Below are positions 1 to 38,455 of a DNA stretch of 38,455 nucleotides, piece by piece. The notes beneath the pieces were generated by a model. That model did not search any database and had not been told where the DNA came from. It saw only the letters and a list, made by a program, of their open reading frames with translations. Origin of the DNA: Actinomycetota bacterium (GTDB lineage Bacteria > Actinomycetota > Thermoleophilia > Gaiellales > Gaiellaceae); NCBI GenBank assembly GCA_005883335.1, contig VAXM01000097.1, positions 1 through 38,455 on the forward strand, given 5' to 3'. The position numbers and the translations under genes were made by a program. Each line of letters begins with the position of its first letter. The first letter of the stretch is position 1.

Positions 1-108
1 CACATGCGCACCGCGATCGCGCGTCACCCAGACGATCGCGCGACCCGAGCTCGACGAGCCGCAGCCGGCCGCCAGAACGACGGCGCCGAGAAGCGGGACC
101 AGCCTCAC
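1..108 (-). CDS. Partial lipoprotein, probable DUF4430 family (N-terminus only; continues off the left edge)
   Basis: Reverse strand from GTG at 108 reads VRLVPLLGAVVLAAGCGSSSSGRAIVWVTRDRGAHV..., with lipobox LAAGC. Its start overlaps the upstream TGA (GTGA). The WVTRDRG motif resembles DUF4430 lipoproteins. Confidence 0.6.
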   Translation of the reverse strand, partial: MRLVPLLGAVVLAAGCGSSSSGRAIVWVTRDRGAHV

Positions 109-701
109 GCCAGCGCGTTCGAGCGAACGGCGCCCTTCAGCGTCGCCCGGACGAGCCCGCGATGCGCCCCGACGCACGCCGAGCCGGCCCGCGCCCGCAC
201 CGAGCGTCCGTCCACGCGCAGCATCGCTCCGCGAGCCGCGCGCGTCTTCCCCGCGTCGTCCTGCGCCAGCACGCGGTAGCAGCCTCGGCTCGCGCGCCGG
301 AGCACGAGCGTCGGCGGCCCGCCGCTCGGCCCGAAGGTCGCCCAGTACCACAGCACGCGGTCGCCGGGCTTCAGCACGACCGCGTCCGCTCCGACCGGCG
401 GCGAGAGGCCGTTCACCTTGAAGACCCAGCCGCTCGAGCCCCCGGCCGGGTAGCGGCCGATCTGGTCGACGTACGGCCCGAAGCCGCCGACCGTCACGTG
501 GTAGTAGAACTCGCCGGCCAGGCTGGCCGACTCCAGCGCGTCGAGCGCGTTGGCCTTGACCGCAAGCGTCGGCTCGGCAGCGCCGAAGATCGTCTGCGTC
601 TTGCCCTCGACGCGCACGTGCACGCGAAGAGCCAGAGCGGCCGGGACCAGCAGCAGAGCGGCCGCAGAGACGGCCAGGAAAATCAAGAGTCGCCTTGACA
701 C
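105..701 (-). CDS. Secreted DUF4430 (transcobalamin C-terminal-like) domain protein
   Basis: GTG start at 701 after a strong SD (GGAAGGAGG); signal peptide VSRRLLIFLAVSAAALLLVPAALA; DUF4430 hallmark SSGWVFKVNGLSPPVGADAVVLKPGDRVLWYW. Translated within the 105..803 ORF. Confidence 0.8.
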   Translation of the reverse strand: MSRRLLIFLAVSAAALLLVPAALALRVHVRVEGKTQTIFGAAEPTLAVKANALDALESASLAGEFYYHVTVGGFGPYVDQIGRYPAGGSSGWVFKVNGLSPPVGADAVVLKPGDRVLWYWATFGPSGGPPTLVLRRASRGCYRVLAQDDAGKTRAARGAMLRVDGRSVRARAGSACVGAHRGLVRATLKGAVRSNALA

Positions 702-736
702 GAAGCCTCCTTCCGCGAGGGGTTCGGTTTCATGGC

Positions 737-880
737 GGGCGGCAGGTCTTCTGACTCGGGGCTCCCTCCTCCGCCGCCTTCCCGGCCCGCGGGCCAGTGG
801 CACTTCGGCGGGGAGCGTCTCCCCTCACAGCGGCGGGACCGTCCCGGATTTCCACCGGATTCCCTTACCGCTCGCCTATC
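737..880 (-). promoter_or_regulatory. Cobalamin (B12) riboswitch
   Basis: Reverse strand reads GGTAAGGGAATCCGGTGGAAATCCGGGACGGTCCCGCCGCTGTGAGGGGAGAC...GTGCCACTGG...GGGAAGGC...GAGTCAGAAGACCTGCC. It contains the canonical B12 box and conserved core elements in the correct order. Confidence 0.95.
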
Positions 881-905
881 GAGGCCGAGCCTATCATGGC
901 CTCCG

Positions 906-1310
906 ATGCGCCAATTCAAGCTCTGGGGGCCGGTCGTCGTTTGGGCGGCGCTGATCTTTGCCGTCTCGTCCGTCCCGTCCCTGTCGTCGGGCCTCGGCAC
1001 CTGGGACGAGGTGCTGCGCAAGGGCGCGCACGTCACCGAGTACGCGATCCTCGGCGCACTGCTCTTGCGCGCGCTCAGCCGGCAGCTCCCGGCACTGCTG
1101 ATCGGGATTGCCTACGCGGGAACCGACGAGCTGCACCAGCACTTCGTCCGCGGGAGACACCCGTCGCCGTTCGACGTTGCATTCGACGCGTGCGGCCTTG
1201 CCCTCGGGCTGCTGGTCGCCCTCTCCGTACAATCCCAGCGTGCCCGAGCGAAGAAGCTTCGACGACCGTCAGCTCGACGCGATCCTCGAACGGCTGGACG
1301 CGCTCCGTGA
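906..1310 (+). CDS. VanZ-like family membrane protein
   Basis: MRQFKLWGPVVVWAALIFAVSSVPSLSS...KGAHVTEYAILGALLLRAL...AYAGTDELHQHFVRGRHPSPFDVAFDACG is typical of the VanZ family. Confidence 0.85.
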   Translation: MRQFKLWGPVVVWAALIFAVSSVPSLSSGLGTWDEVLRKGAHVTEYAILGALLLRALSRQLPALLIGIAYAGTDELHQHFVRGRHPSPFDVAFDACGLALGLLVALSVQSQRARAKKLRRPSARRDPRTAGRAP

Positions 1311-1464
1311 CGAGCTCCAAAACCTGAACCGGCGGCTGGACCACACGGAGGGCTTCGTTCAGATCGCCCATGAGCTGCGCACCCTCAACGAGTCGTTGCA
1401 AGCGCTCGCGTACGCGGCTCTAGGGCAGCAAGGCCCGCAGGTCCGGCGCCGCCGGACCGGCTAG
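1240..1464 (+). CDS. Small coiled-coil hypothetical protein
   Basis: GTG start; VPERRSFDDRQLDAILERLDALRDELQNLNRRLDHTEGFVQIAHELRTLNESLQALAYAALG has a heptad-like pattern; overlaps the 3' end of VanZ. Confidence 0.55.
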   Translation: MPERRSFDDRQLDAILERLDALRDELQNLNRRLDHTEGFVQIAHELRTLNESLQALAYAALGQQGPQVRRRRTG

Positions 1465-2882
1465 CGGTAGATGTTCAAGACCCCGGACTTGCTGTGCGCG
1501 TTGGCGTCGCCTTCGGGAAGCGCGATGCGGCCGTCCGTGACGATCGGGCTCTCCCAGTGGCCGCCGCCGGCCGGAAGCTGCGCCACCAGCGCACCAGTGG
1601 CCGGCCGGAAGACGTTGAGCCCGCCGTTCGGGTCGTAAACGTAGAGCAGCCCGCCCGCGACCACCGGGCTCGTTCCCGCCTCGCCGCGCCTCCAGGCAAC
1701 CTGCAAGCGCCCGCCGCTCAGCACGTAACCCCAGACTCCCGAGTCGTTGCCGACGAACATCCGCACGGTCCCGCCGGCCCGCCAGACCGCCATCGTCGAG
1801 AACACGCCGGACGTCCCGGGCGCCGGAACCGTCTCGAGCTCGCCTCCGGTCTGCCCGAGCGTGCCGCCGAGCTCCGGCAGCCTGAGCAGGCGGATGATCC
1901 CGTCCTTGCCCGACTGGGCCGCGAGGCTCGCCCCGAGAATCGCCGGCGCCGTCGAGCCGAGATCGACGTCGCCGCCGTCCAGCTGCGCCTGGTTGCGCGG
2001 CGTCCAGTTGTGCAGAAGCCGCGCCGCGTTCGCCGAGAGCATCAACGCGCTGTCCCCCCAGTACCGACGACCGTCGAAGCGTGCATTGCCGGTTGCGACG
2101 AGCAGGTTGCCGGAGCCCGGGACGACGACGGCGCCGGAGCGCGCCCAGATCGCCGAGTCGCTCTGCGGGCACGAGGACGGCGCGATCAGCGTGTGACGGT
2201 CGCTGCAGAGCGAATTCCAGACGTGCACGATCCGGCCTCGTCGCGAGATCGCCGCGACATGGCCCTGATACGGCGGCGCGTCTCCGATGTAGCCGCCGGT
2301 GGTCGCGATCAGGAGCCCACGCGAGAAGTTCAACGGCGTGCCGAGCTTCTCGCGCGACGGTAGCTTCGTAATCGAGACCGACCAGACGACGGCGCCGCTC
2401 GCGACGGTGAGCTTGTAGACGCGTCCGTTCGGCGCCTCGGCGTAGACGTAGCGGCGGGTCGGATCGGCGATCGGGCTCGAGTTCGTGATCCGGTCCGACC
2501 CGGCCCACGATGCGTAGCCCCGCGGCTTGAAGCGCCAGAGGATCGCGCCCGAGCGGGCATCGACCGCCACCGTGATCCCGTACGACGTCGTGACGAAGAA
2601 GACGTCGTGGGCGCGGCCCCGGACGCGCACCCCGCGCAGGTAGATCGGCGAGGAGTCGGCGGTTCCGGGGAGGCGAACCTGCTGCCGGTGCAGCTCGCCG
2701 ACCTTCCCGGCCGCGATCCCGGTCCGGGCCGGCCCCGAGTTGCTGCGCGCCGCGTCGTAGCCGAACCGCGTCCAGTCTCCCCCGAAGCGCGAGGCGCTCA
2801 CCGAAGGAGACTGCTGCTGCGAGCTCCCGCAGGCCGTCAGCGCGAGCACCGCGCCGATCGCGAGCAGAAGCCGCAGACGCAT
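1461..2882 (-). CDS. PQQ-like beta-propeller lipoprotein
   Basis: MRLRLLLAIGAVLALTACGSS (lipobox) followed by PQQ-type propeller repeats (VAVDARSGAILWRFKPRG, VYKLTVASGAVVWSVSI, GLLYVYDPNGGLNVFRPATGALVAQLPAG). Confidence 0.8.
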   Translation of the reverse strand: MRLRLLLAIGAVLALTACGSSQQQSPSVSASRFGGDWTRFGYDAARSNSGPARTGIAAGKVGELHRQQVRLPGTADSSPIYLRGVRVRGRAHDVFFVTTSYGITVAVDARSGAILWRFKPRGYASWAGSDRITNSSPIADPTRRYVYAEAPNGRVYKLTVASGAVVWSVSITKLPSREKLGTPLNFSRGLLIATTGGYIGDAPPYQGHVAAISRRGRIVHVWNSLCSDRHTLIAPSSCPQSDSAIWARSGAVVVPGSGNLLVATGNARFDGRRYWGDSALMLSANAARLLHNWTPRNQAQLDGGDVDLGSTAPAILGASLAAQSGKDGIIRLLRLPELGGTLGQTGGELETVPAPGTSGVFSTMAVWRAGGTVRMFVGNDSGVWGYVLSGGRLQVAWRRGEAGTSPVVAGGLLYVYDPNGGLNVFRPATGALVAQLPAGGGHWESPIVTDGRIALPEGDANAHSKSGVLNIYR

Positions 2883-3982
2883 CAGCGCGTCAGCTTGTAG
2901 ACCTGGCCGTCGAGCGAGGTCGCATACAGCTCGCCCGCAGCGTCCTGGCCGAACGACGAGAGCGAGCCGACCTTGAGCCGCTCCTTGCGCTTGCTCGCGA
3001 GCTTGCCGTGCACGGCGCGGAGGCTCCAGATCTCGCCCGTGCAGAAGTCCCCGTAGAAGTAGCGCCCCCGCGCGGAGGGCACCGCCTTGCCGCGATAGAC
3101 GTAGCCGCCTGTGACCGAACAGCGGCCGCCGTCGTGCTTGTAGGTGACGATCGGGAAGACGAGCTTGCCGGCGCGGCTCGTCCTCTGCCCGGAGGTGAAG
3201 CGCGCGCGGCCCTCCCACACGCGCCAGCCGTAGTTGTTCAGGGAGCGCTGCTGTTTCGGCGTCCGCACGTCGACCTCTTCCCACTCGTCCTGGCCGACGT
3301 CGCCGATGTAGAGGTCGCGCGTGGCGCGGTCCCACGAGAAGCGCCAGGGGTTCCGCAGCCCGTAGCCGACGATCTTCCAGCTCGCTCCGGCCTTGTTGAC
3401 GTTCAGGCGCAGGAGCTTCCCGAGCTGGGAGCCCAGGTTCTGCGAGTGGTTGTGCGGGTCGCCGCCCGAGCCGCCGTCGCCGGTGCCCGCGTAGAGCAGG
3501 CCGTCCGGCCCGAATTGCAGCTGGCCGCCGTCGTGGTTGTCGAACTCGCGGTGCGAAACGCGGAGGAGCGACTTCCCGGTGTTCGGCAACCCGACCGTCC
3601 CGTTCGACTGGAACTCGTAGACACGAACGTCTCCGGTCGTGTCGTTGAAGTAGAGGAAGAAGCGGTGGTTCTTGGCGTAGCCCGGATGGAACGCGATCGA
3701 CAGCAGGCCCTGCTCGCCGCCGCTCTTGACCAGGTTGCTGATGTCGATGAACGGCTGCGCGCGGAGCTTCCCGTTGACGAGCACGCGGACGACGCCCGGC
3801 TGCTCGGTGACGTAGAGCACGCCGCGCTGCCCGGGCGCGGACGTCACGTACGTCGGCGAGTCGAGCCTCGACGCGATCTGGCGCAGATGGAATTGCGCCG
3901 CGCTCGGCGACGCGCCGCCGCCGCAAGCCGCACCGGGCAGCGCGGCCGCGAAGACGAAGACGAGGACCGCGAGCGCCCGCAT
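2882..3982 (-). CDS. PQQ-dependent sugar dehydrogenase (glucose/sorbosone dehydrogenase family) lipoprotein
   Basis: PTYVTSAPGQRGVLYVTEQPGVVRVL...GEQGLLSIAFHPGYAKNHRFFLYFNDTTGDVRVYEF...NHDGGQLQFGPDGLLYAGTGDGGSGGDPHNHSQNLGSQLGKLLRLN; lipobox LPGAAC. Confidence 0.92.
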   Translation of the reverse strand: MRALAVLVFVFAAALPGAACGGGASPSAAQFHLRQIASRLDSPTYVTSAPGQRGVLYVTEQPGVVRVLVNGKLRAQPFIDISNLVKSGGEQGLLSIAFHPGYAKNHRFFLYFNDTTGDVRVYEFQSNGTVGLPNTGKSLLRVSHREFDNHDGGQLQFGPDGLLYAGTGDGGSGGDPHNHSQNLGSQLGKLLRLNVNKAGASWKIVGYGLRNPWRFSWDRATRDLYIGDVGQDEWEEVDVRTPKQQRSLNNYGWRVWEGRARFTSGQRTSRAGKLVFPIVTYKHDGGRCSVTGGYVYRGKAVPSARGRYFYGDFCTGEIWSLRAVHGKLASKRKERLKVGSLSSFGQDAAGELYATSLDGQVYKLTR

Positions 3983-4647
3983 CAGGTCTTGAGGAGCACC
4001 CTCCGCAACTCGTCCTCCTTACCCGGCTGGAGGATCGCGAGAACCTGGTCGCCCGGGTGCAGCTCGGTCGAGCCGACCGCGATCTCCGAGCGGCCGTTGC
4101 GCATGATCGAGATCAACCGCGAGCCCTCGGGCAGGTCGAGCGCCTCGACGCGCCGGCCGGCGGCCGGAGCGCCCTTGTCGATCATCACTTCGACGATCTC
4201 GAGGTTCTCCTTGCGCAGCTCGAGCAGGTGGACGAGGTCGTGCTCGGGGACCTCGTGCTCGATCAGCGCCATCAGCCCGCGCGTGGCCGAGACCGTCGGC
4301 GAGACCCCGAGGAGGTCGAAGTGGGCCTGGTTGCGCGGATCGTTGACGCGGGCGATTACCTTCGGGACGCCGTACTTCTCGCGCGCGAGCTGGCTGATCA
4401 CGAGGTTGTCCTCGTCGTCCCCGGTCAGCGCGGCGACGACGTCCGGCGGCCGGGCGATCCCGGCGCGCTCGAGGATGTGGATCTCGGTCGCGTCGCCGAG
4501 GATCACGTGGTGCTCGAGCTCCTGCTCGAGCCGCTCGAACCGGTCGCGCCGCTGCTCGATCAGCGTCACCTCGCGCTTCCCGTCCTGGAGGAGCGTCCGC
4601 GCGAAGTTGGCGCCGACCTTCCCGCCGCCTGCAACAAGGATGTACAT
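3982..4647 (-). CDS. TrkA family (RCK/KTN) potassium uptake regulatory protein with TrkA-C domain
   Basis: MYILVAGGGKVGANFARTLLQDGKREVTLIEQ...VILGDATEIHILERAGI...ALTGDDEDNLVISQLAREKYGVPKVIARVNDPRN; C-terminal GSRLISIMRNGRSEIAVGSTELHPGDQVLAI. Confidence 0.9.
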   Translation of the reverse strand: MYILVAGGGKVGANFARTLLQDGKREVTLIEQRRDRFERLEQELEHHVILGDATEIHILERAGIARPPDVVAALTGDDEDNLVISQLAREKYGVPKVIARVNDPRNQAHFDLLGVSPTVSATRGLMALIEHEVPEHDLVHLLELRKENLEIVEVMIDKGAPAAGRRVEALDLPEGSRLISIMRNGRSEIAVGSTELHPGDQVLAILQPGKEDELRRVLLKT

Positions 4648-5079
4648 CTAGGTGGTGGCGGCCTCCGCGGGGCGGATCTCGCACGCGCGAACCGCGTCCA
4701 GCAGGACCTCGATCGCAACCGAGGTCGGGCAGACGGTGCGCAGGCCGCGCTGGCGGTAGAACTCGGCGCGCGCGGGGTCGAGTAGGCGCACGACGACGCA
4801 TTGGTTGTCGAAGCGCTGCTGTGCGACCTGGCCGATGACGATGTTCGTGTTGTCGCCGTCGGTGGCCACTACGACGGCGTCCGCCTCCTCAATCCCTGCC
4901 TCGCGCAGGACCTCGATGTCCATGCCGTGGCCGAGCACGAAGCCGCCGCTCCAGTGGTCACCGAGGCGCGTGAGCGCTTCTTCCTTCTCGTCGACCGCGG
5001 TGACCTCCCAGCCCTCGCGATCCAGCTGGAGGGCGATGCTGGAGCCGACGCGGCCGCATCCGATTACGAGTGCATTCAT
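4648..5079 (-). CDS. TrkA-N (RCK N-terminal) domain protein
   Basis: MNALVIGCGRVGSSIALQLDREGWEVTAVDEKEEAL...VLGHGMDIEVLREAGIEEADAVVVATDGDNTNIVIGQVAQQRF; abuts the second TrkA gene. Confidence 0.9.
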   Translation of the reverse strand: MNALVIGCGRVGSSIALQLDREGWEVTAVDEKEEALTRLGDHWSGGFVLGHGMDIEVLREAGIEEADAVVVATDGDNTNIVIGQVAQQRFDNQCVVVRLLDPARAEFYRQRGLRTVCPTSVAIEVLLDAVRACEIRPAEAATT

Positions 5080-5086
5080 AAAGTCA

Positions 5087-5101
5087 CATTAGCGCCTAAT
5101 G
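5087..5101. promoter_or_regulatory. Perfect interrupted palindrome CATTAG-CGC-CTAATG upstream of the TrkA-N gene (candidate operator)
   Basis: CATTAGCGCCTAATG lies 7 nt upstream of the ATG at 5079. Confidence 0.4.
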
Positions 5102-5143
5102 ACTGTGCCGCGGCTCCCGTTTCGGCCTCCAAGGCAGTCTGTC

Positions 5144-5203
5144 AGACGGCCGTACCGGCGAAGCCGGCACGGCCTCTAAGCGGCATCGCAAGCGATGCCT
5201 CAG
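5144..5203 (-). repeat. Double-hairpin intergenic element, copy A
   Basis: Reverse strand CTGAGGCATCGCTTGCGATGCCGCTTAGAGGCCGTGCCGGCTTCGCCGGTACGGCCGTCT; two stems; shares its framework with copy B at 7164..7227. Confidence 0.8.
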
Positions 5204-7099
5204 TCACTCAGGATTCGAGCCGTCTTCCTCCATCACGCCTTCGGGAAAGGCCACGACGATCACCTCGCAGGGAGCTTTTCGGAGCACGTATTCGACGGTC
5301 GGCGAGAAGAACCTGGACTGCCGCCGCCAGCGCGGCGCGGAGCCGAGGACGATCAGGTCGGCCCCGCTACGCTCGGCTTCGTTGACGATCGCCTCGCCGA
5401 TCGAGCGGGCGCGTACCGTCTCGCCGCGCACCGGCACGCCGTGGTCTGCTCCGAGTAGCTGCGCCTCGGCCAGCGAAGCGGCGGCGCTTTCCTCCTCGAG
5501 GTCCAGCTCGGCGTCGATCGCCGTATCCAGCGGGACGCGAATCACGTGCAAGGCCTCCACTTCGGCGCTGCGCTCCTGAGCCAGCTTGACCGCGGTTGCG
5601 ATCATCTCCTCCCCGATCACCCCGAGCTTCATCGGCACGAGGATGCTCGAGAACTCGGTCTCGGGCAGATCCTCGGAAGGAGCCTCGATGCGCTCGAGCA
5701 GGCCCTCCCCCCGCTCGCGCCGGACGAGCCCGTAGATGACGAGCCCGACGATCAGCCAGATCGGCCCGCCGTACCGAGCGCCGTCGTGGGTGACGAGCGC
5801 CATGAGGAAGATCACGAACGTGCAGGCGGCGCCGACCAGGGCCGGCAGCGGCACCTCGACGCCCCGCAGCGGAATCCCGCCGGGGGCTCGGTACGGCCGT
5901 TTGAGCTCCGGCTCCGTGAAGCGGAGCCTGATGACGGCGAGCTGCGCGGCGGTGAAGGCCGCGAGCACGCCAAAGCTGAACAGGCTCGCGAGGAAGACGA
6001 CGGTGTCGGTGAGCAGCGACGAGATGAGGAGGAGCGCGATCGAAATCGCAGCGGCGGCGACGATCGCCTCGGGCGGCACGAGCGTCCGCCGGTTGAGGCG
6101 GCCGAACGCGCGCGGCAGCTGGCCGTGCTCGCCGAGCGAATGGGCGAGCCGCGTGAATCCCGAGATCGAGGTGGTGATCGCAACGAGCAGGATCACCGCG
6201 CCGGTGAGGCCGACGTAGAGCCGCAGCGCCGTCACCAGTCCGCCGGGGACGTGGCCGTGGAGCGCGGCGACAATCCCCATCATCGGCGAGTGCAGCCAGC
6301 GCGTTCCGAGCTGCGTCGTGCCGTGATCGGCCGGGAATGCGGACAGCGCGACGAGGCCGATCGCGACGTAGATCAGGACGACGAGCCCGATCCCGGAGAA
6401 GAGGCTCCGCGGCAGGTCGCGGCCCGGCTCGCGCGTCTCCTCGGCGAGATTCGCGACCGTCTCGAGGCCCGTGTAGGCGAGCATTGCCAGCGGCAGCGCG
6501 AAGGCGATCTGGTGCCACGACGGCTCGGAGCCGATCGAGACCCCGCGCGTGAGGGCGTCGCCGGAGAACAGGAAAGCGAAGCCGAGCGCCACGAGCCCGA
6601 GCTGCGTGACCAGGTCGAGGACCGCGACGACGATCCCGTAGCGGTAGAAGGCCGAGCGCCGTACGAGCCGGAGCGCGGCGACGCCGACGATCACCGCGAC
6701 CGCGACGATCAAGTCGGAGGGATGCCTGCCCAGCGCCGCGACCTTGAAGGCCGCACCGAGGTAATGCGGCAGGAAGAACGCCGAGAGCGCGATCACGATC
6801 AGGTAGTCGAGGAAGAGCGCCCAGCCGGTCAGGAAGCCGGCCAGGTCGTTGAACGCGCGCCGAACGAAGGTCGCGGCCCCGCCGGTCTCGGGGATCGCGG
6901 CGGTGCCCTCGGCATACGAGAGCGAGACGACGAGGAAGAGCGCACCCACGAGCGCGAGCACTTCCGGGGTGAGGCCCAGCGCGTGCAGCGCGATGATCCC
7001 GAGCGCGACGTAGATCGAGGAGGCGATCTCGCCGTACGCGACCGAGAAGAGGGCCGGCGCATCGAGCACCCGCTGGAGCCCCGAGATCTTGCGCGCCAC
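5204..7099 (-). CDS. APC superfamily permease with C-terminal universal stress protein (UspA) domain
   Basis: About 12 TM segments (ALFSVAYGEIASSIYVALGIIALHALGLTP..., TGLETVANLAEETREPGRDLPRSL) followed by a UspA domain (SSILVPMKLGVIGEEMIATAVKLAQERSAEVEALHVIRVPL...GADLIVLGSAPRWRRQSRFFSPTVEYVLRKAPCEVIVV). Confidence 0.88.
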   Translation of the reverse strand: MARKISGLQRVLDAPALFSVAYGEIASSIYVALGIIALHALGLTPEVLALVGALFLVVSLSYAEGTAAIPETGGAATFVRRAFNDLAGFLTGWALFLDYLIVIALSAFFLPHYLGAAFKVAALGRHPSDLIVAVAVIVGVAALRLVRRSAFYRYGIVVAVLDLVTQLGLVALGFAFLFSGDALTRGVSIGSEPSWHQIAFALPLAMLAYTGLETVANLAEETREPGRDLPRSLFSGIGLVVLIYVAIGLVALSAFPADHGTTQLGTRWLHSPMMGIVAALHGHVPGGLVTALRLYVGLTGAVILLVAITTSISGFTRLAHSLGEHGQLPRAFGRLNRRTLVPPEAIVAAAAISIALLLISSLLTDTVVFLASLFSFGVLAAFTAAQLAVIRLRFTEPELKRPYRAPGGIPLRGVEVPLPALVGAACTFVIFLMALVTHDGARYGGPIWLIVGLVIYGLVRRERGEGLLERIEAPSEDLPETEFSSILVPMKLGVIGEEMIATAVKLAQERSAEVEALHVIRVPLDTAIDAELDLEEESAAASLAEAQLLGADHGVPVRGETVRARSIGEAIVNEAERSGADLIVLGSAPRWRRQSRFFSPTVEYVLRKAPCEVIVVAFPEGVMEEDGSNPE

Positions 7100-7163
7100 G
7101 CGCTCAGGTTAGTGGCTGGTGCGTACGAACAGGCGCGCTGTTTGCACTCCCAGATGGTGCGTT

Positions 7164-7227
7164 AGACGGCCGCACGGGCAGAGCCCGCGCGGCCTCTACG
7201 GTCGGCGCCGCCGAGTCGGCGCCTCAG
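7164..7227 (-). repeat. Double-hairpin intergenic element, copy B
   Basis: Reverse strand CTGAGGCGCCGACTCGGCGGCGCCGACCGTAGAGGCCGCGCGGGCTCTGCCCGTGCGGCCGTCT; compensatory base changes relative to copy A. Confidence 0.8.
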
Positions 7228-7397
7228 TTCTTACGGCGGCGCAGGAGGTATAGCCGTCCGGCGCCGAGCGCGATGAAGAGCAGGCCGATCACGATGCCCA
7301 CGCCGCCGCCGGCGATGGCGGTCCTGACGATCAGCGCGATCCCGATGCCGATCGCGACGACCCCGAACGTGCCGACGAGGTCTCGGTACAAGTTCAC
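7224..7397 (-). CDS. 57-aa membrane protein between two APC-Usp genes
   Basis: Not in the ORF track. Reverse strand reads VNLYRDLVGTFGVVAIGIGIALIVRTAIAGGGVGIVIGLLFIALGAGRLYLLRRRKN*; GTG start overlaps the upstream TGA (GTGA); two TM-like segments. Confidence 0.7.
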   Translation of the reverse strand: MNLYRDLVGTFGVVAIGIGIALIVRTAIAGGGVGIVIGLLFIALGAGRLYLLRRRKN

Positions 7398-9286
7398 GCC
7401 GCCTTCGGCGCGGCGGCGACCATCACCCGGCAGGGCGCGTTCTTGAGCACGTAGTCCGCGGTGTCGCCGAAGATCCGGCCGCGCCGCCGCCGCACATCCC
7501 TACGCGGCGCGCCCATGACGATGATCTCGCTGTTGCGCCGCGTGGCCTCCTCGACGATCGCCGGGCCTGCCCGGCGCCCGCGCACGATCCGGCCGATCAC
7601 GTTCACGCCGTAGGCGTCGCCGATCGCCCGGGCCTCGTCGAGCACTTCGTTCGCCCGCTCCTCCTCGCGCGGCAGCTCGGCGTCGAGCGGCAGCTCCAGC
7701 GGCACCTCGATCACAGTCAACGCGACGATCGAGGCGGCGCGCTCCGTCGCCAGCCTGCAGGCGAGGTCGATCGCCTCCTCCGACTCGTGGCGGCCGACGA
7801 TCGGCACGAGCACGTTCCGGTACTCCAGCGCAAGGGCCGGCCCCATCGCGACGGGCGCGCGAATCGTCTCGGTCAGCGGCACGTGCAAGACCCTGCGGCG
7901 GTAGGCCCAGTAAGCGACAAAGCCCACGATCAGCCAGCCGAGGCCTGCGTAGCGGGTCCCCGGGCTCTGGACGACCACCACGAGCCACGCCAGCGCCGTC
8001 GCCGTCCCGCCGAAGACCGCGAACAGGGGCCAGTCGACTCCGCAGAAGCGGAAGTTCGGCCGCGCGCGGAACGCGAGCTCTTCGTCGCGATACCGTCGCC
8101 GAAGCTGGACGACCGACGCGTGCGCGACCGTGAACGAGAGCATCGCCCCGAACGAGTACATCGTCCCGAGGAACTTCGTCTTGCCCGGAAGGAGGATGAG
8201 GATCGAGACGAAGCCGGCGAAGACGAGCAGTGCGAGCCACGGCGTCTTAAAGCGCGGGTGGAGGCGCCGGAAGACCTCCGGCAACTGCCGGTAGGTCGCC
8301 ATCGAATACGTGATCCGCGAGGCGCCGATGATCCCGGCGTTGGTCGCGATGAAGAGGATCGTCCCGGCGAGCAGGCCGACGTAGACCTTGAGCACGCTCA
8401 ACAGGGTTCCGTGGATGCCGAGGTTCTCGACGAGGCCGAGCACGGGGTCGTTCTGGAAGCCGTGCTGCTGCGGCGGCAGCGCGAGCAGCGTCGTCTCCTT
8501 GCCGGCGATGTGGTGAACCGGCAGCGCCGAGAGCGCGATCATCGGCAGCGTGAAGTAGATCGCGAAGACGGCGACGGCGACCCAGCCGATCGAGCGCGGG
8601 ATCGCCTTGACCGGGTCGCGCGTCTCTTCCGCGAGGTTCGACACGGTCTCGATCCCGGTGTAGGCGATCATCCCCACCGGAATCGCGAGGAAGAACTGCG
8701 ACCACGTGGGTGCGGTGCCGAAGTGGACGTTGCCGGTCAGCGTCGAGGGGCTGAAGATCAGCGCGAACCCGATCAGCACGAGCAGGACCTGGGTCCCGAA
8801 GTCGATCAGGGCGAGGAAGATGTTCAGGCGCGCCGACTCCTGAATCCCGACGACGTTCAGAAGCACGAGCACGACGATCACCGCCGCGCCGCCGATGATG
8901 TCCCAGGGGTTCTGTCGCAGCGGTCCCCAGAAGATCGAGAGGTAGTGCGGCACGAAGAACGCCGAGATGGCGATCGTGATGATGTAGTTGAGCATCTGGG
9001 CCCAGGCGGCGCCGAACGACGCGAGCTCGTTGAAGGCGTGGCGCGCGAAGCTGGAGGAGCCGCCGGCTTCGGGGTAACGGACCGTTCCCTCCGCGTAGGT
9101 GAGCGCCGTCGCGGCGAAGAAGACGCCCGCGATCACGAAGACGAGGGGCGTCAGTCCGAGCGCGAAGACGGCGGTGACGCCGAGCGCGTAGTAGATCGAC
9201 GAGCCGACGTTCCCGTAAGCCGTGGCGAACAGCGCCGGCGTGCCGAGCACGCGCTCGAGCCGCTGCTGCCGCCTACGCCGTGACAT
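7394..9286 (-). CDS. APC superfamily permease with C-terminal universal stress protein domain (paralog of 5204..7099)
   Basis: ALFATAYGNVGSSIYYALGVTAVFALGLTP...TGIETVSNLAEETRDPVKAIPRSI...; C-terminal NVLVPIVGRHESEEAIDLACRLATERAASIVALTVIEVPLEL...VLKNAPCRVMVAAA. Confidence 0.88.
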   Translation of the reverse strand: MSRRRRQQRLERVLGTPALFATAYGNVGSSIYYALGVTAVFALGLTPLVFVIAGVFFAATALTYAEGTVRYPEAGGSSSFARHAFNELASFGAAWAQMLNYIITIAISAFFVPHYLSIFWGPLRQNPWDIIGGAAVIVVLVLLNVVGIQESARLNIFLALIDFGTQVLLVLIGFALIFSPSTLTGNVHFGTAPTWSQFFLAIPVGMIAYTGIETVSNLAEETRDPVKAIPRSIGWVAVAVFAIYFTLPMIALSALPVHHIAGKETTLLALPPQQHGFQNDPVLGLVENLGIHGTLLSVLKVYVGLLAGTILFIATNAGIIGASRITYSMATYRQLPEVFRRLHPRFKTPWLALLVFAGFVSILILLPGKTKFLGTMYSFGAMLSFTVAHASVVQLRRRYRDEELAFRARPNFRFCGVDWPLFAVFGGTATALAWLVVVVQSPGTRYAGLGWLIVGFVAYWAYRRRVLHVPLTETIRAPVAMGPALALEYRNVLVPIVGRHESEEAIDLACRLATERAASIVALTVIEVPLELPLDAELPREEERANEVLDEARAIGDAYGVNVIGRIVRGRRAGPAIVEEATRRNSEIIVMGAPRRDVRRRRGRIFGDTADYVLKNAPCRVMVAAAPKAA

Positions 9287-9335
9287 CGCGTCGGGACTCT
9301 ATTGCGGTGCGCGGTCGCTCAGCACGGCCCTGCCT

Positions 9336-9348
9336 GGGGACTGTCCCC
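9336..9348. repeat. Palindrome GGGGAC-T-GTCCCC downstream of hppA
   Basis: GGGGACTGTCCCC directly read; lies in the gap between the hppA stop and the APC-Usp start. Confidence 0.45.
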
Positions 9349-9364
9349 TGACATGTCCAAGAGC

Positions 9365-11407
9365 TTAGGTGTGGATGCTGACGACGAGCGGGACGATCAG
9401 GATCGCGACGATGTTGGTGATTTTGATCATCGGGTTGATCGCCGGGCCCGCGGTGTCCTTGTAGGGATCTCCCACGGTGTCGCCGGTCACGGCGGCCGCG
9501 TGGGCCTCCGAGCCCTTCCCGCCGAACGCACCGTCCTCAATCAGCTTCTTCGCGTTGTCCCAGGCCCCACCGCCCGAAGTCATCGCGATCGCGAGGAAGA
9601 GCCCGGTCACGATCGTCCCGATCAGGAGCCCGCCCAGCATGCGCGGGTTGATCAGCCCGACCACGATCGGGAAGCCGATCGGGATCAACGCCGGGATCAT
9701 CATGCTCTTGATCGCAGAGCCGGTGACGATGTCGATCGCCCGCCCGTACTCGGGCCGCGCTGTGCCCTCCATGATCCCGGGGATCTCGGCGAACTGTCGC
9801 CGCACCTCGGTCACGACCTGACCGCCGACGCGTCCCACCGCCTCCATCGCCAGCGAGGCGAACAGGAACGGCATCAGCCCGCCGATGAATAGGCCGGCGA
9901 CGACCCACGCGTCGCTGAGACTGAACGCGAGCGTCAGTCCCTGATTCGACAGCTCCGTCGTGTACGAGTCGAACAGCACGAGCGCTGCAAGAGCGGCCGA
10001 CCCGATCGCGTAGCCCTTCGTCACCGCCTTGGTCGTGTTCCCGACGGCGTCGAGCGGATCGGTGATCGCGCGCACCGACTCATCCAGGTCGGCCATCTCT
10101 GCGATTCCGCCCGCGTTGTCGGTGACGGGCCCGTACGCGTCGAGCGCCACGATCAGACCGGTCATCGAGAGCTGCGCCATCACGGCGACCCCGATCCCGA
10201 AGAGCCCCGCGAAGTGATGCGCGACGAGGATCCCGGCCGCGATCACGATCACCGGCGCGCCGGTCGCCTGCATCCCGACCGCGAGGCCCTCGATGATGTT
10301 CGTGGCGTGCCCGGTCCGCGAGGCGCTGGAGATCATCTTCACCGGCCGCCAGCGCGTCCCCGTGTAGTACTCGGTGATCGCGACCAGCAGGAACGTGACG
10401 ATCAGGCCGACGAGCGCCGAGATGTAGAGATCCCAGAAGTTGAAGCGGCTCGCCGGCGAATCGAAGGCCATCACGACCGGGATGAACCCGAGAGCCGAGA
10501 GGAATGTCGAGACCGCGACCGCCTTGTAGAGCGCGTTCATGATCGACCCGCCCCGCCCGACGCGCGCGAAGAACACGCCGACCACCGAGGTCAGGATCGA
10601 GATCCCGCCGATCGCCAGTGGCAAGAGCCACAGGCGGCTCGTCGGGAACGCCTTCGCGAGGAGCATCACGGCCACCGCGGTGACCGCATAGGTCTCGAAG
10701 AGATCCGCCGCCATGCCGGCGCAGTCGCCGACGTTGTCGCCGACGTTGTCCGCGATCACGGCCGGGTTCCGCGGGTCGTCCTCGGGGATGCCCGCCTCGA
10801 TCTTTCCGACAAGGTCGGCGCCGACGTCTGCGGCCTTCGTGTAGATGCCGCCGCCGAGTCGCGCGAACACGGAGATCAGCGACCCGCCGAACGCGAGCCC
10901 GACCAGGTCGTCGATCGCGGACTCGTGCGAGTGACCGAGCCAGCCGGTCAGCACCCAGTAGTAGCCCGCGACCCCGAGCAGGCCGAGCCCGACCACGAGC
11001 ATCCCGGTGACCGAGCCCGCGCGGAACGCGACGTTCAGCGCCGGCTTGAGGCCGTGCTTCGCGGCCTCGGCGGTGCGCACGTTCGAGCGGACGGCGACGT
11101 TCATCCCAATGAAGCCGGCCGCCGCCGAGAGCACAGCGCCGATCAGGAACCCGACCGCAGTCCCCCAGCCGAGCTTGTTGTAGAAACCGAGCAGGAGGAA
11201 CGGCACGATCGCGACGATCGCGATCGTCGTGTACTGGCGGCGCAGGTAGGCGGCTGCGCCCTCCTGGACCGCACGCGCGATCTCCTGCATCCGCTCGGTT
11301 CCGCCGGGGCGGCCGAGCACCCAGAAGGTCAGCCCGACGCCGAAGCCGATCCCGATCGCCGAGCAGACGAGGGCGAAGAGAACCGCGTGGTCACTGAAGA
11401 AATCGAT
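9365..11407 (-). CDS. hppA: Membrane-bound H+-translocating pyrophosphatase (K+-independent type)
   Basis: [72 protein letters not shown] (Lys at the K+-independence position); [51 protein letters not shown]. Extended from the ORF-track GTG at 11320 to an in-frame ATC at 11407 to include TM1. Confidence 0.93.
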
Positions 11408-11471
11408 CGGAGGGCCTCCCTCAAGGTCAGCGCCGAGGCACCCCGGCGCCGCGGTTTTCTATCACAGGCGG

Positions 11472-12263
11472 TTAGACGCGTGCCCCGCGGAGGGCTGTGG
11501 CGCAGAGATGCTCTTCGGGCTGCGGCGGGATCTTCGGGACGACCGCGAAGAGAAGCTCGCGCAGGCGTTCATTGTTCGCCTGGAAGACCTCGATCACCGC
11601 CTCGTGGCTCACCGGAGGCGTGCCGTCGACGCCGACGTCGTGGTCGGTGACCATCGAGATGTTCGCGTAGCAGAGCTCGAGCTCGCGTGCGAGGTAGCCC
11701 TCGGGATACGCGGTCATGTTGATCACGTCCCAACCTGCGTCCTGGAACCACTTCGACTCGGCCCGCGTGGAGAAGCGCGGGCCCTGGATCGTCACGACCG
11801 TGCCGCCGTTCCGGACCGGGATCCCGAGCTCGCCCGCGGTCTCGACCAGCAGCCGCCGGAGGTCCGGACAGTAGGGGTCGGCCGCCGAGACGTGCGTCGT
11901 CTCAGGACCGTCGTAGAAGGTGTCGGCGCGGCCGGTGGTGCGGTCGACGAACTGGTCGCAGACGACGAACTCGCCGAGCCGCAGCTCTGCCTTCAAGGCA
12001 CCCGAAGCGTTCGGCCCGATGATCCGGCGCACGCCGAGCTCCTTCATCCCCCAGACGTTGGCGCGATACGGGATCCGGTGCGGCGGCAGCTCGTGCGCCG
12101 GCCCGTGGCGCGGGAGGAATGCGACGCGCTTGTCCCCAATCTCGCCGATCACGAACGGCGCGGACGGCTTGCCGTACGGCGTGTCGAGCTCGACTTCCTC
12201 CACGTCCTCGAGGAACGCGTAGAAGCCGGAGCCCCCGAAGATCCCGATCTCGGCGCCCGCCAT
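11472..12263 (-). CDS. mtnP: S-methyl-5'-thioadenosine phosphorylase
   Basis: MAGAEIGIFGGSGFYAFLEDVEEVELDTPYGKPSAPFVIGEIGDKRVAFLPRHGPAHELPPHRIPYRANVWGMKELGVRRIIGPNASGAL; GPRFSTRAES; NMTAYPEGYLARELELCYANISMVTDHDVG. Confidence 0.95.
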   Translation of the reverse strand: MAGAEIGIFGGSGFYAFLEDVEEVELDTPYGKPSAPFVIGEIGDKRVAFLPRHGPAHELPPHRIPYRANVWGMKELGVRRIIGPNASGALKAELRLGEFVVCDQFVDRTTGRADTFYDGPETTHVSAADPYCPDLRRLLVETAGELGIPVRNGGTVVTIQGPRFSTRAESKWFQDAGWDVINMTAYPEGYLARELELCYANISMVTDHDVGVDGTPPVSHEAVIEVFQANNERLRELLFAVVPKIPPQPEEHLCATALRGARV

Positions 12264-12276
12264 CAGGCGGCGGAGC

Positions 12277-14056
12277 CTAACGCCCGACGGTCAGCTTGAC
12301 CTTCGCGTGGCTCCCGAGGTGCCGGCCCGGGGCCGGCGATTGTGCAAGGACACGGCCACGAGGGGCCTTGAGCGTGCGCTTACGGGTGATCTTGCCCAGG
12401 CGGCAGTGCCGCGACCGGATCCGCGCGCGCGCCTTCCCGAGCCGCAGGCCGACCACACGCGGGACCTGGCAGGCCGGCTCAAAGGCCGGCGCCGGGGCCG
12501 ACGGGTCGACCCTCCCCCACCACGTCGCCCAGCGCCCGGATCCGTCACCGGCCCCGACCGGCCGTCCCGCGTACTCCTGGATCGTCCAGAGCGAGCGGTC
12601 GTCCAACGGGTCAACCTGTGCGGCGCTGTAGTCGCCCCACCGGTTGCGACTCCCGCCGAAGGTCTTGACGTACGTGCCTTCACCCGCCTTCAGCGTGACC
12701 GGAGCGCGCATCGCGTTGGGCGGATCGGTGCCGTAGCGGAACGCGTAGGCGGCCGAGGGGAAGCCGGTCGAGCGGAAGGCCGAGAAGCCGACCAGGACGT
12801 CGTCCACCGCGTTGACGGAGATGGAGGGATAGGCGTACCAGCGGCCGCCGTTGGATCCGGTCGCGCTCCGGTCGGCGATCCGGCCGCCCTGCACGAACGC
12901 GCCGGTGCGGTCGAGCTCGATCCACTGGACGGCTCGCGTAGTAGACGTGGCCGTTGCGGAAGACGGCGTTGCCGATTCGCGCGTCTTCCGAGTCGACCGG
13001 GTAGCCGCCACGCTGCGGGAGGAGGTCGCCGCCGCCGGGGATCGTCCACGGGCCGAGCGGGTTCGTCAGCGATGCGCCGCCGGCGAGCGTGGTTCCCACG
13101 AGCGAGAAGAAGTAGTACGTGCCGGCGCCGCTCGCTCCATGTTCTACGAGGTAGAGCGTGCTCTCCGTCGGCGAGTAGGTGACCGCCGGCTGGATCGTGA
13201 AGCCGTTCGGGATCGAGATCGCGGCCGGTGCGAAAACAGCGTTCGCTCTGAGCGCGGGGTAGTCGATCACAAAGAGCTTGGAGAGGCCCGCGTACTCGCC
13301 GGTCGCGCTCGTGAACAGGTTGACGCCGATCGCAACGGTGCTCTGGTTGAAGCCGAGCGTCGGGAAGTCGGCCCAGGTCGCGCCGGTCGGGTCGACGCCG
13401 ACGGAGTAGAGGTGCCAGCTCCCGGTTGGATCAGCCGAGTCCGAGATGCCGTAGAGAACCGCCGAGGCAGGCCCCCCGGGATCCGCGACTGCCGCGACGA
13501 GCCAGCGGCCCGAGTACGGGTCGTAGAGGACGCGCGGGTCGAACGGCATAACCGCGCCGACCGAGGCCCAGAACGTCGACATCGAGACCGACGCGAGCAC
13601 CTTTCCGTCGGCGCGGTCCTGGATCACGTAGTTGCTGTTCAGCGTCGACATCAGCCGGGTCGGACCGACCGCCCCCGCGGTGTCGGGCGGGATGAAGCTG
13701 GTCGTCGTGCCGTTGCGGGCTGCGTCGCGCTGAGCCAGGAAGCCCTGCGATGGAGCAGGCGAAGCCGCGCTCAGGGGTCCGTCCGGAAGGCCGAGCGGAG
13801 GCGCGAACGGCGAGGCCACCGTGATGTGGACGTTCGGCTCGGCCCGCTCCTGCGGCTCGGGCATCAAGCCTGGATGGAGCGGGCCGTACGCATGGCGCTG
13901 CGCGTCGAAGCGCGAGAGTTGCGCGAAGTCGACGAGGCTCGCGCGCGAGACGCCTACACGCGTGGCAGGGTAGGGCGTCGTCGCGCCGGCCTGCGCGCCC
14001 ACGCCCAGCGCAAGGCCCGCGATCCCGCCGACAACCAGCAGCAGCGTGCCCCTCAC
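12277..14056 (-). CDS. Secreted protein with C-terminal PASTA domain, interrupted by a frameshift
   Basis: N-terminal part in ORF 12680..14056 (signal peptide; ...RNGHVYYAS) and C-terminal part in ORF 12277..13011 (AVQWIELDRTGAFVQGGRI...FGGSRNRWGDYSAAQVDPLDDRSLWTIQEYAG...CQVPRVVGLRLGKARARI...VLAQSPAPGRHLGSHAKVKLTVG = PASTA). The frames switch around 12925-12945. Confidence 0.7.
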
Positions 14057-14135
14057 CCGCAGTCCCCTCTCTTGCTCAACCAGCCCCTACTAATCGTTAT
14101 AGGCCGCGGAGCCGCTCGCTACAAGGCCAGTTCGG

Positions 14136-14423
14136 CTAGGACCCTGCGGCGACCGCGGAGGCGTAGGCGAGTTGCATGTTCGCGAGCACCTGCTGGAAGT
14201 CCCGCAGCGCCTCCTCCGGGATCGATCCCTCCAGCACCGGGACGAGCGCCTTGAGCGACTCGATCGCGAGCTTCGCCTGGTCGAGGTCCTTCGTCTCGCC
14301 GCTCAGCCGGTGGTAGCCGAGCGAGGAGACGGTGTAGAGGGTCTGCAGGAGCAGGTCGGAGACCTTGAGCTTCGCCAGCTCGGCCTGAAGCTCCTCGACC
14401 AGCTGCTGCTCGTCATCAGACAA
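14136..14423 (-). CDS. DUF1844-like small protein
   Basis: KVSDLLLQTLYTVSSLGYHRLSGETKDLDQAKLAIESLKALVPVLEGSIPEEALRDFQQVLANMQLAYASAV fits the DUF1844 layout. Confidence 0.6.
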   Translation of the reverse strand: MSDDEQQLVEELQAELAKLKVSDLLLQTLYTVSSLGYHRLSGETKDLDQAKLAIESLKALVPVLEGSIPEEALRDFQQVLANMQLAYASAVAAGS

Positions 14424-15570
14424 CCGGGACTCCCGTTTTCACCTGCTCGGCGTAGATCTCCTCGAGCGTCGCGCCGGACTCGTGCCTCGCGATCTGGCGC
14501 TCCGCCGCGTTCGCCGACGGGATGCCGAGATAGGGCGCCGCGCCGATCTCCTCCGCCGCCGGCTGGATCCACTCGAGGAGGCGCTCGAGGTGCGCGCGCG
14601 CGGGACCGGTCTCGCCGGTCTCGAGGTCGATCAGCTCGCCCGAGAGGCCGTGGCGGATCGCACGCCAGAGGTTCTCCTCGATCAGGCGGTGCGGGTGGTC
14701 GGGGAGCGGCTCGCCCTCGTCAAGGGCGTGCGTGATGCGGACGGTCAGCGCGTAGCAGAAGGCGGCGAGCGAGCGGGCCTCGGCCAGGTCGGGCTGCGCG
14801 TCGCAGATGCGGATCTCGACCGTCGGGAAGGCGAGGTGCGGGCGAACGCTCCACCAGATCTGCGTGTGCTCCTCGATCGAGCCCGTGTCGTAGAGGAACC
14901 GCACGTAGCGCTCGAAGCCGTCCCAGCCGTCGTAGGCGTCCGGAACGCCGCAGCGCGGAAACATGCGCGTGAAGATCTGCGTGCGCGCCGAGTGGAGGCC
15001 CGTGTTCACCGCTTCGACGAACGGCGAGCTCGCCGAGAGGGCGAGCAGTTCCGGGAGGTAGTTCCGGAGCGCGTTGTTGACGGCAATCGCGCGGTCCGGG
15101 CCTTTGATCGCCACGTGCACATGGAGGCCGAAGCTGTTGTTGCGCCAGACGACGTAGCGGAGGATCTCGTCGTTCCGGCGGTAGTGCGGGGTGTCGATGA
15201 TCCGCTGCTCCTGCCACGGGCTCCACGGGTGCGTGCCCGTCGCGGCGAGCGCGATCCCGAGCGGCTCGGCCAAGTCGTAGAGCTGCGAGCGGCGCTCGCC
15301 GAGCAGCGCGGCGGCGTCCTCGAAGTTGGCACAGCGGCCGGTGCGGATCTCGACCTCGGACGCGATCAGCTCGCCGACGAGGTGCGGCTCGAGCGGTGTG
15401 CCCTTCGCCGCGGCCTGGAGCTCCTCGAAGCGGTTGGTCAGCGAAAGGGTCGCGGGGTCGAGGACGGCGAACTCCTCCTCGACCGCGACGGCGAAGTCGT
15501 CCGCCGCTTCGAACTGCTCGCGAGCGAACCGAATCTGCTCCTCGGGGCTAAGCCTCTGCGTGTCGCCCAC
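14416..15570 (-). CDS. Carboxylate-amine ligase / glutamate--cysteine ligase (YbdK/GCS2 family)
   Basis: GTG start at 15570; FAVAVEEEFAVLDPATLSLTNRFEEL...ELIASEVEIRTGRCANFEDA...AATGTHPWSPWQEQRIIDTPHYRRN...NNSFGLHVHVAIKGPDRAIAV...WWSVRPHLAFPTVEIRICDAQPDLAEA. Confidence 0.92.
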   Translation of the reverse strand: MGDTQRLSPEEQIRFAREQFEAADDFAVAVEEEFAVLDPATLSLTNRFEELQAAAKGTPLEPHLVGELIASEVEIRTGRCANFEDAAALLGERRSQLYDLAEPLGIALAATGTHPWSPWQEQRIIDTPHYRRNDEILRYVVWRNNSFGLHVHVAIKGPDRAIAVNNALRNYLPELLALSASSPFVEAVNTGLHSARTQIFTRMFPRCGVPDAYDGWDGFERYVRFLYDTGSIEEHTQIWWSVRPHLAFPTVEIRICDAQPDLAEARSLAAFCYALTVRITHALDEGEPLPDHPHRLIEENLWRAIRHGLSGELIDLETGETGPARAHLERLLEWIQPAAEEIGAAPYLGIPSANAAERQIARHESGATLEEIYAEQVKTGVPVV

Positions 15571-15580
15571 GGCGACTACA

Positions 15581-16816
15581 TTAATTGAAGGGTTGCAACA
15601 GTCTTTCCGCGACGCCGTGCCAGCTCCAGCGCTCCACGGCCGCTTTGCGCGCCGCCTTGCAGAGCTGCTCACGCTCGGCTGGTGACAGACCCAGCAGCCG
15701 CTGCAGCTTGGCGGTGAGGTCCGTGACGTCGCCGTTGGCGAAGCTCGCCAGGTCGCGGTGCTCGGGGGGATACTCAGCCTCGAGGCCCTCGGCGACCTCC
15801 TGCAGACCGGAGTGACGGGCGACGAGCGGCGGGCAGCCGGCGGCGAGGGCCTCGGCGGCGACCATCCCGAACGCCTCCGGGAAGATCGACGGCACGACCG
15901 CGACGTCGGCGAGCGGGAGCAGGTGGGCGAGGTGCCGGTGCTCCAGCGCACCGGTGAAGAGCGTGCGTGGCGGTGCGATGGCCTCGAGCTCGGCGCGGTA
16001 GTCCCCGAAGCCGACGATCACACCGCGGGCGTCGAGGCCGCGGAGCGCTTCGAGCAACAGGTGGACGCCTTTGTTGTAGAGGAGCTTCCCGAAGTAGAGG
16101 ACCGTCGGCTCGTCGGTCTCGAAGAACTTCGCGAAACGGCCGGCATTGCCCTCGTCTGGAAGACGCTCGTCTCCCCTGCTCGGCGGATCGAGGCGAGCCT
16201 CGTGGATCAGCGCGGCCAGCGCCTCCTCACGCGGCTCGGGGCGGAACTCGTCCACGTCGACCCCAGGCGGGACCTCGTGGACGCGATCGATGTGGCCAAC
16301 CACCTCCTCGAGCACCTCGCGGATGTGCTCGGACCCGACGAAGACGGCCTCGGCCCTCGCAAGCGACTCCCGCGCCCAGGCGGCGAGCTCCTCGTTGCCG
16401 CGGATCGCGTACTCGAGCTCCGATCCGTGAGCCTTCACCGCGAAGCGCGCTCCCGTCGCGGCCGCCACGGGCCCGCCGAGCAGGACGTGGTTCGCGAACA
16501 CGAGGTCGGCCGGCAGGTGCCGCCCGAGCGCAGCGGCGTTCAGCTCCACGTAGCGCTCGCGCTCGGCCTGCGTCAGGTCCGGCAGCCGCCGCGCCTCGAG
16601 GCCCTCGTAGCGGTCGAGGACGAAGACGGGCAGCAAACCGCCGATCTCGGGCCGCACGGTGTCGGCGCCGCCGAGGTCGTACAGCTCGGGCCGTGGGTCC
16701 TGGGAGAAGACAACGACGTCGTGCCCGGCGAGACTCCACTCCCGCGCGAGCGCCCGCGTGTAGACGTTCGACCCGGTCCCGCCCAGCAGGTACCCATGCC
16801 AGAGCAGGATCCGCAC
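15581..16816 (-). CDS. Glycosyltransferase family 4 protein
   Basis: MRILLWHGYLLGGTGSNVYTRALAREWSLAGHDVVVFSQ...PPGVDVDEFRPEPR...VLYFGKLLYNKGVHLLLEAL...ADVAVVPSIFPEAFGMVAAEALAAGCPPLVARHSGLQEV. Confidence 0.92.
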   Translation of the reverse strand: MRILLWHGYLLGGTGSNVYTRALAREWSLAGHDVVVFSQDPRPELYDLGGADTVRPEIGGLLPVFVLDRYEGLEARRLPDLTQAERERYVELNAAALGRHLPADLVFANHVLLGGPVAAATGARFAVKAHGSELEYAIRGNEELAAWARESLARAEAVFVGSEHIREVLEEVVGHIDRVHEVPPGVDVDEFRPEPREEALAALIHEARLDPPSRGDERLPDEGNAGRFAKFFETDEPTVLYFGKLLYNKGVHLLLEALRGLDARGVIVGFGDYRAELEAIAPPRTLFTGALEHRHLAHLLPLADVAVVPSIFPEAFGMVAAEALAAGCPPLVARHSGLQEVAEGLEAEYPPEHRDLASFANGDVTDLTAKLQRLLGLSPAEREQLCKAARKAAVERWSWHGVAERLLQPFN

Positions 16817-16822
16817 GCGCGG

Positions 16823-17431
16823 CTAGGTCAAGTGGAAGTAGAGAGCGTGGAGGAGGTCGACGGCAGGGTTCGACGTGTGCACGGTGACGTCGTGCGGGAC
16901 GTCTAGCAGCGCTTCCGAGTAGTTGAAGATGATCTTCACGCCCGACCCCACGAGCTCGTCGGCGACCTGCGGCGCGCTGTCCGCCGGCACCGCGATCACG
17001 CCGACGATGATGTTCTTCTCGCGGACCGCGGTCGGGAGCGTGCGGATGTCACCGACCTCCATCGAGCCGATCGACCCGCCCACCTTCTCCGGGTCGTTGT
17101 CGAAGACAGCCGCGATGTTGATCCCATGCTCCGCGAAGATTGGCGACGAGGCGATCGCCTCGCCCAGCCGCCCCGCGCCGACCAGGGCGATGTTGTGCTG
17201 GCCCTGCGTCCGCAGGATCTTGCGGATCTCGCCCAGCAGCGAGTCGATGTTGTAGCCGACCCCGCGCTTGCCGAACCGGCCGAAGTTGGAGAGATCGCGC
17301 CGGATCTGCGTCGCGTTGATGTTCGTGTAGTCCGAGATCTCCTGCGAGGAGATCCTGTCCTTGCCCATCTTCTTCGACTGGGTGAGGACCTGGAGGTAGC
17401 GGCTCAGGCGGGCGGCGACGCCGACCGTCAC
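16823..17431 (-). CDS. rex: Redox-sensing transcriptional repressor Rex
   Basis: RLSRYLQVLTQSKKMGKDRISSQEISDYTNINATQIRRDLSNFGRFGKRGVGYNIDSLLGEIRKILRTQGQHNIALVGAGRLGEAIA...GVIAVPADSAPQVADELVGSGVKIIFNYSEALLDVP. Confidence 0.97.
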   Translation of the reverse strand: MTVGVAARLSRYLQVLTQSKKMGKDRISSQEISDYTNINATQIRRDLSNFGRFGKRGVGYNIDSLLGEIRKILRTQGQHNIALVGAGRLGEAIASSPIFAEHGINIAAVFDNDPEKVGGSIGSMEVGDIRTLPTAVREKNIIVGVIAVPADSAPQVADELVGSGVKIIFNYSEALLDVPHDVTVHTSNPAVDLLHALYFHLT

Positions 17432-17470
17432 CCGTTCCGTCGCTACAGAATTCGTTCCCTGGGCGGTTGC

Positions 17471-17486
17471 TTGTGACAGAGCACAA
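17471..17486. promoter_or_regulatory. Candidate Rex-type operator (atypical spacing)
   Basis: TTGTG-ACAGAG-CACAA inverted repeat 40 nt upstream of the rex start; spacer is 6 nt rather than the 8 nt in TTGTGAANNNNTTCACAA. Confidence 0.35.
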
Positions 17487-17525
17487 CCATTCTGCCAGCC
17501 CCGCGTAGCTCCGTGCGTCAGACCG

Positions 17526-17792
17526 TCACAAGCTCGGCCGCACGGAGCCAGTTTGTGCAGCGCCGAGCCGCCGGCGGAACGCGTCCTCGTGCACGTAGTA
17601 CGTGAAGACCTGCTCGCCGTCGATCTCGACGACGGGGATCAGCTCGCGGTAGCGCGCCTCCAGCTCGGGCGAGCCGTCGATCGCGATCTCCTCCAGCTCG
17701 AACTCGAGCTCCTCCCGCAGCGCGCGCACCTTCGCGAGGGCCCGCTCGCAGAGGTGACATCCAGCCGCGTGGAAGACGGAGACCCTAGGGAT
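17526..17792 (-). CDS. Glutaredoxin-like (DUF836/thioredoxin-fold) protein with CHLC motif
   Basis: In-frame from ATC at 17792: (I)PRVSVFHAAGCHLCERALAKVRALREELEFELEEIAIDGSPELEARYRELIPVVEIDGEQVFTYYVHEDAFRRRL. The first canonical start (GTG 17729) is downstream of the CHLC motif. Confidence 0.75.
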   Translation of the reverse strand: MPRVSVFHAAGCHLCERALAKVRALREELEFELEEIAIDGSPELEARYRELIPVVEIDGEQVFTYYVHEDAFRRRLGAAQTGSVRPSL

Positions 17793-19059
17793 AGAGCCCC
17801 CGAGTGATGGTCGCGTCCGCGACGCGCCCGACGGCGACGCCGTACGACGCGGGCCGCATGGCGATGTCCCGCTCCTCCGAGACGTGCCAGGTCTCGTTGA
17901 ACGCGCGCGTGACGATGTCGCGAAGCTTCGAGTTCACCTCGGGCTCCTTCCAGAAGTACTCCTGGAGGCCCTGGACCCACTCGAAGTAGGAGACCACGAC
18001 CCCTCCCGCGTTGGCGAGGATGTCCGGCAGCACGAGCACGCCCTTGTCCTCGAGGATCTCGTCAGCGCTCGGCGTGATCGGGCCGTTCGCCCCCTCGCAG
18101 ATGATCGACGCCTTCACCCTGTCCGCGTTGTCGCGCGTGATCACCTGTTCCAGCGCGCAGGGAGCGAGGACGTCGCAGTCGACCACGAGCAGCTCCTCGT
18201 TTGAGATGTCGTCGGCTCCACGCAGGCCGCGCAGGGTCCCGGTCTCCTGCTTGTGCGCGAGCGCCGCGGGAATGTCGATGCCCTTCGGGTTGTAGAGCCC
18301 GGCGGTCGAGTCCGAGACCGCCACGACCGTCGCCCCCTCCTCGGCCAGGAACCTCGCCAGGAACGAGCCGACGTTGCCGAAGCCCTGCACCGCGACGCGC
18401 AGCCCCTCGAGCCCCTGCTCCTTCTTCCGCACCGCCTCCTGGATGCAGTAGAGGCAGCCCCGCGCCGTCGCCTCAAGCCGCCCCAGCGACCCGCCCACGT
18501 TGAGCGGCTTGCCGGTGACGACGCCGAGCACCGAGTGGCCCTTGTTCATCGAATAGGTGTCGAAGATCCACGCCATCACCGTCCCGTCGGTGCCGACGTC
18601 AGGAGCCGGGATGTCCTTCTCCGGGCCGATCTCGTTGATGATCTCGCTCGTGAAACGGCGGGTCATCCGCTCGAGCTCGCCGCGCGAGAGCTTCTTCGGG
18701 TCGCAGACGACGCCGCCCTTCGCGCCGCCGAACGGGATGTTCATCAGGGCGCACTTCCACGTCATCCACATCGCCAGCGCCTTGACCTCGTCGAGCGTGA
18801 CGTCCGGGTGGTAGCGGAGGCCGCCCTTCGACGGCCCGCGCGCGACGTTGTGGGTGACCCGGTAGCCCTCGAAGGCCTGGATTGTGCCGTCGTCCAGCGT
18901 CACGGGGATCGAGACGACGAGCGCCTTCTTGCACTCCTGCAGGATGTTCACCAGCCGCTGGTCGATCGCAAAGATGTCCGCGACGCGGGCGAGCTGCTCG
19001 CGGGCGATCGCGAAGGGGTTTTCTCGGAGGTGGGACTCGGGCGCTTCGACTGTGGTCAC
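17785..19059 (-). CDS. Glu/Leu/Phe/Val dehydrogenase (glutamate dehydrogenase)
   Basis: VTLDDGTIQAFEGYRVTHNVARGPSKGGLRYHPDVTLDEVKALAMWMTWKCALMNIPFGGAKGGVVCDP...PAPDVGTDGTVMAWIFDTYS...VAVQGFGNVGSFLARFLAEEGATVVAVSDS...ANAGGVVVSYFEWVQ. Confidence 0.96.
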   Translation of the reverse strand: MTTVEAPESHLRENPFAIAREQLARVADIFAIDQRLVNILQECKKALVVSIPVTLDDGTIQAFEGYRVTHNVARGPSKGGLRYHPDVTLDEVKALAMWMTWKCALMNIPFGGAKGGVVCDPKKLSRGELERMTRRFTSEIINEIGPEKDIPAPDVGTDGTVMAWIFDTYSMNKGHSVLGVVTGKPLNVGGSLGRLEATARGCLYCIQEAVRKKEQGLEGLRVAVQGFGNVGSFLARFLAEEGATVVAVSDSTAGLYNPKGIDIPAALAHKQETGTLRGLRGADDISNEELLVVDCDVLAPCALEQVITRDNADRVKASIICEGANGPITPSADEILEDKGVLVLPDILANAGGVVVSYFEWVQGLQEYFWKEPEVNSKLRDIVTRAFNETWHVSEERDIAMRPASYGVAVGRVADATITRGLYP

Positions 19060-19113
19060 GCGTACTCCTTAGACGTGGAAAAAGTGCCGCAAACGGGGTG
19101 AGTATAGGCCGGT

Positions 19114-21619
19114 TTACTTGATGCGAAACCGGACTGCGACTCGCGTGGACGCTCCACCGGCAGTCGGCAACGCGACGAGCACGATCCGGTAGCGGCCCGG
19201 CGCGAGGCGGTTCCCGCCGGGACCGCGCCCGGTCAGGCCGAGCGCCAGCCGAGCGCCAGCTGGCCCGGGAGGAGGTCGCGCAGCCGGGCGAGCAGGCCGA
19301 GCCGCTGCTTGCCGCGCCAGAGCTCGAAGTCGAGCCGTGCCACCGGCTGGTGTCGGAAGGCTTGAAGCTCGAAGCCGAAAGCGCGATCTCCGAGAGCGCG
19401 GCCCGCGCGGGCTTGCCGAAGGTGATCGCCCACGGAATCCGCAATGGCTGCGAGCCTCGCGGAAGAAGCAGCACGGCACCCTCGGCAGAGCCGGCCGAGG
19501 GCGGGGCTCCGCGCAGGCGGGCCAGCAGCGCGACGGTCGTCGAGCCGCCCGGCTTGAGCCGCACGTGCTTCGGCTTCGCGATGATCTCCAGCCCGCCCTG
19601 GCCCACGCTGCGGATGCGCACCCGAAAGAGCCGGGACGAGACGTTGTGCAGCGTCAGCCGCTCGAGCGAGTGCCAGCCGTCGCCGCGCGCGTTCCCGAAC
19701 GCGAGCGTGTCCGGCTCCGCGGTGAGCTCGGTCGCCGCGGCGGCGCCCACATCGACGAGCCCTCCGCCCTGCGCCGTGACGCTCGTCTCGGTCAACGGGC
19801 TCGCCGTCCCGGCCAGCAGGCTCTTCAGGTCGGATGCGCTCAGGTCGGTGCGGAGCTGGGCCAGCAGCGCGGCAGCGCCGGTCAGGACCGCGGCGGCGGC
19901 GCTCGAGCCGTTGACCGTGCCGAACCGGGGTGTGCCGTCGTCGTTCCGGCCGGCCTCGGCGGTCGCGAGCACGACCCCCGGCGCCGCGACATCGGGCTTG
20001 ACGCGCCCGTCGAAGGCGAGCCCGTGCGACGAGAATGGCGCGATCTGCGCGGAGGTGCCGTTGCGCGCGGTATCCGGCAGCCCGATCGAGACGACCGGGT
20101 GGCCGCCGCGCTCGAGCGAGGCCACGGCCAGCTCGCCCACGCGTGCGGGAACGCTCACGACCGGCACGTCGACGGCCTCGTCGAGCCCGAGCCCCCCGGC
20201 GGGCAGATCGATCCCGTAGACGACGACCGCGCGCGCTCCGGCCTGCACCGCGTTCTCGATCGCCGTGCGCGGGTCGCTTCCGGCGCGGATCAGGGCGGCG
20301 CGGCCGGCGACGAGGCTGAGGCCGTGGCCGTTGTAGAAATCGGCCGGATCGGGGCCCGACCCGCGCGGGCTCGCGAGCTCGAGCGCGACCGGATGCTCCG
20401 AGACGACCGCGCCCGCGAGCGGAAGCCGCCGGTCCAGCAGCAGCTGCAGGCCGCTGCGCACCGCGACGGGAACCTCTTCCGCCTGCGTGCGCAGGTCGAC
20501 CGCGCCGACCGTGAGCGCGGCAGGGGCCCCACCGGGGCTCGCGATGCTGCCGTAGCCAGGACCGGCGGGGCCGTCGTTTCCGGCGGGCGCGACGACGAGC
20601 GTGTCGAGGTCCAGCGCGCCGAGGATCGCGCGCGCCTCCGGCGAGTCCGCGAAGGCCGCATACGAGGCGGCGACGCCGATCAACGCGATCCGCGCCGCGT
20701 CGTGGGCGTCCCCGTCGAGATTCGGATCGACCGCGCGCTCGAGGCCGGCGATCAGCTGATCGGTGCGGGAGTAGACGGCCCAGCTCCCCTTCAGGTCGCG
20801 CTGCCAGCCCGCCACGCGGATCGGGAGCACCGACGCGCCGGTCGCCGCTCCCGAGATCCCGCCCGGGCCGCCGGCACCGACGAGCAGGCCCGCCATCTCC
20901 GTTCCGTGCTCCTCGACCCGGCTCGAGTCCGCCGGATCGACGACCGCGGGAGCGCCGCTCCGAACATCGGGATCGACCACGTTGATCCCGGACAGGATCC
21001 GCCCGCGCAGGTACGGGTGAGCGCTGTCGACGCCCGTGTCGAGGAGCGCGATCGTGACCCCGCGGCCGTCGTAGCCGGGCAGCGCGACCGAGGGCAGGCT
21101 CCCCGCTCCGAGGGCGATGCCTTCGCGGCCGAGGAGCTTCGACGAGATCGAGGCGGGATAGGCGACCCGCACCGGATAGACGCCGGCCACCTCGGACCGT
21201 CGCTCGAGCAGCGCAACCGCGCGCGCGTCGAGCGGCGCCGAGAACCCGTTCAGGACGCGCGCGAAGCTGAATTCCACACGGATCTGGATCCCGTGGATGC
21301 TGAGCTGCGTGAGCAGGCGCTTCTGCGCGGCGATCGCGGCCCTCGTCCAGTTGTGCTCCTGCTGCTGGGTCGCGAAGCCACCGTGGGCGGCCACCTGCTG
21401 CGCCATCGACGGCGCCTTCAGCACGACGAGCATCCGCTGGCCGACTTCGACGCTGGGCCGCGCTCCGCCGACAAGGCCGCGCCACGACGAGGCCTGAGAG
21501 CCGAGCGAGCGCTGGCGCGTGCCGCCGACGCCGAAGCCGACCACCAAAAGCGTCGCGGCGAGGACGATGATCGCCGCAGGCGCCAAGTTCCTGACCTCAG
21601 ACAGCCTGGGCGTACGCAT
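19114..21619 (-). CDS. S8 family (subtilisin-like) serine peptidase, frame-disrupted near the C-terminus
   Basis: Catalytic motifs ALLDTGVDSAHPYL (Asp), EEHGTEMAGLL (His), GTVNGSSAAAAVLTGAAALL (Ser). The C-terminal segment is spread over three frames ending ...LGLTGRGPGGNRLAPGRYRIVLVALPTAGGASTRVAVRFRIK* at 19114. Confidence 0.8.
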
Positions 21620-22538
21620 CCAGCGCAAGATAACGAGGGTACGGGATTGCGTCCGCGTAGCGGGCGGCCGAGGCGATCATCGCCGCGTTGTCGGTGCAGA
21701 GCTCGAGCGGCGGCGCGACGGCGTCCGGGAGCGCGGCGCGGAGCTCCGAGTTGGCAGCGACACCACCGACGATTGCGATCTGTTCAGCGCCTGCGCGCTC
21801 GGCAGCTTCGAGGGCTCTCTCGGACAGCGCCCGTACGATCGCGCGCTGGTAGCTCGCGGCGAGGTCGGCCTTGCGCGCCTCCAGGTCGCCGAGCGACCGG
21901 ATCTCGTAGAGCAACGCCGTCTTCACGCCCGAGAACGAGAAGTCGAGCCCCGGGACGCGTGCGACCGGGAAGGCAAAGGCCTCCGGGTCGCCTTCTCGCG
22001 CGAGGCGGTCGATCTCAGCGCCGCCTGGATAGCCGAGGCCGAGCAGCCTGGCGCCTTTGTCGAAGGCTTCGCCCGCCGCGTCATCGAGCGTCGAGCCGAG
22101 CAGCGTGAACGAGCCGCGCTCCCGGACGTCGAGCAGCAGCGTGTGCCCACCACTCGCGAGCAGGCAGACGAACGGCGGCTCGAGCGGGTCAGGCTCGAGG
22201 TAGAGCGACGCGACGTGACCCTGCAGGTGGTCGACGGGAATAAGCGGGAGCTGCCAGGCCCACGCGAGCGCCTTCGCGGCCGAGAGCCCGACCAGCAGCG
22301 CCCCGATCAGGCCGGGTCCCCGTGTCACTGCAACGGCGTCGACGTCGTGACCGTTCAGCGCCTCGCGGATTACCGGGAGGACGAGCTCGAGGTGGTGCCG
22401 CGAGGCCACCTCGGGAACGACTCCCCCGAAGCGCGAGTGGAGATGCGCCTGCGAGGAGACGACGTTGCTCTTGATCTCTCCGCCGTCGACCACCGCCGCG
22501 GCGGTCTCGTCGCAAGAGGTCTCGATCCCGAGGATCAT
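21597..22538 (-). CDS. tsaD: tRNA N6-adenosine threonylcarbamoyltransferase TsaD
   Basis: MILGIETSCDETAAAVVDGG...GGVVPEVASRHHLELVLPVI...VTRGPGLIGALLVGLSAAKALA...VDHLQGHVASLYLE...SFSGVKTALLY...GGVAANSELRAAL. Confidence 0.97.
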   Translation of the reverse strand: MILGIETSCDETAAAVVDGGEIKSNVVSSQAHLHSRFGGVVPEVASRHHLELVLPVIREALNGHDVDAVAVTRGPGLIGALLVGLSAAKALAWAWQLPLIPVDHLQGHVASLYLEPDPLEPPFVCLLASGGHTLLLDVRERGSFTLLGSTLDDAAGEAFDKGARLLGLGYPGGAEIDRLAREGDPEAFAFPVARVPGLDFSFSGVKTALLYEIRSLGDLEARKADLAASYQRAIVRALSERALEAAERAGAEQIAIVGGVAANSELRAALPDAVAPPLELCTDNAAMIASAARYADAIPYPRYLALDAYAQAV

Positions 22539-22567
22539 CCCTCGCGCCCCTGACCGGCTTCGCCACC

Positions 22568-22652
22568 GGGCGGCGGAGCCGCCCTCCGCGAAGCCTCGCT
22601 TCGCTGGCCGTGCTCCAGCCGTGAGTCCGTGCCTCCAGCACTGTCCTCACGG
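22568..22652. repeat. Cluster of three tandem hairpins in the tsaD leader
   Basis: GGGCGGC-GGA-GCCGCCC (22568-22584), GCGAAGC-CTC-GCTTCGC (22588-22604), CCGTGAG...CTCACGG (22619-22652) with an inner GTGC/GCAC stem. Confidence 0.7.
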
Positions 22653-22698
22653 CCTACGCACACCCAGCGAACCGTCAGGAACGCGAGGGCCAGTGAAC

Positions 22699-23178
22699 TC
22701 ACGAGGATCGAGCTACTGGTTCCTGGACCGGGTCCTTCCACATGATGAGCGCGTCCTCGCGGTTGTCCGTGTAGTAGCCACGCCGGACGCCGCGCGGCTT
22801 GAAGCCGAGGCGCTCGTAGAGCTTGATCGCGCCCGTGTTCGAGACGCGCACCTCGAGCGTGTAGCCGCGGCGGCTGCGGCCGGAAGTCAGGTCGAAGAGC
22901 CGGTTCATCAGCATCGAGGCGATCCCCTGGCGGCGGTAGTCGGGCCGGACCGCGATGTTCATCACGTGCCACGCATCGACGTAGCGCGAGATGACGAGGT
23001 AGCCGACGAGCCGGCCCGAGTCCACATCGTGCGCCCCGAGGCAGAGCGACGACGGCTTCGAGAGCTCGCTCGCGAACATCGAGCGCGACCACGGGGTGGG
23101 ATAGGAGCTGCGCTCGATCTCCTCGATCTCGGCGAGATCGCGTAACTCGAGGCGTTTGAGCTCGATCTGATTCGTCAC
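22699..23178 (-). CDS. rimI: Ribosomal protein S18-alanine N-acetyltransferase RimI
   Basis: LRDLAEIEEIERSSYPTPWSRSMFASEL...GRLVGYLVISRYVDAWHVMNIAVRPDYRRQGIASMLMNRLF...YTLEVRVSNTGAIKLYERLGFKPRGVRRGYYTDNREDALIMWKD. Confidence 0.95.
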   Translation of the reverse strand: MTNQIELKRLELRDLAEIEEIERSSYPTPWSRSMFASELSKPSSLCLGAHDVDSGRLVGYLVISRYVDAWHVMNIAVRPDYRRQGIASMLMNRLFDLTSGRSRRGYTLEVRVSNTGAIKLYERLGFKPRGVRRGYYTDNREDALIMWKDPVQEPVARSS

Positions 23179-23774
23179 GAGCTCGTCTCCGCGTCCGGCA
23201 CGCGCAGGTAGAGCGGCTCGATCTGCTCGGCCGGGCCGAAGTCGCCCGCGAGCGCCGCGTGGAAGCGGGCCCGTGGGAGATGGCGTTCGTCGTCGTCCGG
23301 AGGAATCTCGGCGCCGCGCGACTCGAGGACGGCGCGGTAGCGGAGCGCCCCGTCGCCGACGCAGACGGTCCCGGGCTCGAGCTCGAGCTCCTCGGGCTTC
23401 CGCACCACCGGCTCGGGCCCATCGAGGACGAAGACCTCGCGTCGGCCCGCATCGACGACCGGCAGCGCACCCGGCGAGCCGGCGGCCAGCGCGCGGAGCG
23501 TCGAGACACCGGCGACCGGGACGTCGAGCGCGAAGGCCAGCCCGCGCGCCGCAGCGAGCCCGAGTCGCAGGCCGGTGAAGCTGCCCGGCCCGGTCCCGAC
23601 TACAAGCCCCGTCAAATCGCGCTGCTCGGCCCCGGCTTCGCGCAGCAGCTCGTCAGCGTCCTCGAGCACGCTGACGGCCCGGGAGACCCGTTCTCCCAGC
23701 ACCGTTCCGTCCCGCACGAGCGCCGCCGTGGCAACGCGCGTCGCGGTGTCAAAAGCGAGAGTCAGCACCCCCAA
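23175..23774 (-). CDS. tsaB: tRNA threonylcarbamoyladenosine biosynthesis protein TsaB
   Basis: MGVLTLAFDTATRVATAALVRDGTVLGERVSRA...LTGLVVGTGPGSFTGLRLGLAAARGLAFALDVPVAGVSTLRALA. Confidence 0.95.
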   Translation of the reverse strand: MGVLTLAFDTATRVATAALVRDGTVLGERVSRAVSVLEDADELLREAGAEQRDLTGLVVGTGPGSFTGLRLGLAAARGLAFALDVPVAGVSTLRALAAGSPGALPVVDAGRREVFVLDGPEPVVRKPEELELEPGTVCVGDGALRYRAVLESRGAEIPPDDDERHLPRARFHAALAGDFGPAEQIEPLYLRVPDAETSS

Positions 23775-24207
23775 AAATGCCGTCTAGCAGGGCTTCTTCC
23801 GAGCTTTCGAGCGTGATCAGTCTATGCGTCGGGTCCATGTGCGACAAACGTACCTCCACACGGACGGGCGGTAGCGCGCCGGCCGCCGCCTCGGGCCATT
23901 CGACGAAGCAGATGGCGTCCTCGAAGTACGGCTCGAGGTCGCCCCACTCGGCCGCCGAGACGCCCTGGAAGCGGAAGAGATCGAGGTGTGAGACGTCCGG
24001 ATCGCCCGGGTAGCGGTGGCCGACGGTGAAGGTCGGGCTCGTCACGTGCGCAGTGATCCCGAACTCGCGGCAGGCGCCGCGGACGAAGGTGGTCTTGCCG
24101 CTGCCGAGCTCGCCCGAGACCGTGACGACGTCGCCGGCCGCGAGCTCGCGCGCGAGCCGCCCTGCTACGGCTTCGGTCTCCGCCGGCGAGGCGGAGGAGA
24201 ACTCCAC
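23749..24207 (-). CDS. tsaE: tRNA threonylcarbamoyladenosine biosynthesis ATPase TsaE
   Basis: AGRLARELAAGDVVTVSGELGSGKTTFVRGACREFGITAHVTSPTFTVGHRYPGDPDVSHLDLFRFQGVSAAEWGDLEPYFEDAICFVEWPEAA. Confidence 0.96.
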   Translation of the reverse strand: MEFSSASPAETEAVAGRLARELAAGDVVTVSGELGSGKTTFVRGACREFGITAHVTSPTFTVGHRYPGDPDVSHLDLFRFQGVSAAEWGDLEPYFEDAICFVEWPEAAAGALPPVRVEVRLSHMDPTHRLITLESSEEALLDGIFGGADSRF

Positions 24208-24846
24208 CTAGAACAGGCCGAGCTGGACCGCGGGCTCGGCCGCGACCTCGACGAGCGGCGGTGCGGCCTCGACAGGCGGCGCGACCGTCCGCCCGAGGAG
24301 CTCCGGCAGGCGCGCGAAGTCCTGCTCGAGCACGGTCAGCATCGCGGGCGTGTAGAGCGCGGCTGCCGGGTGGTAGAGCGGGTAGAGCAGGACGTCGAAC
24401 GAGCCGACCTTGAGCCGCTGCTCCTGCCCGTGGACGCGCGTGATTCCAGTCTCCTTGCCGCTCAGCTGCTTCGTTGCGTGATTGCCGAGGGTCGCGATCA
24501 CCTTCGGCCGGATCAGCTCGACCTGGCGGAACAGGTACGGCTCGCAGGCCTCCTTCTCGTCCGGCACCGGATCGCGGTTGCCGGGAGGCCGGCACTTGAG
24601 GACGTTGCAGATGTAGACGTGGCTCCGCTCGAGCCCGATCCCCGCCAGCAGCTTGTCGAGCAGCTTGCCGGCTTGGCCCACGAACGGGATGCCCTGCTTG
24701 TCCTCGTGGAAGCCGGGCGCCTCGCCGACGAACATCAGGTCCGCGTTCGGATCTCCGACGCCGAAGACGACCTGAGTCCGGCCCTCGGCGAGTCGGCAGC
24801 GCGTGCAGCCCGCTACCTCTCGGGCAAAAGCTTCGAGCTCGGTCAA
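24208..24846 (-). CDS. Type-4 [4Fe-4S] uracil-DNA glycosylase
   Basis: [92 protein letters not shown]...YHPAAAL. TTG start at 24846 gives [14 protein letters not shown]. Confidence 0.93.
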
Positions 24847-24850
24847 ATGC

Positions 24851-25057
24851 TCAGCCGCAGCCACACGAACCGCCGCAACAGCCGCCACCGGACGATCCGT
24901 AGCTGGGCTGCTCGGCGGTGCCGTGCGTCGCGAAGACCGAGAACTGCTTGCGCACGTTCGAGGAAGCGCAGTCCGGGCAGTCCGGCTGCTCGCCGTTTCG
25001 GACGAGCTCCTCGAAGTGCGACTCGCACTCCATGCAGACGTACTCGTAGATCGGCAC
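24851..25057 (-). CDS. FmdB-family zinc ribbon protein with Gly/Cys-rich tail
   Basis: VPIYEYVCMECESHFEELVRNGEQPDCPDCASSNVRKQFSVFATHGTAEQPSYGSSGGGCCGGSCGCG; GTG start at 25057. Confidence 0.9.
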   Translation of the reverse strand: MPIYEYVCMECESHFEELVRNGEQPDCPDCASSNVRKQFSVFATHGTAEQPSYGSSGGGCCGGSCGCG

Positions 25058-25154
25058 CGTGTCAGCAGACCCTAGCAACGGGTCCGCATGATCGACGCTG
25101 AACCGGACGGAGGGACGTTTGACCTGAGCTGGGTGATCTGTTTGTGTCGGCGCT

Positions 25155-26051
25155 CTGAGACCAGCTCTCGCACTGGCATTCGCGTCCCTGCTCCTGCTCG
25201 TTCCAAACGCAGCGTCCGCCCGGCGCGGAGAAAGCGCGTCCGGGCGGACGAGCGGAAGCTGGCCCGCCTGGTCACCGAACGGCCGCAAGATCGCGTTCAC
25301 GAGCGTGAGCCTGTCCGCCTCCAGCATCGACGTCTATTCGATGAACGCGGACGGGAGCGCGCAACGCCGCCTGACGCGCGCGCCGGGGCTCGACACCTAC
25401 GCAGCCTGGTCTCCGGACAGCCGCCACCTCGTGTTCGCGGCCGGGCGTGGCATATCGGCCGTCACCTTGGAGCTCTACGTCATGAACGCGGACGGCAGCG
25501 GCCGACGCCAGTTGACCCGCATGGGCGCGTTGTCGGCGATGCCTGCCTGGTCGGACGACGGCAAGAAGATCGCGTTCGAGATCGACGCCTTGCCCGCTGC
25601 TGTGTGGGTGATGAACGCGGATGGGAAACGACGGCACCGGCTGACGCCTAGGAGCGAAAGCGACTACAACCCCGCGTGGTCGCCGAACGGCCGCCGAATC
25701 GCCTTCGCACGCAAGCAGGGCGGCAACGTCGACATCTACGTGATGAACGCGGACGGAAGCCACGAGCGCCGCCTGACCCACACGCGGAGAGTCGACGCCA
25801 AGCCGGCCTGGTCGCCGAACGGCCACCGGATTGCCTTCCAGAGCAACCGCGACGGCAACTTCGAGGTGTACGTGATGAGCGCTGACGGCAGCAACCAGCG
25901 CCGGCTGACCCGAAACGGAGACGAGGACAGCAATCCCACGTGGGCGCCCGACAGCAAGAGGATCGCCTTCCAGAGCGATCGGTCCGGAGATTTCGAGATC
26001 TGGGTGATGAAGGCGGACGGCACCGCGGCGCGCCAGTTGACTCGAGGCTAG
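25155..26051 (+). CDS. Secreted TolB-like/PD40 beta-propeller protein
   Basis: Repeats of (P)AWSPNGRRIAFxSxRDGNFEVYVMNADGSxxRRLT. The signal peptide LRPALALAFASLLLLVPNAASA and first blade (SWPAWSPNGRKIAFTSV) lie upstream of the ORF-track start at 25305, in frame from CTG 25155. Confidence 0.82.
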   Translation: MRPALALAFASLLLLVPNAASARRGESASGRTSGSWPAWSPNGRKIAFTSVSLSASSIDVYSMNADGSAQRRLTRAPGLDTYAAWSPDSRHLVFAAGRGISAVTLELYVMNADGSGRRQLTRMGALSAMPAWSDDGKKIAFEIDALPAAVWVMNADGKRRHRLTPRSESDYNPAWSPNGRRIAFARKQGGNVDIYVMNADGSHERRLTHTRRVDAKPAWSPNGHRIAFQSNRDGNFEVYVMSADGSNQRRLTRNGDEDSNPTWAPDSKRIAFQSDRSGDFEIWVMKADGTAARQLTRG

Positions 26052-27655
26052 GCGGCGCGCGGGAGCTCGAAGTAGAACGTCGAGCCGGAGCCGGGATCCG
26101 ACTCGACCCCGATCGTCCCGCCCATCCGCTGCACGAGCTCGCGACAGATGTAGAGCCCGAGCCCGGTCCCGGCCCGTACCTCCGCGCCTTCGAGACGGTA
26201 GAACTTCTCGAAGATCGACCCCTGCTCCGCGACGGGGATGCCGATCCCGTTGTCCCGCACCTCGACACGCACACCGTCCGGCAGCGCGGCCGTCGAGACG
26301 GAGACCTCGCCGCCGTCCGGCGAGTACTTGACGGCGTTGTCGATCAGGTTCACGAGCACCTGCTCGATCCGGTGGCGGTCGCCGAGCGCGGCGGCGCCGT
26401 TCGCCTCGGCGCTTGCCGTAAGCGCGATGGTTTCGGGCACGTACTCGCGCATGTGCTCGACGGCCGTGCGGACGAGCTCGGCGACGTCGACGTGGTCGCG
26501 CTCGAGCCGCAGCTCGTCGCGGTCGAGGCGGCTCGCGATGAGCACGTCCTCGGCGATCTTCGTCAGCCGCGTCCCCTGGGCGCCGATCATCTCCAGCAGC
26601 TGCCGCCGCCGCTCGGGGCTGAGCTCGATGTCGTCTCGCATCAGCGTCTTCGCCGCGCCGAGCACGGCCGTCATCGGCGTGCGGAGCTCGTGCGAGACCG
26701 TCGCAACGAACTCGCTCTTCGCCTCGTCAAGGCGCCGCTCGATGGTCAGGTCCCGGAACGCGTAGACGACCCCGGCAAGGCTGCGGACGGCGACGAACGA
26801 CAGCCAGAGCTCGCGGCCGTCGACGTCCACCGGCAGCGTCACCGGGCGCGCCGCCGCCGACTCCTCCGAGACGGGAATGTCCTCGACAAGCTCGTCCCAG
26901 CGGCCGAAGATCTCGGTCGCTGCTCGACCCCAGACCTCATCGCCTGCTTTATGCGTGACCAGCTCGGCGGCGCGGTTCCAGAAGCGGATCAGCCCCTCGT
27001 CGTCGAGCAGGAAGACCCCGTCGCCGACGGCATCGAGGACTCGGGCCGCGTGCTCGCGCTCGGCAGCGGTCGCTTCGGCTCGCGCCCGCGCGGCCGCCTC
27101 GGCCTGGGCCGCCTCGTGGAGGCGCGCGTTGCGGGCGGCAGCACCCATCAGCCCCACGAGGCCCTCGGCGAGCTCTAGCTGCTCCTGGTCGTACTCCGCG
27201 TCAGCGTTCATCAGCTGGACGACACCGACGACCTGGCCCTCGTGCTTGACGGGCATCATCATCGCGGCGCGAACGCCGGGCGATCCCTCCTCCGGCACCT
27301 TCCGCATCTGCCCTTCTCGGTCAACGTCGTAGTAGACGCCGCCGGGCTCCTTGACCTGCGCGGGAACGTCGTTGATGAGCAGCGGCTCAGCGGTGGTGAT
27401 CACGCGGCTCTGCATGCCGCCGCCCTCACGGTTGACCGGCAGGGCCGGGAAGATCGCAGGATCGAGCTCCTCGCCGTCGACCCAGGCGTACTCGCAGGTG
27501 ATCAACTCGGTCGCGGGATCGAAAGCCGAGACGACGACTCCCGCGTGCGGGACCGCGTCCTCGAGCAACTCGTGGAAGCGGGCGTAGACGCGCTCCGGCT
27601 CGAGCGTCTCGTTGAGGTAGCGAGCGGCTGACAGGAGCAGCTCTGCCTTTTCCAT
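26048..27655 (-). CDS. Sensor histidine kinase with GAF and PAS domains
   Basis: GAF-like N-terminus; PAS (RVLDAVGDGVFLLDDEGLIRFWNRAAELVT); H-box FVATVSHELRTPMTAVLGAAKTL; N box LVNLIDNAVKYSPDGG; G boxes VRDNGIGIP and AGTGLGLYICRELVQRMGG. Confidence 0.93.
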   Translation of the reverse strand: MEKAELLLSAARYLNETLEPERVYARFHELLEDAVPHAGVVVSAFDPATELITCEYAWVDGEELDPAIFPALPVNREGGGMQSRVITTAEPLLINDVPAQVKEPGGVYYDVDREGQMRKVPEEGSPGVRAAMMMPVKHEGQVVGVVQLMNADAEYDQEQLELAEGLVGLMGAAARNARLHEAAQAEAAARARAEATAAEREHAARVLDAVGDGVFLLDDEGLIRFWNRAAELVTHKAGDEVWGRAATEIFGRWDELVEDIPVSEESAAARPVTLPVDVDGRELWLSFVAVRSLAGVVYAFRDLTIERRLDEAKSEFVATVSHELRTPMTAVLGAAKTLMRDDIELSPERRRQLLEMIGAQGTRLTKIAEDVLIASRLDRDELRLERDHVDVAELVRTAVEHMREYVPETIALTASAEANGAAALGDRHRIEQVLVNLIDNAVKYSPDGGEVSVSTAALPDGVRVEVRDNGIGIPVAEQGSIFEKFYRLEGAEVRAGTGLGLYICRELVQRMGGTIGVESDPGSGSTFYFELPRAA

Positions 27656-27683
27656 TGGCTTCCGGCCCACGTACGCCATCATC

Positions 27684-28256
27684 ATGCCTATCGGCATGTT
27701 CGAAAACCTCGCACAGAGGCTCGAGGGGCGGATCGTTGTTCTCGAGCCGCTCGGCCCAGAGCACGTGGAGGGCATCCGCGCCTCTGCCGCGGACGAGCGG
27801 ATCTGGACCTGGATGTGGACGACGGACCTTGACGCCTGGCTCGAGCACACCTTCGGCAACGAGCGCCTGTACCCCTTCGCGGCGTTGCATGACGGAAACG
27901 TGGTCGGTTCGACGAGCTACCTGATCTGGGAGCCCCAGCATCTTCGGGTCGAGATCGGGAACACGTGGATGAACCCATCGATGTGGAACACCGGCGCCAA
28001 CGTCGAGGCGAAGTACCTCCTGCTGCGGCACGCCTTCGAGGAGCTCGGCTTCCGGCGGGTCGAGTTCAAGACGGATGCCAAGAACGAGCGGGCGCGGCGG
28101 GCACTCGCGGCACTGCCCGCCGAGTTCGAGGGGATCCACCGCAAGCACATGGTCGTCCGAGGCGGCGAGCGGCGCGACTCGGCCTGGTACGCGGTGATCG
28201 ACGACGACTGGCCCGAAGTCAAGGCGTCGCTGGAGCAGCGGCTGGAGAACCGCTAG
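27684..28256 (+). CDS. GNAT family N-acetyltransferase (RimJ/RimL-like)
   Basis: RLEGRIVVLEPLGPEHVEGIRASAADERIWTWMW...VVGSTSYLIWEPQHLRVEIGNTWMNPSMWNTGANVEAKYLLLRHAFEELGFRRVEFKTDAKNERARRALAALPAEFEGIHRKHMVV. Confidence 0.92.
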   Translation: MPIGMFENLAQRLEGRIVVLEPLGPEHVEGIRASAADERIWTWMWTTDLDAWLEHTFGNERLYPFAALHDGNVVGSTSYLIWEPQHLRVEIGNTWMNPSMWNTGANVEAKYLLLRHAFEELGFRRVEFKTDAKNERARRALAALPAEFEGIHRKHMVVRGGERRDSAWYAVIDDDWPEVKASLEQRLENR

Positions 28257-28285
28257 CCCTCGGTTTCCTGGTTCTCCGCCCTCGG

Positions 28286-28990
28286 TCAGGCGGGGCGGAC
28301 GCCGACGTGGACGTGGTTGTGGTGGTTCCCGCCCTGGTTGGTCTTCCAGATGCACTGGATGCGCTGATTGCCGTGCGTGAACGAGAAGAGTCCGCCCGTG
28401 CGCGCCTTGTCACGCGCGCCTTGTTTCGAGTCGCCGGCCAGGACACAGCAGGCCGCCATGATCCTGTCCCCGACGGGGCTGTCGTCGACCCCACCGTTCG
28501 CGAACATCCCGATGTCGGCAGCGTGACCGCTGAAGTGGTCAGAGACGTTGCCGTTGACCGTGAACTTATTGTGGTTCGTCCCAGTCGTGATCTTGATCGG
28601 CTTGCCGACGATCCCGGCCATCTTTGCGACGTAGTCGAGCGTCATCTTCGTGATCGGGTTGCCGGGCTTGTTGGCGCCGGGCTCGACGATCACCTCGCCT
28701 CCGTGGAACGAATCGCCCGGGAGCATGACCGGCGTCGGGTTGGTGACGGGCTCGTGGACTCCAAGCGCACCCCACGTGTCTTTGCCCACGAAGCCGTCCA
28801 CGTGGATGTGCTTCGCCTCCTGCACCTTCCTTACCCCTTCCACCGCATCAGGCCCGTAGGTAGTCGTCCTGACGGCGATCTGGTGCGCGATCGACTCGAA
28901 GCCCAGCGCGAGCAATTCGCGCACGAGCCTTCTCTTCATCCTCGGGACCGCTTTGTTCGTCTGTCCTGGACTGAGGAATGGGACGGCCAT
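28286..28990 (-). CDS. Peptidoglycan-binding / M15-like metallopeptidase (endolysin-like), no signal peptide apparent
   Basis: N-terminal PG-binding-like repeat (TTTYGPDAVEGVRKVQEAKHIHVDGFVGKDTWGALG); C-terminal VSDHFSGHAADIGMF and NHHNHVHVGV match the HxxxxxxD...HxH M15 metal pattern. SD GGAGGTGATTCGGAATG. Confidence 0.72.
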   Translation of the reverse strand: MAVPFLSPGQTNKAVPRMKRRLVRELLALGFESIAHQIAVRTTTYGPDAVEGVRKVQEAKHIHVDGFVGKDTWGALGVHEPVTNPTPVMLPGDSFHGGEVIVEPGANKPGNPITKMTLDYVAKMAGIVGKPIKITTGTNHNKFTVNGNVSDHFSGHAADIGMFANGGVDDSPVGDRIMAACCVLAGDSKQGARDKARTGGLFSFTHGNQRIQCIWKTNQGGNHHNHVHVGVRPA

Positions 28991-29025
28991 TCCGAATCAC
29001 CTCCATGGTGGCGCCAGCCGGGGAC

Positions 29026-29053
29026 ATAAGGACGAGTGCCAGCTTGTCCTTAT
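29026..29053. promoter_or_regulatory. Inverted repeat ATAAGGAC-N12-GTCCTTAT in a divergent intergenic region
   Basis: ATAAGGACgAGtgccagCTtGTCCTTAT between the M15-like gene (-) and the acetamidase gene (+). Confidence 0.45.
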
Positions 29054-29164
29054 CGTCACGTTTGATCTTACGACGTGGCGTGATGAGCGCCAACCCGGGA
29101 CACCGCGGCGGAGTTGTCGTCGCTACGCCTCCATCGGCAACCTTCTCGGTAGTACATTCGGCGC

Positions 29165-30124
29165 ATGACAGACGCGCCGCGCACGCTCCACAGCGTTCGC
29201 GAGGACGCCTTCAACTACGTCTGGGACAACGCGCTCGACCCGGCGCTCGAGGTCGAGCCTGGCGCGGTCGTCGAGCTGCAGGTGCGCGACGCCTCCGACG
29301 AGCAGATCCGAGCGGACTCAGGCCCGGAGGACGTCTCGAGGCTCGACTTCGACCACGTCAACCCGGTGAGCGGGCCTGTCTTCGTCAAGGGCGCGCAGCC
29401 TGGAGACGTGCTCGCCGTCGAGCTGCTCGAGTTTCGTCCCCCCGACTGGGGTTGGACGGCGCTGATCCCCGGCTTCGGCCTGCTCGCCGACGAGTTCCCC
29501 GAGCCGTGGTTGCGCATCTCGCGAGTCGACGGCGCGGCGGGCCGGGTCGCTTGGAGCGACGAGATCTCGCTGCCCTACCGGCCTTTCCCGGGAACGATCG
29601 GGGTGGCGCCCGCCGAGCCCGGGCAGCACCCGATCCTGCCGCCCTCTCGCTGGGGCGGGAACCTCGACACGAAGCATCTGGTCGTCGGGAGCACGCTGTA
29701 CCTGCCGGTCGGAGTCGAAGGCGCGCTCTTCTCGCTCGGCGACACGCACGCGGCGCAAGGGGACGGCGAGGTCTGTGGAACGGCGATCGAGACCGCAATG
29801 GACGTCGTCGTGCGGCTTTCGGTCCGCCGCGATTTCGAGATCGACGCGCCGCAGTACGCGCTGCCCGAAGGCGGGCTGCCCGCGAGCGAGCATCCCGCGT
29901 ACCACGTCTGCACCGGGGTCGGTCCCGACCTGATGGAGGCGGCCAAGGACGCGGTGCGGGCAACGATTCGACGGCTCGAGGACGAGCACGGTCTCGGGCG
30001 TGAGGAGGCGTACGCGCTCTGCAGCGTGGCGGTCGACCTGCGCATCCATGAGCTCGTGGACGCGCCCAACTGGGTGGTCGGCGCCTTCCTGCCCGGCGAC
30101 ATCTTCGAGAAAGGAGAGCGGTGA
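29165..30124 (+). CDS. Acetamidase/formamidase family protein
   Basis: GPVFVKGAQPGDVLAVELLEFRPPDWGWTALIPGFGLL...PFPGTIGVAPAEPGQHPILPPSRWGGNLDTKHLVVGSTLYLPVGVEGALFSLGDTHAAQGDGEVCGTAIE. Confidence 0.95.
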   Translation: MTDAPRTLHSVREDAFNYVWDNALDPALEVEPGAVVELQVRDASDEQIRADSGPEDVSRLDFDHVNPVSGPVFVKGAQPGDVLAVELLEFRPPDWGWTALIPGFGLLADEFPEPWLRISRVDGAAGRVAWSDEISLPYRPFPGTIGVAPAEPGQHPILPPSRWGGNLDTKHLVVGSTLYLPVGVEGALFSLGDTHAAQGDGEVCGTAIETAMDVVVRLSVRRDFEIDAPQYALPEGGLPASEHPAYHVCTGVGPDLMEAAKDAVRATIRRLEDEHGLGREEAYALCSVAVDLRIHELVDAPNWVVGAFLPGDIFEKGER

Positions 30125-31581
30125 TGGCTACGGACGCAGCAGCGGTCGAGGAGCCTCGGCGCGGCACGCTCAGGCGCGAGCTTCGCTTCTGGGAGGCGAT
30201 CGCGCTCTCGATCGGGATCATGGCGCCGACGGCTGCGATGGCACTGAACGGCGTCGCGCCCGCCGGGCTGGTCGGCCGCGCCGTTCCGCTGGCCTTCCTC
30301 TTCGCGGCGATCGCGATCGCGTTCGTCTCCTACGCCTTCATCCGCCTGACCCGGCACTTCAACCACGCCGGCTCGGCTTACGCCCTCACGGGCGCGACGC
30401 TCGGCCCGCACGCCGGCTTCTTCACCGGCTGGGCGCAGATGGGAACCTACGCCGCCTTCACCGCCGCGTCGATCGCCGAGGTCGGTCTCTTCGGCACCGC
30501 GTTCTTCGACGGCACGGGGATCTGGCACGGCCCTTCGTGGATCGTCATCTCCTTGATCGCGGCAGTGGTGATCGCCGCGGTGGCCTACGCCGACGTGAAG
30601 TTCGCGACGCGCTCGCTGCTCCTGATCGAGGCGCTGTCGGTGACCCTGATCACGATCCTCATCGTCTGGATCTACGCGAAGGTCATCGGCGGGTCGGCTC
30701 CCAACGGGCAGGGCTTCTCCCTCAAGGCCTTCTCGCCTCCCGCGGGCGTCGGCATCGGCGCGATCGCATACGCCTCCGTCTTCGGCTTCCTGTCCTGGGC
30801 GGGCTTCGAGGGCGCGTCCGCGCTCGGCGAGGAGACCAACAATCCACGCCGCAACATCCCCTTTGCGATCGCCGGAGCCGTCGCGTTCACGGGCGTCTTC
30901 TACGTGATCGTGATGTTCGCGCAGTCGCTCGGCTTCGGCCTCGGCGCGAACGGCGTCAAGGGGTTCTCCTCTTCGGGCGCGCCGCTCGGCGATCTCTCGA
31001 AGACCTACATCGACAAGGGATTTGCGGACGCCGTCAACTTCGGCGCGATGGTGAGTGCCTTCGCGAGCGCGCTTGGAACCGCGGCTGCAAGCTCCCGGAT
31101 CCTGTTCGCGCTCGGCCGCGACGGCTTCGTCACCCGCCGCCTCGGCGATGCGTCGGCTCGGACCGGCGCGCCGGCCAACGCGCTCGCGGTGGTCATGCTC
31201 GTCGCCGTGGGGACGGTCGTCGGCCTGCGCATCAACGGGACGAGCTCGACCAACGTGTTCTTCTACATGGGCACGATCGGCGTGCTCAGCCTCCTCGTCG
31301 CGTACATCGTCACGAACCTGGGCGCCGCGAAGTTCCTCCTGCTGGACCGGCGGGAGGCCCCGTGGCAGCTCGCGATCTTCACCGTCGCCATCGGCGCGCT
31401 CGTGTACGTCGAGTACAAGAACGTCCACGGGATCCCGTATCCGTACGACCGCTTCCCGTACGTCGTCCTCGGCTGGCTCGTGCTGGCGGTCCTGATCATG
31501 GTCGTCTTCCCAGGCCTGGTTCGGCGGATCGGCGCGAACCTGATGCGCGCCGAGGGCATCGAGCGGCCACCGCCTACCTAG
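30121..31581 (+). CDS. APC family amino acid permease
   Basis: LRRELRFWEAIALSIGIMAPTAAMALNGVAPAGLVGRAVPLAFLFAAIAIAFVSYAFIRLTRHFNHAGSAYALTGATLGPHAGFFTGWAQ...GFEGASALGEETNNPRRNIPFAI; ATGA-type coupling with the acetamidase stop. Confidence 0.93.
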   Translation: MMATDAAAVEEPRRGTLRRELRFWEAIALSIGIMAPTAAMALNGVAPAGLVGRAVPLAFLFAAIAIAFVSYAFIRLTRHFNHAGSAYALTGATLGPHAGFFTGWAQMGTYAAFTAASIAEVGLFGTAFFDGTGIWHGPSWIVISLIAAVVIAAVAYADVKFATRSLLLIEALSVTLITILIVWIYAKVIGGSAPNGQGFSLKAFSPPAGVGIGAIAYASVFGFLSWAGFEGASALGEETNNPRRNIPFAIAGAVAFTGVFYVIVMFAQSLGFGLGANGVKGFSSSGAPLGDLSKTYIDKGFADAVNFGAMVSAFASALGTAAASSRILFALGRDGFVTRRLGDASARTGAPANALAVVMLVAVGTVVGLRINGTSSTNVFFYMGTIGVLSLLVAYIVTNLGAAKFLLLDRREAPWQLAIFTVAIGALVYVEYKNVHGIPYPYDRFPYVVLGWLVLAVLIMVVFPGLVRRIGANLMRAEGIERPPPT

Positions 31582-31631
31582 GAGCTAAGCTTCCGCCTGC
31601 CCGGTATCCGCTACGGAACTGGAGCAGGCAA

Positions 31632-32288
31632 ATGGTCGAAAGCGTGAACGTGATCGGTCGCGGCCGGGTCGGCTCGGCAATCGCCGCGCGCCTCGAGGAG
31701 CGCAATCTGCTCGTGGAGCGCGACGCCGAGGTGACCCTGCTCTGTGTCCCGGACACGGCGATTCGGGACGTGGCCCAGGGACAGTCCCCCGGACCCGGCT
31801 GGATCGGACACGTCAGCGGAGCGACGCCGCTCTCCGCGCTGGATCCGCATACGCGGCGGTTTTCGCTGCACCCGCTGCAGACGTTCACGCGCGCGCGAGG
31901 GCCGGAACAGCTCGACGGCGCCTGGGCCGCGGTCACCGCGGAGTCCGACGAGGGGCGCGCGCTCGGCTTCGAGCTCGCCGAGGTGCTCGGCCTGCGGCCG
32001 TTCGAGCTCGCGGACGAGGCGCGGCCGCTCTACCACGCGGGCGCCGCGATCGCCTCGAACTACCTCGTCACCTTGCATCGAGTCGCATCGGAGCTTTTCG
32101 CCGCGGCCGGTGCGCCGCCGGAGGCGCTGGAGCCGCTGATGCGCCGCACGATCGAGAACGGCTTCGAGCTGACCGGCCCGATCGAGCGCGGCGACTGGGA
32201 GACCGTCGAGGCACATCGCACGGCCATCCGTGAGGTCCGTCCCGACCTCGAGCCCCTTTACGACATCCTGGCCGAGGCGACGAGATGA
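31632..32288 (+). CDS. Rossmann-like/DUF2520 domain protein linked to panC/panB
   Basis: MVESVNVIGRGRVGSAIAARL...VTLLCVPDTAIRDVA...WIGHVSGATPLSALDPHTRRFSLHPLQTF...AGAAIASNYLVTLHRVASELFAAAG; overlaps the panC start by 4 nt. Confidence 0.85.
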   Translation: MVESVNVIGRGRVGSAIAARLEERNLLVERDAEVTLLCVPDTAIRDVAQGQSPGPGWIGHVSGATPLSALDPHTRRFSLHPLQTFTRARGPEQLDGAWAAVTAESDEGRALGFELAEVLGLRPFELADEARPLYHAGAAIASNYLVTLHRVASELFAAAGAPPEALEPLMRRTIENGFELTGPIERGDWETVEAHRTAIREVRPDLEPLYDILAEATR

Positions 32289-33025
32289 GAGTCGTGCGAA
32301 GCGCCACGGACCTTCGGCTAGAAGGCTCGGTGGGCCTCGTGCCGACGATGGGCGCCTTCCACGAGGGCCACCTCTCGCTGTTCCGTGCGGCGCGAGCCGA
32401 GAACGACACCGTCGTCGTAAGCCTGTTCCTCAACGCCGCGCAGTTCGGTCCCGGCGAAGACCTCGAGCGCTATCCGCGCGACGATGAGCGCGACGCGCGC
32501 CTCGCCGAGCAGGAAGGCGTCGACGTCCTCTTCGCCCCCGCCGCCGATGAGATCTACCCGCCGGGCTTCCAGACCTGGGTCGAGGTCGAGGAGCTCGGCA
32601 GCATCCTCGAAGGCGAGCACCGGCCCGGCCACTTCCGCGCCGTCGCGACCGTCTGCCTGAAGCTCTTCAACCTCGTCCATCCCGACCGCGCCTACTTCGG
32701 CCAGAAGGACGCGCAGCAAGCCGAGGTCGTCAAGCGGATGGTCGGCGATCTCGCAGTGCCGGTCGAGATCCGCGTCTGTCCGACCCAGCGCGACGAGGAC
32801 GGGCTCGCGCTCTCGTCGCGCAACGCCTACCTCTCAGCCGAGGAGCGCGAGCGGGCGCTCGCCCTGCCGCGTGCCCTACAGGCGCAGGACCGCTCGCTGC
32901 TGAACGGCCTCAAGGTCGACTACTTCGAGGTCGCCAATTTCGAGCCGCGCGTCCTCGCCGCAGCCGTCCGCGTCGGCGGCACACGTTTGATCGACAACGT
33001 CATCCTGGAAGGAGACAACCGATGA
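32285..33025 (+). CDS. panC: Pantoate--beta-alanine ligase
   Basis: GLVPTMGAFHEGHLSLFRAARAENDTVVVSLFLNAAQFGPGEDLERYPRDDERDARLAEQEGVDVLFAP...HFRAVATVCLKLFNLVHPDRAYFGQKDAQQAEVVKRMV...LALSSRNAYLSAEER. Confidence 0.97.
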   Translation: MRVVRSATDLRLEGSVGLVPTMGAFHEGHLSLFRAARAENDTVVVSLFLNAAQFGPGEDLERYPRDDERDARLAEQEGVDVLFAPAADEIYPPGFQTWVEVEELGSILEGEHRPGHFRAVATVCLKLFNLVHPDRAYFGQKDAQQAEVVKRMVGDLAVPVEIRVCPTQRDEDGLALSSRNAYLSAEERERALALPRALQAQDRSLLNGLKVDYFEVANFEPRVLAAAVRVGGTRLIDNVILEGDNR

Positions 33026-33993
33026 GCACCCCGCCCCAGGGCAAGCTCGCCCTACCGAAGCTCGCCGAAATGAAGCGCCGCGGCGAGAAGATCGTGATGG
33101 TCACCGCCTACGACGCCCCCGGCGCGCGGTTCGCCGAGGACGCGGGGATCGACATCATCCTCGTCGGCGACACCGCCGCGATGGTCGTCCTCGGCTACGA
33201 CGGCACGGTGCCCGTGACCATGGACGAGATGCTCTTCCTGACGCGAACCGTCGTGCGGGCGGCGCGGCGGCCGATCGTGATCGGCGACATGCCGTTCGGG
33301 TCGTACCAGGTCTCGGACGAGGCGGCGGTCGAGAACGCGATCCGCTTCTTCAAGGAGGCGGGTGCTGACGCGGTCAAGCTCGAAGGCGCAGGGCCGTCGC
33401 TCTCACGCGTGCGCGCGATCGTCGGCGCCGGGATCCCCGTGATGGGACACGTCGGCCTGACGCCGCAATCGGCGACGATGCTCGGCGGCTTCAAGACGCA
33501 GGGAAAGACGGCGGAGGCGGCGCGGCGGCTGGTCGAGGACGCGGTGGCGCTCGAGGAGGCCGGCTGCTTCGCGGTCGTGCTCGAGGCTGTGCCGGCGCCC
33601 GTCGCGGCCGAAGTGACGCGCCGGCTCACGGTGCCGACGATCGGGATCGGTGCCGGCCCGGAGTGCGACGGCCAGGTGCTCGTCTACCACGACCTGCTCG
33701 GACTCACGGAGGGCCACCTCCCGCGCTTCGTCAAGCGCTACGCGAGCCTCTCGCGCGAGATCCGCGACGCGCTCGAGAGCTACGCCGACGAGGTCCGCTC
33801 GGGGACGTTCCCCGAGGAGCAGCACACCTACGAGATGCCGCCGGCGGAGCTCGAGGAGTTCGAGAGCAGCACCCGCAGCCCAAGCAAGAGCAGGGCGAGA
33901 GACCAGGCGGCGAAGAGCAGCTCCACCGAGGCGAACGCCCAGTTGCCCGCGCCGCGGTCGGAACCGCCGGTCCGGAAGACAGCCTCGCCGTAG
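33022..33993 (+). CDS. panB: 3-methyl-2-oxobutanoate hydroxymethyltransferase with extended C-terminal tail
   Basis: KIVMVTAYDAPGARFAEDAGIDIILVGDTAAMVVLGYDGTVPVTMDEMLFLTRTVVRAARRPIVIGDMPFGSYQVS...VMGHVGLTPQS...PTIGIGAGPECDGQVLVYHDLLGL. Confidence 0.97.
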   Translation: MSTPPQGKLALPKLAEMKRRGEKIVMVTAYDAPGARFAEDAGIDIILVGDTAAMVVLGYDGTVPVTMDEMLFLTRTVVRAARRPIVIGDMPFGSYQVSDEAAVENAIRFFKEAGADAVKLEGAGPSLSRVRAIVGAGIPVMGHVGLTPQSATMLGGFKTQGKTAEAARRLVEDAVALEEAGCFAVVLEAVPAPVAAEVTRRLTVPTIGIGAGPECDGQVLVYHDLLGLTEGHLPRFVKRYASLSREIRDALESYADEVRSGTFPEEQHTYEMPPAELEEFESSTRSPSKSRARDQAAKSSSTEANAQLPAPRSEPPVRKTASP

Positions 33994-34417
33994 ACCGCGA
34001 GCCGCACTGGCCAGACGAGGAACAGCGACAGCGCGACCGGCGCAGCGGCAAACGCGAGCAGGTGCCGCGCCTGCCGGTACGAGATCCACCCGCCCGCGCG
34101 TGCGAGCCACTGGAGGATCAGTCCGCCGGCGAAGTAGAACGCGACGGCGTAGAAGCCGCCGCCGATGAAGGCCCAGACCGCGACGTCCAGCCAGTCGAGC
34201 GCGACGTCGTTCAGGATCCGGCCCGCCACAGGCGTCCAGAGCACCGACGCGATCCCGGAGAGCAGGACGAGCGCGAGCACGGCCTCGCTTCGTGTGCGAG
34301 CGGCCTCATCCGAGTCGTCCCGGAGCCCTTCGAGGACCATGCGCGGCGAGACGAGCACCAGCGGCGCGCGCCGCAGCCACCCCCACTCGTCGAAGACCCG
34401 CGGCTCGGCGCGTGCGC

Positions 34418-34421
<4 letters not shown>
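33828..34421 (-). CDS. Yip1-like/integral membrane protein
   Basis: [64 protein letters not shown]...[39 protein letters not shown] start overlaps the uvrA stop. Confidence 0.72.
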
Positions 34422-37258
<2,837 letters not shown>

Positions 37259-37283
37259 GCCAGTCTAGCCGCCCTCGCGGACA

Positions 37284-37297
37284 CGAACAAGTGTTCT
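37284..37297. promoter_or_regulatory. Candidate LexA/SOS box upstream of uvrA
   Basis: CGAAC-AAGT-GTTCT matches the Gram-positive/actinobacterial SOS box CGAACnnnnGTTCG at 13/14 positions (perfect GAAC-N4-GTTC), about 25 nt upstream of the uvrA ATG. Confidence 0.7.
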
Positions 37298-37306
37298 GAC
37301 AGGTTG

Positions 37307-37627
37307 TTATTCCGGCTCTGAGACGAGCTCGACGCGGATCCGGGGCAGGCGTCGCCGTTTGCGCGGCGCGGAGATCTGCGCGACCCGCTCGACAGTCTGC
37401 TGCGTCTCCACGAGCGCCGACCTGGCGTGCCGCTGGTCGACGTGCATCTCCTGCTGGAGATCCCGGATCTCCTCTCCGATTCGCTTGTTCTCGACCATCA
37501 AGGAGGCGACCTCGAGCTGGATCCGCCGCAGCTCCCTACCCTCGCGGAAGCTCTGCAGGGCGAGGTAGATCAGGGGGAGCGTGGCGAGGATGCTGAAGCT
37601 GCCGCTGACGAGTACGAAGATCTCCAA
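37307..37627 (-). CDS. Small membrane-anchored coiled-coil protein
   Basis: MEIFVLVSGSFSILATLPLIYLALQSFREGRELRRIQLEVASLMVENKRIGEEIRDLQQEMHVDQRHARSALVETQQTVERVAQ: one N-terminal TM helix, then a coiled coil. Confidence 0.65.
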   Translation of the reverse strand: MEIFVLVSGSFSILATLPLIYLALQSFREGRELRRIQLEVASLMVENKRIGEEIRDLQQEMHVDQRHARSALVETQQTVERVAQISAPRKRRRLPRIRVELVSEPE

Positions 37628-37654
37628 AGGCTGCGCAAGCGCTCGACGAAGCGG

Positions 37655-37695
37655 GCGACGCTAGCGAAGGCGTCGCGGCAGCGCAAGGACGCTGC
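37655..37695. repeat. Two tandem hairpins in the intergenic region
   Basis: GCGACGC-TAGCGAAG-GCGTCGC (37655-37676) and GCAGCG-CAAGGA-CGCTGC (37678-37695). Confidence 0.65.
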
Positions 37696-37706
37696 GATCG
37701 ACACAG

Positions 37707-38441
37707 CTAGGTGATGTCCGCGCGCCTCAGCGCGTCCGCTCCCAGCACTCCGGCGATGATCACGTAGACGAGGGCGACTGCGAGACCGGCGCCGAAGCCG
37801 AGCAGCTCCGAGCCCTGGTTTCCCGCCTCCACGACCGACGCGATGGCGTGTCCGGGCCCGTACTTCTCCACGCCCGCGAGACCGAGCAGCGGCTCGCCGA
37901 CGAACAGCCAGATCAGCGCGATCACGATCGCCCCCGTCTGCCGCCGGACGAGCGCGCCGAAGCCGATTCCGAGGGCGCCGCTGATCGCGGCGGCGGCGAT
38001 CGTTCCGGGCACCAGCCGCAACGAGCTTCCGGAGGCAAGGTGCACCGGTACCGACCTCGCGGAGAGGAGCAGCGCGGCGAAGCCCCAGGCGAAGACGCAC
38101 GAAACGAGCGCAAGCGCTGCGCCCGCCAGCGCCGCGGCGGCGAGCTTGGCGGCGGCGACGCGTTCGCGCACCGGCGCGACGAGGAAGGTGTGGCCGATCG
38201 TGCCATGCGCGAACTCCCCGGCCGACGAGACGATTCCCAGGATCAGCGCGATCAGCGCCGAGACGGCCGCGATCGAGACGACGTCGCGCTGGTTCCGGGG
38301 CTCGGCGAGCGAGCCGAGCGAGTCCTGCGAGACGTGCAAGGCGATCACGAGCACCTCGAGCGCCAGGATCAGCAGGCCGAGCCAGAGGAGCAGCCGCGTC
38401 GTCGACAGCTTGAGCAGCTCTGCGCGGACGAGCCGGATCAA
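37707..38441 (-). CDS. ABC-2 type transporter permease
   Basis: MIRLVRAELLKLSTTRLLLWLGLLILALEVLVIAL...ALILGIVSSAGEFAHGTIGHTFLVAPVRERVAAAKLAAAALAG; TTG start overlaps an upstream TGA. Confidence 0.85.
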   Translation of the reverse strand: MIRLVRAELLKLSTTRLLLWLGLLILALEVLVIALHVSQDSLGSLAEPRNQRDVVSIAAVSALIALILGIVSSAGEFAHGTIGHTFLVAPVRERVAAAKLAAAALAGAALALVSCVFAWGFAALLLSARSVPVHLASGSSLRLVPGTIAAAAISGALGIGFGALVRRQTGAIVIALIWLFVGEPLLGLAGVEKYGPGHAIASVVEAGNQGSELLGFGAGLAVALVYVIIAGVLGADALRRADIT

Positions 38442-38455
38442 CGCTCGCCTCCGGT
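38438..38455 (-). CDS. Last codons (TGGER*) of an upstream gene, presumably the partner ABC ATPase
   Basis: Reverse strand ACC GGA GGC GAG CGT TGA overlaps the permease start; the ATPase identity is inferred from gene order only. Confidence 0.3.
   Translation of the reverse strand, partial: TGGER

Follow-up and report, generated by a model that had tools for sequence, protein, structure and literature searches.

A cobalamin riboswitch heads a probable vitamin B12 uptake operon encoding a transcobalamin-like protein in a Thermoleophilia genome

What is made under the control of a cobalamin riboswitch that stands at the very end of a contig, followed on the minus strand by two overlapping genes (here D1 and D2) for exported DUF4430 proteins? 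The window analyzed was the whole of contig C165 (G000:C165:1-38455; 38,455 nucleotides) of a Thermoleophilia genome of 2.3 Mb in 185 contigs, estimated to be 91.7% complete, and the minus-strand operon is interrupted at position 1, where the contig ends. A first-pass annotation, made from the letters alone, had read the locus as an extracellular B12-scavenging module, and this reading gained support from an ECF transporter with a CbrT-like S component and from the predicted fold of D1. We consider it probable, inferred steps included, that an operon for B12 uptake, repressed by B12, starts at the left end of the window. The features at that end are listed in Table 1.

Table 1. Features of the operon at the left end of the window
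Feature	Position	Strand	Basis
Cobalamin riboswitch aptamer (RF00174), complete	724..906	-	cmscan, 96.3 bits, E = 5.9e-23
Expression-platform hairpin, CCUC-(GCGGAAG)-GAGG	706..720	-	Read from sequence
D1, secreted transcobalamin-beta-like protein (DUF4430/SLBB), 198 aa	105..701	-	PF14478, AlphaFold2, Foldseek
D2, 5' part of DUF4430 lipoprotein gene, 36 codons, lipobox LAAGC	1..108	-	Sequence, orthologues

The minus-strand riboswitch claimed from the sequence was recovered over the full RF00174 model (positions 1 to 189, against a gathering score of 31.5 bits), but it does not end at 890 as first drawn and reaches the position given in Table 1. No second RF00174 element was found elsewhere in the host genome, making this the sole one found. 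The element was present at all 20 of the relatives' DUF4430 loci that were scanned, and at 7 of 11 scanned loci in Bacillota. In one relative, whose genome also has a D1-D2 pair on contig C226, the end of another contig (L104, G035:C18) holds a second cobalamin riboswitch and, after it, the first part of a D1-like gene.

In the leader between riboswitch and gene, the sequence CCTCGCGGAAGGAGG ahead of the start codon is near-identical in most of the relatives, and CCUCGCGGAAGGAGG, immediately upstream of the start codon, shows almost no variation among them. The latter can, as judged from its sequence, fold into a short hairpin masking the Shine-Dalgarno site, and the GGAGG of D1 (706-710) sits within this hairpin. 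Because the Shine-Dalgarno strand scarcely varies, the hairpin has no support from covariation. Covariation of the kind expected from a kissing loop, joining the riboswitch's P5 loop to that of the leader hairpin, was sought, but the loops extracted gave no convincing matching pattern. The conserved hairpin over the Shine-Dalgarno site is consistent with translational OFF control of D1.

D1 starts with GTG, has GGAGG just upstream, begins with what reads as a signal-peptide-like segment, and matches PF14478 (DUF4430) with 44.6 bits against a cutoff of 23.8, as expected from the earlier description of a secreted DUF4430 protein with a Shine-Dalgarno site after the riboswitch. Its C-terminal region is beta-rich and carries a pair of cysteines (141 and 176), which had also been picked out by eye and which are conserved in 21 of 24 orthologues. 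An AlphaFold2 model built from a 24-sequence alignment (pLDDT, 92.7; pTM, 0.84) was compared with the PDB by using Foldseek. Ranks 1 to 19 included 17 matches to transcobalamin, intrinsic factor, or haptocorrin, the other 2 being chains of the bacterial protein 3u7z, and the matches beyond rank 19 were background, with E values of 0.086 or worse and probabilities mostly below 0.5. The top match was 5no0, the isolated human transcobalamin beta domain (E = 1.1e-4; probability, 1.00; target TM, 0.72), in agreement with the transcobalamin-like fold proposed for D1.

The model also places a helix at residues 52 to 63, followed by strands at 67 to 72 and 75 to 81, which form a hairpin, and then by a strand at 90 to 96. 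Burroughs et al. (2007, PMC1796856) give a beta-hairpin inserted after the helix as the mark of the transcobalamin clade of SLBB domains; in the D1 model, this hairpin is combined with the beta-grasp. Searches against solved structures with the single D1 sequence gave no meaningful match, and a profile search returned transcobalamin chains only, at an E value of 0.16 that is not significant on its own. No BtuF-type binding protein was found at the locus; D1 matched DUF4430 only. As for 3u7z, this is RUMGNA_00854 of Ruminococcus gnavus, labeled "putative metal binding protein," and its rank alongside transcobalamin for the D1 model raises the possibility that the label needs revision and that the protein binds B12 as a member of the DUF4430 type.

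The GTG start of D2, at position 108, overlaps the TGA of D1 as GTGA, so that the overlapping lipoprotein gene noted earlier stands, lipobox included. Its likeness to DUF4430 was confirmed through orthologues, since the domain itself lies beyond the visible fragment: PF14478 matched in 14 of 14 D2 orthologues, and the visible fragment aligns with an orthologue. No periplasmic binding protein family was matched by the 14.

DUF4430 was found in 40 of 61 related genomes, mostly as a tandem pair, and the gene order around it was examined in longer stretches of 20 genomes with a simple gene caller and HMMs. The common order is riboswitch, D1, D2, EcfT, fused EcfA, S component, and a secreted toroid protein, for which the corresponding Pfam families are DUF4430, DUF4430, CbiQ, two ABC_tran, DUF6580/ECF_trnsprt (the latter weak), and a squalene-cyclase/prenyltransferase toroid. 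In one relative (L030), for instance, CbiQ scored above its cutoff and two ABC_tran stretches were present, corresponding to EcfT and two ATPase domains. The S-component profile gave one strong match among solved structures, 6fnp_A (E = 6.5e-28), which the S protein of the host genome also matched by itself (E = 3.3e-12). This structure comes from ECF-CbrT, a transporter shown to import cobalamin (PMC5997447). The downstream genes, on which the first reading had hung, encode an ECF transporter with a CbrT homologue as its S component, and this homology is the strongest single indication that the substrate is B12. We regard the system as very probably a B12-regulated B12 uptake operon.

The remainder of the host operon appears to lie on another contig. 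G000:C156 carries a truncated EcfA followed by the S component and the toroid side by side. With a single DUF4430 locus and a single S gene in the genome, and with the genes so ordered in relatives, the simplest reading is that C156 is the likely continuation of the operon on C165, the join itself being inferred. The gap between the two contigs is estimated at about 1.4 kb and would contain the larger part of D2, all of EcfT, and the beginning of EcfA; EcfA is only partly visible in the host genome, and EcfT is expected inside the gap.

The host has apparent uses for the cofactor. Its genome contains an above-cutoff match to an AdoCbl-type ribonucleotide reductase (NrdJ), a protein with a B12-binding domain, and a PduO-type adenosyltransferase. 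CbiC of the corrin pathway was not found in this 92%-complete genome, and the absence of this one marker at that completeness is suggestive of B12 auxotrophy.

The last gene of the operon encodes the secreted toroid. The host protein is 51% identical to an orthologue (L043) for which the predicted model (pLDDT, 94.7) has 12 helices after a signal segment. Both by fold and by sequence, the toroid comes nearest to squalene-hopene cyclases and prenyltransferases. Transcobalamin was absent among the 50 Foldseek matches listed for the toroid, its alpha domain was not among the matches listed when sought by sequence, and the animal alpha-domain family PF01122 gave no match at E values up to 1 or 0.1. 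On the model, then, the toroid belongs to the same alpha6/alpha6 fold class as the transcobalamin alpha domain, a class that is not specific to transcobalamin. All 13 of 13 toroid orthologues also match the NCBIfam family SCO2321_fam weakly (best E = 4e-22, below its cutoff), which suggests from sequence a related toroid in Streptomyces; the literature searched held no description of a role for the latter. In one genome (G012), the toroid gene (L098, G012:C1) lies on a different contig from the rest of the operon, with no RF00174 match nearby.

The distribution of D1 and the toroid is linked. D1 occurs in 35 of the 61 genomes, the host included, and 32 of these 35 have a toroid; the three without a full one are fragmentary assemblies, and a toroid fragment is seen at a contig edge in G017. 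Five relatives have only the lipoprotein-type DUF4430 protein, D2, and none of the five has a toroid, an absence that is real in three of them (L022 to L024), because their contigs extend beyond the S gene. A toroid without a D1 match was seen in three genomes (G002, G054, and G058). Fisher's test for the co-occurrence of D1 and toroid gave P = 1.4e-10 over all 61 genomes and P = 0.019 over the S-positive genomes only, both values ignoring relatedness. Most clearly, one actinomycete metagenome genome separates the genes physically: one contig (L067) carries riboswitch, D1, and toroid as overlapping genes with no adjoining transporter, and another (L112) carries riboswitch, D2, EcfT, EcfA, and S. 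The six genes are thus sorted into two modules, one of D1 and toroid and one of D2 and the ECF genes. These components are also found in Bacillota, where DUF4430 and toroid are joined in one protein at some loci (L070, L073, and L094), and in Brevibacillus (L068) they are separate proteins, both with S-layer (SLH) cell wall anchors. We take D1 and the toroid to be likely partners. Some relatives have D2 and the ECF genes without D1 or toroid, so these two are not essential to the importer.

How might these parts work together? ECF importers are described as binding their substrate directly in the S component. In the mechanism that we propose, low intracellular cobalamin would cause the riboswitch to keep the ribosome site of D1 open, and D1 and the toroid would be secreted as two separate chains that enclose one molecule of B12, closing on it in the manner of transcobalamin with its beta and alpha domains. 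Membrane-anchored D2 would receive the loaded carrier or dock it at the CbrT-like S component, which would import B12 with the ECF ATPase. That D1 and the toroid jointly bind B12 as a two-chain carrier has the odds slightly in its favor. Docking of the carrier by D2 on the S component is a possibility that falls a little short of even, and the full proposal, in which the two-chain clamp is the true extracytoplasmic substrate-binding protein of the ECF transporter and D2 its docking lipoprotein, is more tentative still. If true, ECF importers could work by relay, and the two-chain carrier would be a living, split version of the architecture that animals use to carry B12.

The same genes could be assembled differently. 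D1 and D2 might both pair, as beta proteins, with one toroid and build a single complex that sits on the ECF transporter at the cell surface; they are adjacent, overlapping DUF4430 genes, paired extracellular SLBB proteins have been proposed to form complexes (Burroughs et al., PMC1796856), and both the beta protein and the toroid of Brevibacillus are SLH-anchored. Against this, the genome with loci L067 and L112 parts D1 and toroid from D2 and ECF, and D2-ECF occurs without any toroid, and we judge the single complex to be rather unlikely. A more distant reading is that the toroid is a secreted enzyme resembling terpene cyclases or prenyltransferases, or else a wall-binding module, while B12 is handled by the beta proteins and ECF alone. 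Its top Pfam, PDB, and Foldseek matches are indeed squalene-hopene cyclases and prenyltransferases, and a DxDD-type motif is kept in 2 of 13 orthologues; in the other 11, however, the DxDD-like position reads DxND, and a signal segment with a single 12-helix toroid contrasts with the roughly 500- to 630-residue chains of the best-matching squalene-hopene cyclases. The toroid also occurs along with D1 and the B12 riboswitch, and Bacillota have it fused to DUF4430, all of which leaves the enzyme or wall module improbable.

The substrate, too, could be another one. The T component belongs to the CbiQ family, named for cobalt transport, and an operon importing cobalt or some other substrate could have a riboswitch that supports B12 synthesis. 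The S component is CbrT-like, however, D1 is transcobalamin-like, and CbiC was not found in the host genome; this reading is very improbable, and cobalt transport was rejected on the grounds of the S component and CbiC.

Parts of this system have been foreseen. Burroughs, Balaji, Iyer, and Aravind (2007, PMC1796856) described a transcobalamin-like SLBB clade in bacteria with fusions to alpha/alpha toroids, paired paralogues, and CbiO/CbiQ neighbors, and put forward a role in scavenging B12 as well as a transfer to animals. Shared with those systems are a secreted DUF4430/SLBB protein, a second paralogue, a toroid, a CbiO-like ATPase, a CbiQ-like membrane protein, and the predicted B12 scavenging. 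Their lineages were low-GC Gram-positive bacteria, planctomycetes, and euryarchaea, and the toroid was fused to SLBB, whereas the operon described here is from Thermoleophilia, encodes toroid and beta protein in separate genes, includes a CbrT-like S component, and is headed by a cobalamin riboswitch. The word "riboswitch" does not occur in that paper, and its gene-context section names no S component. A later experimental test of DUF4430 was not found in the open-access literature searched.

Comparison with animal transcobalamin, intrinsic factor, and haptocorrin rests on the models, in which D1 would share the beta-domain fold, including the post-helix hairpin, and the toroid would share the 12-helix alpha/alpha class. 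Unlike in the animal carriers, toroid and beta-grasp are encoded by two genes as separate chains and not as one polypeptide, the toroid has no PF01122 match, and the putative carrier would serve an ECF importer and not receptor endocytosis. With ECF-CbrT of Lactobacillus delbrueckii (6FNP, PMC5997447), the system shares a homologous S component, EcfT and ATPases of the same class, and B12 as the expected substrate, but here a dedicated ECF module shares its operon with genes for a toroid and beta-like proteins that are extracellular; a term search of the CbrT paper (PMC5997447) surfaced no extra carrier of this kind.

Capture of B12 at the cell surface is familiar from Bacteroides, where BtuG acts with TonB-dependent BtuB. 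Surface-exposed B12-capturing lipoproteins of that genus (PMC6143338) likewise pass B12 from the cell surface to a transporter, although theirs is a different system, in diderm bacteria. The present analysis adds a cobalamin riboswitch that regularly heads the operon, an S component of the CbrT type, toroid and beta proteins encoded separately and linked in their occurrence, a natural split into two modules that are each under a riboswitch, a D1 model of high confidence, and the distribution in Thermoleophilia. The operon joins three things known apart, namely the bacterial transcobalamin-like DUF4430 proteins, the CbrT-type ECF transporter for B12, and the cobalamin riboswitch. It assigns a testable function to DUF4430, allows the use of dedicated extracellular carriers by ECF importers to be tested directly, and offers a concrete two-chain system for testing the origin of the animal B12 carriers.

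Several other genes of the window deserve mention. A divergent plus-strand gene (about 906-1310), VanZ-like by eye, begins at the riboswitch, and similar proteins with the pattern FSS(I/V)P.LG.GLG.WD..LRK.AH..EYA are encoded at the corresponding position ahead of D1 in many relatives. Farther along, on the minus strand, are overlapping lipoprotein-like genes for a PQQ-type beta-propeller and a glucose/sorbosone dehydrogenase (1461-2882 and 2882-3982) and tandem amino acid permeases (5204-7099 and 7394-9286), each with a C-terminal universal stress protein (Usp) domain fused to it. Directly downstream of these permease-Usp genes lie two adjoining genes for TrkA-N proteins (3982-4647 and 4648-5079, minus strand), one with TrkA-C and one without.
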